DNA from: Fibrobacter sp. UWB16 | Lineage (GTDB): Bacteria; Fibrobacterota; Fibrobacteria; Fibrobacterales; Fibrobacteraceae | Length of the DNA stretch: 64,000 bases | Direction: 5' to 3' | Assembly: GCF_900215325.1 (NCBI RefSeq) | Contig: NZ_OCMS01000003.1 | Span: 310,001 to 374,000, forward strand | Part shown: piece after piece, positions 1 to 64,000 of the stretch | Position numbering within the stretch: position 1 is the stretch's first letter | Layout of the letters: each line of letters opens with the position of its first letter | Position numbers and translations under genes: made by a program | The notes under the pieces: model-generated | What the model was told of the DNA's origin: nothing | The model's database searches: none | Seen by the model: the letters and a program-made list of their open reading frames with translations, nothing else

Positions 1-90
1 GGACGATAACGGAAAATTGCGTTATTAAAGTGCGGATTGATTTAGCGTATGTGGAATGCAGGAAATAAAGATTATTTCGCTTCTATAAAT
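1..90. other. Left-edge stretch, no gene supported
   Basis: No complete gene is visible. A plus-strand frame is open from the window edge and stops at 26-28 after eight residues (DDNGKLRY), which could be the tail of a gene lying to the left; this is too short to be sure. No toxin start follows the antitoxin that ends at 91 on the minus strand. Confidence 0.3.
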
Positions 91-393
91 TCATATCTTG
101 TGATTCTTCTTGACATCGGAAAGGACCATCGCTGCAGGGCGGGTGCGACCTTTCAGCATGTCATTGTATCCTTTTTCGAGTTCCGTGTCGAGGCGCTCTT
201 TTGACCATTTAGCGGCATTTTCGGGAGCTTTAGGCAGCTTCACATCGAAGGGAATTCCCTGTTGCAGAATAATCTGCTTATAGAACATGTTGATAGCGCT
301 GGAAACGGATATACCGAGAGTTTCTAGGATGTTTTCAGCTTGTTCTTTGACATCGGGCTCTATGCGGGCGTATAAATTTGCGGTTTTGTTCAT
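91..393 (-). CDS. RelB/DinJ-family antitoxin
   Basis: A 100-residue antitoxin-like protein of the RelB/DinJ ribbon-helix-helix type. The N-terminus NKTANLYARIEPDVKEQAE, followed by ILETLGISVSSAINMFYKQI, is the classic DinJ pattern that forms the DNA-binding RHH dimer; the C-terminal half normally wraps the toxin. I chose the ATG at 391-393 because upstream codons run through a dispersed palindromic repeat. Such genes usually precede a RelE/YafQ mRNA interferase, but no toxin start is seen in the 90 bases downstream. The partner is therefore either outside the window or absent. Family call firm, pairing unknown. Confidence 0.8.
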   Translation of the reverse strand: MNKTANLYARIEPDVKEQAENILETLGISVSSAINMFYKQIILQQGIPFDVKLPKAPENAAKWSKERLDTELEKGYNDMLKGRTRPAAMVLSDVKKNHKI

Positions 394-457
394 GTTATTT
401 AATATACATATTTGTCCGTACAAAAGCAATACATTTGAGTGGGGCGCTGAACAAAAA

Positions 458-488
458 TGGAGATTCCCGCTCGGAGGCGGGAATGACA
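458..488. repeat. Dispersed palindromic repeat, ATTCCCGC type
   Basis: Arms ATTCCCGC (463-470) and GCGGGAAT (477-484) are framed by GGAG on one side and GACA on the other. Relatives with different arm sequences but the same TGTCAT..stem..ATCTCC frame lie at 12552, 19075, 25571, 25617, 28479, 42859, 44085 and 60644. They are always between genes. Confidence 0.8.
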
Positions 489-500
489 AGAATATGTTAA

Positions 501-534
501 GAAAATTGCCCCGGACTTCTCCGGGGCAATTTAG
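501..534 (-). terminator. Rho-independent terminator of the ABC operon
   Basis: A perfect 13-bp stem (503-515 with 520-532) has a four-base loop. Read on the minus strand it is followed by TTTTCTT. It lies 22 bases past the stop of the downstream ABC gene, so it should end that operon's transcript. Confidence 0.85.
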
Positions 535-555
535 TAGGTGGTTATTGAATGAGTT

Positions 556-2283
556 CTAATTTACTTCTTGGAGCTTGAGCATTTTGCCGAAGAGGCCACC
601 TTTCGCTTTGAGTTCTGCGGGGGAGCCGGTTTCGATAACTTGACCGTTTTGCAGGACCACCACCTTGTCGGCATTGGCGATGGTGCGCATGCGGTGGGCG
701 ATGATGATGACGGTCTTGTTCTGCACAAGTTCCGAAATGCTCTGCTGAATCTTGGATTCGTTTTCGACGTCGAGGCTTGCGGTGGCTTCGTCAAGGAGCA
801 CGATGGGGGCGTCCTTGAGAATGGCGCGGGCGATGGAGATTCGCTGGCGTTCGCCGCCGGAGAGTGTATCGCCGTTTTCGCCGATGACGGTGTCATAGCC
901 TTGCGGGAGCTTTTGGACAAAGTCGTCGCAGTTTGCAAGTTTTGCGGCTCGCAGAATTTCTTCGTCGGTGGCGTCGCGCTTACCGATGCGAATGTTGTCG
1001 CGGATGGAGGTGTTGAACAGCACGACATCTTGGAAGACGATGGAGAAGTTCTTGAGGAGCGTTTCGGGATCGATTCTCGAGATGTCCTGGCCGCCGAGCG
1101 TGATGGTGCCACCTTGAATGTCCCAGAAACGGGCGGCGAGCTTTGCAGCGGTTGTCTTTCCGCTGCCAGACGGGCCCACGAGTGCGGTGATCTCGCCTTG
1201 CTTGGCGGTGAACGAAGCCTTCTTCAAAACTTGCTTTTCTTCGTTGTAGTAGAAATCGACGTTCTTGAATTCGATGTCATAATCGGCGGGTTCGAACTTT
1301 GTGGAACCGCGCTGGACTTCCATATCGTCCATTTCCTTGAATCGCTTGAGGCGGACATCCAAGAAGAAAAGTTCCGTTATGTTGTTTAGAACGAGATAGA
1401 TGGGGCTGTAAATCGTCGATGCGCAGACGATGTACACGAGGTAATCAAATATGCTTAATTTGTCTTGTGCAAGGAGGATAGAACCGAAAATGAGAACGGA
1501 AGCAAGGCCGAGTTTCAGGAAAATTTGTGCACCGTTCAGGATGACTCCTGACATGAATTCGCCTTTAATCTGGGAATGTTCATAGAATTTGGAGTGATCG
1601 TCCAATGCTTTGCAGACGCTTTCTTCTTCGCAGTAGGACTTGATTTCTTGAATATTTTCAAGGCTTTCCTGAATGTCTTCGGTGATGACGCGGGCCGCAT
1701 TGTAGGTGTGCTTGAAGTTTTTGAACTGTAATTTGCGGGACAGGTAAATGAGCAATCCTGCAAACGGTGCAACCCACAAAAGTGCTGCCGCCATCAACGG
1801 GTTGTAAATGATGAGTGCGACTGCGCAGATAACGAGCATCGCGGCGACTGCGAAAATTTCAGGAACGGCGTGCGAGAAAATCATTTCAAGGGCGTTCACG
1901 TCGTTCATGATAGTCGAAGTCAAGTCGGAAAGGTCCTTTTTGCCGAAGAATGATAGCGGGAGTTTGCGCAACTTTTCGGCGAGCGTGATGCGACGTTTTT
2001 TACATTCCGAATAGACGGATTCGTACGTGCTGTCGTAAGAAAGCGCGTAGATGAAGTACATGACGAGGTAAATGACGACCGCAATTGCTATGTAAACCCA
2101 GAAATTATGCGGTTCTGCCGACGGATTTTGCATTTTCGCCATGAATTCCTTGAGGAACAGGAATACGAACGAAAGCGGGAGCATTAACGAAAGATAATGC
2201 CACGTTGTCCAAAATACACCTTTGATAAATGTTTTTGTACCTTCATCAGAGAGGACAAAGCGATTTTTAATCCAGTTATACAT
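556..2283 (-). CDS. ABC transporter, fused permease-ATPase (second subunit)
   Basis: A 575-residue half-transporter with an N-terminal six-helix type I exporter-fold membrane domain and a C-terminal nucleotide-binding domain. Walker A GPSGSGKTT, signature LSGGERQRI, Walker B IVLLDEAT and the H-loop IIIAHR are all intact. The ATG at 2283 overlaps the stop of the upstream ABC gene and has a GGAGG ribosome site; the frame stays open upstream only because of that overlap. With its partner it should form a heterodimer. Pairs of this size beside TonB receptors and AraC regulators include the siderophore importers IrtAB and YbtPQ, so chelate import is likely here, but export cannot be excluded from sequence alone. 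Confidence 0.9.
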   Translation of the reverse strand: MYNWIKNRFVLSDEGTKTFIKGVFWTTWHYLSLMLPLSFVFLFLKEFMAKMQNPSAEPHNFWVYIAIAVVIYLVMYFIYALSYDSTYESVYSECKKRRITLAEKLRKLPLSFFGKKDLSDLTSTIMNDVNALEMIFSHAVPEIFAVAAMLVICAVALIIYNPLMAAALLWVAPFAGLLIYLSRKLQFKNFKHTYNAARVITEDIQESLENIQEIKSYCEEESVCKALDDHSKFYEHSQIKGEFMSGVILNGAQIFLKLGLASVLIFGSILLAQDKLSIFDYLVYIVCASTIYSPIYLVLNNITELFFLDVRLKRFKEMDDMEVQRGSTKFEPADYDIEFKNVDFYYNEEKQVLKKASFTAKQGEITALVGPSGSGKTTAAKLAARFWDIQGGTITLGGQDISRIDPETLLKNFSIVFQDVVLFNTSIRDNIRIGKRDATDEEILRAAKLANCDDFVQKLPQGYDTVIGENGDTLSGGERQRISIARAILKDAPIVLLDEATASLDVENESKIQQSISELVQNKTVIIIAHRMRTIANADKVVVLQNGQVIETGSPAELKAKGGLFGKMLKLQEVN

Positions 2284-4039
2284 TCTTGCCTCCGATAGTC
2301 CAGCTGACGGACTGCTGATAATCTTGCCACATCTTGGCGAATATGCCGCCTTTTTCAACGAGTTCCTTGTGCGTGCCGCGTTCCACGATGCGGCCGCCTT
2401 GTACGACGAGAATCTGGTCGGCATTCACGATGCTTGTGAGTCTGTGTGCAATCATCAAGACTGTTTTGCCCTTCGAAAGCGTTTGCAGTGCTTGCTGGAT
2501 AAGGCTTTCGTTTTCGGGGTCTGCAAATGCGGTCGCTTCATCAAGAACGACGATCGGTGCATTCTTGAGAATGGCGCGGGCAAGGACGATTCTCTGCTGT
2601 TCGCCGCCGGAGAGGTATGTACCCTTGCTGCCGATGATGGTGTTGATGCCTTCGGGCAGACGGTCAATGATTTCGCGGCATTGGGCGAGATCAAGCGCCT
2701 TGTTGACGCTTTCAATGGATGCCTCAGGAGTTCCGTAACGGACGTTTTCCAAAATACTCTTCTTGAAGAGTCGAGTATTCTGGAAAACGAATGATGTGTT
2801 TTTCATGAGGACTTCTTGGGGTATTTCCTTGATGGGCGCGCCGCCGACTAAAATTTCACCATCGTTGGCATCGAAGAATCTCGGGACGAGTTTTGCAATG
2901 GTGCTCTTGCCGCCGCCAGATGTACCAACGAGTGCGACTGTTTCGCCTTCCTTTATTTTGAATGAAATGTCATGAAGGACTTCATTTTCTGTGCCGGGGT
3001 AGGTGAACTTGACATTCTTGAATTCAACATCGAAATGCTTGACTTCTTGCGGGTTTGTCGGTGTAGCAAGTTCCGGGTAATCTGTCAACGATTCAATGCT
3101 ACCAATGGCGAGTTTTGCCTGGTTGACTGCTTGGCTCAAGTACATGCTGCGCATGACGCACTGCGAGAAAACGGGGGTCACGAGAACATAGAGCATCAAG
3201 TCTACAATCGTTGCGGCGATGTTGCCTGAACTTGTTGCAATCAGGAATGCCGTGGGAACAAGGATGAGGGCGACGCCGTTGATGAGCGTCGTGTAAGAGC
3301 ACATGATGAACTTCCAGCTGCTGGAATATGCAGTGACCATTTGATGGTAATCATCAATCGTTTTATAGAAATTCTTGAACGAGAAAATAGTTTGTTGGAA
3401 AACTTTAACGACGGGAATGCCGCGCACATATTCGACGGCTTCGGTGTTCATATCTTCGAGAGACTTCATGTACTTTTGCATAAAGTCCTTGCTCTTGTTC
3501 ATCTTGGAGCCGAGCGTGATGATGGCGTAGGCAATTGGGACGAGTGATGCGATGCCAAGACGCCAATCGAAAATGAACAACAATACGAGCGAGGCGATGG
3601 GAACGACGATGGTTCCTGCCAAATCCGGAAGCTCGTGCGCCATGAATGTATGAGTGATGGCTGCGTTGTCGTCGATGATTTTGCGGATGCGTCCGGTGGG
3701 ATTCTTGTCGAAAAAGCCAAGCGGGAGCTTGAGTAATTTTTTCATGGTGATTCTGCGAATGTTGCCTTCGATGCGGAAGGCAACTAAGTGCGAGCAGATG
3801 AGGGCGGAAAAGTAAAGTGCGACGCTTGCTGCCGAGAAAATGACCGCCATCAATGCGTAATGCTTGACCATGTCGTATGAAATATTACCTGTGTCGGCGA
3901 ATAATTCACGGACGATGAGCCATACATATATAAAGGGAGCGATCCCAGCGATGGAACTCAATGATGAAAATAAAAGTGCAAACGGATATAAAATTTTTCG
4001 CGATTGCATATAAGGTGTTAGTCTTTTGAAAACACTCAT
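2276..4039 (-). CDS. ABC transporter, fused permease-ATPase (first subunit)
   Basis: A 587-residue half-transporter, same architecture as the next gene: membrane helices in roughly the first 300 residues, then an ATPase domain with GTSGGGKST (Walker A), LSGGEQQRI (signature), IVVLDEAT (Walker B) and MIAHR (H-loop). Both subunits keep the catalytic Glu after Walker B, so both ATP sites could be active. It begins a two-gene operon read away from the lipoprotein at 4218, so the 178-bp gap between them holds divergent promoters and one copy of the shared 29-bp motif. Family firm; siderophore import is inferred from the receptor, TonB and feo neighbours. Confidence 0.9.
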   Translation of the reverse strand: MSVFKRLTPYMQSRKILYPFALLFSSLSSIAGIAPFIYVWLIVRELFADTGNISYDMVKHYALMAVIFSAASVALYFSALICSHLVAFRIEGNIRRITMKKLLKLPLGFFDKNPTGRIRKIIDDNAAITHTFMAHELPDLAGTIVVPIASLVLLFIFDWRLGIASLVPIAYAIITLGSKMNKSKDFMQKYMKSLEDMNTEAVEYVRGIPVVKVFQQTIFSFKNFYKTIDDYHQMVTAYSSSWKFIMCSYTTLINGVALILVPTAFLIATSSGNIAATIVDLMLYVLVTPVFSQCVMRSMYLSQAVNQAKLAIGSIESLTDYPELATPTNPQEVKHFDVEFKNVKFTYPGTENEVLHDISFKIKEGETVALVGTSGGGKSTIAKLVPRFFDANDGEILVGGAPIKEIPQEVLMKNTSFVFQNTRLFKKSILENVRYGTPEASIESVNKALDLAQCREIIDRLPEGINTIIGSKGTYLSGGEQQRIVLARAILKNAPIVVLDEATAFADPENESLIQQALQTLSKGKTVLMIAHRLTSIVNADQILVVQGGRIVERGTHKELVEKGGIFAKMWQDYQQSVSWTIGGKNV

Positions 4040-4123
4040 AGTTACCTTCTGTTTGTTTTTCGCACCAATTTTAATTTATTGAGGTCTTGTTTTAAAGGTT
4101 ATATTAGTCATATCTAACTTTTT

Positions 4124-4152
4124 GGATTGGTTTGAGTCCATTTGGAGTTGAG
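4124..4152 (+). promoter_or_regulatory. Putative operator, copy 1 of a shared motif
   Basis: Twenty-nine bases beginning GGATTGGTTTGAG and ending GGAGTTGAG. They match the motif at 10227 at about 20 of 29 positions, and the one at 14105 more loosely. Each copy lies upstream of an uptake transcription unit; this one sits between the divergent ABC operon and the lipoprotein gene. It contains ATTGGTTTGA, which recurs exactly in the araC promoter (20447-20456). Binding by the AraC protein is inference. Confidence 0.55.
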
Positions 4153-4217
4153 GCGGTCTTTTGGGATTTCTAAAATGCGGGCGAAACTTAAAAGGTGTAT
4201 AACCCTAGGAGAACTGT

Positions 4218-5420
4218 ATGAATAAAAAACTTATTGCACTTACTTTTGCTGCAAGCCTTTTTGCCGCCTGCGGTAGCGATTCTTCGAACAACGCAAGCTC
4301 TGATTCGGATGATTACAAGCGCGAATTTGCGACTTCCATTTCGACCGGCGAAACGATGTTTATCGGCACAATGTCCCTCGATCACACGGATGATTTGGGC
4401 AAGGACTTTGTTGAAGTCGGTACGCGTGCAGGTGTTGTCTATTACGATAATTCCCTGTTCATCGCTGATTTGGATGTTGGCTCTATTTCCCGTTACAGCT
4501 TGGCTGAAAACAACAAACTTGGCAAGGTGACCGCAAAGCTCTCTCTCCCGGGAACTTGGGTAAACCACATTTATTTTGTCAACGATGAAAAGGCTTATTT
4601 GGGCGGTATGCTCGATTCCTTGATCATCATCAACCCGAAAACCATGAAGAAGACTGGTGCAATTGATCTTTCCAAGTACAAGGATAAGGACGCTCTCGTG
4701 GTGAGCCCGGGAACTGGCGTGATTGTTGACGATCGCCTTTATGTGGGTCTCTTGCAGAACGTGAGCGACTATGCTACGGGTAACGAAGCTCAGGTCGCTA
4801 TTATCGATATCAAGAAGGATAAAGTAATTGACGTTGCCAAGGACGACCGCATTGCTGCTGTGGGTTCTTTGGATGACTCCCAGAACCAGGCATTTATTGT
4901 GCTTGACGGTTACATTTACTGCTACAGTAACGCTTCTTGGGGCTACGCTCCTGGCCAGGTTGATGGCTTCCTCCGCATTAAGGTGGGTGAAACCAAGTTC
5001 GACGAAAAGTACGTTTGGAAGGTCAGCGAAGAAGTTGGCATTAAGAACCTTACGGAAAAGGGTAACTTCAAGTACCTCTCTCCGGCAACGTACCCGTCGG
5101 AAGATGGCTATGTCTATGCTTTCTTGAACGTGATGGTTGATTTGCAGCAGACTTGGACGGACATGGATAGCTATCACAATAACACTTGCAAGCCGGTGCA
5201 GGTTGACCTTGCCAAGAAGAAGATCAAGGCTTTGCCGATTGGTTATTCTTCGAGCTGGGCAAGCTACGGCAAGTATGTGGAAGATGATGGCAACGTAATT
5301 TTTGCGGTCTCTACTGAAGAAAATGGCAATGCATACTTCCGCTATGATCCGAAGACGGATAAGGCTAAGAAAATTGCGAAGGCTGAACAGATCCCGATGT
5401 GGATTGTGCCGCTGAAGTAA
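4218..5420 (+). CDS. Lipoprotein, predicted beta-propeller, paired with TonB receptor
   Basis: A 400-residue lipoprotein: signal peptide with lipobox FAAC at residues 15-18, a short Ser/Asn/Asp linker, then repeated beta-rich units (for example VVYYDNSLFIADL, AIIDIKKDKVIDV, FRYDPKTDKAKKI) that suggest a propeller. GGAG stands upstream of the ATG. It is followed by a TonB receptor, and a paralogue at 12611 is also next to a receptor. Bacteroides XusB is a surface propeller lipoprotein that hands siderophores to its TonB receptor XusA; a similar role would fit here but is inference. It could instead be an unrelated surface binding protein. Confidence 0.75.
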   Translation: MNKKLIALTFAASLFAACGSDSSNNASSDSDDYKREFATSISTGETMFIGTMSLDHTDDLGKDFVEVGTRAGVVYYDNSLFIADLDVGSISRYSLAENNKLGKVTAKLSLPGTWVNHIYFVNDEKAYLGGMLDSLIIINPKTMKKTGAIDLSKYKDKDALVVSPGTGVIVDDRLYVGLLQNVSDYATGNEAQVAIIDIKKDKVIDVAKDDRIAAVGSLDDSQNQAFIVLDGYIYCYSNASWGYAPGQVDGFLRIKVGETKFDEKYVWKVSEEVGIKNLTEKGNFKYLSPATYPSEDGYVYAFLNVMVDLQQTWTDMDSYHNNTCKPVQVDLAKKKIKALPIGYSSSWASYGKYVEDDGNVIFAVSTEENGNAYFRYDPKTDKAKKIAKAEQIPMWIVPLK

Positions 5421-5427
5421 ACCCTCT

Positions 5428-5519
5428 ACGTCATCCTGAGTGAAACGAAGGATCCAGTGCATTTTAAAGTTGAGAGTAATGCCCTGGATTCTTCGCCTTT
5501 ATAGGCTCAGAATGACGAT
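5428..5519. repeat. Paired inverted dispersed repeat, CGTCATYCTGAG type
   Basis: The left unit begins ACGTCATCCTGAG and reads to GGATCCAG; the right unit is its inverse, from CTGGATTC to CTCAGAATGACG. Together they could fold into a long imperfect hairpin. The element fills nearly the whole gap between lipoprotein and receptor. The same pair occurs at 10126-10199, and single units lie at 19027 and 60692. Confidence 0.8.
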
Positions 5520-5530
5520 TCGTGTAGAAT

Positions 5531-7783
5531 ATGAATTTGCGTAAAATGAAAAATATTGTTTTTGCCGCTTTTGCGGCATTTGCCGTTGTTTCTGCTTATG
5601 CGCAGGATGACGAAGTTACTTCGTTCGAAGATTTTGATGAACCGGTCGCGGAAAGTAATGCGACTGATGCTTCCAATGGTGGCACTTCTGAAGTAAATGC
5701 TGCGAGCGGTTCCGCAAGTTCCGAAGATGTGACGAAGTTGGATTTACTCTCGGTCGAGACGGAATCTGAAGCGGAGCAGACTGCTATTGCAAAACAGGTT
5801 GAAACGGTTTCAACGATTGATGCCGCTGAATTGCAAAATACGAGCAAGAGCGTTTCTAAGGCGATTAATTCTGCGTCTGGCGTGAAAGTGCGTAAGTCTG
5901 GCGGAATGGGTAGCGAAGGCAAAATCAATATTCGCGGCATGGAAGGCAAGAACATTAAGGTGCTTGTCAACGGCGTTCCTGTCGAAACGCAGGGAAATTT
6001 GGGACTTGACGATATTCCTATCGACCAAATTGCAGATATCGAAGTTTATAAGGGCTATATTCCGGCGCGTTTTGCAACGGATGGCGCGGGCGGTGCCATT
6101 AACATTGTGACTAAAAAACGTCCGACAAATTCTGTGGACGCTTCTTATAGTTTTTCGAGTTTCAACACGCATAAAGCTTCAGTTGCCGCGAGCCGTTTGA
6201 TTGATAGCATTGCGGGAACTGCAAGCCTTGAAATTGGTGTGTCCGGTTACTTTAACCATTCCGATAATGATTACGAATTCACTTCGCCGTATATGAAAAG
6301 TTCTACGGGCGAAGATACGAGCGTTGTTCGCGATCACGATCATTACACCTCTTACAATGTGCAGGCTTTTGCAAATTTGATGAACGCCTGGTTTGACCAA
6401 ATTTCGTTGGGTGCAAGTTTTGGTGCTTTTGACAAGCAGATTCAGGGCGTTGAAAATCGCATTAAGGAATCAACCTCCGAAGGCTATAATTTCGGTGCTT
6501 CTCTTGGACTGGATAAGAAAAATTTCTTTGCGAAAAATTTGAATTTTAGCGATTATTTTTCGTTCGGTTATGCTGAAAATAAAATTACCGATACGAGCCG
6601 AGTCCATTGCCGCAACTGGTTTAGCTGCGATACAGCGCAAAAGAATGTAGGCGAACTCGTGTCTATGGGACTCCCGAGATTACGCACGGTGCAGGTGTAC
6701 GATTTCAATAACTTACTGAATTTTGATTATCAGTTTATTAAGGATCAAAAGATTTATTGGAATACGCTCGTCAAGTACCACAGGGAAAATCCTGAAGACG
6801 ATTACGGCTCTGAAAAGGCTCAGTTTAACACAGCGGGGCTTCCGGGAGAAGTTTTCTCGATAACGACGGGGCTTTCTCTTGAAAATAATTTCTTTGATTC
6901 GCGACTCCAGAATCTTCTCGGTTTCAAGTTCCATTACATGAAGGCTGAAATTTCGAATATGCCGACAAGCCTTCTGATTGAACCTGCTGTAGAATCGAAT
7001 GATTACCATGATTTCAGTTACGATGAAAGCTTGATGTTCAAGGTCGCAAAGCAACTTTCTGTGAAGGCTTCGTATCAGCATGCTGTACGTTTGCCGACTC
7101 CTGAAGAACTCTTTGGCGATGGCATTCGCGTGAGTGCGGCGACAAAGTTGAAACCTGAACAGGCTGATAATTTCAACTTTGGAATTTCTGTAGACTTGCA
7201 GGAACTGCCGTTTGTAACAAGACTCCGCTTTGACGGTGATGTATTTTATTCGTACTACAAAGATAGAATCCATTACATGAGTTCTGCACAGATGTCTACG
7301 CCTTACTTTAACATGAATCCGATTCGTGCCTGGGGCTACGAAGGCGACGTAAAGCTGGATGTCAATGAATGGGTTTTGCTCGGAACGAACTGGACTTTCC
7401 AGGACTTGCGTAACATGAAATATACGGCAAAACAGGGCGTCCCCAAGAAGGCGATTGTACCGAATATTCCGCGATTCTTTATGAACTATCTCGCGGAATT
7501 CCATATTGGTGATTTGTTTGGCAAAGAAGACTTCTTGAAAGTCTGGTGGTCTGCAAATTATACGGATGAATATTTCTACGGCTGGAAGATTAGCTCCCGC
7601 CAGAGCCGTAAAATTAAAGCTTCGTTCACGCAAGACGTGGGCGTTGAATATTCCATTTGGGATAATAAACTGGGCTGGAGCTTTGAAGTCGATAATATCA
7701 CGGATAGCGAATCGTTCGATAAGTTTGGTGAAAGTAAACCGGGTAGAAGTTTTGCAACAAAGATTCGCTACAGTTTTAAATAG
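5531..7783 (+). CDS. TonB-dependent outer-membrane receptor 1
   Basis: A 750-residue receptor. The signal peptide ends near AYAQ, followed by an acidic low-complexity stretch to about residue 75. The plug domain follows (GVKVRKSGGMGSEGKINIRG, then VLVNGVPV and GGAINIVTKK), and then a beta-barrel ending in aromatic-basic IRYSFK. The plug's INIRGMEGKN block is shared exactly with the receptor at 10314, so the two are paralogues. No clear ribosome site precedes the ATG at 5531 (an in-frame ATG at 5546 is an alternative); the repeat just upstream may have displaced it. The substrate is unknown; feoAB directly downstream points to iron. Confidence 0.9.
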   Translation: MNLRKMKNIVFAAFAAFAVVSAYAQDDEVTSFEDFDEPVAESNATDASNGGTSEVNAASGSASSEDVTKLDLLSVETESEAEQTAIAKQVETVSTIDAAELQNTSKSVSKAINSASGVKVRKSGGMGSEGKINIRGMEGKNIKVLVNGVPVETQGNLGLDDIPIDQIADIEVYKGYIPARFATDGAGGAINIVTKKRPTNSVDASYSFSSFNTHKASVAASRLIDSIAGTASLEIGVSGYFNHSDNDYEFTSPYMKSSTGEDTSVVRDHDHYTSYNVQAFANLMNAWFDQISLGASFGAFDKQIQGVENRIKESTSEGYNFGASLGLDKKNFFAKNLNFSDYFSFGYAENKITDTSRVHCRNWFSCDTAQKNVGELVSMGLPRLRTVQVYDFNNLLNFDYQFIKDQKIYWNTLVKYHRENPEDDYGSEKAQFNTAGLPGEVFSITTGLSLENNFFDSRLQNLLGFKFHYMKAEISNMPTSLLIEPAVESNDYHDFSYDESLMFKVAKQLSVKASYQHAVRLPTPEELFGDGIRVSAATKLKPEQADNFNFGISVDLQELPFVTRLRFDGDVFYSYYKDRIHYMSSAQMSTPYFNMNPIRAWGYEGDVKLDVNEWVLLGTNWTFQDLRNMKYTAKQGVPKKAIVPNIPRFFMNYLAEFHIGDLFGKEDFLKVWWSANYTDEYFYGWKISSRQSRKIKASFTQDVGVEYSIWDNKLGWSFEVDNITDSESFDKFGESKPGRSFATKIRYSFK

Positions 7784-7798
7784 AAGGAGTTTGTAAGA

Positions 7799-8020
7799 AT
7801 GTGTTTGTCTGAATTACAGGAAAATCAAAAGGGCTTGATTCAAAAGATTAACGGGGATTCCCGCTTTATTTCTCGCGTGGTTTCGATGGGACTTCCGCCG
7901 AGCAGTCCGTTCTTGGTGCTGCAAAATGATGGGCGTACTCCGGTTCTCGTGTATTCGCACGATACGATGATTGCGATTAACCGCAAAGAATGCATGCAGA
8001 TTGACGTGGAGATGGCATGA
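7799..8020 (+). CDS. feoA: FeoA ferrous iron transport protein
   Basis: A 73-residue SH3-like protein of FeoA size; the VVSMGLPPSSPF core fits the family's RLxxMGLxPG pattern. FeoA is a small cytosolic partner needed for full FeoB activity. A strong AGGAG lies upstream, and the stop overlaps the feoB ATG by four bases, as is usual for feoAB. It is cotranscribed with the receptor upstream (15-bp gap). Confidence 0.88.
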   Translation: MCLSELQENQKGLIQKINGDSRFISRVVSMGLPPSSPFLVLQNDGRTPVLVYSHDTMIAINRKECMQIDVEMA

Positions 8021-10047
8021 GAACGATTGCTTTGCTGGGACAGCCGAATTCCGGCAAGTCCACTCTTTTTAATGCATTGACGGGCTCGCATCAGCATGTC
8101 GGTAACTGGCCTGGGAAAACGGTGGAAAGGGCGGAAGGCTTTTTCACGCAGGGCGAAGAACTTTATCGCGTTGTTGATTTGCCGGGTAGCTATGGGCTTA
8201 CGGCAAACTCTGCCGAAGAAGTTGTAACGCGCACTTACATTGAACACGGTTATGCCGACATTGTCTGCATTATCGTTGACGCTTCGCAGCTGGAACGCAG
8301 CCTTTACATGCTTGCAGATTTTGCAGGCGTTAAAAGCCCGGTGATGCTTGTGCTTAACATGATGGATGTTGCCGAGCAGAAGGGCAAAAAGATTGACGTC
8401 CAGAAAATCGAAAAACTTTTGAACATTCCGGTGCTTGGCTTTACGGCAGCAAATTTGGACGACTATCCGAAATTCTTTGAAACGCTGAATCGTGCGCTTG
8501 AAAAGAAGGCGACGATTTCGTCGGATAAAATTCGTGATATTGTTGAACGCGATGGCAAAAAGTCGCGTGTTACAAATCTGAAAAAGCTTGAAGATTTGAT
8601 TGCATCTCTAAAATTTGACAATCGCGAAAGATTCTGGGTTGCATCAAAGCTTTTGGAAAATGATTCGCTCGTGCGTTCGGAAGTCGAAACGGCGGTGACA
8701 CCGGAACATTGGAAGCAAATCAAGGAAATTCTGGATGCTGAAGGTTCTGATGGCGGACTTTTGACGGGTGAAGCGAAGTACCGCTTTGTCTCTGAAGTTC
8801 TCCGTGATGCGTCTGAAGGCGAAGAAAAGTCGATGAAGCTTTCTCGCTTTGATAAAATTGCGACGCACCGCATCTGGGGTAAAATTGTCGCGTTCTTTAT
8901 TCTCGTGCTTACGCTTGCCGTGAGCATGATGATTGCAGTCCCGATTATTGCAAGCTGCTTTGGACTCCAGCATGTTGCAGAACCGCTTGTGGTTCAAATG
9001 TGCGAAAAGTTTGGCTGGTGGCCTTCTGTAGCGTCGTTCATCAATGGCGTTATCATTGGCGGTCTATCTGTGACTGTCGCTATGATGAGCTTTGTCTTTG
9101 CGATTCTCGTGACATTTGGCCTGATGGAAGATACAGGCTACTTGGCGAGATCTTCGTATGTGTTTGACTCGTGGCTTTCAAGGCTTGGCTTGCATGGCAA
9201 GGCATTTATGCCGCTGTTCTCTGGGCTTGCTTGCACGGGCGGCGCCGTTTGCGGTACGCGCGTGTTGGATACACGTGGACAGCGCTTGTTTGCGATGGTG
9301 CTTTTGTGGTCGATCCCGTGCGGCTCAAAAGTTGCCGTAGTGCTTTTCCTTGCTTCTGTTTTCTTTGGCTCGGCGGCTCCGTTGTTTGGCTTGGTTTATG
9401 TAGCGATGATTTTTGCATCGTTCTGGCTCTCGTCTAAACTTTTCGGAAATAAGCTGATGCCGGTGAATGAACGCGTGGGCATGATTATGGAACTCCCGCC
9501 GTACCACAAGCCACATTGGAAAATTTTGCTCAAGACGGTTGCTCGCAATGTCTGGGCGGTTTTCAAGAAGGCGATTGCAGTTATTTGGTTTGTGTCCCTC
9601 TTGTTCTGGCTTATTTCGTATTCGAAAGATGGAAATGTGGAACATAGCGTACTTTACACCATTGGCAATGCGATTGAACCATTTACGCAGATTTTCGGTA
9701 TGCGCTGGCAACTGTTTATTTCGTATATCGGCGGAATCTTTAGTAAGGAAGCGTCGCTTGGCGTGATGAGCGTTGTCTTCTCGAGTACAACGGATGCGTT
9801 CTCGCTTGTTGCCCGTAATGAGGCGGGTGCAAATCTTGGCGAAATGATGCGTGCCGTGGTGACAATCCCGGAAGCTCTTGCATTTATTTTTGCATCCATG
9901 TTCAATATCCCTTGTGTACTAGCAATGGGTACAACGTATCGTGAAACGCATTCCCTTAAGTGGATGCTTGCGATTGCGGGTTACTACTTTGCAATTTCGC
10001 TCGGCTTGGCGTTTATCGTTTACCACATTGCGCTGTGGGTGCTTTAG
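8017..10047 (+). CDS. feoB: FeoB ferrous iron transporter
   Basis: A 676-residue inner-membrane Fe(II) transporter. The N-terminal G domain shows G1 GQPNSGKST (residues 7-15), G3 DLPGSYG and G4 NMMD; a helical GDI-like linker follows, then a membrane domain from about residue 285 with Gate motifs (GLACTGGAVCGT, and FISYIGGIFSKEASLG). The length is on the short side for FeoB, without an obvious FeoC-like tail. It is the last gene of lipoprotein-receptor-feoA-feoB; a hairpin with a short T run follows at 10084. Pairing a ferrous importer with a TonB receptor fits chelate uptake and reduction, though the reductase is not seen. Confidence 0.93.
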   Translation: MRTIALLGQPNSGKSTLFNALTGSHQHVGNWPGKTVERAEGFFTQGEELYRVVDLPGSYGLTANSAEEVVTRTYIEHGYADIVCIIVDASQLERSLYMLADFAGVKSPVMLVLNMMDVAEQKGKKIDVQKIEKLLNIPVLGFTAANLDDYPKFFETLNRALEKKATISSDKIRDIVERDGKKSRVTNLKKLEDLIASLKFDNRERFWVASKLLENDSLVRSEVETAVTPEHWKQIKEILDAEGSDGGLLTGEAKYRFVSEVLRDASEGEEKSMKLSRFDKIATHRIWGKIVAFFILVLTLAVSMMIAVPIIASCFGLQHVAEPLVVQMCEKFGWWPSVASFINGVIIGGLSVTVAMMSFVFAILVTFGLMEDTGYLARSSYVFDSWLSRLGLHGKAFMPLFSGLACTGGAVCGTRVLDTRGQRLFAMVLLWSIPCGSKVAVVLFLASVFFGSAAPLFGLVYVAMIFASFWLSSKLFGNKLMPVNERVGMIMELPPYHKPHWKILLKTVARNVWAVFKKAIAVIWFVSLLFWLISYSKDGNVEHSVLYTIGNAIEPFTQIFGMRWQLFISYIGGIFSKEASLGVMSVVFSSTTDAFSLVARNEAGANLGEMMRAVVTIPEALAFIFASMFNIPCVLAMGTTYRETHSLKWMLAIAGYYFAISLGLAFIVYHIALWVL

Positions 10048-10083
10048 GACTTCTTCACAAAACCCAGACTACAATAGAAGCGG

Positions 10084-10120
10084 GTATGGCGTGCCGAACG
10101 GTGCGCCATACTTGTTTTCG
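10084..10120 (+). terminator. Hairpin after feoB, likely terminator
   Basis: A 12-bp stem (10084-10095 with 10100-10111, two G-T pairs) with loop GAAC is followed by CTTGTTTT. A diverged copy with a longer T run occurs at 14014-14059 after the second lipoprotein gene, in a duplicated intergenic block. Confidence 0.65.
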
Positions 10121-10125
10121 CGTCT

Positions 10126-10199
10126 CGTCATTCTGAGCAACGCGAAGAATCCAGTGCAGAACTTAACTGGATCCTTCATGCTACGCATTCAGGATGACG
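10126..10199. repeat. Paired inverted dispersed repeat inserted in a duplicated spacer
   Basis: Outer ends CGTCATTCTGAG and the inverse of CGTCATCCTGAATG, inner ends AATCCAGTG and ACTGGATCC, 74 bp in all. The matching spacer before tonB lacks it, so the two form a filled and an empty site. Confidence 0.8.
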
Positions 10200-10226
10200 C
10201 ACGAAAAAAGTTACCCTTGTCTAATT

Positions 10227-10255
10227 GGATTGTTTTAAAACTATTTAGAGTAGAA
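10227..10255 (+). promoter_or_regulatory. Putative operator, copy 2 of a shared motif
   Basis: The motif GGATTGTTTTAAAAC..GAGTAGAA lies 59 bases before the second receptor's ATG. With the flanks (TCTAATT in front, TTATTTTT behind) it aligns with the spacer before tonB over about 100 bases. A promoter in this block is expected because the feoB terminator lies just upstream. Confidence 0.6.
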
Positions 10256-10313
10256 CCTTTATAGGTGCTTAATTTATTTTTACTCGTCTATGTTGGAATT
10301 GGGGCATTCAAAA

Positions 10314-12551
10314 ATGAAAAAGAAAATTGCGTTCTCTGTTGCGTTATGTTCTGCTTGTGCGATTGCGCAGAGCGATGAAGTTACAAGCTACGACGATGCA
10401 TTTTTCGATGAACCCGCGGCAGTGAGCGAAACGTCTGCTCCAACTGCAGCGAAAACTGAAGGTGCTGCAGAAACGCCTTCCAAGAATTCCTCAAAGTCCT
10501 CTGATGTTACGATTCTTGATGGTTTGTCTGTCGAAGACGAAAGCGAAGCTGAAGCTACTCCTGTCGATACAAAAACGAAAGCAGAATCCGTCAAAGTTTT
10601 GGATACAAAGGAATTGCAAGGCTCCAGTGCAACAATTGCCGATGCAACAAATCGCTCAAGTGGCGTGAAGGTTCGTCAATCAGGTGGTCTTGGCTGCGAA
10701 AGTAAAATCAATATTCGCGGCATGGAAGGCAAAAACGTAAAAGTCCTTGTCGATGGCGTGCCTGTCGATAATGGTAATGGAAGCCTGTCTGTAAATGATA
10801 TCCCGATAGATAAAATTGACCGCATTGAAGTTTACAAGAGCTATGTGCCAGAACGTTTTGCGACGGATGGCGTGGGCGGCGTCATCAATATCGTGACGCA
10901 TAACTTGCCCGAAAGTTCCATTGCTGGGTCGTATTCCATTGGAAGTTTCAATACGCACAAGGCTTCGTTAGATGCGAAATATGTTTGGGCGGTCGATTCT
11001 GCAAATCAGCGCTCTGTAGAAACGGGCATTTCGGCTTATTACAACTATTCCGATAACGATTATGAATTTACCACGCCGTATATGGATACGACGGTGACGC
11101 GTGAACACGATCGTTATTACAGCTATAGCATTGCTCCGTTTGTGAACTTGAACCGTTTTTGGTTTGAGCGTATTTCGTTGGGCGCAAGCTTTGGTGGAAT
11201 GAATAAAGAAATTCAGTCAACGGCGCATCGTGTTGAAGATGCGTTTGCCGAGGCTTGGGGCTATGGCGTTTCTTTAGGGCTTGAGAAGAAAGATCTTTTT
11301 GTGAAGGGGCTTTCTGCTGGATTGTCTGTCGGTTTTAATTACAGCAAGGATCGTGTCGTTGACACAAGCCATGTGTATTACTTTGGATGGGATAAGAATA
11401 ATTATAAGGAGATGAAACGTTCTTCCGGTGAAATGTCCATGGGGAGCGCCACTTTCGTTGAACGCAAAAATTATACGTTGACGATGCCTTGGAATATCGG
11501 TTACGATTTCGATGATAATCATTCTCTTTTGCTTAGCGGACTTTATCGCTATGAATCACAGGAACCGAAAGACAAGTTGGCGGCTAAGGGACAACTCCTG
11601 AATAATGCGGGATTCCCTGGAAATAGCAATTCGTTGGTGGTTGGTCTTTCTTCTGAAAATAATTTCTGGAATAAGCGAATCCAGAATGTGGCGGGATTTA
11701 AGGTGTATTATTACTCCATTACTGCCGATAATGTTGACGGAAAACTGAAACGTTTAACGGATGACGATGCCACAAATAAGGATGTTGGCTATAGCGAAAA
11801 CTTACGTATCAAGATTTTTGAACCGTTTGCGATTAAAGGTGGATACCAGCATAGCTTGCGTTTCCCGACTCGTGAAGAAATTTTTGGCGATGGAATGTAT
11901 GTGCAGTGTGCTCCGAATTTGAAACCTGAAAAATCGGATAATTTTACTGCCGGTGCAGAACTTGATTTGGATAAGATTCCCCTTTTGCTTAAAATGCACT
12001 TGGAATTCAACTGGTTCTACTTGCTGATGGAAGATCGGATTTATTGGAATAATTATGCCTCTATTCCGCGCCCGTATTATAATAGCGTCGGTACGATAAC
12101 TTCAGGATTTGAAATTGACGCTGCGATTGATGTGAACGAATATGTTGCGCTCTCGTTTAACTTGACGAAGCAGGATGCAGAAAGCCGCGAAGCGGATATG
12201 TCGTTTGGTATTGCGAAAGGTCTTACTGTTCCGAATACGCCGACGTTCTATATGAATTTTGGAGCAGAATTCCATATTGGTGATTTGTTCTTCCGCGATG
12301 ACTTTTTCAAGCTTTATTGGTTTGCAAATTATACGGATGAATATTATTACGGCTGGAAAGTTTCGGCAAAACAAGATCGTACAATCCCGAGTTCGTTCTC
12401 GCAAGATTTAGGTGTTGAATACTGCATTATGGCAAATAAGCTCTCTTGGAGTTTTGAAGTCAAGAACTTTACGGATGAACTTGTCTATGACAAGTATGGA
12501 GAATCTAAGCCGGGTCGCGCTTTTGCGACGAAGGTGAAGTTCTCGCTTTAA
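10314..12551 (+). CDS. TonB-dependent outer-membrane receptor 2
   Basis: A 745-residue paralogue of the receptor at 5531. It has a signal peptide ending near AIAQ, an acidic Ser/Ala-rich linker, a plug domain (GVKVRQSGGLGCESKINIRG, VLVDGVPV, GGVINIVTH) and a C-terminal barrel with the same blocks near the end (FANYTDEYYYGWKVSAKQ, FTDELVYDKYGESKPGRAFATK). I start at ATG 10314 because GGGG lies ten bases upstream and the signal peptide begins there; an ATG at 10290 has no ribosome site. It heads a two-gene unit with the lipoprotein at 12611, the reverse gene order of the first pair. Confidence 0.9.
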   Translation: MKKKIAFSVALCSACAIAQSDEVTSYDDAFFDEPAAVSETSAPTAAKTEGAAETPSKNSSKSSDVTILDGLSVEDESEAEATPVDTKTKAESVKVLDTKELQGSSATIADATNRSSGVKVRQSGGLGCESKINIRGMEGKNVKVLVDGVPVDNGNGSLSVNDIPIDKIDRIEVYKSYVPERFATDGVGGVINIVTHNLPESSIAGSYSIGSFNTHKASLDAKYVWAVDSANQRSVETGISAYYNYSDNDYEFTTPYMDTTVTREHDRYYSYSIAPFVNLNRFWFERISLGASFGGMNKEIQSTAHRVEDAFAEAWGYGVSLGLEKKDLFVKGLSAGLSVGFNYSKDRVVDTSHVYYFGWDKNNYKEMKRSSGEMSMGSATFVERKNYTLTMPWNIGYDFDDNHSLLLSGLYRYESQEPKDKLAAKGQLLNNAGFPGNSNSLVVGLSSENNFWNKRIQNVAGFKVYYYSITADNVDGKLKRLTDDDATNKDVGYSENLRIKIFEPFAIKGGYQHSLRFPTREEIFGDGMYVQCAPNLKPEKSDNFTAGAELDLDKIPLLLKMHLEFNWFYLLMEDRIYWNNYASIPRPYYNSVGTITSGFEIDAAIDVNEYVALSFNLTKQDAESREADMSFGIAKGLTVPNTPTFYMNFGAEFHIGDLFFRDDFFKLYWFANYTDEYYYGWKVSAKQDRTIPSSFSQDLGVEYCIMANKLSWSFEVKNFTDELVYDKYGESKPGRAFATKVKFSL

Positions 12552-12573
12552 TGGAATGCCCGCAGGCATGACA
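12552..12573. repeat. Short palindromic dispersed repeat
   Basis: TGGAATGCCCGCAGGCATGA: a shortened relative of the ATTCCCGC repeat family, starting at the stop codon of receptor 2. Its short stem is unlikely to stop transcription into the next gene. Confidence 0.5.
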
Positions 12574-12610
12574 AGACGAAAGATTTAACAAATAACAAAA
12601 AGGAATAAAA

Positions 12611-13957
12611 ATGAAATCCTACAAGTCCCTTATTCTTACAGCTGCACTCGGTCTGATGCTTGCTGGTTGCGGCGATGATTCTGGTTCCAATGCTCCAGCT
12701 GATGAACCGAAAAGCTCTTCGTCTTCAGAAAAGACGGCAAAGAGCTCTTCTTCTGTCAAGAAAGAAAACAAGAGTTCTTCTTCGTCTGCAAAGAGCTCCT
12801 CTTCGGCTAAGTCTAGCAGCTCTTCTAAGGAAGGAAAGAAATCTGAAGATCAGAAGTACGTTCTTTCTTTCATGATGGAAACTTCTCAGTATGTGGGTAT
12901 TGCTTCGCTTTCTGATGACCAGTCCAAGGTTGTCAAGAACTTTGTTGAAGCAACGAATTCTGGTTCTGTCATGTATTTCAATGGCTCTGTCTATGTGCTC
13001 GCTGCTGACAATGCCATGAATAGTACGCTTTCCCGCTATGAAGTTAAGGACGGCAAGATGGCTGACAAAGCTTCTGCTACGGCTAAGTTCACGGGAACGC
13101 AGTCTATTGCAATGAAGTTTGTCGACAAGAATAAGATGTATGTTGAACAGGCTTTGGGTGACGTGATTACCGCTTTGGATCCGACGACTCTCAAGGAAAC
13201 TGCAAATATTGATCTTTCTAGCTACATCGATGAAGAAAGCGGTGCTTTGAGTACGGTTCCGGGTTCTGCTGTGATTAGCGGAGACAAGATGTATGTTTGC
13301 TTGAACCAGTTTGTTGATTTTACAAACATGATTGCTGGCCCGCGTGCATCCGTCGCTATTATTAACACCAAGACCGACAAGGTCGAGAAGGTTGTCTATA
13401 GCGACAAGGTCTCTGCTGTCGGTGGCATGGACGATATGAATGGCACGGCTTCTTTTGTTGATGAAAAGGGCGATGTCTACTTCTACTCCAATGCTTCTTA
13501 CGGCTTTGTTGAAGGCTATAAGGAAGGTTGGGTGCGCATTAAGAAGGGCGAATCCGAATTTGACGAGGATTGGATTTTCCGCATGAATGAAGCTGAATAC
13601 GATGGCAAGAAGACGAACGACAATCATTTGATGGTTGGCGGAACCTATATGGGTGACGGTAAGTTCATGGGTTTCTTTGGTAATTTTGAAGATCCGACGA
13701 ACTTCAATAACTATGAATGGTACTTTGTGGTGGTTGATGTTTACAAGAAAACCATCAAGAAGCTTGACTTGAGCCCGACGATTCCGTGGTTTGCACCGTC
13801 TATCCACTTGGATGCCGATGGCAAGAGCGTTTTGCTTGGCCATGCTGACAGCAAGGGTGGTGCCATCTACCGCTACGACATTGCTTCTGGCAAGGTCAAA
13901 AAGGAAATGAGCGTTAAGACGGGAACTGCTTACTACATCGTTCCGATTAAGGAATAA
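12611..13957 (+). CDS. Lipoprotein with poly-Ser linker, predicted beta-propeller
   Basis: A 448-residue lipoprotein: signal peptide with lipobox LAGC, then a Ser/Lys-rich linker (residues about 35-80 with many SSSS runs), a hallmark of Fibrobacter surface proteins. The rest is paralogous to the lipoprotein at 4218, with shared blocks such as VYFYSNASYGF against IYCYSNASWGY and YRYDIASGKVKK against FRYDPKTDKAKK. An AAGGAA ribosome site precedes the ATG. It is probably cotranscribed with receptor 2. The linker would hold the propeller away from the membrane. As with its paralogue, a substrate-capture role for the adjacent receptor is inferred from context only. Confidence 0.75.
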   Translation: MKSYKSLILTAALGLMLAGCGDDSGSNAPADEPKSSSSSEKTAKSSSSVKKENKSSSSSAKSSSSAKSSSSSKEGKKSEDQKYVLSFMMETSQYVGIASLSDDQSKVVKNFVEATNSGSVMYFNGSVYVLAADNAMNSTLSRYEVKDGKMADKASATAKFTGTQSIAMKFVDKNKMYVEQALGDVITALDPTTLKETANIDLSSYIDEESGALSTVPGSAVISGDKMYVCLNQFVDFTNMIAGPRASVAIINTKTDKVEKVVYSDKVSAVGGMDDMNGTASFVDEKGDVYFYSNASYGFVEGYKEGWVRIKKGESEFDEDWIFRMNEAEYDGKKTNDNHLMVGGTYMGDGKFMGFFGNFEDPTNFNNYEWYFVVVDVYKKTIKKLDLSPTIPWFAPSIHLDADGKSVLLGHADSKGGAIYRYDIASGKVKKEMSVKTGTAYYIVPIKE

Positions 13958-14013
13958 TTAATTTAGGATTTAAGACTCCTACTCTTCTGATCCAGACTCC
14001 CATAGAAGAAAAA

Positions 14014-14059
14014 GTATGGCGTGCCAATTGTTGATTCATGCGGTGCGTCATATTTTTTT
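14014..14059 (+). terminator. Hairpin plus T run after the lipoprotein gene
   Basis: GTATGGCGTGCC (14014-14025) pairs imperfectly with GGTGCGTCATAT (14042-14053), followed by a run of T to 14059. It is a diverged copy of the hairpin after feoB. Confidence 0.6.
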
Positions 14060-14104
14060 ATCTCGCTTTGTTCAAAATTTTAAAAATGTTACTCTAGTCT
14101 AATT

Positions 14105-14133
14105 GGAGCTTTTTTAAACCGTTTAGAGTAGAA
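14105..14133 (+). promoter_or_regulatory. Putative operator, copy 3 of a shared motif
   Basis: GGAGCTTTTTTAAACC..GAGTAGAA aligns with the motif at 10227 (TCTAATTGGA in front, TTTAGAGTAGAA at the end). It lies 49-77 bases before the tonB ATG, directly after the terminator, where the promoter of the tonB operon must be. Confidence 0.6.
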
Positions 14134-14182
14134 TATAGGGGGTGTTCTGATTTATTTTTGTCCGTCCAATTGTGTGGTTCAA

Positions 14183-14890
14183 ATGACTCAGAAACGAATC
14201 TATTCAGCTTTGTCTTTCAACAAGGCCTTTTATATAGGGCTTGCAGTTGCAATCCTTATCCATATCGCCACACTTTTAAACCCGTATTTCAAGAAACAAG
14301 AAATCTCGACTCAGCGTCCAGATGCTCCCGTAATGCATGCGGAAAAGGTCTATATCGCGCCCCCTCCGCCTCCAGAAACGCCTCCGGTCGTGAAAAAGGT
14401 CGTTCGTGCTAAAATTATCCCGAAGGTGGTCGAAAAACCGGTTGAAGAACAGCCTCCTGAACCGGAACCGATTCCGGAACCGGTAACAGAAACGGCACCA
14501 GTCGCAGTTGCGGAACCTGTTGTCGAAGCGCCTCCTGCGCCCCCTGTGGTCAAGGAACCGCCCAAACCTTCGGCTGATTCTGTGAAAATGGTGACCCGCA
14601 CGTACTTGCGCTCGCTCAAAAAGCAATTGGAACAGATCAAGGATTACCCTGCGACGGCTAAGCGCCTAAAGCAGGAAGGCACGGTACGTGTGCGGTTTAC
14701 CATCCTCGCCGATGGCAAGATTGAACAAATCGAAGTTTCGGAATCAAGCCGTTATTCGTCGCTGGACAATAGTGCCTTGGAAGCCGTTGCCAACATGGGC
14801 AAATTTCAACCTATTCCAAAACTTTTAGAAAAAGAACGCTGGAGAATCGAAATTCCAATCCAGTACAAACTTAATGCAGGGAGATCGTAA
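14183..14890 (+). CDS. tonB: TonB energy transducer
   Basis: A 235-residue TonB-family protein with one N-terminal membrane helix (FYIGLAVAILIHIATLL), a Pro/Glu/Val-rich periplasmic spacer (residues about 45-135) and a C-terminal TonB domain (YPATAKRLKQEGTVRVRFTI..LEAVANMGKFQPIP). It spans the periplasm and passes proton-motive force to the receptors. The start is uncertain: GTG at 14174 and ATG at 14183 are in frame and neither has a clear ribosome site. Its stop overlaps the exbB ATG. It is the first gene of a six-gene unit and so probably serves the two receptors upstream. Confidence 0.9.
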   Translation: MTQKRIYSALSFNKAFYIGLAVAILIHIATLLNPYFKKQEISTQRPDAPVMHAEKVYIAPPPPPETPPVVKKVVRAKIIPKVVEKPVEEQPPEPEPIPEPVTETAPVAVAEPVVEAPPAPPVVKEPPKPSADSVKMVTRTYLRSLKKQLEQIKDYPATAKRLKQEGTVRVRFTILADGKIEQIEVSESSRYSSLDNSALEAVANMGKFQPIPKLLEKERWRIEIPIQYKLNAGRS

Positions 14891-15456
14891 TGAACTTCAT
14901 TCTCGACTTTGTCAAACAGGGCGGTTACATCGGCTACATCCTGGTTGCACTGAACTTTATCGGTTACGCCATCATTATCTGGAAGGTGATTTCGCTAATT
15001 GTCTTTAATAAAACCGTGCAGCCGCGTTTGACAGATAAAGTTATCCATCGCGTGGTGACCTGCAATACCGACCATCACATCATTACAGAAAGTATCCGCA
15101 CTGAAATCGGCCTTGCCTTCTCTCCGCTCACGAAGGGCCTTACGACAGTCGAAAATATCGCATCGATTTCTCCAATGCTTGGCCTCCTCGGTACGGTGGT
15201 GGGCATTTTCAACGCATTTACGGTGATAGCGGCCTCTGGCCTTGATGATCCATCCGCTTTTGCGACGGGCATTAAGTTTGCCCTCGTGACAACGGTCCTT
15301 GGGCTTGTGGTCGCTATCCCGCACGTGATTGCGTTCAACTACCTGAATGCCCGCATGGAGCAGGAACAGGACGAAGTCGAAAACCAGGTGCTTTTGCACT
15401 TGGGCAAGACTTTGCAGGAACGTGACGCAAAGAGAACGGAGTCCCGCAATGGCTAA
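14890..15456 (+). CDS. exbB: ExbB/TolQ-type proton channel protein
   Basis: A 188-residue inner-membrane protein of the MotA/TolQ/ExbB family. Three membrane helices are apparent, including IGYILVALNFIGYAIIIW near the N-terminus and ISPMLGLLGTVVGIFNAF, the family signature. It forms the pentameric stator around ExbD and powers TonB. It overlaps tonB by one base and exbD by eight. Confidence 0.9.
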   Translation: MNFILDFVKQGGYIGYILVALNFIGYAIIIWKVISLIVFNKTVQPRLTDKVIHRVVTCNTDHHIITESIRTEIGLAFSPLTKGLTTVENIASISPMLGLLGTVVGIFNAFTVIAASGLDDPSAFATGIKFALVTTVLGLVVAIPHVIAFNYLNARMEQEQDEVENQVLLHLGKTLQERDAKRTESRNG

Positions 15457-15841
15457 AAGACGTCGTCGCATATCGCTGGACATGACGCCCTTAATTGACT
15501 GCGTATTTTTGCTGCTCGTCTTTTTCTTGGTGACGTCTGTCTTTAAGCAGGACAAATCTGTCCTCAAGCTTTTATTGCCCGAAACTTCGAGCGAAGTCAA
15601 GCAGGAAGTTTCTGAAGGATTCTTTATAGAACTTTCAGAAACCGAAATCGCCATCAACGGTGAATTGGCGACAGTTGAAATTTTGAAGAACAAGAGTGCC
15701 GCCGTGCAAAACAAAAAAGCGCCGGTGGCCTTGAAAATCGACAAAAAGACTCCTTACGAAAAAGTCGCAGAAGTCTTGGATGTTCTCCAGATGGAAAAGA
15801 TTTACAACATACAATTCGTCAATGAATTAAAAAAGGAGTGA
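15449..15841 (+). CDS. exbD: ExbD/TolR-type stator protein
   Basis: A 130-residue ExbD/TolR protein: basic N-terminus, then one helix beginning DMTPLIDCVFLLLVFFLVTS with the essential Asp (second D of the block), then a periplasmic domain. The ATG at 15449 has AACGGAG upstream; the longer open frame is only the exbB gene in another frame. It ends five bases before the MMPL gene. Confidence 0.92.
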   Translation: MAKRRRRISLDMTPLIDCVFLLLVFFLVTSVFKQDKSVLKLLLPETSSEVKQEVSEGFFIELSETEIAINGELATVEILKNKSAAVQNKKAPVALKIDKKTPYEKVAEVLDVLQMEKIYNIQFVNELKKE

Positions 15842-15845
15842 GAAG

Positions 15846-18221
15846 ATGTCACGTATTCGAATAAATATCGAAAAGGTGAACGAAAAATTTGAAAACTTCG
15901 CAAGGTTCCTGATTTCGCACAGGGCCTTGCTTCTTGTTTCGTTTATAGCCTTGCTTGCGATTTCTATCGTGGGCATGAAAAAAATTTACGTCGAAGCATC
16001 ATGGGATAGCTACTTTATTGAAGGCGACCCGATGCTTGTCGAAACGGACAAGTTCAAGGAAACGTTCGGCAATGACTATTTCGTAGGCGTGATGGTCGAA
16101 ACGGAACAGTCTGTTTTAACGCCGGAAAACTTGAAGCTTTTGCGCGAGCTTTCGAACGAATTGCGCGATAGCCTCTCGTATTCTGACGGTAAGGCAACAT
16201 CGATTGTCGATTTGGAATACATGCTCGGCACGGATGAAGGCATGGAAATCGTGCAGATCGTGCCGGAAGAAATCCCGACAGATGAAGCGGGCCTTGCCGA
16301 AATTGAAAAGCGCCTCGCCGCAAAGCCGGAACTTGCAAAAAAGCTCATCTCTAAGGACCGCAAGCAGGCCTTTATTAACGTGAAGCTCCGTCCGTTCCCG
16401 GAAGATTCTGTGTGGAAGGCTGAAGGCGAAGCGAAGGGCGTTAAAGCTGAAGCTCCGGACATGAAGACGGGCCGCGAAACCTCTGAAATCATCGCCAAGG
16501 AAAAGTACGCTCCGCTGCACCCTCTTGCAACGGGTATGCCTTACTTGAGCCATCAGAAACTCAAGTACATCGGCGAAGAAATGAGCCGTATTTTCCTCAT
16601 TACGATTCTCTGCTCCATCATCGTGATGTTCCTCGTGACGCGCTCTCTCCGCGGAATCGTTTCTCCGCTGATTACCACGTTTGCGGGCGTCATCATGACT
16701 TTTGGCTTGGTCGGCTATCTCGGTCTTTATATGGATGCGACCAACATCATGGTGCCTGTCATCTTGGCGTTTGCCGTCTCCATTGCGTATAACATTCATA
16801 TCCATTCTTTCTTCCGCAAGAATATGATGCTCACGGGTAAGCGCAAGGAATCTGTGCTTTACGCCATGAAAGAAACCGGCTGGTCAGTGCTGTTCTCGGG
16901 ACTCACAACGATTGTGGCACTTCTGTCGTTCCTGTCGGTGATGCTTAAGCCTATCCGCTCCGTGGGCATCCTCTCTTCTATCGCTGTTGGCTTCATTCTC
17001 CTTGTGGCTCTTACAGTTTCGCCGATTCTCCTGAGCTTTGGCAAGGATAAAAAGCCGAACGCCAAGGTGCTCGAAAAGGGCGATACGCGTATGGGCCTCA
17101 TCCTCAATAATCTTGGTCAGTTTGTTCTGACTCACGGAAAGCCGATTGCCATTATTTTTGCTGTGATTACCGCAATTTCGATTTATGGCGTCACCAAGAT
17201 GGAACCCGCGTTTGACGTGGAACGCACGATGGGCCGCAAGGTCGAATACGTGAACAAGATGCTTTACGTTGCCGAATCTGAAATCGGTAGCTTCTACTCT
17301 TACGACTTGGTGATTGACTTTGGCGAAAATGACAAGGCTAAGGAAGTCGATAATCTCAAGAAGTTGGAACAGCTGCAGGATCACGCTCAAAAGTATCCGC
17401 TGACAAAACGTTCCACTTCCATTCTCGACATCCTGAAGGATTTGGACCGCACCTTGAATGAAAACCGCCAGGAAATGTACGCTATCCCGGAAACGGAAGA
17501 ACAGGTGGCCCAGCTCTTGCTCCTGTACGAAAATGCCGGTGGTTCCGAAGCAAGCTACTGGATGGATTACGATTACAAGAAGCTCCGCTTGATGGTCGAA
17601 ATCTCTAGCTACAACTCCAACGAACTCCAGAAGGAAATCGAAGATTTGCAGAACTTCGCTCGTGAACTTTATCCGAATGCGAAGGTGACGGCTGTGGGTA
17701 ACTTGCCGCAGTTTACCGCTATGCAGCAGTATTTGGAAGTAGGTCAGATGACGTCCTTCCTCATCTCTGTCGTGATTGTTGCGGTGCTCTTGATGATTGT
17801 CTTCGGCAGCGTTCGTACGGGTCTCATTGGCATGATTCCGAACATCGCTCCGGGTATTTTCGTGGGCGGCTATCTTGGCTTTAGCAACATCCCGCTCGAC
17901 ATGATGACGGCAACGCTTATCCCGATGATTATCGGCCTTTCCGTGGACGATACGATCCACTTCATCAACCACGGTCATGTGGAATTTGACCGTAGCAAGA
18001 ACTACACGGATTCCATTCTCAAGGTGTTCCGCGCTGCGGGCCCGGCTCTTGTGATGACGACGATTATCATGGTGGCGACATTTGCGGGCTTTACGACTTC
18101 GCAGGCAACGCAGATGTTCAATTTTGGCTTTGTGGTGTTTGTGGGCCTTGTCTCGGCTTTACTTGCCGACCTGTTCGTGACACCGCTTTTAATCAAGAAG
18201 TTTAAAATTTTCGGAAAATAG
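15846..18221 (+). CDS. MMPL-type RND permease
   Basis: A 791-residue member of the RND superfamily (COG1033/MMPL group). It has an N-terminal helix (ALLLVSFIALLAISIVG), a periplasmic domain, a first helix bundle, a second periplasmic domain and a second bundle ending LVSALLADLFVTPLLIKKF. The charged GLSVDDTIHFINH in the second bundle is the usual proton-relay helix; the first bundle has AFAVSIAYNIHIH at the equivalent place. With the LolA-like and barrel genes behind it, it resembles gene sets that move lipid-like or siderophore-like molecules to the outer membrane. The cargo is unknown. Confidence 0.82.
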   Translation: MSRIRINIEKVNEKFENFARFLISHRALLLVSFIALLAISIVGMKKIYVEASWDSYFIEGDPMLVETDKFKETFGNDYFVGVMVETEQSVLTPENLKLLRELSNELRDSLSYSDGKATSIVDLEYMLGTDEGMEIVQIVPEEIPTDEAGLAEIEKRLAAKPELAKKLISKDRKQAFINVKLRPFPEDSVWKAEGEAKGVKAEAPDMKTGRETSEIIAKEKYAPLHPLATGMPYLSHQKLKYIGEEMSRIFLITILCSIIVMFLVTRSLRGIVSPLITTFAGVIMTFGLVGYLGLYMDATNIMVPVILAFAVSIAYNIHIHSFFRKNMMLTGKRKESVLYAMKETGWSVLFSGLTTIVALLSFLSVMLKPIRSVGILSSIAVGFILLVALTVSPILLSFGKDKKPNAKVLEKGDTRMGLILNNLGQFVLTHGKPIAIIFAVITAISIYGVTKMEPAFDVERTMGRKVEYVNKMLYVAESEIGSFYSYDLVIDFGENDKAKEVDNLKKLEQLQDHAQKYPLTKRSTSILDILKDLDRTLNENRQEMYAIPETEEQVAQLLLLYENAGGSEASYWMDYDYKKLRLMVEISSYNSNELQKEIEDLQNFARELYPNAKVTAVGNLPQFTAMQQYLEVGQMTSFLISVVIVAVLLMIVFGSVRTGLIGMIPNIAPGIFVGGYLGFSNIPLDMMTATLIPMIIGLSVDDTIHFINHGHVEFDRSKNYTDSILKVFRAAGPALVMTTIIMVATFAGFTTSQATQMFNFGFVVFVGLVSALLADLFVTPLLIKKFKIFGK

Positions 18222-18230
18222 GAGGATATT

Positions 18231-19004
18231 ATGAAAATTTCAAAAATTGCTGCGACGCTCGTTATCGCTCTCAGTGCAATGTCTATGGCTCAGACGAATG
18301 CCCGTGACATTATGGTCAAGGTCAAGAACCGCCCGGATGGCGACACGCGTTCTTCCTCGATGGAAATGAAGCTCGTGAATAAGAGCGGTAACACCCGTGT
18401 CCGCAAGATTACTTCGTATGCAATGGACGTGGGCGAAGATACCAAGACCATCATGTTCTTCCTTTACCCGAACGACGTGAAAGGCACGGGTTTCTTGACC
18501 GTGAACTACGATGACGTCAACAAGGAAGACGACAAGTGGCTCTATCTCCCGGCTTTGAAGAAGACCCGCCGCATCAGCGGAAAGAGTTCCAAAACTGATT
18601 ACTTCATGGGTTCCGATTTCACGTACGATGATATCGGTAAGCGCAATGTCGATGAAGATACGCACAAGCTCTTGCGCGAAGAATCGGCAGACGGTTTCGA
18701 TTACTACGTCGTCGAATCGACTCCCAAGAAGGAAGGCGAAATCTTCTCCAAGAAACTCGTCTGGATCCGCAAGGATTGCGATGTCGTCGCCAAGGTCGAA
18801 TTCTACGACAAGCTCGGCAAGCTCCATCGCCAGATGGTTTCTTCGGACATCAAGAAGGTTGACGGTTTCTGGACTGTCGGCAAGATGGAAATGAAGAACG
18901 TGCAGACGGGACACTCCACGGAACTCCTCTTCCTCGATCCGAAATACAACATCCAGCTCGATTCCAAGATCTTCTCTGTGAACAAGTTGGAACGTGGGTT
19001 GTAA
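18231..19004 (+). CDS. LolA-like periplasmic protein (outer-membrane lipoprotein-sorting family)
   Basis: A 257-residue secreted protein. Signal peptide to about AMSMAQ, then a single domain with [35 protein letters not shown]-like and [13 protein letters not shown] blocks, typical of the family annotated as outer membrane lipoprotein-sorting protein (LolA fold, PF17131-like). Such proteins often lie beside MMPL permeases and are thought to ferry hydrophobic molecules through the periplasm. AGGAGG precedes the ATG, nine bases after the permease stop. It is not the housekeeping LolA. Confidence 0.75.
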
Positions 19005-19026
19005 TAATTAGGGGGAGACGCATTCT

Positions 19027-19063
19027 ACGTCATCCTGAGGACCGTAGGGACGAAGGATCCAGT
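19027..19063. repeat. Dispersed repeat, single CGTCATCCTGAG unit
   Basis: ACGTCATCCTGAGG..GGATCCAGT: one half of the paired elements at 5428 and 10126, without its inverse partner. It begins a row of three different repeats that fills the spacer before 19120. Confidence 0.7.
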
Positions 19064-19074
19064 TAAGTCTTGAA

Positions 19075-19104
19075 TGTCATGCCCGCCATTGCGCGGGCAT
19101 CTCC
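19075..19104. repeat. Dispersed palindromic repeat, TGTCATGCCCGC type
   Basis: Arms ATGCCCGC and GCGGGCAT with the common TGTC and CTCC ends; a member of the ATTCCCGC family with compensatory arm changes. Confidence 0.7.
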
Positions 19105-19119
19105 CTTTAAGGAGGAAAA

Positions 19120-20376
19120 ATGATAAAACACGTCATTGCGAGGAACAAAGTGACGAAGCAATCTATGATTTCATTGGCGTTGTCTGCAGCGTTCGCCTTA
19201 TCCGCACACGCCCAGGAAGACGAGCTTTCTCTGCAACTGAACGGCTTTGTGGATTCGTATCACGCGTTGCAGGTGGAACATCCGCATAAGATCATGTCTT
19301 CGCGGACGCGTCTCCGTCTTGAAATGCGTGCGAATTACGGCGAGGCTTCGCTTTTCTCGAGTGTCAATCTCGCGTACAACAGCCTCATCAAAGACCAGTC
19401 GGGAGCGTTCCTTCGTGAAGCGTATTTCGACTACGCCGGCAAATACCTTGAAGTCAAGGCGGGTCGTCAAATTATCACGTGGGGCGTTGCCGATGGGCTC
19501 CGCATTACGGACTTGATTTCGCCCATGGACTACACGGAATTCATGGCGAACGATTACGACGACATTCGCGTGCCTGTGAATGCCATCAACCTCAAGTATC
19601 CTGGCGAAAGCTTCTCCGCCGAACTCGTCTTTGTGCCGGTTCCGGAGTATTTCGTGATGCCCTCGGGTGAAGACAATCCGTGGACCATGCCGTTACCTGC
19701 GAATACGAGCATGGATTTGAGCGGTACTCCCGAAAAGCGCCTCAAGAACAGCGAAGTGGGCGGCCGCTTGCGATTCTTCCTTGAAAATCTCGACTTCTCG
19801 CTTACCGCGTTACGAACTTTCAACAAGTCGCCTGTCACGATTGCGAGCTTCGATCCGGAAACGAAATCTGCCGTGATTAAGGGCATCTACGAGCCGATGA
19901 ATGTTGTCGGTGGCGATGTCTCCATCCCGGTGGGCGAAATTGTGATTCGTGGCGAGGTGGCGGCGTACTTTGGCGAGCCCATTGCCTTGAAAAATTCTCG
20001 CGATTACTGGTTGCGAAAGACTTTCAACGGTTTGCTCGGTGTTGACTGGTATGCTGGCGATAACTGGACTTTCATGTTCCAGTACATGCATAAGATTATC
20101 ATGGATTACCAGAGCGTGCTTGGCATGGAACAGAATACCTCTATGCTTACGGCTCGTATCTCTAAGGAAGTCCTGAACAATACGCTTAAACTTTCTGTTT
20201 ACGGGATGTTCGATGTCGATAATGTCGGTTTCTATGTGCGTCCGGCGGCAGATTACCTCCTGAATGACCAAATAACGATTTCGTTAGGCGGCGATTGGCT
20301 TGGCGGAAGGCGCGGTACGTTTAAAACTTACAAGAAAAATACGCAAATATGGGTAAAAGGTAAGTATTTCTTTTAG
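19120..20376 (+). CDS. Outer-membrane beta-barrel protein, DUF1302-like
   Basis: A 418-residue predicted barrel. A signal peptide (SLALSAAFALSAHAQ) is followed by alternating beta strands and an aromatic C-terminus (WVKGKYFF). The block GRQIITWGVADGLRITDLIS, then PMDY, is typical of DUF1302-type proteins found with MMPL and LolA-like genes. Start: AAGGAGG ends six bases before ATG 19120. The first 15 residues are largely encoded by a dispersed repeat (19131-19164); ATG 19165, just before the hydrophobic core, may be the ancestral start but has no ribosome site now. Likely the outer-membrane endpoint of the permease system. Confidence 0.75.
   Translation: MIKHVIARNKVTKQSMISLALSAAFALSAHAQEDELSLQLNGFVDSYHALQVEHPHKIMSSRTRLRLEMRANYGEASLFSSVNLAYNSLIKDQSGAFLREAYFDYAGKYLEVKAGRQIITWGVADGLRITDLISPMDYTEFMANDYDDIRVPVNAINLKYPGESFSAELVFVPVPEYFVMPSGEDNPWTMPLPANTSMDLSGTPEKRLKNSEVGGRLRFFLENLDFSLTALRTFNKSPVTIASFDPETKSAVIKGIYEPMNVVGGDVSIPVGEIVIRGEVAAYFGEPIALKNSRDYWLRKTFNGLLGVDWYAGDNWTFMFQYMHKIIMDYQSVLGMEQNTSMLTARISKEVLNNTLKLSVYGMFDVDNVGFYVRPAADYLLNDQITISLGGDWLGGRRGTFKTYKKNTQIWVKGKYFF
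19131..19164. repeat. Dispersed repeat CGTCATTGCGAGG inside a coding start
   Basis: CGTCATTGCGAGGAACAAAG, continuing to CGAAGCAATC, matches a repeat type common between genes in many bacteria. Here it lies inside the open frame that starts at 19120 and adds the residues HVIARNKVTKQS before the signal-peptide core. Confidence 0.65.
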
Positions 20377-20447
20377 TTGAGTCACTTGCCGTTTTAAATA
20401 AAATTGCCTAAATTTAGGCTAGACTAAGTTAGTTTAATCTAATTAAA

Positions 20448-20480
20448 TTGGTTTGAACTAAAATACTTGGTCTGGTCTAA
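20448..20480 (+). promoter_or_regulatory. Direct repeat in the araC promoter
   Basis: TTGGTTTGAACTAA (20448-20461) and TTGGTCTGGTCTAA (20467-20480) match at 11 of 14 positions, with starts 19 bases apart, close to two helical turns as expected for AraC half-sites. The first overlaps ATTGGTTTGA, shared exactly with the motif at 4124. It suggests autoregulation. Confidence 0.5.
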
Positions 20481-20498
20481 TTTTTTGAGAGTGATATT

Positions 20499-21440
20499 AT
20501 GATTAAACCCGTACCCGATAAAAATCTGATTTTGATTCAGAATACAGATTTCTTTTCCCATTATATGTTACAAAATAAAACGGGGACGGGACACCTTCTA
20601 ACATATAACGTATTGCCTGGGCTGCAAGTCTTCTACAGCAATTTCCATCTCAAGGAATTTACCTTCAATTTTGAGAATCAAGGCAAGAACTTGATTGTGC
20701 TCCATTGCCATAACGGCAGCGCAGAATGGCTGAATTCGGAATCCATGCCGAAATCCATGGAAGAGAATGGCCTCGTTTTGCTCGACAATATGCCGGCAAG
20801 CAAGACGTTTAAATTCCCGGTGCATTGCTATCACGGGATTTCAGTCGTGTTTTCTATGGAACGCTGCCAGTGCGAACTCATGAACATGTTCAAGGCGGTC
20901 GGTGTTGACTTTGCGGCCCTTATCGAAAAAATCCAGCCGCTTACACTCCCGTTAAAGCTTCCGTCTAGCGAGCACGTGAGCCACATTTTCTCGGAACTCT
21001 ACAGGCTCCCGAAAAACATCCGTTTGCCGTATTTTAAAATCAAGGTGCTTGAACTCATCCTCTTCTTGAGCCGCCTTGATTCCGAAGCCAAGTATGAGAC
21101 CGCTGCGCAAATCCCGAGCGCTTATAAAGGTAAAATGGAACTCCTGCGCGAAATCCTCCGCGAAAATGTCGAAGAGCATTTGACGCTCGAACAGCTCTCC
21201 AAGCAAATTGAAATGAGCCCGACGCAAATGAAAAAGTATTTCAAGCTGGCGTACGGTGATTCCATTTATTCGTACCTCAAAACGTACCGCATGAAAAAAG
21301 CCACCCAGCTCTTGCTAGATGGCAAATTCAATGTCGCCGAAGTCGCAAGCCGTGTGGGCTATACAAACTCCAGCAAGTTTGCGCAAGCGTTCAAGGAATA
21401 CACTGGCTGCTCGCCTAAGGAATACAAAAACAAGATCTAG
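20499..21440 (+). CDS. AraC-family transcriptional regulator
   Basis: A 313-residue regulator. Residues 1-210 form a ligand or sensing domain without a clear cupin signature; residues about 215-313 are the double helix-turn-helix (LTLEQLSKQIEMSPTQMKKY, and FNVAEVASRVGYTNSSKFAQ with FKEYTGCSPKEYKN). The layout matches PchR/YbtA-type AraC proteins, which activate uptake genes when their siderophore reaches the cytoplasm. It stands alone at the end of the uptake locus with its own promoter containing repeated half-sites. Control of the ABC, receptor and tonB units is inferred from shared motifs; the effector is unknown. Confidence 0.88.
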   Translation: MIKPVPDKNLILIQNTDFFSHYMLQNKTGTGHLLTYNVLPGLQVFYSNFHLKEFTFNFENQGKNLIVLHCHNGSAEWLNSESMPKSMEENGLVLLDNMPASKTFKFPVHCYHGISVVFSMERCQCELMNMFKAVGVDFAALIEKIQPLTLPLKLPSSEHVSHIFSELYRLPKNIRLPYFKIKVLELILFLSRLDSEAKYETAAQIPSAYKGKMELLREILRENVEEHLTLEQLSKQIEMSPTQMKKYFKLAYGDSIYSYLKTYRMKKATQLLLDGKFNVAEVASRVGYTNSSKFAQAFKEYTGCSPKEYKNKI

Positions 21441-21511
21441 TCTGCGGCGCTTCTTGCGCATATTTTGCGACGCATCTCGCAACACTCGCAGCGTTTTGCT
21501 AGCGCATCTCG

Positions 21512-23173
21512 TTATGCGTTTTCGTCAGTTGTTCCCGGTTCCTGGGCTTCGTTTGCGGCGTGTTTCTCTTCGTGCATTTCTTCATCGCGGCTAAGCGGTC
21601 TGTGTTCTGCGATTTTGATTTCGCGCTTGTTGATGTACATGTTCTTGTCTGCCTTGTTGAACGTGTCTGCGATTGTCGTTGCCTTGGCGTAAGATGCTAT
21701 TGCAAGACCGCATGCAATCGAAATTTGCTTCCATGGGAACGATGCTTTCTTGGTCAAGTCCATGCTTTCTTTAAGCTGGCTCATAAGCTCGTGGTGGTTG
21801 TCTAAATCCCTGCCGGTAAGGACGACTAGGAATTCGTCACCGCCAATTCTAAAGACGGGGCTGTGTGTGAAAATTTGGCAAATCAACTTGCAAGAATTTA
21901 TAAGGTAGGCATTCCCGTTTTCGTGACCGTACGTATCGTTGATTTCCTTGAGGTTGTTCGTGTCGAAAATGGCAATCCCGTACGATTTTACTTCGCCGCT
22001 TTCAATGCGGTCGCTGAGCTTGGCACGGTAATTGTCGTATGCCATCTTGTTGCGTACGCCGGTAAGTGAATCCTGGAATGCAAGCCCCTGCATCTGCTTC
22101 ATGTGCTGGCTGATGTGGAATTTCGCTGCGGCAAAGCTCTTGGCAAGTTCTCCAATTTCGTCGTTCTGGCGAATGTTGAATTCTGCATTCATATCGCCCG
22201 TAATCATCTTCTTGGCTTCTTTAGTGAGCTCCTTGAGCGGCTTTGTAATGCTTCTCGAGAAGAAAATCGTGATGGCGGTCGTGAATGCAAGGAGGAGTAA
22301 AATAAAGATGATGCTTTGTTTGAGGTGCCTGTCTCTCTGGGCATTAATTTCTAGAACCGGCGCGATTGTCACAAGAGTCATGCCGTTGATGAGCGGGATG
22401 AAAATCTTGACTTGGTCTTCTTCTGGCTTGAATGTTAGACCGTTGGGGAGGGTCGGATGGTAAACGACGGTCCCTTCTGCGTCTTCCAAAAATGCAAAAC
22501 CGCTTTGCATAAAGTGCACCTGTGAAAGCTGTTTTGTCATTTGGTCAAAATCGATATCGATGCCGGTGACGCCAATTTCCTTGTTGTCCAGGAACATTGG
22601 GATAACGTAAGAAATAATGTATGCGTTGATGTTCTTGTTGTAATAAGGCGGAAGCCAGACCGGGCTCCCGGTCATAATGGGCTTATAGTACCATCCTACA
22701 TGTTCTACGTCAGAAGGGCTGAACTGCTTGATGTTTGTCGTAGCGTGATTTTCGAACAATCCGTCTGCTGTATTTCGAACGAGGTAAACGCCTTCGCTAG
22801 AGTGTGTGATGTCTGGATTAAATACGACGAATACGCTTTTGGTATTTGAAAGGTTGTAAATGGTGGATTTGAGGCGTTCCCTAATGCCATCAATGTTCCT
22901 GGATAAATTTTGTGGATCCGTCAAAAAGGTAGAGTCGTCCTTGATTTGCGAATAAATTCCCGCGGCGGCTGCCATCGTGTATTTTTCATGGGATTCGAAC
23001 AGGTAGTTCAGCTTGGCGGCTTCGTTGTTCGCCTGGTCCTTCATGTACTGCATGGAGTTGCGCTGGGTGGTCCGGCTGATGAACAACGTACTAAGAACGC
23101 CGAGTGAAAGCGTTCCGATGAGCGTGGTCGATAACGACAGAATTAAAATTTTTGATTGAATCGAAAATCTCAT
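21512..23173 (-). CDS. Diguanylate cyclase with Cache sensor, intact GGDEF
   Basis: A 553-residue membrane receptor: N-terminal helix, a periplasmic dCache-type sensor (GWYYKPIMTGSPVW, IGVTGIDIDFDQM), a second helix near residue 290, a HAMP segment (SRSITKPLKELTKEAKKM) and a GGDEF domain with FRIGGDEFLVVL intact. It should make cyclic di-GMP in response to a periplasmic signal. An acidic 30-residue tail follows the domain. I start at ATG 23173 (AGGTGA upstream) rather than the GTG at 23179. It is the last gene of a four-gene operon behind a degenerate paralogue. I see no RxxD inhibitory site. Confidence 0.88.
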   Translation of the reverse strand: MRFSIQSKILILSLSTTLIGTLSLGVLSTLFISRTTQRNSMQYMKDQANNEAAKLNYLFESHEKYTMAAAAGIYSQIKDDSTFLTDPQNLSRNIDGIRERLKSTIYNLSNTKSVFVVFNPDITHSSEGVYLVRNTADGLFENHATTNIKQFSPSDVEHVGWYYKPIMTGSPVWLPPYYNKNINAYIISYVIPMFLDNKEIGVTGIDIDFDQMTKQLSQVHFMQSGFAFLEDAEGTVVYHPTLPNGLTFKPEEDQVKIFIPLINGMTLVTIAPVLEINAQRDRHLKQSIIFILLLLAFTTAITIFFSRSITKPLKELTKEAKKMITGDMNAEFNIRQNDEIGELAKSFAAAKFHISQHMKQMQGLAFQDSLTGVRNKMAYDNYRAKLSDRIESGEVKSYGIAIFDTNNLKEINDTYGHENGNAYLINSCKLICQIFTHSPVFRIGGDEFLVVLTGRDLDNHHELMSQLKESMDLTKKASFPWKQISIACGLAIASYAKATTIADTFNKADKNMYINKREIKIAEHRPLSRDEEMHEEKHAANEAQEPGTTDENA

Positions 23174-23179
23174 GGTCAC

Positions 23180-24751
23180 CTACTCAATATCGTTTCGATT
23201 TTTCAACATGTTGTTTTCGGCGCTAGAAAGCAGCTCGGATAGCGACGAAGATTTTGAATCTTTGCAAATGGCAATGCCGACAGCGAGCTTGACGCATTCC
23301 CAAGGATTTTCTGCTTGAGCGGAGCTCTTTACGCCTTCTTCCAGTTTTTCCAGAAGCCCGTTGCAATTCTTTAAATCGCTATTCATGAGCACCACGATGA
23401 ATTCATCTTCGTTGATTCTGAATACAGGGCTATGATCGAATGTGGTACAAATGAGTTTGCTTGCAACCTGTAACAATGCGATGGCCTTGGAATTTCCGAA
23501 CTTATTCTTGATTTTGAAAAGGTTGTCGACTCTTGCGACGAGAATCCCGTAAGATTTGATATCTCCTGTAGAAACTCTGATGCTGAATTCGCCAATGTAA
23601 TGGTCAAATGAATTGCGGTTGCGTACGCTTGTGATCGGGTCCCTGAACGCAAGCCCCTTGATGTGACCCATCGTCTCGGCGAGACGCATCTTGGCCTTGA
23701 CAAAGCTTGTCGCCAAATCGCCGATTTCATCATTCCGTTTGATGTTGAGTTCGATACCCATTTTGCCATCGATGAGTCTGTTGGCGTAGTCGGTGAGTTG
23801 CTTGAGCGATCTTGTAATCGAATTTGCAAATATGAGCGATGCTAAAATGTAGACCACTAAAATCAGCATCGTGATGAGAATAAGATTCTGAATAAGTTTA
23901 TTTCGGTCTGCGGTTATGGATTCCTTGGGGATTACAAATGTCAAGTCCATCCCGTTTTCGAGTTTGTTATGAATGAACAAACTGTTTTCTGGTAATGTAA
24001 ATGGATGGCCCTTAGGAATGCTGGGGTGGAAGAGAATGTTGCCGTTCTTGTCGGCGAGGAAAGCATAATCGTTGTCGAAAAGCCGGATCGAGGCGATTTC
24101 CCGGGTGAGGTAATCGAAGTCAATGTCTACGCCGACAACTCCTATTTCCGTATCGAATTTGAACAACGGAATGACATACGAAATCATGTAGACAGAGATG
24201 TTCTTGTTCAGGTAGGGCATCATCCAAGTCGGCTTTTTCGTCTTGATCGGTGTGTAATACCAGCCGACATGCTCGATATCGCTTGGATCGTATTTCGAAA
24301 AGTCTGTGGGCTCTGTAAACTTGAGCTCGTTGTCTCTCGCCGTTTTCGCCATGAAAATGCCGGAAGTCGGCGGAGTCAATTCCGGATTGAATCGCAAGTA
24401 GACCGCTACTGCTTTTTCGGTATTGCCGATGGTGAGCCTGATGAGTTCCCGGCTCTTTTCTGTGAATTCGTCGAGCTGTTTTTCGTCAGTCAATTGCCCG
24501 AGACTGTCCAGCATTCCGCTAATCGCAATTTCTAGCGTATTGACGTATTGCTCAACGTTCTTGAGGCGGTTGTTGATTTTAATGGTCTCGGTATTGGTGA
24601 GGTTGTGGAGATTGCGCTCGGTGTTGTCGTGCGTAACTTTATTTGTGGTATACAAACAAAGGCCGCCTAGAGCAAGTACGCAAAGGACTAGACCCGAAAG
24701 TGCGAATGTCAGTACTTTTGTCTGTATCGTTGCTCTAAACTGGCGTCTCAT
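23180..24751 (-). CDS. Cache-HAMP protein with degenerate GGDEF
   Basis: A 523-residue paralogue of the next gene with the same plan: helix, periplasmic Cache sensor (GWYYTPIKTKKPTW, IGVVGVDIDFDYL), helix, HAMP, GGDEF-like domain. The active-site loop reads FRINEDEFIVVL, so both glycines of GGDEF are lost (NEDEF) while the metal-binding acidic residues remain. Catalysis is doubtful; it may bind GTP or act as a regulatory partner of the intact cyclase. Its ATG directly follows the stop of the DUF167 gene and its stop is six bases before the start of the active cyclase, so the two should be made together. Confidence 0.85.
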   Translation of the reverse strand: MRRQFRATIQTKVLTFALSGLVLCVLALGGLCLYTTNKVTHDNTERNLHNLTNTETIKINNRLKNVEQYVNTLEIAISGMLDSLGQLTDEKQLDEFTEKSRELIRLTIGNTEKAVAVYLRFNPELTPPTSGIFMAKTARDNELKFTEPTDFSKYDPSDIEHVGWYYTPIKTKKPTWMMPYLNKNISVYMISYVIPLFKFDTEIGVVGVDIDFDYLTREIASIRLFDNDYAFLADKNGNILFHPSIPKGHPFTLPENSLFIHNKLENGMDLTFVIPKESITADRNKLIQNLILITMLILVVYILASLIFANSITRSLKQLTDYANRLIDGKMGIELNIKRNDEIGDLATSFVKAKMRLAETMGHIKGLAFRDPITSVRNRNSFDHYIGEFSIRVSTGDIKSYGILVARVDNLFKIKNKFGNSKAIALLQVASKLICTTFDHSPVFRINEDEFIVVLMNSDLKNCNGLLEKLEEGVKSSAQAENPWECVKLAVGIAICKDSKSSSLSELLSSAENNMLKNRNDIE

Positions 24752-24976
24752 CTATTTCCCCAAAATTTCGATGACCTTTTTATTGTTTGTTGACCCCATG
24801 ACGACTGAAACATCGCGCTTGTGGACGTGAAAGTAATCGGCAATCAGTTCACAAATGGCTTCGTTTGCGGCGCCGTCGACCGGCGGGGCCTTGACTTCGA
24901 CTTTGTAGCTTCCGTCAGGCTGTGGCGTGACGCTCTCGCGCTTGCTGCGCGCGTGGACCTTGATGTTGATTCTCAT
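24752..24976 (-). CDS. DUF167 (YggU-family) protein
   Basis: A 74-residue protein of the DUF167/YggU family, showing the usual blocks RINIKVHARSKRESV, VKAPPVDGAANEAICELIA and VVMGSTNNKKVIEI. Molecular role is unknown in general. It sits six bases after divIVA and is immediately followed by the degenerate GGDEF gene, so it is the second gene of the operon. Confidence 0.85.
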   Translation of the reverse strand: MRINIKVHARSKRESVTPQPDGSYKVEVKAPPVDGAANEAICELIADYFHVHKRDVSVVMGSTNNKKVIEILGK

Positions 24977-24982
24977 GGCGCA

Positions 24983-25492
24983 TTAAGTGAGAGCGATGCC
25001 GTCGTTCTGTATCGCAGCCGGCGCTTCGAATTCTCTCTGCTGGTCGTTTTCCATAGCGGAGAGGAGCTCGTCCTGGCTATGGATGAGGGCTCGGCAACGG
25101 ATAAAGTAGTTTGTGCGAAGCTGGCGGAGCTGTTCGATTTCGGTGCGGAGGTTTTCGCTTTCGCGCTTGATGCTTTCGACTTCGCGCATGGCGCGTGCCT
25201 TTGCTTCGGCGATGATGATTTCCGCTTCCTTTTCGGCGGATGCCTTCACCTCGTTAATCGTGCGCTGCATCGTCACAACGGCGTCCTGGATCGTCTTTTC
25301 GATTTGGCGGTAGTAGTTCACGCGTTCTTCGGCAACTTTCAGGCGCTCGGTCAGGTTTGTGCGGTCGCGGAACATGTTTTCAAACGCGGTCGCCGTGGTT
25401 TCCAGAAAAGCCTTCACCTCTTCCGGATCGTACCCCTTAAAAGATTTTTTATGAAATGTCTGGTTTCTGATATCAAGCGGAGTGAGTTCCAT
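24983..25492 (-). CDS. DivIVA-domain coiled-coil protein
   Basis: A 169-residue protein with the DivIVA N-terminal domain (MELTPLDIRNQTFHKKSFKG, then YDPEEVKAFL), followed by a long coiled coil (about residues 45-145). DivIVA proteins assemble on curved membranes at poles or septa in Gram-positive bacteria and recruit partners. It is notable in a Gram-negative envelope. AGGA lies four bases before the ATG. It heads an operon with DUF167 and two cyclic-di-GMP-type sensors, which suggests a link between cell-pole organisation and signalling; that link is inference. Confidence 0.85.
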   Translation of the reverse strand: MELTPLDIRNQTFHKKSFKGYDPEEVKAFLETTATAFENMFRDRTNLTERLKVAEERVNYYRQIEKTIQDAVVTMQRTINEVKASAEKEAEIIIAEAKARAMREVESIKRESENLRTEIEQLRQLRTNYFIRCRALIHSQDELLSAMENDQQREFEAPAAIQNDGIALT

Positions 25493-25570
25493 AAAATCCT
25501 GCTTTTACGCTATAATCTATTATATAAGTAAAAGATATAAAAAGGATGCATGTTGTCATGCCTTGTGCGC

Positions 25571-25645
25571 TGTCATGCCCCGCCTGACGGGGCATCTCCT
25601 TTTGACAATATGGAATGGAGATTCCCGCTCAAGGCGGGAATGACA
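25571..25645. repeat. Two dispersed palindromes in opposite orientation
   Basis: TGTCATGCCCCGCC..ATCTCC (25571-25599) and its inverted relative GGAGATTCCCGC..GAATGACA (25617-25645) face each other. They fill the middle of the 342-base gap between divIVA and rpmH. The rest of that gap holds no gene; it is A+T rich near 25750-25830, where the rpmH promoter must be. Confidence 0.75.
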
Positions 25646-25834
25646 TGCATCGCTCTTTAAAAATATCTGTTTACATCTTGTTAATACGCTGTGTTTTCGT
25701 TGAACGCTTTTTGTTTGAGTCCCGTTAAGGGTGAAAAATTACCCTTTAGGTCGGTTGTAACCCCTTGATAAATACCGACATTTTACTAAATTTGAGTCTC
25801 AAAAAAATTCTGTTTTCATAGAAAGGTTTTTATC

Positions 25835-25990
25835 ATGAAAAGAACATTCCAGCCTCACAATCGTAAGCGCGTTAACAAGCACGGTTTTATGGCCCGTATG
25901 GAAGACCGTTGGGGTCGTGCTGTCTTGAGCCGTCGCCGTGCTAAGGGCCGTAAGGTCCTCACCGTTAGCGACGAAATCTATAAGAAGTAA
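25835..25990 (+). CDS. rpmH: 50S ribosomal protein L34
   Basis: A 51-residue protein beginning [20 protein letters not shown] with the [10 protein letters not shown] core, the invariant L34 pattern. L34 lies in the large subunit near the exit tunnel. AAAGG precedes the ATG. It heads the usual order rpmH-rnpA-yidD-yidC; dnaA, its common upstream neighbour, is absent here. Confidence 0.97.
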
Positions 25991-26004
25991 GTCGGGGCTG
26001 GCTT

Positions 26005-26367
26005 ATAGCCACTCTGCGTTCTTATCGGCTGCCCAATCAGCCCGCTTACCGGCAAGTAGCCGTCCAAGGAAAGTTCCTCCGCGCACCTGCTTTTAGCATG
26101 CGATGGATTGAAGCTCCGGACGGTTTTTGTCGTTTCTGCTTCTTAGCCAAGAAGAAGAACGGAAATGCCGTGTATCGCAATAAGTGCCGTAGGATCCTAC
26201 GTCCACTGTTTTATGGTATTGTCCCGAATATCAAAAAGCCCGTCTGGGCAATGATTATCGTGAGCGACAATTCCAAGGAAATGTCCTCTGAACGTTTCCG
26301 TGAATCCGCCCAGAAAATTTTCCACAAGATGGAATGGGACAAGCAACCGGATGTGGCAGAAGCTTAA
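26005..26367 (+). CDS. rnpA: Ribonuclease P protein component, non-standard start
   Basis: The protein subunit of RNase P, about 120 residues. The basic signature KKNGNAVYRNKCRRILRPLF (RNR-type RNA-binding helix) is clear. The first in-frame ATG is at 26098, but homology to the family's N-terminal part (RSYRLPNQPAYRQV) begins upstream; between the in-frame stop at 25981-25983 and 26098 there is no ATG, GTG or TTG. I place the start at ATA 26005 because GGGG lies seven bases before it; CTG at 26014 is the alternative. Translation is probably coupled to rpmH, whose stop is 14 bases upstream. The gene overlaps yidD by 17 bases. Confidence 0.85.
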   Translation: MATLRSYRLPNQPAYRQVAVQGKFLRAPAFSMRWIEAPDGFCRFCFLAKKKNGNAVYRNKCRRILRPLFYGIVPNIKKPVWAMIIVSDNSKEMSSERFRESAQKIFHKMEWDKQPDVAEA

Positions 26368-26602
26368 AAATGCTCTGGTGGCGGCTTTGATTGCCCCCAT
26401 CCGTCTATACCAACTGGTACACCCCTATTTTTTTCATGGGGTCTGTAGATTCCAGCCTACGTGTTCAAACTACGCAATTGAAGCTTTACGCCTCCACGGG
26501 CCCATCAAAGGTTTCTATCTTGCGGTTTTTAGAGTCTTAAGATGCAACCCCTTCTGCAAGGGCGGCTATGACCCGGTTCCGCCCCCTAAGGATAAAAAAT
26601 GA
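26351..26602 (+). CDS. yidD: YidD membrane-insertion efficiency factor
   Basis: An 83-residue protein of the YidD (DUF37) family: LIAPIRLYQLVHPYFF, CRFQPTCSNYAIEAL and the conserved Cys-rich end RCNPFCKGGYDPVP. It is thought to help YidC-dependent insertion at the inner membrane. I start at ATG 26351, inside the end of rnpA, because family homology begins there; the frame extends further left only as an rnpA shadow. It overlaps yidC by four bases. Confidence 0.92.
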   Translation: MWQKLKNALVAALIAPIRLYQLVHPYFFHGVCRFQPTCSNYAIEALRLHGPIKGFYLAVFRVLRCNPFCKGGYDPVPPPKDKK

Positions 26603-28449
26603 ACAAGAATACACTCATTGGTTCCATCCTTATCGCGGTTATCGTGATTTGGTGGATGGCTGTCAATAACGCTAACGCCGAGGCGCAGGCCGCTGCCCGT
26701 GCCGCACAGGCTAAGGCTAAAACCGAAAAGCAGGTCGCTGCAGATTCTGCAAAGTCGCTCGTGATTCCGAGCAAGACGCCTGAAATCAAGGCTGCACCGG
26801 TTCTCGGTGGTTCTGAAAACGCTGCCGCTACGGCTGTGGCAAACGATAGCGCTGCTCCGGTCGCCCCGAAGGCTGAAATTGCAGAACGCTCCGTGACGGT
26901 CGAAACTGACAAGTTCATCATGACCCTCACCAACAAGGGTGCTAAGGTCAAGAGTGTTATCGTGAAGGCTCTTCCGGATTCTACCGGCAAGTTCCCGGAA
27001 CTCATCCAGGATACGACGCTTGGCGCCTTTGACTTGAAGCTCGACAACGCAGACTTGAGCGAAGCGATGTTCGAACTCGGCAACGCGCCTGCAAAGATTG
27101 TCGTGACCGACAGCGCAAAGGTCCAGTTCGCATTCCAGGACGCAAACGGCAACCAGGTCATCCGTTCTTACGGTTTCACCAAGGAAGGCCCGGCAGTCCG
27201 TCAAGAAAACAAGTTTATCGGCTTCCAACCGAATGCTTACGAACTCGCATGGAAGGGCGGCCTCAAGGAAACTGAAGATATTCCGAAGTCCAAGGGCATC
27301 ATGGGCATCGGCGGTGGTGGCACCTACTACTTCAGCGAAGTCGTCTTCAATGACCGCTATTCTGTGGAACGCGAAATGCCGCGCGAACAGGCTTCTTTCA
27401 ACGCAACTGAAGGCAAGGTCATTTGGGCAGGGCTGCGTCGCAAGTACGTGGCCATGACGGTCCAGTTCGACGAAGCTGTTCCGGCTGTGCTCAAGACAAA
27501 GCCGATGAAGGTCGAAGATAGCGAAGTCGATCCGGGTACGTACAAGCTTACGATTGCCGACGATTTCCGCGGTGCTCAGTCCCTCAGCTACGACTTGATG
27601 ATTCTCCCGCTCAAGTGGGATGAACTCTCTGCTCTCGACAAGGACTACGAAAAGATTATCGTGAGTGGTTGGAGCTGGTGCGGTGCAGACGTCTGGTTCG
27701 TCTGGATTTGCAAGATGCTCCTCAAGCTCTTGAACCTCTTCTACAGCATCATTCCGAACTACGGTATTGCTATTATCCTTGTGACGCTCATCGTTCGCGG
27801 TATCACGACTCCGTTCACCGTGAAGCAGATCAAGTCTACGCGTGGCATGGCCGCTCTCAAGCCGCAGCTCGATGAAATCAACGTGAAGTACCGTACCGAC
27901 CCGCAGAAGAAGCAGGCCGCTATGATGGAACTCTACAGCAAGAACGACATCAACCCGCTCGCAAGCTGCACGGGTGGCTGCCTCCCGATGCTCATCCAGA
28001 TGCCGATTTTCATGGGCCTCTTCTTTGTGCTTGGCCGTGCAATCGAACTCCGTGGCGCTCCGGCTTTCCTCTGGATCTCTGACCTCAGCCGCAGTGACGT
28101 TGTCTGGAACGGTATCAGCATTCCTATCATCATGCCGTCTGGCCTTGCCATCCTCCCGTGGCTCATGGTGGCAACGACCTATTTCCAGACCAAGGTGACG
28201 ATGAGCTCCAACGCCGGCATGGATCCTGCCCAGCAGAAGATGATGGTGTGGATGATGCCTGCCATGATGCTCTTGTTCAGCGCCGTGATGCCGTCTGGTC
28301 TCGTGCTCTACTGGATTATCGGTAACATCTGGAGCATTGCTCAGTACAAGTACATCTACAGCAAGTTCCCGCCGGTTAACGGCAACAAGCCCGCCGCTTC
28401 TTCCAAGCTCAAGGGCAAGAACGTCAAGGACGCTGAAATCGTGAAGTAA
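26599..28449 (+). CDS. yidC: YidC/Oxa1 membrane protein insertase
   Basis: A 616-residue insertase of the Gram-negative type: an N-terminal signal-anchor helix, an Ala/Lys-rich linker, a large periplasmic beta domain (residues about 90-350) and a C-terminal five-helix insertase domain from about residue 370 (YGIAIILVTLIVRGITTPF, LPMLIQMPIFMGLF, LVLYWIIGNIWSIAQY). The hydrophilic-groove Arg is the R in LIVRG. It inserts and folds inner-membrane proteins, alone or with SecYEG. A strong terminator follows at 28454. Confidence 0.96.
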   Translation: MNKNTLIGSILIAVIVIWWMAVNNANAEAQAAARAAQAKAKTEKQVAADSAKSLVIPSKTPEIKAAPVLGGSENAAATAVANDSAAPVAPKAEIAERSVTVETDKFIMTLTNKGAKVKSVIVKALPDSTGKFPELIQDTTLGAFDLKLDNADLSEAMFELGNAPAKIVVTDSAKVQFAFQDANGNQVIRSYGFTKEGPAVRQENKFIGFQPNAYELAWKGGLKETEDIPKSKGIMGIGGGGTYYFSEVVFNDRYSVEREMPREQASFNATEGKVIWAGLRRKYVAMTVQFDEAVPAVLKTKPMKVEDSEVDPGTYKLTIADDFRGAQSLSYDLMILPLKWDELSALDKDYEKIIVSGWSWCGADVWFVWICKMLLKLLNLFYSIIPNYGIAIILVTLIVRGITTPFTVKQIKSTRGMAALKPQLDEINVKYRTDPQKKQAAMMELYSKNDINPLASCTGGCLPMLIQMPIFMGLFFVLGRAIELRGAPAFLWISDLSRSDVVWNGISIPIIMPSGLAILPWLMVATTYFQTKVTMSSNAGMDPAQQKMMVWMMPAMMLLFSAVMPSGLVLYWIIGNIWSIAQYKYIYSKFPPVNGNKPAASSKLKGKNVKDAEIVK

Positions 28450-28453
28450 TTGA

Positions 28454-28479
28454 AAATGCGCGGGCTTTCCCGCGCATTT
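28454..28479 (+). terminator. Terminator of the rpmH-yidC operon
   Basis: A perfect 11-bp stem, AAATGCGCGGG (28454-28464) with CCCGCGCATTT (28469-28479), loop CTTT. The T run is short, so this may act together with the hairpin at 28525. Confidence 0.75.
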
Positions 28480-28508
28480 GTCATTCCCGCCTCCGAGCGG
28501 GAATCTCC
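28479..28508. repeat. Dispersed palindromic repeat, ATTCCCGC type
   Basis: TGTCATTCCCGCCTCC, then GAGCGGGAATCTCC, directly abutting the yidC terminator. Confidence 0.75.
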
Positions 28509-28524
28509 CTCTCGTCATTAAGCA

Positions 28525-28554
28525 AAAAAGAAGCCGCATCTACGGCTTCTTTTT
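28525..28554. terminator. Bidirectional terminator between convergent genes
   Basis: A 12-bp stem AAAAAGAAGCCG (28525-28536) with CGGCTTCTTTTT (28543-28554). A or T runs on both sides let it work for yidC on the plus strand and the GH3 gene on the minus strand. Confidence 0.85.
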
Positions 28555-28562
28555 GTATTGTA

Positions 28563-28605
28563 TGTCATTCCCGCCAGAGCCTGTCCTGAGCACAGTCGAA
28601 GGAAG
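28563..28605. repeat. Dispersed repeat with CCTGTCCTGAGC core
   Basis: TGTCATTCCCGCC joined to AGAGCCTGTCCTGAGCACAG and TCGAAGG. It looks like a chimera of the palindromic family and a second common intergenic repeat. Confidence 0.5.
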
Positions 28606-28617
28606 CGTGCATCACCC

Positions 28618-29775
28618 TTATTTGCTCTTCTTAAGCTTCAAGATTCGCTTGACGCTTTCGTCTATCCGCGATTCCTTGATTTTGCCTTTTTCGACCGCTT
28701 TAACAACGGCGTCAAATACTTGCGTGAATTCTCTGGAACAAAGCACCACGTCAACGCCAGCTTGAATTGACTTGATCGCGGCTTCGGTGTTGCTGAACTG
28801 CTTGGTGATGGCTCCCATGTCCATCGCGTCAGTCACGATAACACCGTCAAAACCGAGCTCTCCGCGGAGCTTGTCTTGCAGAATCACTGACGAAAGCGTT
28901 GCTGGCAAATCGTCGCCTGAAACATTCGGGGCGGCAATGTGGGCGGTCATAATCATCTGGGCGCCAGCCTTGATGCCTGCCTTGAACGGGATCATTTCGC
29001 ATTTGAGCATTTCGTCCCAGGTCTTGTCGGTCGAGGCGTAGCCATAATGCGTATCTGTACTCACGTCGCCATGTCCCGGAAAGTGCTTGAGCGTGCCGAT
29101 AACGCCTGCGGATTCTAGACCGTTCAGGTAGCTCACTACAAATTTTGCAGCAGTCTTTGGATCGTCCGAAAAAGCGCGTGGGCCGATGACGATGTTGTCT
29201 GGATTCGTGTTTACGTCGGCGACTGGCGCGTAGTCAATATCGAATCCGTATTTCTTGACGTAGCTTCCGATGGTGAATGCTGCCTCGTAAGCGTCATCCG
29301 GATCGCTGGATTCTGCGATAGCGGCCATGCTTTCGTATTTGGGAACATCGAAATTTTCATTATTTGCAATACGCGCCACGCGACCGCCTTCTTCGTCAAT
29401 CGCAAGGAGCGGTGAACCGTTGAGTTCCCTGATTTCATCGATGAATTTCCCAAGCTGGGTCTCATCGACAATGTTATGTGCGTAAAGAATCATGCCGCCA
29501 ATGGGGTAGTCCTTGTTGACCGCACGCATGGTCTTGTTGACTTTTTGGAGCTTGTAATCGGGGAGCTCAGCGTATTCGTTCCAATGGATGCTTGTATCTA
29601 GCGCTTCGGGGCGCACAAAGAACATCTGCCCGACCTTCTCGCGGAGGGACATCTTCTGGATGGCGGAATCTTCTGCCGAGGGCTCGCTCGAATAATCGTT
29701 CCCGCACGCTGCTAGAAATAGTGCGGTCGCTGCACACCCAATGACGCTCGAAATAACATGTTTCCTGTAAAACAT
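28618..29775 (-). CDS. GH3 beta-N-acetylhexosaminidase, lipoprotein
   Basis: A 385-residue GH3 enzyme. Signal peptide with lipobox LAAC, then the TIM-barrel GH3 domain: SPLLAIDEEGGRVARI, the NagZ loop KHFPGHGDVSTDTH with its His-Asp acid/base dyad, and the nucleophile region VIVTDAMDM. NagZ-type enzymes release GlcNAc from muropeptides. NagZ is normally cytosolic, so a lipoprotein form implies action in the periplasm or on the cell surface. It lies 16 bases after an S66 carboxypeptidase-like lipoprotein gene, which also fits cell-wall work. Exact substrate uncertain. Confidence 0.87.
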   Translation of the reverse strand: MFYRKHVISSVIGCAATALFLAACGNDYSSEPSAEDSAIQKMSLREKVGQMFFVRPEALDTSIHWNEYAELPDYKLQKVNKTMRAVNKDYPIGGMILYAHNIVDETQLGKFIDEIRELNGSPLLAIDEEGGRVARIANNENFDVPKYESMAAIAESSDPDDAYEAAFTIGSYVKKYGFDIDYAPVADVNTNPDNIVIGPRAFSDDPKTAAKFVVSYLNGLESAGVIGTLKHFPGHGDVSTDTHYGYASTDKTWDEMLKCEMIPFKAGIKAGAQMIMTAHIAAPNVSGDDLPATLSSVILQDKLRGELGFDGVIVTDAMDMGAITKQFSNTEAAIKSIQAGVDVVLCSREFTQVFDAVVKAVEKGKIKESRIDESVKRILKLKKSK

Positions 29776-29791
29776 AAAATACCCTCAAGAC

Positions 29792-30967
29792 TTATTCTTC
29801 AACATTAAACGTCTTGCCGGCAAACATTTTCAGCAATGCTTTCGAAAGTTTCGTTATTGCTGTGAGTTTGTCTGTCTCGACGTTCTTCTCTTTGCCCTTG
29901 ATGTTGAAGGATAGTGTTGCACCCTTGTCCGTTACTTCCATGTTCACCTTGGCGCCCATTACAATCGGCACGTTTATATCGTCGTGCCCGGCCGGGAATC
30001 CGCACATCACGGGAATGTTGTACTCTTTCAAATATTGGGAGAGCATGGCTTCGGTGCTTTCGTAATCAAGGTCTGTTCCCGAATCCACAAATTCGCCAAG
30101 GATAACGCCTTTCACGTTTTCCATCACGCCGTGAAGTTGAATGGAATTGAACATGCGGTCGATGTTGCGCAGGTTCTCGCCGATTTCTTCCATAAAGAGG
30201 ATGATGCCGTCATTCCTGAAAACATCGATATCGCTAGCGCCAATGAGCGGTACGAATGTCGCCATGTTGCCACCAACAAGAATACCCTCGGCTTTGCCTT
30301 TCTGGTTGTACTTGTGTTTTGGTACTTTGTATGTCGGGACTTCGCCTTTGAGCAAATCGCGTAGGAGCGTGCTGTTGATGTCCTTTCCTTCGCTTTTAGC
30401 CATGCTGGAACTCATGGTGCCGTGGATGCTCATGACGCCTGCTTTTGTTTGCATGGCATGTAGCGTGGTCACATCGCTATAGCCGATAACCCATTTGGGG
30501 TTCTTTTTTACAAGCTTCGGATCAATCAAATCGACAAGCTGGATGGTCCCGTAACCACCGCGGTTGCAAAGAATCGCCTTGATGCTTGTGTCCTTGAGCG
30601 CTTCTTCAAAGTCTTTGGCACGATCTTCTGCCGTGCCTGCATATTTGCCTGCTTCAACCTTACCTACGCTTTTGCCGATGACCGGTTTATAGCCCCAGTC
30701 CTTGAGGATGTCTGCGGTCGTTTGGACAACATCTTCTGTTGTCGTGTAAGCGGGGGAAAGTAGTGCGACTTTGTCTCCTTTTTTGAGGAAGGTGGGGGCG
30801 GTATTTTCGGCGAGGGGGGTGTTGTTTGATTCTTCCGGTGCAATATAAGAATTGCCGTCACTGCAGCCTGCAAGTGTCATAGATAAACATAATACAGCTG
30901 TTATTCCTATCGTTTTAGACAGGCTAGGAAACCTGAAACTGCAGGACGACATATTTTTGATATCCAT
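29792..30967 (-). CDS. S66 LD-carboxypeptidase-like lipoprotein
   Basis: A 391-residue S66-family protein. Signal peptide with lipobox LAGC, then the LdcA-type fold: GDKVALLSPA, LCNRGGYGTIQLVD, the nucleophile block WVIGYSDVTTLHA, FMEEIGENLRNIDRM and CGFPAGHDDINVPIVMG with the catalytic Glu and His. LdcA cuts the terminal D-Ala from tetrapeptide stems. The frame is open 41 residues further, but ATG 30967 has GGGGAGC five bases upstream and starts a signal peptide. Anchoring outside the cytoplasm differs from E. coli LdcA. Operon with the GH3 gene suggests joint peptidoglycan turnover. Confidence 0.87.
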   Translation of the reverse strand: MDIKNMSSCSFRFPSLSKTIGITAVLCLSMTLAGCSDGNSYIAPEESNNTPLAENTAPTFLKKGDKVALLSPAYTTTEDVVQTTADILKDWGYKPVIGKSVGKVEAGKYAGTAEDRAKDFEEALKDTSIKAILCNRGGYGTIQLVDLIDPKLVKKNPKWVIGYSDVTTLHAMQTKAGVMSIHGTMSSSMAKSEGKDINSTLLRDLLKGEVPTYKVPKHKYNQKGKAEGILVGGNMATFVPLIGASDIDVFRNDGIILFMEEIGENLRNIDRMFNSIQLHGVMENVKGVILGEFVDSGTDLDYESTEAMLSQYLKEYNIPVMCGFPAGHDDINVPIVMGAKVNMEVTDKGATLSFNIKGKEKNVETDKLTAITKLSKALLKMFAGKTFNVEE

Positions 30968-31022
30968 AAAGCTCCCCACTGGATAAACCCTAAAAAAATG
31001 TTCAGGGTATAATATACATATT

Positions 31023-34000
31023 TTAACGTTTTTGGCTAACGCCAGGTCCTTTGATGATACTATGACCGTGTTGTGCCGCTTCAAGTACAATTTTTTGATT
31101 GATGCTGTTCACGACCGATTCAACGTGCGTGATGATGCCGAGCATTTTTCCTTCGCGCTGCTGGCTTCTCAGACAGTTCATCACGTCTTCCAAGGTCACG
31201 TCGTCGAGCGTTCCAAAACCTTCGTCCATGAAGAGTGATTCGACGCGGACGTTTCTGCTGGCAAAGTCTGCAATTCCGAGCGCAAGCGAAAGACTAATCA
31301 GGAATTTTTCACCACCCGAGAGATTGGAAATTCCGCGCGGTGTGTCGAATTCAGCATCGTCCACTTCGAAGCCCAGGTTTCCTTTGGCAACGAGCCTGAA
31401 ACGGTCCTTGACGATTTGCAGGTGCCTGTTGGCAAGCTTGAGGAGCGACTTGAAAGTGAGCCCCTGAACGAATGTGGCAAAGTCGCTGCCGTCCTTGACA
31501 CCGAACCAGTCGCCCATAGCATCCCAGCGGGCTGCTTCGGCCTTCTTTTCGTTCAGGTCTTTTTCGAGTTCCTGCAGTTTTGCCAAGTTCATTTTATAAC
31601 GGTTGACTCTTTCTTGTGCGGCGCCTGATTTTTGCTGGAGCGCATTCAGTTCATCTTCGACGGCCTTCTTTTGATCGAGTAAATCCTGGAGCGGAATGTC
31701 GTCGGAACGTTCAGACTTTATCTTCTCGATGGCATCAATAGCTTCTTCTCGCAATCGTGTTGCAGAGGCTAATGCTTCGTCAATAGATTTCTTTTGCAAT
31801 TGCAACTGTGAAAATTCCACTTCTGGCATGGAGGCTGCAAGATAGGCTGCCTCGTCGGTAAAGCCTTTGGACGTGATGGCGCTTGTGAAATTTGCAGAGG
31901 CGTTGACGATTTTTTCTGCGGTTGCTGCAATACTTTCGCTCGTAGACTTGATTCTGGATTCCAAATCGATGCAATGGTTTTCGGCGTTGCGGAACTCATT
32001 GTCCGCTTTGGTGTATGCGGCCGTCGCTTCGTTCTTTTTGGATGCAGCCGTGCTGGCTTCGGTTTCTACGTTCTTGTCGCCGAATTTACTTGCTCGCGTT
32101 TTCTGAATTTGTTCAAACTCGTCGCCCGCTTTGTCAAAGGCGCTAGATTCGGATGCGAGATTTTCTTTGGCTTGCTTGACAGCGTCTTCGAAAATGGTCG
32201 CATTGTTGCGTGCTATGGCGAGCTTGCTAGACAAATCGTCTAGTTCGGCTTGGCGCGTCTCGAATTGTTGCTGTCTCTGCTTTAAATCGTTTAGAATTGC
32301 AGTTGCGGTTTCAATATTGAATTCGGCCCATGGCTTCCACAGAGCTGCAATTTGTTCTGCGGTTTCGTTCTTTTGATGGTTCAATGCATCAATGCTTTCG
32401 ATGGCTGCGTTTTGGGCAGTCGTTGCACGGTTCTTGTCGATTTCGCATTGTGCCATGAACGCGTCTGCTTTTTGCAATCGAAGATTCAAATCGCGGATTT
32501 TATCGGCAACGCTCGAGGCGCTAGACTCATCAATGGAAATGCTTCCTGCTTGTTGGTTGCAGGCAGGGTGTTCTTTGGAACCACAGACCGGGCACGGGGC
32601 GCCTTCAACGAGGTGCTTCTGGATGATGTCGGCGAGTACCAAAATATCGTTTTCAAACAGCTTCTGCTGTTCCTCGAAAAGTTCCTGCTTGCGCTTGGTG
32701 GCGGCCTTTAACTTGTCGTCCGCTTTTGTGAAGTCTTTTTCGGCGGCAACTTTCGCATTTACGGCATCGCTGATGTCCTTAAGTTGCTTTCGAATTGTGG
32801 AGACAAGATTCTCGCTTTGCGGTACAATCCCGCGCAGTTCTGCATCCTTGGCGTTATTGTCCTGGATTTCTTTGAGGCCTGTTACTTTGGGCTCAAGAGT
32901 GAGGATTTCTGCTTGGACTTTTTTTAAGCCAGATTCTGCTTTGGTGAGTTCTTGGGCGGCGCGGTTCTTGCGGCTTTCCGCCGTTGATTTGATTCCTGCT
33001 GCGTTTTTCAAGTTCTCGTCGAGCTTGCGAATCTCGTTCCAGAGAGGTTCGCTTTCAACGATAAATTGTTCTGCATCGTTTTTGGCCTTTTCGAGTGTTG
33101 CTTTTTTCTCGCGAATAAGGCTCAATGCTTCTGTCGATGTCTTGAATTCACCCTGCAGTTTGACAAGTGCGGATTCATCGGCGCTTTTGCGGGCGCGTAA
33201 ACCTTGCAGCTCCGTGTAGAGCGATACGCATTCCCTAGCTTTTTCCGCTTGAGCAAGTTGCGTTTCTTTTTCCGCAAAGCTAGACTTGTTTGAACTTGCC
33301 TTTGATAGTTCTGCTTCGGCTTTGTTCAAGCGATCTTGGCTGCTGTTCAGTGAATTCCGCCAGTTGATTCTCGCTTCGAAATCTGATTTTTGGATAGCAA
33401 GGTTCTTTTGCTTGTCGGCGAGATCTTTAAGCAAAGTTTCGTCAATTGCAATTTCTTCGGCCTTGGGGAGTGCTTCGCTCAAGGTGTTGAATGCCGTCTG
33501 TGCGGTTTCTTTTGCGCGGTTCGCGAGGCTTCTGTGCTCGCCAACTTTTTGGCCGATGCGGCGGTATCTTTCCGTCCCGTTCAGCTTTTCGAGAATGTCG
33601 GCGCGTTCTCTTTCGTTACTTGTCAGGAACTTGCTGAATTCCCCTTGTGCAAGCATTATCGAACGGCAAAATTGGGAATAGTCGAGTTGAATGAGCTCTG
33701 CATTTGCCTTGCCCAGTTCTCCTTTTGCACCGGTATTTCCGTTAAAGATGTAATGGTGCGGATTGTCGATGGCGTATATTGTACCCTGCGCATTTTGCAA
33801 TTTCCCGTCGGCCTTGTCGCGGGCTCTGCGCTGGCTCCATTCCGATACGAAAGTCCCTTTTTTGCAACTGTAAGTGACTCGTGCGTAACATGTGCCTTTA
33901 TCCGAAGTCATGACGGCATTGCCGTTGCCGCCATTGTAAATTAATTCCTGGCGAGGGGTGGCTCCATAAATGGCAAGCGTGATGGCATCGAGAATGCTAG

Positions 34001-34136
34001 TCTTTCCCATGCCCGTTTTTCCGCTAATGACGAAAAGGCTATGGTCCAGTTCCTTGTATGAAGGGTCGGTAAAGTCTATGCACCATTCACCGGCGAGGCT
34101 ATTGATATTTTCAAATTCGACTTTTAGGATCTTCAT
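31023..34136 (-). CDS. sbcC: SbcC exonuclease subunit (Rad50-like ATPase)
   Basis: A 1037-residue SMC-like ATPase. Walker A GKTGMGKTS near residue 40, two long coiled coils with a zinc hook CPVCGSKEHP at about residue 515, and the C-terminal lobe with NLSGGEKFLISLSLALG and ESLFMDEGFGTLD. With SbcD it cleaves hairpins and processes double-strand ends. It starts two bases after the sbcD stop, so the two are cotranscribed. Length is normal for SbcC. Confidence 0.95.
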   Translation of the reverse strand: MKILKVEFENINSLAGEWCIDFTDPSYKELDHSLFVISGKTGMGKTSILDAITLAIYGATPRQELIYNGGNGNAVMTSDKGTCYARVTYSCKKGTFVSEWSQRRARDKADGKLQNAQGTIYAIDNPHHYIFNGNTGAKGELGKANAELIQLDYSQFCRSIMLAQGEFSKFLTSNERERADILEKLNGTERYRRIGQKVGEHRSLANRAKETAQTAFNTLSEALPKAEEIAIDETLLKDLADKQKNLAIQKSDFEARINWRNSLNSSQDRLNKAEAELSKASSNKSSFAEKETQLAQAEKARECVSLYTELQGLRARKSADESALVKLQGEFKTSTEALSLIREKKATLEKAKNDAEQFIVESEPLWNEIRKLDENLKNAAGIKSTAESRKNRAAQELTKAESGLKKVQAEILTLEPKVTGLKEIQDNNAKDAELRGIVPQSENLVSTIRKQLKDISDAVNAKVAAEKDFTKADDKLKAATKRKQELFEEQQKLFENDILVLADIIQKHLVEGAPCPVCGSKEHPACNQQAGSISIDESSASSVADKIRDLNLRLQKADAFMAQCEIDKNRATTAQNAAIESIDALNHQKNETAEQIAALWKPWAEFNIETATAILNDLKQRQQQFETRQAELDDLSSKLAIARNNATIFEDAVKQAKENLASESSAFDKAGDEFEQIQKTRASKFGDKNVETEASTAASKKNEATAAYTKADNEFRNAENHCIDLESRIKSTSESIAATAEKIVNASANFTSAITSKGFTDEAAYLAASMPEVEFSQLQLQKKSIDEALASATRLREEAIDAIEKIKSERSDDIPLQDLLDQKKAVEDELNALQQKSGAAQERVNRYKMNLAKLQELEKDLNEKKAEAARWDAMGDWFGVKDGSDFATFVQGLTFKSLLKLANRHLQIVKDRFRLVAKGNLGFEVDDAEFDTPRGISNLSGGEKFLISLSLALGIADFASRNVRVESLFMDEGFGTLDDVTLEDVMNCLRSQQREGKMLGIITHVESVVNSINQKIVLEAAQHGHSIIKGPGVSQKR

Positions 34137-34138
34137 GG

Positions 34139-35401
34139 TTATGCCTCCTCGCTTTTCACTTCTTCAACCACTTGCCTAAAAAGCGGGAGGTAGTTTTCGA
34201 AATCTTTCTTGATGTCGTCGTTCATTTCTGTGATGCCGATTTTGCTCATCAGGAGGCGCCTGAAAATTTCTTCATCGTCAAGCACGTCAACGGATTCGAG
34301 TGTCTCGTCCGAGAAACTGTTGGCGCCAAGAGCGTTATTGCGGTTGACTTTCCAGCTTACGACTTCAAACGGTGCTTTTTCGAGTACAGGCAAGAGCGCT
34401 TCGTGGATGTTTACGCCTGGAGTGTAATCGTACTCGATTTCGATCATTAACGGCTTGGGGGAGGCCTCTTTCCGCAATTGCTTGAGTTGGGCTGTGATGC
34501 TTTCGATCGATCCCGAAATGCGCTTGAAACTGTAGTATTGTGGCGTCTCGATTTTTTGTACAGAAGGTTCCACGCCTTTCTGCAAGTCAATCGCCAAAAT
34601 GTGGTGCGCTCTTTCGGCTTCGTCAAAGCCGAGGATGAATGGCGAACCGGAATAGCGGATTTTCGGATTCCCTGCAACTTTGGTACTGTAATGAATATGC
34701 CCGAGCGCGACGTAGTCAAATCCTTCCGGAAATGATGACGCGGGGACAGTCCCCAAGTTCCCGACGATGTCGCGCATGCCGTGCCCCTTGGCATCGCTGC
34801 CGTTGTCGTTTTCGGGGCGGCCTTCTAAGTTGGAGGCGTACAAGTGCCCTGTGGCTATCATTGGAATTTGTCGGCCGTTGCGCAATTTCTCTGCGGCTTC
34901 GTACACGGCTTGATATAATCCTTTATACGTGCTTTGGACAAAATTGTCATCACCTTCGATTTTAAAACGGCGCAACTCCTGCTCGCGCACGTACGGGACG
35001 GCAACGCTAATTCCAATCACGTTGTTTGAATCGTCCTTTAATTCCTTGACAAGTTCATCGATAGGGCGATCGCCAAGTGAACCGACCATCTGGATGTTGA
35101 GCGCGTCAAGCAAATCTCGTGGTGCATCTAGCATGGCTCCAGAGTCGTGGTTGCCGCCAACGAGCACGATGTTCTTGCAACATGTATCTAAAAGCGATGC
35201 CAGGAATCGGAAATACTGGCGCCTCGCTTCGACGGACGGGTTTGTCGTGTCGAAAATGTCGCCTGCAACCACAAGGCATTCTGCGCCGAATTCTTCAATG
35301 CGTCCTTTGAGCCAGCTTAGAAACTGCTTTGTTTCTTCGAGCCTGTCAATATCGTGCATGGAATTGCCTAAATGCCAGTCTGCCGTGTGGATTAGCTTCA
35401 T
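34139..35401 (-). CDS. sbcD: SbcD exonuclease subunit (Mre11-like nuclease)
   Basis: A 420-residue calcineurin-like phosphoesterase of the Mre11/SbcD type. Metal-binding motifs are intact: HTADWHLG (residues 4-11), VVAGDIFDT, VGGNHDSG, TGHLYAS and ALGHIHYS. It supplies the nuclease activity of the SbcCD complex, and the C-terminal part should bind SbcC coiled coils. It is the first gene of the sbcDC pair, with about 160 bases of A+T-rich promoter region shared with the outer-membrane protein gene on the other strand. Confidence 0.95.
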   Translation of the reverse strand: MKLIHTADWHLGNSMHDIDRLEETKQFLSWLKGRIEEFGAECLVVAGDIFDTTNPSVEARRQYFRFLASLLDTCCKNIVLVGGNHDSGAMLDAPRDLLDALNIQMVGSLGDRPIDELVKELKDDSNNVIGISVAVPYVREQELRRFKIEGDDNFVQSTYKGLYQAVYEAAEKLRNGRQIPMIATGHLYASNLEGRPENDNGSDAKGHGMRDIVGNLGTVPASSFPEGFDYVALGHIHYSTKVAGNPKIRYSGSPFILGFDEAERAHHILAIDLQKGVEPSVQKIETPQYYSFKRISGSIESITAQLKQLRKEASPKPLMIEIEYDYTPGVNIHEALLPVLEKAPFEVVSWKVNRNNALGANSFSDETLESVDVLDDEEIFRRLLMSKIGITEMNDDIKKDFENYLPLFRQVVEEVKSEEA

Positions 35402-35563
35402 CTTTACCCTTTATTTTGATGTCATCTCTGAGCTCCAAATATACTATCGATTTTTTGGCACAAAATGACAAAAGTCCCTAAAAAAACTATTTTACTTGCC
35501 GTTACTAGCTAATACTAGGTAATACAAGCTGATAAATCTTTAAAAATTTCCAGGGGAACCTTT

Positions 35564-36490
35564 ATGAAAAAGATGATTTTCTGTGCGGCTGCTATTTGTT
35601 GCTCAGCTCTGTTTGCTCAAGAAGCTGCTGTTGCTCCGGCTGCTGCTCCGGCACCTGTTGCCAATACGGATAGTGTTCAGACTGTAGCTCCGGCTGAAAC
35701 GCCTGTTGCTGCTCCTGCTGCAGAAGCTGCAAATGCTGCTGCTCCAGTTGCCGATACGGCTAAAGTGGCTGCTCCCGCTGTAGAAACGGCTAAGGTCGAT
35801 ACGGTGAAAGCTGCAGAACCGGTGGCCGCTCCGGTTGCTGAAGTGGCTCAAGTTGAAGACACCGCTAAGGTTGCCGAGGCCGATACCTCCAAATGGAGCA
35901 AGTTTGTCGGCGTAAGCCTTACGGTTCCGTTTGAAAGCTATAAGGCTGGTGGCAAAAAGATCAATTTTATTAATTACGAAGTTAGCGCCACCTATGTAGG
36001 TGTTTGCCGTTGCGGTTTTACCCCGAAGGCTTCTATCTCGGCGGGTATTGCGACTGCAAAGAAAATTCCGTTTTATCCGTCGAAGGGCTGGCAGGTCGGT
36101 TCGTTCAGCACTTTCGAAGTTGGTGCAGGTTATAGTTTCGTGAACAGTGAAAAGCTCCTGCTTTCTGGATTCGCCGTTGTCGGATTTGAATATGCGAATT
36201 TTATAACGGAATCCAAGAAGATGAAGCATAGCGAACTTGGGAATGTTGATCGCGATTATCTTGAATCGTTCTCTTCCCTTACCCTTGGTGGCGATGTGAT
36301 GGCTAGGTTCGCCCTGAATGAAAGCGTGGGCCTCTTTGCAAGTGTTGGTGGCCGCTGGGTGGCTTATACCGATGCTGAATCTGCTGTGAGATACACAAAG
36401 GATGATTACACCCGTACCGAAAACATCCATGATGATGGCGTTGGCTACTTCAGCATTGTGCCTTCGTTTGGCGTGATGTGGAAAATCTAA
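35564..36490 (+). CDS. Outer-membrane protein with Ala/Pro/Val-rich linker
   Basis: A 308-residue secreted protein. Signal peptide MKKMIFCAAAICCSALFAQ, then a low-complexity linker to about residue 105 built from imperfect units such as AAPVADTAKVAAPAVETAKV, and then a beta-rich domain (WSKFVGVSLTVPFESYKAGG .. YFSIVPSFGVMWKI) that resembles a small eight-strand barrel. The linker may cross the periplasm or bind the cell wall. AGGGGAA precedes the ATG. TTGCCG and TAATAC near 35498-35530 could be promoter boxes. I do not recognise a specific family. Confidence 0.65.
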   Translation: MKKMIFCAAAICCSALFAQEAAVAPAAAPAPVANTDSVQTVAPAETPVAAPAAEAANAAAPVADTAKVAAPAVETAKVDTVKAAEPVAAPVAEVAQVEDTAKVAEADTSKWSKFVGVSLTVPFESYKAGGKKINFINYEVSATYVGVCRCGFTPKASISAGIATAKKIPFYPSKGWQVGSFSTFEVGAGYSFVNSEKLLLSGFAVVGFEYANFITESKKMKHSELGNVDRDYLESFSSLTLGGDVMARFALNESVGLFASVGGRWVAYTDAESAVRYTKDDYTRTENIHDDGVGYFSIVPSFGVMWKI

Positions 36491-36496
36491 AATAGA

Positions 36497-38581
36497 TTAC
36501 ATCGTTCCCGATTCAAGACCTTTTACGGGAACATAACGAATAGAGCCGTCTGGTGCAATGATCATGGCAACACCGCCCATGTAATTGACCCAGCGGCCTT
36601 TTTCGTGGTAGCGCACGTTGGCATGCCCTTCGGTCACGTAGGCGAGGAGAGGCACGACCAAAAAGTCGTGTGTACACATAATGCTGACGCGCTTCATCGC
36701 AGGGAGATTTGCAAGAATGTTGTCTTTGAGCAACTGTTCACTGCGGATGCTTAGATCGTAAAATGCGTCCTGGAATTCTCCTGCGAATGCGTATCTGGAA
36801 TACAAATCCCAACCACCGCCAACCGATGTCGTGTATTCGCTAACTTTGTCGGCGTCCATCACGTACCAGGCTCCGTCCATGTACGGGAGAATGTTGAGCG
36901 TATAATTTAGTTGGCCTTTGCCCTTTGCAATTTCTTCGCAGGTCTCTTGCGTGCGTGTGTAACCGGAGTAGCCGTAGTAAAAATCTTCCTTGGCGACCAT
37001 TGCAAGGCGTTTGCCTAAGTTGTTGGCGTAAATTATACCATTGTCGGTCAAGTGGCCTGTGGGGCTTGTGTCTCCGGTGCGCTCGCTATGGCGGATTATG
37101 AAGACGGCTATTTCGTTGGGCTTGAGGTTTGCGTAAACTTCAACGAGGTCCGTAAATCCGTCGGCTTCTTGCGGGGTGGCAAGTCGCCAGGCGTTTGTGG
37201 CGGTTTCGAAGATGTAAAAGTTGTCGTGGTTCACACGACCTTCGCGGACTTCCTTGTTGTATTCGCCGGGGCCGAATCCTGCGGTGTCTTTTTCGATGGG
37301 TTGCGCAATGCGCCATTCCTTGGTATTGGCGTCGCAAATGAATCGCACGGTTGAATGGTCCGCGTGCTCGTAGTCGTTTGCGAATAGTGCGCTTTGACCT
37401 TGATTGACGTACGTGACCTGCCCTGCGTTTGCATCAGTACATGGCCCGAATCCGTAAGCGATGGGGATGAACGCGCGCATGTAGCGTTCGAAATTCGGAA
37501 TGCCCATGCCCCATGATGAAACGTTATTGCGGATGTCGTTGTATTTCCAGATTGTATCCAAGCCTACGATCCAGTCGGCAATTTGAATTTTCCAGTTCTG
37601 GTCGTTCCAGATGCCATCGCCCTTGAGGTCTTCGGCGAGATTGTTTGCGAGATTCATCATGTCGTTCTCGCTGCGCTCGCCTTGAATCATGGCGGAGATG
37701 GCAAACAGTGCGGCACTGTATTCGCTATTCCCGAACATGTCAAGATCTTCGGCAACGGGCTTGTCTGTGCGTCCGTCGGTGAAGTACGGCTGCGAATAAA
37801 GCATGACCGTGTCAATCCCGAATGCGGCAAATGCTTCGCGCTCCGCCTGCGCTTTGGCTTCGACAAAGTCGATGTGGTTCATCGTGAGCTGCTCGATACG
37901 CGGGATGGTAATGTGCGTGAGAATGTTCACGTTCGCATGTGCGGGCGAGCATGTCTTTGCGGCAAGTGTGATGGGGTTGTTCGAAATTCTGCCTGTCACT
38001 TCGTTGCGATAAAAACCGGTCGCTCTGATTTTCACGCAGTTGGAATTCGAATGGACGTCGTTAAAGGTGTAGCGCCCGTCGTTGGTGAAAATGCAGCCTT
38101 CCGCTTTTTGATAAGTCTCGGTGTTGAAATCCTTGCTTGCTTCGGTGACGGTAACGCTTGTGCCAAAGACGAACGGCCCTTTTTGTGCAATACCGGTCAT
38201 CGGAGAAATGAATCCTTCGATAAAGACGGTGTCTGGGCTGCCGATGATTGTACCGTTTGGCAGTGACGTAACTTTGTTTACCGCATGCAGAAATCCGTCG
38301 CTGCATGTGATGCTAAAATCTGTGGTGTCTGCAGCACTGCGCCATATGCCTTTTACGCAAAGACGCGGCAAGTTCTCGTTCTGCACAAAGAAAGCACGAC
38401 CTTCACGGCCTGCATCGCAAGCGGGCAAATTGGCTGCGCTTTGGACAATCAAGGAATCGAAAGCTGAAGCGGGCGTGCTAGGAATGTTTTCTTTTGAACT
38501 GTTTGTCGGATTTTCGTCAGAACCACATCCTGTTGCCAACAAAGCGGCAAAACCAATCGTTGTTAAATTGAATTTTGTCAT
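36497..38581 (-). CDS. Lipoprotein fused to a histidine-phosphatase domain
   Basis: A 694-residue lipoprotein. Lipobox ATGC, a Ser/Thr/Asn linker, a first region with Fibrobacter-style units (FFVQNENLPRLCVKGIWRSA), a middle region of unknown fold (residues about 130-420), another such unit (FETATNAWRLATPQE), and a C-terminal phosphoglycerate-mutase-like domain with VFIIRHSERTGD (about residue 497) and SIMCTHDFLVVPLL (about residue 635). The RH and second His of the family are present; the usual RHG becomes RHS, as in several phosphatases. A surface or periplasmic phosphatase is likely; the substrate is unknown. Confidence 0.7.
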   Translation of the reverse strand: MTKFNLTTIGFAALLATGCGSDENPTNSSKENIPSTPASAFDSLIVQSAANLPACDAGREGRAFFVQNENLPRLCVKGIWRSAADTTDFSITCSDGFLHAVNKVTSLPNGTIIGSPDTVFIEGFISPMTGIAQKGPFVFGTSVTVTEASKDFNTETYQKAEGCIFTNDGRYTFNDVHSNSNCVKIRATGFYRNEVTGRISNNPITLAAKTCSPAHANVNILTHITIPRIEQLTMNHIDFVEAKAQAEREAFAAFGIDTVMLYSQPYFTDGRTDKPVAEDLDMFGNSEYSAALFAISAMIQGERSENDMMNLANNLAEDLKGDGIWNDQNWKIQIADWIVGLDTIWKYNDIRNNVSSWGMGIPNFERYMRAFIPIAYGFGPCTDANAGQVTYVNQGQSALFANDYEHADHSTVRFICDANTKEWRIAQPIEKDTAGFGPGEYNKEVREGRVNHDNFYIFETATNAWRLATPQEADGFTDLVEVYANLKPNEIAVFIIRHSERTGDTSPTGHLTDNGIIYANNLGKRLAMVAKEDFYYGYSGYTRTQETCEEIAKGKGQLNYTLNILPYMDGAWYVMDADKVSEYTTSVGGGWDLYSRYAFAGEFQDAFYDLSIRSEQLLKDNILANLPAMKRVSIMCTHDFLVVPLLAYVTEGHANVRYHEKGRWVNYMGGVAMIIAPDGSIRYVPVKGLESGTM

Positions 38582-38605
38582 TTTTCTCCTGCTTTGTTGA
38601 TATTC

Positions 38606-39517
38606 CTATTTCTTCAGCTTGTCAATCAAGCGTTTAGCGGGGAAGCCGACGAGCTGGAAACCTTTTTCCCAAATAAAGTCCTTGATGCGCTCGACTTTAG
38701 TCTCGTTGCTTTTCGGGAGCCAACTCTCGTCAAAATCGGCGTCTAGCCCGGCTTCTAGAATGAGTGCGGTGTAGTCCTTGTTGAGCGCATCGTAGGCGTG
38801 GTGGCGTACGAAGTGTTTCTTTTCTTCGTAGTTGAAACGGCGTTCCAGAAGCTTGCGCTTCACGAAACCGGCGCCTTGTTGGATGAGCTCGTCGTATGCG
38901 AAGAATACGGGGCGTTCCGTGTGGTAGAGAGATTCCATGATGACTTCGGCTTCGGTGAATTTTTCGCTCAAGCCGACTTCGAGCTTTCGCGTGACATCGT
39001 AGAATTCGGTCTGCTCGGGAGTCTCGAAAATGTGCAAGAAGAACACGCCGAGTGCGGCGGGTTTCATGTACAAGAAGAACGATTGCAGATGCGGCGCAAT
39101 TTCGTCATTGCTTGTGAGCGAAACGACGTCGGCATTGCTTTGTTCGGCGCGTTCAAAGAATTCCTTGAACTTGTTCTTGTAATAGACGATGGAATCGTTG
39201 ATGAGCAGCAGGCGCTCCACATCGCGCGTGATGACGCCGGGAACGTAGTTGCCGGCTGCGTCGGTGCGGTTCGCTTGCAGTTGCAAATAACGCCGCCACA
39301 TGCCAAAGTCAAATCCGCGATTTTCAGTGAGGAAAAGCTCGATGTGGTTTTCCTTCAAAAAATCGTAGGTATCGTTCGAAAGCGTTCGGCGATTCGTGAG
39401 GAGGACGACCTTGAAGTCGGTCTCGGCGAGATGCTTGAGCGCAAAGCGGACATAGCCGGGGAGGTCTTCCCCGGTTTGGTAACTGGCATAGAGGGCGACT
39501 TTATTGCATGCGTCCAT
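38606..39517 (-). CDS. RgpF-like (rhamnan synthesis F) protein
   Basis: A 303-residue protein resembling the RgpF family involved in cell-surface polysaccharide assembly. Supporting blocks are VLLTNRRTLSNDTYDFLKEN, ENRGFDFGMWRRYLQL and LLLINDSIVYYKNKFKEFFE, typical of that family, with no signal peptide. I start at ATG 39517; the frame opens at TTG 39520, immediately beside the stop of rnr, so the genes are coupled. Acceptor and sugar cannot be told. Confidence 0.7.
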   Translation of the reverse strand: MDACNKVALYASYQTGEDLPGYVRFALKHLAETDFKVVLLTNRRTLSNDTYDFLKENHIELFLTENRGFDFGMWRRYLQLQANRTDAAGNYVPGVITRDVERLLLINDSIVYYKNKFKEFFERAEQSNADVVSLTSNDEIAPHLQSFFLYMKPAALGVFFLHIFETPEQTEFYDVTRKLEVGLSEKFTEAEVIMESLYHTERPVFFAYDELIQQGAGFVKRKLLERRFNYEEKKHFVRHHAYDALNKDYTALILEAGLDADFDESWLPKSNETKVERIKDFIWEKGFQLVGFPAKRLIDKLKK

Positions 39518-39520
39518 CAA

Positions 39521-41974
39521 CTATCTTCCTCTGCGGCCTCCGCGGCTGCTGCGTCCGCGACCTTTTTCACTAGATCTGCGGCCACGCCTTGCTTCGCGTG
39601 GTTCGCTGGCTACATGGAATCCTTCGCCGAATTCACGGGAGTCGCGACCGCTGCGCTTTTCAGAACCGTGTTTCCCACGCTTGTCGGAACGGCGACCTTC
39701 ATCGAATTCGTCACGGCCCTTGCGGAAACCGCCACGTTCACGAGAATCGCGACCGGTGCGTTCAAAAATCGGACCGTCGAAATCGCGACGTCCACGGCGA
39801 CCGCGAGAAACGTATTCCGGTTCGTAATCGTCGTCTTCGTCCGGCTGGCTCACATAGCCGAGTGCTTCGGCGGCCGCAGCGCGGTCTGCACGTTCATTGA
39901 AATTGCGAATGTCGCGTTCGGTATCTTCGCGGGTACGGCGCTTCTTCGGTTCTGGGCTCAGCTTTTCGGTGATGCTGAAGTCTGCCTGACCGCGCAATGG
40001 GTCAACTCTGAGGAGTTGAACCATCACCTTGTCGCCACGGCGGAAGGTGCGGCCGCTACGCTTGCCAAATGCAAGACCCTGATCCGGGTTGAACACATAG
40101 AAGTCGTCGCCTGCGATATCGCGGTAGCGCACAAGACCTTCGGCAATCGGATCGTCGATGGAAACGTAGATACCCCATTCTTCGATGCCTGTTACGTTTG
40201 CTTCGAAGCTGTCGCCAATGCGGCTCTTCAAAATCCAGCAGCTGCACACCTTGATGGAGATGCGTTCCACCTTCATGTTCTTGATTTCGTTTGCCGAAAT
40301 CAAATCGCAGACTTCAATCACGCTGTTCACGCGTTCGGCGTCGATTTCCTTACCCTTGCGGGCGAGTTCACGATGGCACCAGAGGTCGGCATAACGGCGG
40401 ATCGGCGAAGTGAAGTGGCTGTAATCCTGCCAGTTCAAGGCGAAATGCCCGAAGCTGTTGGAATCGTAATGCGCCTTCTGCATACTGCGCAAAATGCGGT
40501 TTGTGAGAGTCTCGTCGCCAGCAGCGCGCTTGACCAAGTGCTCGTAAAGCTTGAAAGCAACCGGGTTCAAGTTCGTATCGCCACTGCGCGGCTTGCCCAA
40601 GTCACGCAACATCACCGGAGCGTCCTTGAACAGGTCCGGGTACATGTAATAGAGTTCCATGATGTCCTTCGTGTCCGGAGCTTCATGGATACGGTAAATG
40701 CCTTGCAGCTTGCGCTGCTTGAGTTCTTTCGCGCAGCAGTTGTTCGCGATGAGCATGCACTCTTCGACCCAAGAATTGGAATCGTCGTGTTCGCGCGGGA
40801 AAATCTTGACCGGTTCACCGTTCTCGTCAAACTTGCAGCCGTATTCAGTTGTCTGGAATTCGAGCAAGCCATCTTTGGTGCGGTTCCTCTTGAGGAGTGC
40901 CGTCACTTCGGCGAGAGCCTTGATGGAATCGTCGCCTTCTTCCATCATCTTCACGGCCTGCTGGTACGTGATGCCCTTCGTGATGTTCACGACACTGCGG
41001 TGGAAATCCCAACCGAGAACATTTGCGTCCTTGTCCAGGTCGATCATGCAGGTGAATGCGCAGCGGTCTACGCCTTCGTGTAAACTGCAAACGCCGCTCG
41101 AAAGCTTTTCCGGGAGCATCGGCACTGCCGTCCACGGCAAGTATTGCGTATAACTTCTTTCAAGAGCTTCCTCGTCGAGGTCCGAACCTTCGGGCACGTA
41201 GTAGCTCACATCGGCGATGTGTACGCCGAGCTTGTATCCACCATTCGGCTTGCGTTCCACGCTGATCGCATCGTCGTGGTCCATGGCGCCTTCGGGGTCA
41301 ATGCAGAGAATGTCGAGCTTGCGGTAATCCACGCGGCCCTTGAAATCCTTTTCGGTCGGTTCTGTAATGGAGGCCACGTACTTTTCAATAGCGGGGCTAA
41401 AGCCTTTCGGAAGATTGCTCTCTTCCATAAACTTTGTCTTGACTTCGTCCCAAGTCACGTTCATGATTTCGGCAGAGCGGTCCACCTTTGCCAAGTAGCT
41501 GTGCTTGAGCTTTGGGTGCGGATAAAGCGTGAAGCTGATGGTCTCGCCTTCCTTGCCCGGCGCCTGCCTGCGGTGGCACATCTCGTACACCTTGCCGGTA
41601 TCGATTTCGGTCACCTGCCAGTCTTCGTCACCGGTCTGGTGCAGAATGCCGCGCTTCACGCGTGTGCCGGAATCCTTTTCGGTCTGACGGCGGCTGCGAG
41701 CGCCCGGACGGCGGTTGTCTTCGACGCCCTGCTCTGCAAGCTTCTTGCGGCGCTTTTCGCGCTTGTCTTCGAGCGGTTCGCCATCGCCCAGCTGGTATTC
41801 CTTGTGGGCAGAACGCTTGAGAACACCGCGCTCGATCATGTCGGCGAGGAGCTGCTTAAAAGCCATCTTCTGTTTTTTGGGGAGGCCGAGAGCGCTACGG
41901 AGCTGGCTCCCTACCATAGGTTCGTCACGAAGGATTGCAATAATTTGTTCTTCGCTCGGTAATTCCTTAGCCAT
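39521..41974 (-). CDS. rnr: Ribonuclease R with Arg/Gly-rich tail
   Basis: An 817-residue RNB-family exoribonuclease. Order: helix-turn-helix N-terminus, cold-shock domains, catalytic RNB domain with LDILCIDPEGAMDHDDAISV (the four-Asp metal site), S1 domain (RIGDSFEANVTGIEEWGIYV). A tail of about 100 residues is rich in Arg, Gly, Ser and Asp (for example GRRGRRDFDGPIFERTGRD). The enzyme degrades structured RNA 3' to 5'. Longer than the core because of the tail. GGAGGC lies before the ATG inside the end of plsC; plsC-rnr-rgpF-like form an operon. Confidence 0.95.
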   Translation of the reverse strand: MAKELPSEEQIIAILRDEPMVGSQLRSALGLPKKQKMAFKQLLADMIERGVLKRSAHKEYQLGDGEPLEDKREKRRKKLAEQGVEDNRRPGARSRRQTEKDSGTRVKRGILHQTGDEDWQVTEIDTGKVYEMCHRRQAPGKEGETISFTLYPHPKLKHSYLAKVDRSAEIMNVTWDEVKTKFMEESNLPKGFSPAIEKYVASITEPTEKDFKGRVDYRKLDILCIDPEGAMDHDDAISVERKPNGGYKLGVHIADVSYYVPEGSDLDEEALERSYTQYLPWTAVPMLPEKLSSGVCSLHEGVDRCAFTCMIDLDKDANVLGWDFHRSVVNITKGITYQQAVKMMEEGDDSIKALAEVTALLKRNRTKDGLLEFQTTEYGCKFDENGEPVKIFPREHDDSNSWVEECMLIANNCCAKELKQRKLQGIYRIHEAPDTKDIMELYYMYPDLFKDAPVMLRDLGKPRSGDTNLNPVAFKLYEHLVKRAAGDETLTNRILRSMQKAHYDSNSFGHFALNWQDYSHFTSPIRRYADLWCHRELARKGKEIDAERVNSVIEVCDLISANEIKNMKVERISIKVCSCWILKSRIGDSFEANVTGIEEWGIYVSIDDPIAEGLVRYRDIAGDDFYVFNPDQGLAFGKRSGRTFRRGDKVMVQLLRVDPLRGQADFSITEKLSPEPKKRRTREDTERDIRNFNERADRAAAAEALGYVSQPDEDDDYEPEYVSRGRRGRRDFDGPIFERTGRDSRERGGFRKGRDEFDEGRRSDKRGKHGSEKRSGRDSREFGEGFHVASEPREARRGRRSSEKGRGRSSRGGRRGR

Positions 41975-41976
41975 AA

Positions 41977-42735
41977 TTAAGCCTCCTTGTTTTCTGCGAC
42001 CGCTTCTTTTGCTGCGGCAAGTTCCGCCTGCTTGTACGGCATAGCGGATTCAATAAGATCATGAGTTTCGTCGCGGAGATCGGCCATCGGCTTCTCGGCG
42101 TAATCTTCATAGCGGATCAGCGGGTGAACGACCATCTCGACGGTGCCGGAATAGACCGCCCACTTGACCTTCGGGAGAATCTTTCCGGTATTGATAAATG
42201 TAACTGGCAAAATGTCAAAGTGCTGTTCTTTTGCCAAACGGAAAATTCCATTTTGGAACTTGAACATGTGCCCGTCTTCGCTGCGGTGGCCTTCGGGGAA
42301 CACGACAATGTTGTAATTGCTTTCGAGGCGTTTCTTGAGGATTTTGCCGAGGCCTGCGTTTTTGCGCGGGTTCGTGTGGATAGGAATGTTGCCGGAGCGG
42401 TTCAGGACCCAGCCGAATACGGGCGCTTTCCAGAGGCTTGCCTTCGCCATGAATGACGCCGACGTGATGGAATGCCAGACGACGTTGATGTCCAAAAAGC
42501 TCTGGTGGTTGGCGACGATGACGTAGTTTACGCCCTTTGGAATGTTTTCTGCCCCCTTGACCGCGACTTTAATGCCGAAAAGCTTGAAAATAATGTTCCT
42601 GAAGGCGAAAGTGCAAATCTTGGTGCAGTTTTCCCAGTGCCCGCGGATACCGCAATAGAGGGTGTAGGGGATACCCGCAACAACCATGATAGTGAAAACG
42701 ACGATGTAATAAAAGAGTGCAAGAATAGCGCGCAT
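41977..42735 (-). CDS. plsC: 1-acylglycerol-3-phosphate acyltransferase (PlsC family)
   Basis: A 252-residue membrane-bound acyltransferase. A membrane helix at the N-terminus (LALFYYIVVFTIMVVAGIPY) precedes the catalytic motif NHQSFLD (HX4D), a GNIPI block and the FPEGHRS motif, where Thr of the common FPEGTRS is His. It should make phosphatidic acid from lysophosphatidic acid in phospholipid synthesis. It is the first gene of the plsC-rnr-rgpF-like operon. Confidence 0.88.
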   Translation of the reverse strand: MRAILALFYYIVVFTIMVVAGIPYTLYCGIRGHWENCTKICTFAFRNIIFKLFGIKVAVKGAENIPKGVNYVIVANHQSFLDINVVWHSITSASFMAKASLWKAPVFGWVLNRSGNIPIHTNPRKNAGLGKILKKRLESNYNIVVFPEGHRSEDGHMFKFQNGIFRLAKEQHFDILPVTFINTGKILPKVKWAVYSGTVEMVVHPLIRYEDYAEKPMADLRDETHDLIESAMPYKQAELAAAKEAVAENKEA

Positions 42736-42858
42736 GTTCTCTACTTGTTAAATGTGAACTGAAGCCTACTCAATATAAATAGGTCCCTATGGGCTTAATG
42801 TATATTTTTTGAGCGGAGTAAATCGGTTGTTTTTGTTACATACGCATAAATACGCACT

Positions 42859-42887
42859 TGTCATTCCCGATTTAATCGGGAATCTCC
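42859..42887. repeat. Dispersed palindromic repeat, ATTCCCGA type
   Basis: TGTCATTCCCGATTTAATCG, then GGAATCTCC: the arms carry a paired C-to-T change relative to the ATTCCCGC members, which preserves the stem. It lies between divergent plsC and glucokinase genes. Confidence 0.75.
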
Positions 42888-42941
42888 TATTTCCTTGAGA
42901 AAAAACTATATTCCTGAACGTAAAACATGGAGTTTTAAATT

Positions 42942-44009
42942 ATGGAAATTAAATGGCTTAATCCCGATGCAAAGTTTGACCGTCTCGTTTTGGCGGGTGA
43001 TATCGGTGGTACGAATACGAACCTTGGTCTTGTGGGCTACAAGGATGGCAAGTTTACGCTCATTCTCGAAACCGTTTGCCCGAGCCAGTGCATTGAAGGA
43101 CTTGACACCCCGATCCGTGAAACGCTCAAGGCAGCAATCGAAAATCGCGCGGATTTGAAGCCGTCCCACATCTGCATCAGCGCCGCAGGTCCGGTGGCAA
43201 ACAACAAGTGCGTCATGACGAACCTCCCGTGGTGCGTCGACGGCGATGCCATCACGAATGCAACCGGCATCCCGACCCTCGTGATTAACGACTTTATGGC
43301 CATTAGCTATGGCATCCCGACTCTCGACGTCGATGACCCGAAACAGATCCTCAAGTTCAAGCACACCGACGGTAGCGAACCAAAGCCGCAGGCTGCAACG
43401 AAGGCTGTGATTGGCCCGGGTACGGGCATGGGTGTTGGCTTCCTCGCATTTGACGGTCAGAAGTACATCCCGGCTTGCTCCGAAGGTGGTCACTCTACGT
43501 TTGCTCCGTTCGACAAGGAAACTCAGGACTTCCGCGACTACATGGAAAAGCGCATCGGCACCGTGCCGGGCGTTGAACCGCTCGTCTCTGGCATGGGCCT
43601 TGCTCACCTCTATGAATGGTGGCGCGACACGAAGGGCGTACCGCAGAACGATGCCTTCAAGAAGATTGAAGAAACCGATTGGCACGACCGCCCGAAGTAC
43701 ATCAGCCGCGCAAGCGATACCGATCCGGTGGCTGCCGAAATGATGCGCATGTTCGTGAAGATGCTTGCCCGCTTCGCTAGCGACGCTTGCACGTTGTTCC
43801 TCCCGCTCGGCGGTTTCTACCTCGCAGGTGGCACGGTGCAGAAGGACCTCCGCTGGCTCGAACGCGATAACTTGTTCATGACCTGGTTCGAAAAGAACTA
43901 CAATCCGAACATCCGCCCGCTCTTGAACAAGATCCCGGTGTACCTCATCAAGGATTATAGCATTAGTTTGTACGGAGCTGCTAATGCAAGTTTGAATTTG
44001 CAGAAGTAA
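42942..44009 (+). CDS. glk: Glucokinase
   Basis: A 355-residue sugar kinase of the bacterial glucokinase family (PF02685 type). The ATP-binding phosphate-1 motif LAGDIGGTNTNLGLV is at residues 16-30, the substrate-side block LVINDFMAISYG with its catalytic Asp follows, and the second phosphate motif is VIGPGTGMGVGFL. It phosphorylates glucose to glucose 6-phosphate, entry into glycolysis and fitting for a cellulose degrader that imports glucose or cellodextrins. GGAG precedes the ATG. Single gene, ended by a terminator at 44122. Confidence 0.9.
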   Translation: MEIKWLNPDAKFDRLVLAGDIGGTNTNLGLVGYKDGKFTLILETVCPSQCIEGLDTPIRETLKAAIENRADLKPSHICISAAGPVANNKCVMTNLPWCVDGDAITNATGIPTLVINDFMAISYGIPTLDVDDPKQILKFKHTDGSEPKPQAATKAVIGPGTGMGVGFLAFDGQKYIPACSEGGHSTFAPFDKETQDFRDYMEKRIGTVPGVEPLVSGMGLAHLYEWWRDTKGVPQNDAFKKIEETDWHDRPKYISRASDTDPVAAEMMRMFVKMLARFASDACTLFLPLGGFYLAGGTVQKDLRWLERDNLFMTWFEKNYNPNIRPLLNKIPVYLIKDYSISLYGAANASLNLQK

Positions 44010-44084
44010 ACGGACGTTGTGAAACGTGCGGCGTGCGCAAAAAGCATGCCGAGAATGCGCGAAGAACCGCGCGAACATTGAATT

Positions 44085-44114
44085 GTCATGCCGGACTCCG
44101 TTCCGGCATCGCCT
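44085..44114. repeat. Dispersed palindromic repeat, ATGCCGGA type
   Basis: TGTCATGCCGGACTCC, then GTTCCGGCATCGCC. Same frame as the other palindromes with a different arm; a near relative is at 60644. Confidence 0.7.
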
Positions 44115-44121
44115 TTAGAGT

Positions 44122-44155
44122 GGTAGTTTCCATTTTGGAAACTACCAGTTTTTTT
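44122..44155 (+). terminator. Terminator after glucokinase
   Basis: An 11-bp perfect stem TGGTAGTTTCC (44122-44132) with GGAAACTACCA (44138-44148), followed by a T run. Its last bases touch the hsdR stop codon, so it marks the border between the core genome and the defence island. Confidence 0.85.
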
Positions 44156-47100
44156 ATGAAATCACGCCGCGGGCCCAGCCGTAACCCTGTACCGCCATAT
44201 CGATAAAATGGTTCAATAACAAATTGCTTTTCGCATTGAACAAATCGATATCGTAGCAGTCCGGTAAATGCGGTGATTTGGGTGCATCCAGAACTTCTTC
44301 GATGGTACTCTTGACTTTGGCACGAGTCTGCTCGTCCTTATACCAATCGACAACAAGAATCTTTTGACGGTTGTCTTTCAACTTTTTGTACAAAGCTTTT
44401 GATGTCAACAGAACTTCTTGTTCTTGTGCATTTGTGAGTTTTTTGCCCATCACGAGCAAGTCGAAAATTTCCAATTCTTCGTCCGAAAGGCCCATCGTGC
44501 TTGCACGGGAATCTTCTTTCTTCAATTCTTCGACAAGCTTGATTAACTGTTCGTAATAATCTTCATTTTCCGTTCCGCCTGCATTGTAGCGGTTGATGAT
44601 ATTGCGGAACCTTTCGGAGAACTTGATGCGAGTGACGTTCCTGTTGATCATCTGTTGCAAGGCTTTTTCGATGAATTCCTTCATGTCGTTGATTTCGACG
44701 GCCTTGTACTTTGCCTGCTTGATTTCTTTACGCAAACCTTCGGCATCAATTTTAGAAAGGTCAATCAGTTTGGAACCACGCATGTATATTCCGTTTCTAG
44801 AGCTCTCGCGGAGTTCGGTTGCTCCATCAACTTTCACGCTTTCCGATGAAACGCTGTTATCCAAAAGGTCGCCCATGCGTTTGCGAGCCTTTTCAATTTT
44901 CTCGTCGTTTATAAGGCGGAAAAATTGTCCGTGCAAATAGATGAGTGCACTGAAAATCGGATTACTCCAGTCGCGTTCAAAAATTTCTGGCTTCGATGCT
45001 TCGTAAAGATTCAGCAAGGTGTTCAAAATGACTTTGAACTTTTCGGAATCTTCATCAATCGCGATGATTTTGTTATACGTTTCGCGAATATCATCCAACT
45101 TGTCAAATGTAGAAGCATTTTCTACAATCTTGTAAAGATCGATGTTTCGTTCCAAAAGGAACTTGTGGGCTTCTTCGATACAGGCATCAATGTAGCCAAT
45201 TAGTTCGTCGATGTTCTTGGCCGGGAATTCGCTTCCGTCATCGCCAATGGCGTATGCGGCCAAGGCTTGCTTCATGAATTTGAATACGTTTACATAGTCC
45301 ACGATGATGCCGCATGGTTTCCCTGGGAATACGCGGTTTGCTCTTGCGATAGCTTGCATCAGCGTGTGATTTTTCATGGGTTTGTCGAGGTAAAGCGTGC
45401 TGAGACTCTTTACATCAAAACCGGTAAGCCACATGGCACAGACAAAGACCAATTGCAAATTGTCGTTTGGATCTTTAAACCGATCTTCGATATCTTTACC
45501 TTCGGGGGTAATCGCATTCATCTTATTGCGGTGGGCGACGATATCCAAACCCTGTGCCTTGAATTTTTGAACTTCGTCCGCTTCTTCTGAAACGATAACC
45601 GCCATCTCGACTTTGTCCATGTAATTCAAGATTGCGGTTAAACGATTGTAATCGTCGCTATCCTTGACGACATTATTGCGTTCGATGGTCAGCGCCTTCT
45701 TTTCTTCTTTCCAATAGTGCTGAACCTTGTCGTACATCTTTACGGCGGTAAACTTATCGACGGAAACAACCATACCTTTGCCGAGGAATCCGCGACGCGG
45801 GAAATGGTGGGCGATATCCCTTGCAATCTTGTCGAGGCGGTCTTCGCGTTTGATGACTTCCAAAATGCGAGAACTGGAATTCTCCAACAGTTTCGCTTCG
45901 GCCTCGTTGAGGTTTTCGTCTTCGATAATCGTGACGACATCATCATCGAGGAAGTTATTCTGGAGACCGACTTCGGGAACGCGCCGACTGTAAAACAGCG
46001 GGACAGTGGAGCCGTCTTCTACGGATTGTGCAAAGTTATATTCCGAAACATAATCGCCGAACCATTGATTTGTAAGGCGTTTGCTGCCGAGTAATGGCGT
46101 GCCTGTAAACGCAATGAAGTTTGCGTTCGGCAACGCCGTTCGCATGTTTTCGGCTAAGGTCTTGTATTGCGTGCGGTGCGCTTCATCTACTAAGACAAAG
46201 ATGTCGTCACGGGTCGAAAGTACCGGATATTTTTTGCCATAGACGGGAACCTTCTTTTCGCTGGCTTCATTAGCAGACGATTCGGTTTTCTTCTTTGGCT
46301 TTTCGAAACCAAACTTGTGAATCAGCGTGAAGATGAAAGGCTTGTTTCCTCTCAAATAATCACGAAGTTGTTCGCCGTTTTTAGGTTGGCATTCGTCTTT
46401 GGGTCCGATAATTTCGGTACGCATAAAGTTTTTGTGAATTTGCGTATCGAGATCATCGCGGTCAGTGATGATGACGAAAGAGAAATTCCCATGGAACTTG
46501 CGATTAACCTTGCGGGCGAACATTGCCATTGAATAGCTCTTGCCGCTCCCTTGCGTGTGCCAGAAAACGCCGAGCTTGCCGTCTAGTTCCTTGCGGTTCT
46601 TGACCGCTTCGCACAAGTTGTTCACACCCATGAACTGGTGATTCTTGGCGATAATCTTGATGGACTGATTTTCGAACAAGATGAAGTTTTCGATGTAGTC
46701 GATAAGAGTTGCTTTGTTCAGCAATCCCTTGACCATGTACTCGGCACTGACGCCTTCGCCACGGATATACTTGCGGTCAATTTTATCGTCTTCGCTAGAC
46801 TTGAGCCATTCAAAGAAATAGTCGTAGCTGGCGTTGAAAGCACCAAGCTTTGTCTCGCAACCGTTCGAAAGTACGCAAATCTGGTTGAGTGCAAAAAGAT
46901 TCGGAATGTCCCTCTTGTAACTCGTCAAGTTCTTGTTGTAGGCTTCTTCAATTTTGACGGTGCTGTTCTTCAGTTCGATAAAGACGAGCGGCAAACCATT
47001 GACGAATATCAAAACATCGGGGCGGCGGTAATTGAACCGTCCCTGAATCCACATCTGCGATACTGCGGTAAACGTGTTGTTTTCGGGATTATCAAAGTCG

Positions 47101-47468
47101 ATAAAGGCAACATCGTCAAAATCTGACTTGCCATCCCTAATGAACTTCACACGGACGCCATCACGCAACTTTTTGTAGAGCGTGTAGTTGGTTGCGGTGA
47201 TATCTGTACCGGAATAGTCTCGTGACAGTTCGTGTGCAATCTCGTCTAGCTTGTCCGAAGGAATGTTCGGATTGAGCCTCGTGAGTGATTCCCGCAAAAT
47301 AATAGGCAAAACGCATTGCTTTTTATTCGCCCTGCCCGTACCATCATTGAGGTCTTCCGTTTTTTCTGGAGACGGATCGCAACGAACAACCTGATAGCTG
47401 TAAGGGGCTGCCTCCAGCATTTTCAGGATTGCCTGTTCAATATCGTCTTCAGAAATAAAGGACTTCAT
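44154..47468 (-). CDS. hsdR: Type I restriction enzyme R subunit
   Basis: A 1104-residue HsdR. The N-terminal nuclease domain has PLVFIELKNS (ExK of the PD-ExK site) preceded by NYRRPDVLIFVNG. The SF2 motor has Walker A HTQGSGKSYSM, the DEAH-type box VLVDEAHRTQ, IAFTGTP and, in the second RecA lobe, DKPMKNHTLMQAIARANR. The C-terminal part is helical. It translocates DNA and cuts away from the recognition site. I start at ATG 47468; the longer frame runs through noncoding A+T-rich DNA. It lies about 3.4 kb downstream of hsdS, after five inserted features, and needs its own promoter or a long transcript. Confidence 0.95.
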   Translation of the reverse strand: MKSFISEDDIEQAILKMLEAAPYSYQVVRCDPSPEKTEDLNDGTGRANKKQCVLPIILRESLTRLNPNIPSDKLDEIAHELSRDYSGTDITATNYTLYKKLRDGVRVKFIRDGKSDFDDVAFIDFDNPENNTFTAVSQMWIQGRFNYRRPDVLIFVNGLPLVFIELKNSTVKIEEAYNKNLTSYKRDIPNLFALNQICVLSNGCETKLGAFNASYDYFFEWLKSSEDDKIDRKYIRGEGVSAEYMVKGLLNKATLIDYIENFILFENQSIKIIAKNHQFMGVNNLCEAVKNRKELDGKLGVFWHTQGSGKSYSMAMFARKVNRKFHGNFSFVIITDRDDLDTQIHKNFMRTEIIGPKDECQPKNGEQLRDYLRGNKPFIFTLIHKFGFEKPKKKTESSANEASEKKVPVYGKKYPVLSTRDDIFVLVDEAHRTQYKTLAENMRTALPNANFIAFTGTPLLGSKRLTNQWFGDYVSEYNFAQSVEDGSTVPLFYSRRVPEVGLQNNFLDDDVVTIIEDENLNEAEAKLLENSSSRILEVIKREDRLDKIARDIAHHFPRRGFLGKGMVVSVDKFTAVKMYDKVQHYWKEEKKALTIERNNVVKDSDDYNRLTAILNYMDKVEMAVIVSEEADEVQKFKAQGLDIVAHRNKMNAITPEGKDIEDRFKDPNDNLQLVFVCAMWLTGFDVKSLSTLYLDKPMKNHTLMQAIARANRVFPGKPCGIIVDYVNVFKFMKQALAAYAIGDDGSEFPAKNIDELIGYIDACIEEAHKFLLERNIDLYKIVENASTFDKLDDIRETYNKIIAIDEDSEKFKVILNTLLNLYEASKPEIFERDWSNPIFSALIYLHGQFFRLINDEKIEKARKRMGDLLDNSVSSESVKVDGATELRESSRNGIYMRGSKLIDLSKIDAEGLRKEIKQAKYKAVEINDMKEFIEKALQQMINRNVTRIKFSERFRNIINRYNAGGTENEDYYEQLIKLVEELKKEDSRASTMGLSDEELEIFDLLVMGKKLTNAQEQEVLLTSKALYKKLKDNRQKILVVDWYKDEQTRAKVKSTIEEVLDAPKSPHLPDCYDIDLFNAKSNLLLNHFIDMAVQGYGWARGVIS

Positions 47469-47613
47469 TTTAAATCTCTGATTTAAATATAAATAAACAC
47501 CCATAGAAAAAATGCTACGAGTGTTAATGATTAGTTTTCTTTTGCGAAAATGAATTTGCTGAATTTCGGTTTCTTTGGAATGTTCCACTTTGGAAAGGCT
47601 AATTATGCTGCTC

Positions 47614-47714
47614 TTGACTTTCGTTAAATAAGAATGTATATTATTATAAAAGCATCGGAAAACACGCGCCGGCTGGTGATGCCGGGTCGCTGGAAGGTTA
47701 CCGATGTTTTTTTT
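47614..47714 (+). ncRNA. Candidate small RNA with promoter and terminator
   Basis: TTGACT (47614-47619), a 17-base spacer and TATATT (47637-47642) make a good sigma70 promoter. About eight bases later begins a compact RNA, roughly 47651-47714. An outer stem CATCGG (47653-47658) pairs with CCGATG (47701-47706) and runs into eight T residues; inside, GCG-CCGGC pairs with GCCGG-CGC around a seven-base loop. No plus-strand gene follows. The edges (CATCGG, ACACGC, GGTTACCGATG) recall those of cyclic-di-GMP-I riboswitches, but the two-arm core is missing. Function unknown. Confidence 0.5.
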
Positions 47715-47727
47715 GTATATAGGGCAT

Positions 47728-48195
47728 TCAGCGACTTTTGAGGAAGTTTATGGTGTCCTCGTATTTTATAGGATGGACCGGTGTCGCGTGAATGCCTTTC
47801 TTGGCATATCGAATCGATATTACATTCGTCCTTACAAGCTCTTCGCAACCGGCAAAGCCTATATCGTTGCTGAATTTGACGATTTCTTCTTTGATTTTTC
47901 CGGTTTTGTCGAAAACGACTAGGCCCGTCCCGATAGATTGTTGCACGATTTTATAAACATCGATGTTGAAATCGAAATAGGCAGCTCCGGCAAATCCTTT
48001 AGCTTTGGAAACCCTGTTGTAGTTTTCAAAAGTTTTTGTACCCACGATATGTTTTTTCTGACATTCTGGGTTTATGCGTTTTGAGAGATTTTCTTTTAAA
48101 AAAGTGGGCCACAGGACATATAGTTCGTGTTCTGAATAGATTCCCCTTGCTTTAGCTTGCTCGATTAGTTTTTCTATTGTTGTGTATAGATCCAT
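47728..48195 (-). CDS. Hypothetical protein in the type I RM locus
   Basis: A 155-residue protein I do not recognise. It begins MDLYTTIEKLIEQAKARGIY, which with LYVLWPTFLKENL resembles a small helical N-terminal module, followed by an alpha/beta part with TGLVVFDKTGKIKEEIVKFS. No signal peptide or membrane helix. The ATG at 48195 has no good ribosome site; a GTG at 48213 is an alternative. It lies between the AbiTii genes and hsdR on the same strand, flanked on both sides by structured noncoding DNA. A role in the defence operon is likely by position only. Confidence 0.55.
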   Translation of the reverse strand: MDLYTTIEKLIEQAKARGIYSEHELYVLWPTFLKENLSKRINPECQKKHIVGTKTFENYNRVSKAKGFAGAAYFDFNIDVYKIVQQSIGTGLVVFDKTGKIKEEIVKFSNDIGFAGCEELVRTNVISIRYAKKGIHATPVHPIKYEDTINFLKSR

Positions 48196-48231
48196 TGCAG
48201 AACACCAGTTCACAAACCTGTTGAATGACAG

Positions 48232-48430
48232 ATTGATGATCCCACGGAATGTGGGGGTGCTCTACGTTAATCGCCAGGGGGCCAGTTTCCCCATAGGGTG
48301 TATGCTGCCTCGAATTGTGAGCCTGTCGAGCGAACAAAGGGAGGTCGGCGTCAAGCAGAGAGTGAAACTACCTGCCCTGAATTTATCGGTGTCGGCAGGA
48401 TGGGTGCGATCGGGAAAGAATATACAACTT
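48232..48430 (+). ncRNA. G+C-rich structured noncoding block, possible RNA gene
   Basis: About 200 bases without a credible ORF, clearly richer in G+C than the flanking AbiTii genes. Visible plus-strand stems: CCCAC/GTGGG (from 48241), GGGG/CCCC around CCAGTTT, and CTGCC/GGCAG near 48370-48400. A single-stranded GCGAACAAAGGG lies between stems. Length and compact multi-stem layout resemble IscB-linked HEARO/omega RNAs, which also occur without their protein gene, but I cannot confirm family or strand. It stands between the third AbiTii gene and the 155-residue gene. Confidence 0.4.
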
Positions 48431-48470
48431 TAAAAGAGACTAGGCAAGGGGCTTCGTATTGCTCTTGCTT

Positions 48471-49304
48471 TTATTCTAAGATTTGACTGATTTGAGAAAT
48501 GATGCCTGAGGCAACCAAACTTCCGGTAATGTTTTGGCAAAGGGCTTCTATTTTATGCAGTAGCTTGCGAACACCTGTTTCATCTTTTTGGGTAACCATT
48601 TGCTTGATTTCGACAAGGTCTGACTTTAATTCGGCTTCCTGATTGTTTGTTAGGCGTAAGCTTGCGATATTTTGCAAAACTTGCTCTATTAAGTCGGAAA
48701 CTTTTTTGAAATCAAAGCTGTTATTATTGTTGATTGTTGCAGAAGAATTCGTCATCGAGCCGATGAAGTTTGATCCATTTATGTTTCCGTAGTTGTTTAT
48801 AATTGGAGTTCCCTTATCCGAATTCAAGGAAAACTTTCCTTCTTTGATTTTTGACGATTTCCATTCGTTAATTTTTTTTCTGACTTCGTTTTCAATTCTT
48901 TGAAGGAAAAATAACTTTATAACAGTTCGGTTCTTATAATCTCGAATATTTTTATCATCCTGTACTGGTGATACATAATCTTTTCCACTAGCAACAATAC
49001 TAGATATATCCTTGATTGGATTCCAGCAGGGAATGATAACAGGATTGCCAACTGCATATCTTTTGGCATCTGCTTTAATTAAGGGACCATCATACCAAAT
49101 GTCCAAAGTGCCATTTACCTGACGATAATCGGAAAGTTTTTCATTTTCTGCATATCCGTTTAATTCCCTTTCGCAAAATTTGGCGAATTTTTTGTCATCA
49201 ATAAGGTCGGCTATGGTACGGGCTTGCTCAAGTAAATCGGCAACAGGGGTTGACGATTTTGCACTATTGGTGATGAAATCTTCTATAAGTTTTGCGATGG
49301 ACAT
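48471..49304 (-). CDS. AbiTii-domain protein (third paralogue)
   Basis: A 277-residue protein. The N-terminal AbiTii-like domain is seen in ADLLEQARTIADLIDDKKFA, FCERELNGYAENEKLSDYRQ and the I/V-rich middle ending NEWKSSKIKEG. A Gly/Asn-rich hinge (NNYGNINGSNFIGSM) leads to a helical C-terminal domain of about 85 residues ending ITGSLVASGIISQISQIL. AbiTii domains occur in abortive-infection and other phage-defence proteins. It is the last of three tandem paralogues behind hsdS, eight bases after the second. Mechanism unknown. Confidence 0.78.
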   Translation of the reverse strand: MSIAKLIEDFITNSAKSSTPVADLLEQARTIADLIDDKKFAKFCERELNGYAENEKLSDYRQVNGTLDIWYDGPLIKADAKRYAVGNPVIIPCWNPIKDISSIVASGKDYVSPVQDDKNIRDYKNRTVIKLFFLQRIENEVRKKINEWKSSKIKEGKFSLNSDKGTPIINNYGNINGSNFIGSMTNSSATINNNNSFDFKKVSDLIEQVLQNIASLRLTNNQEAELKSDLVEIKQMVTQKDETGVRKLLHKIEALCQNITGSLVASGIISQISQILE

Positions 49305-49312
49305 GGATATGT

Positions 49313-50215
49313 TTATCGAATTGTTTTGAGGAAAGCGTCAATTTTATTGTAAATGTCTGAGCCGATGACGCTACAAGTTATGCTTTGTGCCCAGACGCCC
49401 AAGCTGTTGAGTAATGTTCCGATAGACTTAGAATCTTTTTGATTGATTTTTTGATCAATTTTTTCAATTTGTGTATTTAAAAGATTTCTGTCATTTTCAT
49501 CAACTGAAGGTGCTTTTATCAGCTCTTTTATAGATTCAAGAAGCTTTTTGGCCCCTTCGTAATCAAATTCTTTTACTCCGTTTGCGTTTAGAGTGGAGTT
49601 GATGGCTGATCCAACAACGTTTGATCCGTTAATGTTTCCGTAGTTGTTTATAATGGTCATATTTTTGGCGATTTCCTTTTCTTTTGTAGAAAATTCATAA
49701 TCTTCTCCGAGAATACCTTTCTGTTCTAAGTTAAGAGCCCAATCAAGAATTTGATTTTTTATGGTATTGAGAATTCTCACTAGTTGAGTTTTCGAAAAAA
49801 ACATTTTTATTTCATAACGATTTGGAATGCGAGCTGCCTCAATAAGAAACTGTTGCAATTCAAGGGGAATAATCATTGAAATTGTTTGTAAGTCTTTATT
49901 ATCAACGGCGGTTTGAATTTCGCTAATTGACATGGTGATTGGCCATGTTGATAATTCTTCAAAAGTTCCTTTTGATGGAAGCTGGATAGGTATCCATCCT
50001 CGCATTGGGTTTCTAGCCTTGAAAAAGACATTTGCATTTCTGTATTCAGGGACTTCCTTAGAGGTGGGATAACCATTAATTTCTTTTTTTAGGAATTCTA
50101 CCATTTCATCTTGATCTAGTTTACGAGCAATAAAATATGCCTTTTGACAAAGATCGCTAAACGAACATTTCGGATTTAAACATTCTTTCTGTAATTCTAT
50201 AACCAGCTTTGACAT
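49313..50215 (-). CDS. AbiTii-domain protein (second paralogue)
   Basis: A 300-residue protein with the clearest AbiTii pattern: VIELQKECLNPKCSFSDLCQ, KAYFIARKLDQDEMVEFLKK and EINGYPTSKEVPEYRNA. Residues about 190-215 are the hinge NNYGNINGSNVVGSAINST; the rest is a helical domain (AKKLLESIKELIKAPSV) ending VIGSDIYNKIDAFL. The ATG directly follows the stop of the first paralogue. The family suggests phage defence; no catalytic motif is visible. Confidence 0.8.
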   Translation of the reverse strand: MSKLVIELQKECLNPKCSFSDLCQKAYFIARKLDQDEMVEFLKKEINGYPTSKEVPEYRNANVFFKARNPMRGWIPIQLPSKGTFEELSTWPITMSISEIQTAVDNKDLQTISMIIPLELQQFLIEAARIPNRYEIKMFFSKTQLVRILNTIKNQILDWALNLEQKGILGEDYEFSTKEKEIAKNMTIINNYGNINGSNVVGSAINSTLNANGVKEFDYEGAKKLLESIKELIKAPSVDENDRNLLNTQIEKIDQKINQKDSKSIGTLLNSLGVWAQSITCSVIGSDIYNKIDAFLKTIR

Positions 50216-50872
50216 TTATTCTTTCCTTTGCGTTTGGATGCTTGAAATAGAATCGTTTAACACGCCGGCAAGATTTGAATTTGAAACATTACCATTGATG
50301 ATGATTTGGATAGAGGGAACATCTTTAACTTTACTTTGTTCTTCGCTAGAAAATTTAAGATTGTCTCCAAGAATACCTTCTTTTTCCAACTTTAGAGCCC
50401 AATCTAAAACGAGTTTGCGAACAATTTGTGGGATTGAAGCTAGCTGAGCAATAGACACGATATGATGGATGTTCATTGCTTTAGGCATATTTGTTGTTTC
50501 AAAGATTATTTGCTGAACTTCTGCAGTGGGGCGAATTTCTAAGGTTTCAGTTTTTGATAAGCTTAATTTTTCTATTTCTGTGATAGGTTCAATGACATTT
50601 CGTTTGTTTATGGGATTCTCTGAAGAAAGTGATATGGGAACCCATCGTTGGAAATTGACATCAAAAGCTTCTGTATAAATTATGATTTGACGATATAAGG
50701 GTAATTGAGTCGTGTCATCACTCTTGTATCCGGTCATTTCATTAGAACAGAATTCTGCCATGTCTTTGATAGACAATTTTTCGGCAATGGCGTATGCCTT
50801 GAGTAGCAGGTAATAGCAAGATACTTTTTCGTCAAGACATGCTTGCTGTAAGTCAAGAACCATTTTTGCCAT
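50216..50872 (-). CDS. AbiTii-domain protein (first paralogue, short)
   Basis: A 218-residue protein: VLDLQQACLDEKVSCYYLLL, KAYAIAEKLSIKDMAEFCSN and EMTGYKSDDTTQLPLYRQ define the AbiTii domain; WALKLEKEGILGDNLKF matches WALNLEQKGILGEDYEF of the second paralogue. It ends just past the hinge (INGNVSNSNLAGVL), so it lacks the helical C-terminal domain of its two neighbours. It starts nine bases after hsdS, in the same operon. A short form could work as a partner or regulator of the long ones, which is inference. Confidence 0.8.
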   Translation of the reverse strand: MAKMVLDLQQACLDEKVSCYYLLLKAYAIAEKLSIKDMAEFCSNEMTGYKSDDTTQLPLYRQIIIYTEAFDVNFQRWVPISLSSENPINKRNVIEPITEIEKLSLSKTETLEIRPTAEVQQIIFETTNMPKAMNIHHIVSIAQLASIPQIVRKLVLDWALKLEKEGILGDNLKFSSEEQSKVKDVPSIQIIINGNVSNSNLAGVLNDSISSIQTQRKE

Positions 50873-50881
50873 AATAATTAC

Positions 50882-52033
50882 CTATACGGCGAGTTTTCCG
50901 CTCATTAGGCGGGGTAAGAGCAGGTCGCGTTGTTTTATGAGGTTTTCATTTTGCTTTTTTAATGAATCAACCATTGCAAAATTATTTTTTGCAATTTCAT
51001 TAAATTTTTGACAGAGTTTCTTCGGCGGCATGACAAATTGCATTTTTGCAAAATTATTATATCTCAGTGAAGGTACTGTTGCACCTGTTGCCACAGACAG
51101 GAAATATTTTCTGTTCAATTTTAAAACGAAAAAGAGAAATTTTCCAATGGTGTTGTCCTTAGGCTCAATACAATAACATCTTTGGTGTAGATTAAATTTT
51201 CCCCAATAGTACCTTGGCATGAAAGATGTTCCTTCTCCTGGAACAATTATCGCCTCGCAATCTTTTATCCATTCGCTACTTTTCTTTATTTCCTGGGATC
51301 TATCAAAAAGCGGGTATTCGCCGTCTTCTTCTGCGTCTTCTCGATTGCATTTTCCCGTTGAAATGTTCGAGACATTCCCAAGTTTTTCTATTGTCCAACC
51401 TTTGGAAATCCCGTTTTCGATGGGGCTAGTTTCGTGGCCGGGGAATCGGAAGTGGACGAACCATTCTTTGTAAAGATTCTCCGCCATTTGTTCCAAGATT
51501 TTGATGCGTTTGATGTTGTTTTCTATCAGGTTGTCGTAGGCGGAAAGTACAGATGCGATTTTTTCTTGATTATGAAGGGGAGGCAAACAAACCTTTATTT
51601 TTTGTATTTTGTATATTCCGAGTTTTGGTTGTGCAGCTCCACCTGCTATGGTTTGCATTAATTCTTTGTATTGCTTTTGATTTAGTAAATAATAAATGTA
51701 TTTGCTATTGGCTTTGCCGTTGAATCGTGTTAATCTGACTGCATTTTCTGTTAAATTAAATCCATCAACATCCTTTTGCGCAAATCCTATATCACCAATG
51801 GATGCCCCAACTATGGTTATTGCAATATCGTTTTCATTGATGATATACTTTTTTATTTTGTTATATGTATTTTCTTCTAAATATATTAAGTCTTCTGTGT
51901 TTATATTGCCATTTTTTATATCCCTTGCTCGTATATAGGGATGTGATGTTTTATAATTAACAAAATCAAAGCCAAGAGGAATTCTTTTTCCACTTTTTAT
52001 TTCACATATGTCATTTATAGAGAATATTTCCAT
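50882..52033 (-). CDS. hsdS: Type I restriction enzyme S (specificity) subunit
   Basis: A 383-residue HsdS with two target-recognition domains. Conserved spacer helices are at about residues 155-195 (LPPLHNQEKIASVLSAYDNL, then IENNIKRIKILEQMAENLYK) and at the end (NENLIKQRDLLLPRLMSGKL). The TRDs (residues 1-150 and 215-330) set the two halves of the DNA target, which cannot be predicted here. It is shorter than average but both halves are complete. A+T content is higher than in hsdM, as usual for exchangeable S genes. I see no inverted-repeat S cassette nearby. Confidence 0.92.
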   Translation of the reverse strand: MEIFSINDICEIKSGKRIPLGFDFVNYKTSHPYIRARDIKNGNINTEDLIYLEENTYNKIKKYIINENDIAITIVGASIGDIGFAQKDVDGFNLTENAVRLTRFNGKANSKYIYYLLNQKQYKELMQTIAGGAAQPKLGIYKIQKIKVCLPPLHNQEKIASVLSAYDNLIENNIKRIKILEQMAENLYKEWFVHFRFPGHETSPIENGISKGWTIEKLGNVSNISTGKCNREDAEEDGEYPLFDRSQEIKKSSEWIKDCEAIIVPGEGTSFMPRYYWGKFNLHQRCYCIEPKDNTIGKFLFFVLKLNRKYFLSVATGATVPSLRYNNFAKMQFVMPPKKLCQKFNEIAKNNFAMVDSLKKQNENLIKQRDLLLPRLMSGKLAV

Positions 52034-52045
52034 TTTTATTTTTCC

Positions 52046-53785
52046 CTAAAATAACGCATTCATGTTCTCTGCAATCTGTTTTTCCAGTTTCTTTGCTTCG
52101 GCGCTCAGCTTAGCGAAATCGTCATTCAGTCCGAGCATCGTTTCCTTGAATTCTTCGGCGGTCATGCCGTCGTCTTCAATGACAACGCCCACATATCGGC
52201 CCGCGTTGAGCGAATAATCCTGGTCCTTGATTCCGTCTTCTCCTTCGATTTTTGCGACCTTGCAAAGGCCGATTACGTCTTGGTATTTTCCGTCCGGGAA
52301 CCGTTCGGTGAGCCAGTTGATTTGTGCCTGCCAATAATCCTTGATTTTGACTTCTTTGTTGTCGCTGTTTACGGGAGCGTTCTTGAGGTTTTCCTTGTAT
52401 TCCTTGACCAAGTCCTTGAACGCCTGCGTGTCGCCTTCGTATAGGCGGCTGATGATGGCGAGGTTTTTGATTTGTTCATCACTGAACTTGCGGTGCGCCC
52501 TGTCAACTTGGGTGAACACGTTTCGTGCGTCGATGAAAAGGATTTCGTCTTTTTTCTTGCCGCCCGCTTTTTGCTTGTCGAAGAACCAGAGCGTCGCGGG
52601 GAGCGTGACCGAGTTGAACATGTTCGAGGGCAGGGTGACCATCTGGCTGATGACGCCTTCTTCAATCATCTTCTTGCGGATTTCGAGTTCGCTGCCGCCG
52701 GCATCGCTTGCGGAATTCGCCATGACAAGAGCTGCCTTACCGTTTTCATTCAGGGCCGTCGCAAAGTAGCCAATCCACAGATAGTTTGCGTTGGGGACGG
52801 TTTCTTTCTTGTCCGAGGTCTTTTTGCCGCCTGCCTTAGATTTGTTTCTAGGAACGCCATAGGTGCTGAAACGTTCGTCTTCCTTGACTTTATCGACAAC
52901 AACTTCGTCCACATTGAACGGGGGATTTGCCATCACGTAATCGAATGCGCCGAATGCGTTGTAGGGGTCGCTGTAGAAAGAGTTTGCTTCGGTGATGTCG
53001 CCGCGGACATTGTTCAGGAGCAAATTCATCTTGGCGAGTTTGACCGTGTCGGGCTCTTTTTCCACGCCGTAGCAACGGAAAGACATTGTGTCATCTTCTT
53101 CGCTCTTGTTGTGCTTGTGCATGTAACGGGCCGCCTGCACGAACATACCGCCCGAACCGCAAGCCGGATCAAGGAATTTCTTGTCGTGACCGCTTGGCTG
53201 CAGGACTTCGACCATGTAACGCACGACTGTCGCTGGCGTGTAGAATGTTCCGCCGTCCTTGCCTTCGGATAAAGCGAAATTGCCCAGGAAGTATTCGTAG
53301 ATTTCGCCGAACAGGTCTATGCTGATATTTTCGGGAATGTCCTTAAATATGCGGACAATCTTCGAAAGCAAATCGGGCTCTTCTTCGGGAACGAGTTGCG
53401 CGTAAACATCCTTGGGAAGGACGCCTTCCATCTTTTCGTTTTCGTCTTCGATGGCTTTCATTGCACGTTTAACAAGAGTCGCTTTCTTGGCGTCGTCCGG
53501 AGCGTCGTTGATAAAGTCGAAGTAGGCGCATTCCGGCAAGTAGAAACCGCACTTTTCGATGGAGATTTCTTTGAGCGTGCGTGCGCGACGGGTGCCCTTG
53601 AGCTTTTCGAACTCAGCGTTGATTTCGTCTTTATGCTGTTTGTAAAGAATATCCGCATAGCGCAGGAAGATTAGGCCCAGAATGGGCTGGCCGTATTTAT
53701 TGGCGGCGAGATGCGCTCCAGCGCGGAGAATGTCTGCGGAATGCCAAAGGCGATCTTTCAAATTCTTGAGTTCAATATCAGTCAT
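52046..53785 (-). CDS. hsdM: Type I restriction enzyme M (methyltransferase) subunit
   Basis: A 579-residue N6-adenine methyltransferase. The N-terminal helical HsdM domain (LWHSADILRAGAHLAANKYG) is followed by the AdoMet-binding motif FLDPACGSGGMFVQAARY and the catalytic motif YVMANPPFNVDE; the block LFGEIYEYFLGNFA with GGTFYTPATVV before them is typical. It heads the minus-strand operon hsdM-hsdS-AbiTii. Its start faces the GIY-YIG operon across 417 bases. GC content is nearer the chromosome average than that of the AbiTii genes. Confidence 0.95.
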   Translation of the reverse strand: MTDIELKNLKDRLWHSADILRAGAHLAANKYGQPILGLIFLRYADILYKQHKDEINAEFEKLKGTRRARTLKEISIEKCGFYLPECAYFDFINDAPDDAKKATLVKRAMKAIEDENEKMEGVLPKDVYAQLVPEEEPDLLSKIVRIFKDIPENISIDLFGEIYEYFLGNFALSEGKDGGTFYTPATVVRYMVEVLQPSGHDKKFLDPACGSGGMFVQAARYMHKHNKSEEDDTMSFRCYGVEKEPDTVKLAKMNLLLNNVRGDITEANSFYSDPYNAFGAFDYVMANPPFNVDEVVVDKVKEDERFSTYGVPRNKSKAGGKKTSDKKETVPNANYLWIGYFATALNENGKAALVMANSASDAGGSELEIRKKMIEEGVISQMVTLPSNMFNSVTLPATLWFFDKQKAGGKKKDEILFIDARNVFTQVDRAHRKFSDEQIKNLAIISRLYEGDTQAFKDLVKEYKENLKNAPVNSDNKEVKIKDYWQAQINWLTERFPDGKYQDVIGLCKVAKIEGEDGIKDQDYSLNAGRYVGVVIEDDGMTAEEFKETMLGLNDDFAKLSAEAKKLEKQIAENMNALF

Positions 53786-54202
53786 AGGGGGTCTCGAGTA
53801 TTTGGGAGGAATATAGATTATTTGAGGGGAGATTGGGGAGTGTTTTTTTGAGGTGTCATGTGCATTTAAGGGAAAAAAGGTATATTGAATAAATTTTATA
53901 TTAGGTTGTATCCTCGGAGTACTTTTTCGCTCTATCTTGGTATTAATACAGCAGAATATTTTCAGAATGAAATTATGAAACCCACATGATTACTCAATCC
54001 TGAGATGAAAATTTACAAGATGACAGTTGACCCTGATACGTTTAAATTGATTGCATTTTGTAAGTGCAAATGGTGTATTTTTCGTTTTTAAAATAAATTT
54101 AGGCATAATTAATGAGTCATTTATCAGATTTTTTGTTAAATGATGTTTTTTATGTTATATTACTCTAAAAGGAAGTAAAACGAAATCTATTATGAGGTAA
54201 AT
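53786..54202. other. Divergent intergenic region, A+T rich
   Basis: 417 bases between hsdM and the GIY-YIG gene. Plus-strand promoter boxes are listed separately. A 28-codon frame (54005-54091, beginning MKIYKMTVDPDTFKLIAF) has a protein-like start but no clear ribosome site; it may be a gene remnant or chance. I see no other structure. Confidence 0.4.
54133..54161 (+). promoter_or_regulatory. Candidate promoter of the GIY-YIG operon
   Basis: TTGTTA (54133-54138), 17 bases, TATATT (54156-54161); GAGGT lies upstream of the ATG at 54203. It fits a sigma70 promoter about 40 bases before the first gene, in very A+T-rich DNA where chance matches are common. Confidence 0.5.
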
Positions 54203-54718
54203 ATGTCATATTCTTTTGATGTACATGGCCCTTTTTCTGTGCCGCTTGATAAAATCTCAACAAAGAAGGGAAAATCCCAATATTTTCAGGTTGCTTGCAA
54301 GGAAAAAATGAATGTTTTTTGGGATCAATGTGGGATGGCCGATGAAAAAGGATGCTATGTATTTATAAATAGTGTGGCAGGAGGCTCAACTCCAATTTAT
54401 GTTGGCAAGACGAATGTTGCGTTTAAGAATGAAATATTTACACCTCATAAAAGGGTACTTCTTAATCAATTTATAAATACAACTTCGAAAAAGGGGTTAA
54501 GGGTTTTCTTTATTACTCCTCAATCTAATGCTGATATGAAAAAAATCATTGATGAAATTGAAAGCTATTTAATAATTCAAGCGAAAAGAGCGAATGAAAA
54601 TTTATTGAATGAAAAGAAAACTGCTCCTAAGTGGTCTATTGCTGGTATATATGGTGAAACTAAAATTGGCAAGCCGTCAAAAGCTGTTTCTGAATTGAAG
54701 AAAAGCTTGAAATTTTAA
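54203..54718 (+). CDS. GIY-YIG-like nuclease domain protein
   Basis: A 171-residue protein with the pattern of the GIY-YIG nuclease superfamily: GCYVFI (residues 50-55) for the GIY strand, PIYVGKT (64-70) for the YIG strand, basic HKR at 82-84, and an acidic helix DEIESYLIIQAKRANENLL (117-135) holding the usual metal-binding Glu. N-terminal strands precede the core, as in some restriction-like members. It is first of a three-gene operon, 18 bases before the ATPase. Catalytic function is likely but not proven; Cys replaces Ile in the GIY motif. Confidence 0.6.
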   Translation: MSYSFDVHGPFSVPLDKISTKKGKSQYFQVACKEKMNVFWDQCGMADEKGCYVFINSVAGGSTPIYVGKTNVAFKNEIFTPHKRVLLNQFINTTSKKGLRVFFITPQSNADMKKIIDEIESYLIIQAKRANENLLNEKKTAPKWSIAGIYGETKIGKPSKAVSELKKSLKF

Positions 54719-54736
54719 TATGGAATAAGGATAGAT

Positions 54737-56938
54737 ATGCTTTTTAGTATCAATTGCATTGAAAAGATATCAATGGATGAAATTCCAATTAAAGAAAAAA
54801 ATAAGGTTGGAGAATGTGATGAAAACTTGTTTAAAGGACTTAAATCAAGAAGATATTTTCTTAATGATTTTTATTTTCATGACCAAAATGAGAAAGAACC
54901 TCGTATAAATACGCATAGAGCGCTTGATGAAAATTTTTTTGGACCACATATAAATGTTCAAGCTGTAGTTGGCGAGAATGGAAGTGGTAAAAGTTCTTTG
55001 ATGGAACTTATTTATATTGCTATAAACAATTTTTCTTACATGTTTGAACGTGGGCATGATAATGAACGCCCTGGTGCCGAATCGCTTTATTATGTTCCAG
55101 GCTTATTTGTTAGGGTTTATTTTTCTATTGGAAAGAAAATATATATACTAGAATCGAAAGGTTTGATCCTTGATTTATTCTGTAGAGACTATAGCGTAGA
55201 AAATTGCAAAATTGTTTCTAAAGCGCATTTTGTAATTAGTGAACATGAACTAGTTTCGCTAATGACAGATGAAGGAATTGCAAATTTAATTGAAGATTTT
55301 TTTTATACAATAGTAAGTAACTATTCTCTACAGTCATTCATTCCGACAAATTATATCCATGATGTTTATGTTTTTGAATCTGGTAGGGATAGAAAAATAG
55401 AAAAAGAAGATGCAGTGAATAATGTTTGGATAAATAGTATCTTTCATAAAAATGATGGCTATATTCGATCTATTGTATTAAATCCTTATAGAAATAACGG
55501 AAATATTGATATTACAAATGAACTGGCTCTTTCTAAAGATAGGGTTGCGGCATTGTTTCTTTGGGCTAAACAAAAAGGGTCTATTTATTTCAAACCTTAT
55601 ACATACTATAATTTAAGAATAGAGTTAAGACAGTCGTTTTTAAAAAATAAAATAAAGAAAATATGGAAACTAAAAGGTGATGAAGAAAAACAATTTGATG
55701 AAAAGTTTCAATCAGATGAAATGTGCTTAAAAATAATTAATTGGAAACTCGCTGAAATACTTAAAAATCATTTCGAGCTTAGTAAGGAAACCGATTATCA
55801 TGATTATAAAAAAAGAGCAATGCTCTATTTACAGCTTAAAATCATAACGATTGTGAATAAGTATGATTCTTTTTTAGGCTATAAAAATGTTGTGACGTTA
55901 GAAAAAAAATTTGATAAACCTATGATTGAATTTAATGGTGGAATTGGAAATTTGATTGTTGCACTGAATGATAAAGAGTCCCATGTTACAAAAAAAATAA
56001 TGAGAACTATTTGGTTCCTTAAATTGTCTAATGAAGCTGTTGACAGGATTTTTGCTAAAGATTGCTTATACAATGGTGAATTATATTTTGATGAATTATC
56101 CGATGAATGGATAGAAGAGTGTTGTGCTAAAATTGAGCAATCAAAAAAAGAAGGGAGGAAAATCGATATTAATGAAATGTCGGGCCCTTTCACGGAATAT
56201 AAGAAAGAAAAAATTCGAGAGTTTACGGATCCTGTTTGGATTGACCGAATTCTTCCGCCCTCACTTTTTCACTATGAATTATTTCTTGAAAAAGAAAAAG
56301 ATGTTCTTCCCTTTAATGGTTTAAGTTCTGGAGAACTGCAATTACTGGAAACCATATCCATTCATTCTTATCATATTGAAAATATTCTTTCTGCAAAAAG
56401 AGAGTATTATATAAATAGAAAAAAAAGATTCCATCCTAAGTACAGATGCGTTAATATGATTTTTGATGAAGCTGAAATGTGCTTTCATCCAGATTTTCAG
56501 CGACAATTTGTATCTCGAATGCTTGATTTGATAGTCTCAATGAAGCAAAATTGGTATGAAAGTGGTGGATGTTGTATAAACATCATCATATTGACTCATT
56601 CCCCGTTTATTCTTTCTGATATTCCTAACAGTAATATTTTGTATTTGCAAGATGGAAATGAGATTGATGTCGATGAATTGATTACATTTGGTTCAAATAT
56701 TAATGATTTGCTGTACCATAGTTTCTTTTTGGGTACTGGAGATAAAGGTTTTGTTGGAGAATTTGCAAAAAGTAAAATAAAGTCTTTAAGTGATTTTTTT
56801 ATAAATAAAAAGACTAAGTTGTATCCAAATAGTTCTGCAACTCCTGAATGGACTGAAAAATGGGCTAATTCATTTCTTGAAACAATTGTTGGTGATGAAA
56901 TGATAAAAAATGTGCTACGGCAGATAAAAGAATCGTAA
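54737..56938 (+). CDS. SMC/ABC-type defence ATPase (PtuA-like)
   Basis: A 733-residue cytosolic ATPase. Walker A VVGENGSGKSS (residues 77-87), a long insertion, then the signature loop NGLSSGELQLLETI (about 527-540), Walker B MIFDEAEMCFHPDFQ (about 573-587) and the H-loop IIILTHSPFIL (about 613-623). This is the OLD/AAA_21-like plan of ABC ATPases that drive nucleases in phage defence. Followed 15 bases later by an HNH gene, it resembles PtuA of Septu, though it is longer than typical PtuA. A+T-rich composition fits transfer. It probably senses phage infection and controls the nucleases. Confidence 0.78.
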   Translation: MLFSINCIEKISMDEIPIKEKNKVGECDENLFKGLKSRRYFLNDFYFHDQNEKEPRINTHRALDENFFGPHINVQAVVGENGSGKSSLMELIYIAINNFSYMFERGHDNERPGAESLYYVPGLFVRVYFSIGKKIYILESKGLILDLFCRDYSVENCKIVSKAHFVISEHELVSLMTDEGIANLIEDFFYTIVSNYSLQSFIPTNYIHDVYVFESGRDRKIEKEDAVNNVWINSIFHKNDGYIRSIVLNPYRNNGNIDITNELALSKDRVAALFLWAKQKGSIYFKPYTYYNLRIELRQSFLKNKIKKIWKLKGDEEKQFDEKFQSDEMCLKIINWKLAEILKNHFELSKETDYHDYKKRAMLYLQLKIITIVNKYDSFLGYKNVVTLEKKFDKPMIEFNGGIGNLIVALNDKESHVTKKIMRTIWFLKLSNEAVDRIFAKDCLYNGELYFDELSDEWIEECCAKIEQSKKEGRKIDINEMSGPFTEYKKEKIREFTDPVWIDRILPPSLFHYELFLEKEKDVLPFNGLSSGELQLLETISIHSYHIENILSAKREYYINRKKRFHPKYRCVNMIFDEAEMCFHPDFQRQFVSRMLDLIVSMKQNWYESGGCCINIIILTHSPFILSDIPNSNILYLQDGNEIDVDELITFGSNINDLLYHSFFLGTGDKGFVGEFAKSKIKSLSDFFINKKTKLYPNSSATPEWTEKWANSFLETIVGDEMIKNVLRQIKES

Positions 56939-56953
56939 TTTACAGGACCTACA

Positions 56954-57958
56954 ATGAGAAGAATTCTTATAACTCCAAAAATACAATCGATTGCTGATGA
57001 ATATTCAAATGAAATAATATCAAAATTAAAAAAAACGACAAAATTGACGCTGGAACAAGAAATAGATGAAATAAAAAAATCGCAATTACAAAATTGGAAA
57101 TTGTATGTAAAATACCTAAAAAACATAATTAAACTGTATGATTCTTTAGTAGTCTTGCATCCTAAATATTTTAAGTATTATTGGATTCGGTATTTTTCTT
57201 TTTCGAAAAAAATAGATATGGATAGTACCTTATGGAAAAAAGGTACGACTATAAAATTCCATAAAATGGTAGAAGATGCGATGGCGTATAAAAATGTTCG
57301 TGATGAAATAATAGTTCCTTTTATAAAAAGACTGGGCATCAAAACCTGTGTAAATTGCAATAGTGAATATATTTTATCCGCAAATAAAATTTCTTATTTA
57401 GATGATGGCAACTATAAAGTTGAATTGAAGGGTCGATATCAATTGGATCATTTTTGGGCGAAATCAAAATATCCCTTTTTGTCAATAACTTTTTTTAATC
57501 TTCAACCGTCATGTGGCTTTTGTAATTTATGGAAAAAAGAGAAAGATGGAAAATTTAATTTGTACACAGATTTTTACAAAAAAATAAATCCGTTTGTATT
57601 TTTATTAGATAAAAAAAGTCTTTTGAACTATTTGTTGAATTTAAATACGGACCAAATACATATTGAACTAAATAGCAAGGAACGTGGTTTGAAAAAAAAT
57701 CATGAAGAAGTTTTTTGCATTAATGAGATTTACAAACTTTTAAATGATGAAGTTGAAGAGCTGATTTGGAAAGTGAGAATATATAATGAATCTTTTGTTG
57801 GGCAATTGCAACAATGGATGAAAAATAAATTTGCGCATTGTCCTGAAAAGGATTTATTTCGATTTGTTCATGGTTTTTATCCTTGTGTAGAAGATGTTCA
57901 TAAAAGGCCCTTAACCAAAATGAAGCAAGATGTGGCAAAACAGTTGGGGCTTGTTTAA
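56954..57958 (+). CDS. HNH nuclease with zinc ribbon (PtuB-like)
   Basis: A 334-residue protein. The nuclease core is at residues about 130-195: CVNCNSEY, then QLDHFWAKSKYPFLS with the DH pair of the HNH motif, then NLQPSCGFCNLWKK; the four Cys make a zinc site. The 130 residues before it are helical and basic; the 140 after it are helical. HNH proteins partner ATPases in Septu and in retrons of the PtuAB type. It ends the three-gene operon. Longer than usual PtuB because of the N-terminal extension. Confidence 0.78.
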   Translation: MRRILITPKIQSIADEYSNEIISKLKKTTKLTLEQEIDEIKKSQLQNWKLYVKYLKNIIKLYDSLVVLHPKYFKYYWIRYFSFSKKIDMDSTLWKKGTTIKFHKMVEDAMAYKNVRDEIIVPFIKRLGIKTCVNCNSEYILSANKISYLDDGNYKVELKGRYQLDHFWAKSKYPFLSITFFNLQPSCGFCNLWKKEKDGKFNLYTDFYKKINPFVFLLDKKSLLNYLLNLNTDQIHIELNSKERGLKKNHEEVFCINEIYKLLNDEVEELIWKVRIYNESFVGQLQQWMKNKFAHCPEKDLFRFVHGFYPCVEDVHKRPLTKMKQDVAKQLGLV

Positions 57959-57991
57959 TATTACCCCCATACCACCTTTTCTTCACCTTTT

Positions 57992-58322
57992 TTATAAATA
58001 TCCGCAAGTTTTTTTCATCAATTCTTTTAGCGTATAGATTGCGTCGTTTTCGTTGCGAAATTCCGTTCTTGTGAGGTTTGGATGTCTCGACTGTTTGTTG
58101 TGTGGCGTTTAGAAATCATGCCACTTGGTTTTTGGACACACTAGAAAGTATATCGATTTCGCGGAGGATAAAACCTTGTTCGTGCAACAGATGTAGATTG
58201 TCGGTAGAGTTGTCGATAAACAATTCATAGAAGCGGCCTAAATAGTCGCTTTCAATTGTTTCTTCATAGAAGCAGACTGCGTTACGCAGGATTTTTTGTA
58301 TTTTACTTATACAAGATCTTTT
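57992..58322 (-). pseudogene. Remnant of a gene in two frames
   Basis: Two open stretches without start codons read like protein. One (58116-58322) encodes RNAVCFYEETIESDYLGRFY and ELFIDNSTDNLHLLHEQGF; the other (57992-58108) encodes SRHPNLTRTEFRNENDAIYT and LKELMKKTC in a different frame. Together they look like the frameshifted end of a lost gene. No family recognised. The rest of the 530-base gap (to 58488) shows nothing. Confidence 0.35.
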
Positions 58323-58488
58323 TTAAACTGAGAATTAAAAAGATGGACTTCGTGCATCTGCGGCACAATAGCGTCGTATTAAACAGGATTGTTGCGATGA
58401 ATTCTTCTATTTACGATGCAAAAATGTGCAACTATTAAGAAATACTTAATAGTTCAAAACGAACCCGAATGGTCGTGCATTCCTTGCC

Positions 58489-59547
58489 TTACCCTTCCTC
58501 TCGCTCATTCTTCAGTCTGTATCGCATGCTACGACCGCCTTTTTTATTGGTCTCGAGGATTCCTTTGTCCATGAGGCTCTGTATTTCGCGGAGGGCGGTG
58601 TCGTGGCTTGCGTTGAAGAGCGCTGCGGCTTCTTTTGCGGTAAAGGGCTGCGCGAGGCTGCCTGCCATGATTTCGTCGATGAGCTGCTGTTCGCGGGCGC
58701 TGAATGTGTCGTTGGCGTGGGCGCTGCGGAATTGGATGCGGCTGATTTCAGAGGCGAAAAGCTGTTCGCTATCTTTGATGGCGTCTCGCATCATTTGCAG
58801 GAACCATAAAATCCATTCGGTGAGGTCACCGCTTGCGGCCTGCGTGCGTGCGAGAATCTTGAAGTATTCACTTTTGTGAGTGTTAATTTGTTTGTTTAGT
58901 GCGTATTGGCAATGCGTCGTGTTTTCGGTGCGGGCGAGTTGCATCGCCGTGATGGCGCGGGCGAGTCTGCCATTTGCGTCGGCGAAGGGGCGGATCGTGA
59001 TGAACCAGAAATGTGCAATTGCGGCCTTAATCACCCCATCTATATTTGCGCTTTCGAACCACGATAAAAAGTTTTCCATTTCGCTTTGAAGGCGTTCCGG
59101 ATTCGGGCCTACAAAATGGAGCGTCTTGGGAGCGAAATCGGGGGCGGTCGCGTCAATGGTCGTTTGCACTTCGCTGGGTGATTCGCGGAACTTTAAGACT
59201 TTGTTCTGACCCATCGCGGAATGCCAGTTGAAAAGGCGTTCTTCGGTGAGTGGCTGCGAGGCGTTTTGGATGGCGCCTAGATAGTTCTTGATGTAGTTTT
59301 GCGAGCCTTTGCTTTTGAGTTCCACTTCGGCGAGTGTGCTTGCCGTGTCCAGTGTGTAGCCGTCGATGGCGTAATTGGCAACGATGTCTTCGGCGAGGAG
59401 TTTTGCTTCGATGTCCTTGAGTCCGCAGATTTGCATGATTCCGATGAGCTTGCCTTCTTCAAGGCGCGTCTGCCCAAGCGCTTGGAGCACCTTGGGAGAA
59501 TCGAAGCGGAACCGCGTCCAGTCTGGGAATTGGTGGATGTAAAGCAT
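58489..59547 (-). CDS. Fic-fold protein with altered active-site motif
   Basis: A 352-residue protein of the Fic family with an N-terminal DUF4172-like part and a C-terminal winged helix (FTAKEAAALFNASHDTALRE, LMDKGILETNKKGGRSMRY). The active-site loop reads FITIRPFADANGRLAR where active Fic enzymes have HPFxDGNGRxxR: the catalytic His is Arg (codon CGC) and the first Gly is Ala. AMPylation as usually understood is therefore doubtful. Many such genes are DNA-binding regulators as well as toxins. It stands alone at the right edge of the defence island. Confidence 0.85.
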   Translation of the reverse strand: MLYIHQFPDWTRFRFDSPKVLQALGQTRLEEGKLIGIMQICGLKDIEAKLLAEDIVANYAIDGYTLDTASTLAEVELKSKGSQNYIKNYLGAIQNASQPLTEERLFNWHSAMGQNKVLKFRESPSEVQTTIDATAPDFAPKTLHFVGPNPERLQSEMENFLSWFESANIDGVIKAAIAHFWFITIRPFADANGRLARAITAMQLARTENTTHCQYALNKQINTHKSEYFKILARTQAASGDLTEWILWFLQMMRDAIKDSEQLFASEISRIQFRSAHANDTFSAREQQLIDEIMAGSLAQPFTAKEAAALFNASHDTALREIQSLMDKGILETNKKGGRSMRYRLKNEREEG

Positions 59548-59631
59548 GGTCTTTTCTCAAATATATTTCTTTTTCCGGCGTTATTTGGCGCGCGCGTTTC
59601 AATGCTCCGTTGAATTTGATAAATTTAAACT

Positions 59632-60501
59632 ATGCAGAAAATTGATACTTGGTACAAGGCTGAGGGCAATTGTCCCGATGAAGAATATGAAATTGCAAGC
59701 TACCTGCTTTTCGAGGCGGGTGTTGCGACGCTCGAAGAACTCGACCCGGTGACCGTTGGCCGCACGGAGTTCTGTTTTTACACGGGCGACAAGGCGGAAC
59801 GTGACCGCATCGTGGCGGAATTTCCGCAGTACAACTTCACGGTGACGGAGGAGCCTGCAAAGGATTGGGACAAGTGGTGGCGTGACCGTGCGCAGCCGGT
59901 GGCTGTGAGCGAGCACCTTTGGGTGCGTCCACCTTGGGTGGAGTTCACGCCGGAAGATCCTGAAGCGGTTGTCTTGGAACTTGAGGCAAAGACTGCATTT
60001 GGCACGGGCGAACACGAGACGACGAGTAGCTGTGCTGCGCTCATGGAAAATATTGATTTCAAGGGCAAGACGGTTCTCGACATCGGTACGGGTACGGGAA
60101 TCCTCGCGATGTTTGCTCGTCGCAAGGGCGCAAGCCTTGCTGTGGGTACGGAAATCGACCCGCTCACGATTCCCTGCATTGCGGAAAACTTTGAACGCAA
60201 TGGTTTTGGTGAAAGTGACTGCGTGCTCGGATTCCTGGATGCGTTTAAGGATGGAACAAAGTTCGACGTGATTCTCTGCAACATGATCCGCAGTGAACTT
60301 TGGCCGCTTCGCGACGACATCGAAGACTTGCTCGCCGAAGGCGGCGAACTCATCATCAGCGGTCAGCTTGTCACTGAAAAGGATTACATCCTCAAGTGGT
60401 TCGAAGAAGCCGGCTTTAAAGTCTCCGTCGAACGTGAAAAAGGGGAGTGGTGGAGTGTTTTGGCGACAAACGCAAAAGGCGAGAGTCGCGACCAAGCGTA
60501 G
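59632..60501 (+). CDS. prmA: Ribosomal protein L11 methyltransferase
   Basis: A 289-residue PrmA: an N-terminal substrate-binding domain (EEYEIASYLLFEAGVATLEE) and a C-terminal AdoMet-dependent domain with TAFGTGEHETTSSCAALMEN and VLDIGTGTGILAMFARRKGA. It trimethylates lysines and the N-terminus of L11. Catalytic residues look normal. The last residues (KGESRDQA) extend into a 35-base direct repeat, so the original stop may have differed. Confidence 0.93.
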   Translation: MQKIDTWYKAEGNCPDEEYEIASYLLFEAGVATLEELDPVTVGRTEFCFYTGDKAERDRIVAEFPQYNFTVTEEPAKDWDKWWRDRAQPVAVSEHLWVRPPWVEFTPEDPEAVVLELEAKTAFGTGEHETTSSCAALMENIDFKGKTVLDIGTGTGILAMFARRKGASLAVGTEIDPLTIPCIAENFERNGFGESDCVLGFLDAFKDGTKFDVILCNMIRSELWPLRDDIEDLLAEGGELIISGQLVTEKDYILKWFEEAGFKVSVEREKGEWWSVLATNAKGESRDQA

Positions 60502-60527
60502 CTTGGGCATGACCGAGCCTCGGCGTT

Positions 60528-60578
60528 TTGCAATCTCACGAAGTGAGATTGCAATGGTGGAGCGTGCTTGCACGCTCC
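60528..60578. repeat. Two perfect hairpins after prmA
   Basis: TTGCAATCTCAC and GTGAGATTGCAA (60528-60554, loop GAA), then GGAGCGTGC and GCACGCTCC (60559-60578, loop TT). No T run follows, so neither is a classic terminator. A 35-base direct repeat flanks both (60463-60497 and 60595-60629). Confidence 0.65.
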
Positions 60579-60643
60579 TAAATGAGCCGGAAAGGAGACA
60601 AACGCATAAGGCGAGTGTTGCAGCCAAGCTCGCTTAATTAATA

Positions 60644-60673
60644 TGTCATGCCGGCCTTTGTGCCGGCATCGCC
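60644..60673. repeat. Dispersed palindromic repeat, ATGCCGGC type
   Basis: TGTCATGCCGGCC, then TGCCGGCATCGCC; followed by GTTTTTA, so it may also end prmA transcripts. Confidence 0.7.
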
Positions 60674-60691
60674 GTTTTTAGTAGAACTGTA

Positions 60692-60734
60692 ACTGGATCC
60701 TTCGACTTCGCTGGCGCTTCGCTCAGAATGACGC
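60692..60734. repeat. Dispersed repeat, inverse CGTCATTCTGAG unit
   Basis: ACTGGATCCTTCGACTTCGC .. GCTCAGAATGACGC: a single unit in the opposite orientation to that at 19027. Confidence 0.7.
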
Positions 60735-60761
60735 GTTGTGCCCACTGCGGCGGTCCCGCTG

Positions 60762-63212
60762 CTACTTCTTAAACGTTGGCTTCTTAAATCCCTTACCGTG
60801 TGAACGGCGGCTGGCGAGGTTTATCTCACCGCTGTTGAAGCGGTTCTTGTCTTCGATATTACGGTGTTCGCGGAACGGCGCATTCTGCTGGTTCCCGCGA
60901 CGATCATCAAAGCGATTGTCTCCGCGGCGGTTATCGAATGCGTTGTCACGGCGGTCAAAGTCGCGGCTGTCTCCACTGCGATTACCTCTCCAATCTTCGC
61001 GGCCATCCCTATGGAATCCGCGACGTTCTCCATCGCGTTCAAAACGGTCGCGACTCTCGCTGAATCCACGATTCTCGCCAAAGCGGTCGCGATTCTCGTT
61101 TCGCCAATTCTCGCGACCTTCTCCATTACGTTCAAAACGGTCTCCGCGACTTTCACTAAAGCGACCTTCGCGATTCTCGCGGAACCCGCGCGGGTTCTGC
61201 TGCTCCCTAAACGATTCGCGACCTTCATTAAAGTTACGATCTTCGCACCCTTCATCTCGCCAACGATTCTTGACTTTCTCTTTTTTGGGGCGCAACGCAT
61301 TCGTGCGTTCGTCGCGCTTTTGCATTTCGCGGTTGCGGAAGTCTTCGTTCTGCTCGCGTTCCTTGCTCGGGAAGTATTCCTTGCCCTCCGCCATTGCAGT
61401 ACGGCTTAGCAACAAACGGCTGACCTTACCCATCTTGAGGCGTTCCAAAACTTCTCGCAAGTGCGGGCGGTTTGCAGGAATGTACCAGAAGAAGAACTGC
61501 TTCTGGTTTGCTTTTTCTTCGGGCGTTTTGGCGACAAAGAGCGGTTTTCCGTCCGGCGTCATTTCGGCGTAGAACATCTCGGTGGCAATGGTCATCGGCG
61601 TTGGCGTAAAGTCTTGCACTTGTTCCAACTGGAAACCCAATTGCTTTGTTTCGAGTGCGAGTTCAGCCATGTCGGCTTCGGTGCATCCCGGATGGCTACT
61701 GATAAAGTACGGAATCAGCTGTTGCTTTTTGCCGATGCGTTTGCATTCGTCGTCAAAGAATTCCTTAAACTTGTGGAACAGCGTAAAGCTCGGCTTGCGC
61801 ATCAGTTTCAGCACGGCGTCGCTTGTGTGTTCCGGCGCCACTTTCAATCGGCCGCTCACATGGTAGTCGATGAGTTCGCGGGCGTATTCTTCGTGGTCCT
61901 TGCGGAGTTCTTCGTCATCCGTCTCCTGCAAGAGCATGTCGTAACGAACGCCACTTCCGATGAACAGGTGTTTCACTTTAGGATGGTTGCGCACTTCGCG
62001 GTACAGCTCCAAAATTTCTTTGTGGTGCGTGTCCATGTTGTCGCAAATCTTGGGCGTGAGGCAGCTTGCACGGGCGCACTTTTGGCAACGGCTCGGATCG
62101 CGGCCACGCATGTTGTACATGTTCGCACTGGGCCCGCCAAGGTCTGTAATCGTTCCGGCAAAGCCTTCCATATTCGTCACGATTTCGACTTCGCGCAGAA
62201 TGCTTTCGCGGCTACGGCTTGCGATGAACTTGCCCTGGTGCGCATTGATGGCGCAGAAACTGCAACCGCCAAAACAGCCACGGTGCGTGTTGATGCTGAA
62301 CTTGATCATGTCAAACGCCGGAATGTTGCCGCGTTTCTTGTAACGCGGGTGCGGTTCACGGGCGTAGGGATATTCAAAGCTTTCATCGAGTTCGCCGTAT
62401 TCGAGCGGCGGGTACGCTGGGTTAATCACCACGGTCTGTTCGGCGACATCTTGCAGAATGCGGTGCTGGAACCACTTGTTACATTCGATGTCCACCCGGC
62501 GGCAGTTCTCGATTTGGTTCCTCTTGCTTTCCAAACATTCTTCGTAGCTGTAGAGTCGCAAGTCTTCCCACTTGCTGTTCTTCGGGACATTTCCCTTGGG
62601 CGCCAAGTAGGCGGTTTGCGGAACGGAATTCAGGCTCGAGAACGGAACACCTTTTTTGAGCAAGCGAACGATTTCTTTGAGCGGCTTTTCGCCCATGCCG
62701 TAAACGAGAATGTCGGCCTGCGTATCGAACAGAATGCTCGGCTTGAGTTTGTTGCTCCAGTAGTCGTAATGCGTCACGCGGCGAAGGCTCGATTCGAGAC
62801 CGCCAATGAGCAATGGCACATCGGGGTAGAGCTTCTTTAAAATCTTGGCGTACGTGTATGTCGCATAATCCGGGCGGAAGCCGGCTTTGTTCCCCGGTGT
62901 AAAGGCGTCGTCACTGCGGAGGCGCTTTGCGGCGGTGTAGTGGTTCACCATGGAATCCATGCCGCTCGAAATCGCAAAGAAAAGTCTCGGCTTTCCAAGC
63001 TTCTTGAAATCGCGCAAGTCATCGCGCCAGTTCGGCTGCGGCAAAATCGCAACGCGCAAACCCTCATGTTCCAAAAGTCGCCCGACAACCGCATGCCCAA
63101 AGCAGGGGTGGTCCACGTAAGCGTCGGCGCTGATGATAATCACGTCAACGTAATCCCAACCGAGTTCGTCCAGGTCTTCTTTGCAAATGGGTAAAAATCG
63201 AGGATCGTACAT
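60762..63212 (-). CDS. YgiQ-family radical SAM protein with Arg-rich tail
   Basis: An 816-residue protein. The N-terminal domain (CKEDLDELGWDYVDVIIISA, LLIGGLESSLRRVTHYDYW) and the radical SAM site TNRGCFGGCSFCAINAHQG-like block (Cys-X3-Cys-X2-Cys) mark the YgiQ family (UPF0313), whose reaction is unknown. After about residue 610 a 200-residue tail is built of Arg, Glu, Asp, Asn, Gly and Phe repeats (for example RDRFERDGERRGFHRDGRED), ending KGFKKPTFKK. Such tails resemble RGG-type RNA-binding regions, as also on the RNase R in this window. Core family firm; the tail is unusual. Confidence 0.88.
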   Translation of the reverse strand: MYDPRFLPICKEDLDELGWDYVDVIIISADAYVDHPCFGHAVVGRLLEHEGLRVAILPQPNWRDDLRDFKKLGKPRLFFAISSGMDSMVNHYTAAKRLRSDDAFTPGNKAGFRPDYATYTYAKILKKLYPDVPLLIGGLESSLRRVTHYDYWSNKLKPSILFDTQADILVYGMGEKPLKEIVRLLKKGVPFSSLNSVPQTAYLAPKGNVPKNSKWEDLRLYSYEECLESKRNQIENCRRVDIECNKWFQHRILQDVAEQTVVINPAYPPLEYGELDESFEYPYAREPHPRYKKRGNIPAFDMIKFSINTHRGCFGGCSFCAINAHQGKFIASRSRESILREVEIVTNMEGFAGTITDLGGPSANMYNMRGRDPSRCQKCARASCLTPKICDNMDTHHKEILELYREVRNHPKVKHLFIGSGVRYDMLLQETDDEELRKDHEEYARELIDYHVSGRLKVAPEHTSDAVLKLMRKPSFTLFHKFKEFFDDECKRIGKKQQLIPYFISSHPGCTEADMAELALETKQLGFQLEQVQDFTPTPMTIATEMFYAEMTPDGKPLFVAKTPEEKANQKQFFFWYIPANRPHLREVLERLKMGKVSRLLLSRTAMAEGKEYFPSKEREQNEDFRNREMQKRDERTNALRPKKEKVKNRWRDEGCEDRNFNEGRESFREQQNPRGFRENREGRFSESRGDRFERNGEGRENWRNENRDRFGENRGFSESRDRFERDGERRGFHRDGREDWRGNRSGDSRDFDRRDNAFDNRRGDNRFDDRRGNQQNAPFREHRNIEDKNRFNSGEINLASRRSHGKGFKKPTFKK

Positions 63213-63288
63213 AATGGAACTTATGGGGTTAAAAAGTTTATAAGCCTAAAGATAGAAAACGCGCGCACTTGTGAAATTTATTTTCGTC

Positions 63289-64000
63289 TTATTCCGCTTT
63301 CCCTTTGATGCAACGGACGGAATACCCGTTCTCTTTTTCGGTTGCACCAAGGAGTGTTGTGTTTTCGTTGTCTTGGAATAAGGCGGCAAAGGCGTATAAC
63401 GAGAGCGTGTCCGTTGCAGACCAGAAAAATGTAGCTTCATTGAGGCCGACGTCGATCTCGTCGAAGAGTATGCCTGCACCAGTGACAGAAAAACCAAGGG
63501 CGTTTTCTCTCTCCTCTTCTTTGCTATCCCAGGAATCCGTCGCTTTTAATTTTGTGCCTGCGCAATCGTAAGCCCAGGTGCCATCATCTAAACGTTCTGT
63601 GTGGCAGGATTGCTCTTCAAGGAGTTCTTTCCAATCATCGACTGTGGGCAAGTGCCAGCCTTCCGGACAAGCTTTCTGTGCAGCTTCCCAAGTGTAGAGC
63701 CTTCCGTATTTTTTACAGTTTTCAGATTTCTTGTTGTAGCACCAGCTTGTTGACGGGTCTGTTTCTACGGCGTAGTTCATGTTCTGCGCCGTCCAGATGT
63801 GATTGCTGATAAAGAGAGTGCGGTAGACTTTGTTGTCTCGTTTATCCAAAAGTTCGCCGTAAGAGATTTCTGGATTTAGATAGTCCAACGTGACGCAGTC
63901 GTATTTGTCGCAGTCGTAAAAACGGAGTGATGCGCTCGATTTGGGCTTGTTTGCGCTCGAACTAGATTCGGGCGGTTCTGAGCTAGAGGAAATTTCCTTG
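63289..64000 (-). CDS. FISUMP-domain surface protein, N-terminus outside window
   Basis: At least 236 residues, open to the window edge. A poly-Ser linker (ISSSSEPPESSSSANKPKSS) precedes the FISUMP domain: VYRTLFISNHIWTAQNMNY, YGRLYTWEAAQKACPEGWHL, PTVDDWKELLE, FFWSATD and YSVRCIKG. FISUMP, the Fibrobacter succinogenes major paralogous domain, is found in many secreted or surface proteins of that genus; its exact job is not known. The signal peptide or lipobox should lie beyond 64000. The ATG-like start often called near 63888 is inside the domain. Confidence 0.9.
   Translation of the reverse strand, partial: KEISSSSEPPESSSSANKPKSSASLRFYDCDKYDCVTLDYLNPEISYGELLDKRDNKVYRTLFISNHIWTAQNMNYAVETDPSTSWCYNKKSENCKKYGRLYTWEAAQKACPEGWHLPTVDDWKELLEEQSCHTERLDDGTWAYDCAGTKLKATDSWDSKEEERENALGFSVTGAGILFDEIDVGLNEATFFWSATDTLSLYAFAALFQDNENTTLLGATEKENGYSVRCIKGKAE

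Follow-up and report, generated by a model that had tools for sequence, protein, structure and literature searches.

The window considered here is a stretch of 64 kb out of the 3.56-Mb genome of Fibrobacter sp. UWB16, and within it lies a defence island that extends from an HsdR gene (44154) to a Fic gene (59547). The flanks of the island, named by eye, are an ORF for a ROK-type sugar kinase before it and a prmA-like ORF after it. A type I restriction-modification (RM) locus runs along the minus strand from 44154 to 53785, and adjoining it are three ORFs on the plus strand (54203-54718, 54737-56938 and 56954-57958), encoding proteins of 171, 733 and 334 amino acids. The first gene, called P1 from here on, ends 18 bases before the second, with a plausible ribosome-binding site, an arrangement compatible with a joint operon. 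The gap between the second and the third is 15 bases. The G+C contents of the three genes are 0.33, 0.30 and 0.28, against 0.50 in the adjacent HsdM gene (28-33% across the three, 45-53% in the surroundings), and their third-position G+C lies between 0.22 and 0.27.

A reading made from the sequence alone had described three tight A+T-rich genes beside a type I RM locus, and so they stand, at the coordinates and with the gaps just given. The motifs it named are likewise all present: GCYVFI, PIYVGKT and IESYLI in gene 1; Walker A GENGSGKS, LSSGE, IFDEAE and THSP in gene 2; and CVNC...DHF...NLQPSCGFCN in gene 3. Given their near-total conservation in homologues, these motifs exceed what chance would supply. 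The genes and motifs are as follows.

54203..54718, + strand: P1, 171 aa, GIY-YIG-like, from a family that is rare, mobile and unannotated, with 11 residues invariant in 15 members
54350..54406, + strand: GxY...YxG core of P1, residues 50-68, GCYVFINSVAGGSTPIYVG, aligning with GVYIF...PIYIGKA of the UvrC N-terminal domain (UvrC also in hhalign)
54431..54433, + strand: invariant Glu77 of P1, by eye where canonical GIY-YIG nucleases, those of the same genomes included, have their catalytic Arg
54560..54562, + strand: invariant Glu120 of P1, from the family alignment a candidate metal-binding catalytic Glu
54737..56938, + strand: PtuA-like (PDC-M62A) ATPase of SMC/ABC type, 733 aa (PDC-M62A 2.7e-39, PtuA models to 1.5e-12, AAA_15 6e-10)
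54971..54994, + strand: Walker A GENGSGKS, residues 79-86, with G79, N81, G82, G84, K85 and S86 kept in at least 90% of 20 homologues
56321..56335, + strand: ABC signature LSSGE, residues 529-533, with S530, G532 and E533 invariant in the 20 homologues
56453..56470, + strand: Walker B NMIFDE, residues 573-578, with D577 nearly invariant and E578 invariant in the 20
56594..56605, + strand: H-loop THSP, residues 620-623, with T620, H621, S622 and P623 invariant in the 20
56954..57958, + strand: PtuB-like (PDC-M62B) HNH nuclease, 334 aa (PDC-M62B 1.5e-38, PtuB models to 2e-7)
57347..57358, + strand: first zinc knuckle CVNC (C132, C135), invariant in 30 homologues
57446..57451, + strand: HNH motif D165-H166, invariant in the 30
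57497..57526, + strand: HNH N182 and second zinc knuckle CGFCN (C187, C190, N191), invariant in the 30

The second and third genes are a Septu-type pair, of the PADLOC candidate family PDC-M62. The sequence-only reading had taken the ATPase and HNH genes to be Septu-like, and it is borne out by matches to the PtuA, PtuB and PDC-M62 models of PADLOC (the source of both family assignments), by the conservation of the motifs, and by the PtuB-like fold modelled for gene 3. That model, built from 30 sequences, has a pLDDT of 91. VIA-align places five PtuB entries at the top of its matches, with Z from 8.6 to 10.0 (10.0 for PtuB of retron Ec78, 9.6 for that of E. coli Septu, and 8.6 for that of retron Ec83), and the next row falls to 2.7. 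With Foldseek alone the model had no significant match (best E 2.6), so it is VIA-align only that picks out PtuB. In sequence, gene 3 has low similarity to experimentally studied PtuB (phmmer E 0.04). In a published comparison of defence finders, identical protein sets went under PDC-M62 with one tool and under Septu with the other (PMC11811056). With Septu (PADLOC type I) and PDC-M62 the Fibrobacter pair shares the order ATPase then HNH, the ATPase motifs, a four-Cys HNH protein, a predicted PtuB fold, and the character of a two-gene unit that recurs across phyla. It differs from Septu in that its ATPase, of the PDC-M62 branch, is longer (733 aa).

In the Septu and retron type I-A systems that have been studied, the ATPase and the HNH protein jointly cleave tRNA-Tyr or nicked DNA, which stops phage growth, and mutation of either active site abolishes defence (PMC13096335, PMC11555353). 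Anti-phage activity that needs both active sites was shown for E. coli Septu (PMC13096335), outside the branch of the present pair. By homology, genes 2 and 3 may work through the same mechanism: the PtuA-like ATPase would assemble with the PtuB-like HNH protein, sense infection in an ATP-dependent manner, and license the HNH protein to cleave nucleic acid (tRNA or DNA in the studied relatives), so that phage production is halted.

What, then, of the gene in front? The sequence-only reading had placed a GIY-YIG gene in the third position of a new Septu variant, with two possible effectors under one ATPase. It was right that no Septu type with a GIY-YIG gene has been described, insofar as none came up in a literature search. 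The variant itself is not supported, because two effectors serving one ATPase should recur as a trio, and here they do not. In all, 63 loci with the ATPase came from public genomes of Fibrobacterota, Bacteroidota, Spirochaetota and a small number of other groups; the HNH gene was recognized beside 47 of these, and several of the others end at a contig edge. The ATPase occurs in 11 genomes out of 151 related to the host, and the host genome itself has a second ATPase-HNH pair on another contig. At the profile level P1 is found at none of the 63 ATPase loci. Nor is it at any of the 15 examined within the host's family, a set that overlaps with the 63, and it is absent from the host's own second pair. 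The check that the sequence-only reading had suggested, whether the trio recurs in unrelated genomes, thus found no recurrence among the genomes searched, the outcome it had itself named as contrary to its proposal. Since P1 is rare, a joint system of P1 and the pair could be missed if it were recent.

Nor is it unusual for something to precede the pair. At about a third of the 59 loci with upstream sequence, a gene on the same strand lies no more than 60 bases upstream, and these genes vary (by eye): Hachiman-like helicases, HsdS, HerA-like ATPases after SIR2-like genes, UvrD-like helicases, and other AAA ATPases. The pair therefore often follows some other gene, P1 being the one found here.

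P1 matches no model of Pfam, NCBIfam, PADLOC or PHROGs, and its kinship has to be sought through its family. Eleven residues are invariant in 15 members (G50, Y52, P64, Y66, G68, F74, E77, F79, K83, E120 and N136), the motif residues being invariant across 13 to 15 homologues, and the landmarks of GIY-YIG proteins occur in order: G50, Y52, Y66, G68, then E120 and N136. The best sequence match of the family profile in the PDB, at E 0.13, is the GIY-YIG domain of UvrC, aligned over precisely the landmarks GxY and YxG, and hhalign of the family against UvrC gives a probability of 36%. A divergent relative, at locus L148, is matched by the family profile at 3.3e-9, is scored by it at 35 bits, and itself passes the cut-off of PF01541, with 23.9 bits against the 22.6 required. 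The UvrC match and the passage of L148 together make the GIY-YIG ancestry of P1 well supported, if not proven, and the description of gene 1 as GIY-YIG-like stands through this remote homology only. The model of P1 that AlphaFold makes from the single sequence has a pLDDT of 37, too low to establish a fold.

P1 thus shares with the GIY-YIG/URI nucleases (PF01541; the N-terminal domain of UvrC) the ordered GxY, YxG, Glu and Asn and the profile links, and it departs from them at several points. The conserved catalytic Arg that follows YxG appears to be replaced in all 15 members by Glu77, a placement made by eye from FKxExF of P1 against the UvrC stretch LKNRVRSYF. P1 has in addition invariant F, F and K, N- and C-terminal parts of its own, and family members without a Pfam match.

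The family is rare. It appears in 16 of 168 Fibrobacterota genomes, in 395 Bacteroidota genomes as a clear member and a divergent one, in 247 Spirochaetota genomes as one divergent member, and, with other members as query, on one alphaproteobacterial plasmid (Polymorphobacter), its sole occurrence on a plasmid. A search of viral contigs and phages did not find it, and 348 Bacillota genomes gave none apart from one match that looks like UvrC, as it lies in a 619-aa frame and extends over the GxY/YxG region only.

The company kept by members of the family is mixed. The nearest relative of P1 (67% identity, its sister in the tree) has an AbiH/SIR2-like gene before it and, 15 bases after it, a TmtA (Tiamat) gene, and DNA similarity between that locus and the present one covers P1 and the 15 bases leading to it and nothing else. 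Other relatives adjoin type III RM (L136 in Fibrobacter, L147 in Bacteroidota), type I RM (L142, L149), PrrC-like PDC-S06 and Shedu (L134, L138), PDC-S56 (L141), and PDC-M65 (L197, Polymorphobacter); a SIR2/Dsr2-like gene stands before the divergent L196. The remaining relatives have FISUMP-type or unremarkable neighbours, and at about half of the P1 loci no defence gene is found among the neighbours tested, which are a subset of all neighbours. With near-identical loci counted once, about 10 of 18 P1 loci have a PADLOC-positive neighbour, as against 1 of 10 for ordinary GIY-YIG genes of the same phylum (Fisher p 0.02), a small, post hoc comparison in which the two sides were searched to unequal depth. 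Close pairs of P1 genes have dN/dS of 0.09-0.10, and P1 is therefore under selection, whatever its neighbours. Because its nearest relatives adjoin quite different defence genes, P1 seems to be a mobile defence accessory in its own right and not a part of the Septu-type pair.

I propose, with a probability of about 0.6, that the locus consists of two separable units brought together in a defence island: a Septu-type pair and a GIY-YIG-like gene, P1, that moves independently and is associated with defence. The proposal is built on the composition of the two units, the families to which they belong, their conservation, and the absence of linkage between them elsewhere. P1 would travel as a single gene that purifying selection maintains next to many defence systems unrelated to one another; it is most likely an auxiliary, separately acting enzyme or binder of nucleic acid, which would have landed by chance just upstream of the pair and may be co-transcribed with it.

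Three other accounts of P1 deserve a hearing. That the trio is a true Septu variant, with P1 as a second nuclease effector under the PtuA-like ATPase, is what the tight spacing on one strand, the similarly low G+C of all three genes, and the catalytic-type Glu retained in P1 would lead one to think. In retron type I-A (Ec78/Eco7; the Septu type II of PADLOC, made up of a reverse transcriptase, PtuA and PtuB) an extra gene also precedes the same kind of pair. Here, though, the extra gene is P1: no reverse transcriptase was found, no retron-like RNA matched Rfam at gathering scores between 50000 and 59700, and P1 does not recur beside the pair. The missing trio at every other pair locus searched, the host's second included, and the attachment of P1 relatives to unrelated systems make this the least probable of the accounts. 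The same retron suggests a different role, that of an antitoxin or regulator restraining a toxic system downstream, just as the msr-msd and the reverse transcriptase neutralise PtuAB in retron Ec78 (PMC11555353). In the window, L128 and L134, P1 does come immediately before a large ATPase-type gene (gaps of 18, 15 and 33), but the idea that it is always the first gene of an operon had to be dropped, as it is not first in L136, L141, L142 and L147. A further difficulty is L138, 93-96% identical to L134, in which P1 is broken although AAA_13 and Shedu downstream of it have kept open frames. (In L134 the reverse holds, P1 being open and the AAA_13 gene split.) With nearly all pairs existing without P1, and no DNA-binding motif recognised in it, a restraining role is improbable.

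An account that asks less of P1 makes it a passenger or selfish gene, perhaps homing-like, that gathers in variable islands and has no role in defence. Its sporadic occurrence in many species, the roughly half of its loci that are not visibly defensive (with FISUMP-type neighbours), and the existence of two broken copies are all what a passenger would show. A dN/dS near 0.1 is not, nor is the excess of defence neighbours over those of ordinary GIY-YIG genes, and P1 was never seen to interrupt a gene or an intron. I regard the passenger as unlikely, if somewhat less so than the other two.

By the preferred reading, two separable units, tight spacing within a defence island does not amount to a joint system, and a tempting interpretation is corrected. 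What remains of interest at the locus is the P1 family itself, not a Septu type in which GIY-YIG is the third member: a rare protein family, unnamed in the libraries used, that recurs beside very different defence systems. It is possible, though less likely than not, that P1 represents an undescribed GIY-YIG family whose active site has been rewired from Arg to Glu and which, across at least three phyla, many unrelated defence systems use as a plug-in accessory (type I and type III restriction, Tiamat-like, PrrC-like/Shedu, Septu-like, and others). If the family is indeed a shared accessory, it would be a case, open to testing, of one defence module that serves many systems.

As a possible parallel with three genes, Menshen was weighed and set aside on account of its DUF262 protein and OLD-type nuclease (PMC10952713). 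P1 resembles the single-gene GIY-YIG defence candidates (PDC-S14, and in the literature PD-T4-3, PD-Lambda-1 and FS_GIY_YIG), which are likewise small GIY-YIG proteins near defence genes, except that P1 matches neither PDC-S14 nor any other PADLOC model. At one locus, L142, the two kinds meet, a PDC-S14 gene adjoining the relative of P1.

The ATPase-HNH pair may often form the tail of operons that belong to other defence systems, since in three genomes (homologous loci L036, L039 and L053, upstream of about 4800) it directly follows a helicase gene that by appearance is Hachiman, at a gap of only 0 to 9 bases. There is also the pair of loci L128, which holds the nearest relative of the GIY-YIG-like gene P1, and L158, which share a PsyrT-like RecQ helicase and a DprA-like gene (L128 2518-10846; L158 7055-12403). 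What follows these genes differs, AbiH/SIR2-like, P1 and Tiamat-like genes in L128 versus the ATPase-HNH pair in L158, and this suggests a variable slot. The host's own genome carries a second ATPase-HNH pair on contig 6 (L144 5501-11438). Upstream of it, and likewise in L159, lie genes for a further AAA ATPase and for a protein of 410 aa whose start is HNH-like, which gives the look of two Septu-like units in tandem.

Two Fibrobacter genomes carry copies of P1 that frameshifts or stops have disrupted (L138 7582-8100 and L137 7890-8276). Directly upstream of P1, several FISUMP-type loci encode a conserved 77-aa protein to which no function is assigned:

Genes for the 77-aa protein, near P1 and upstream of it
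L129 1423-1656, 77-aa protein gene
L132 6231-6464, 77-aa protein gene
L137 8312-8545, 77-aa protein gene

Within the type I RM operon of the window, HsdS and HsdR flank a tandem of three AbiTii-family genes (277, 300 and 218 aa; 48471-50872, minus strand), and in two of them the C-terminal end matches AbiTi as well. The gene that closes the defence island encodes a SoFic-type Fic protein (58489-59547, minus strand; PADLOC 1.1e-41).
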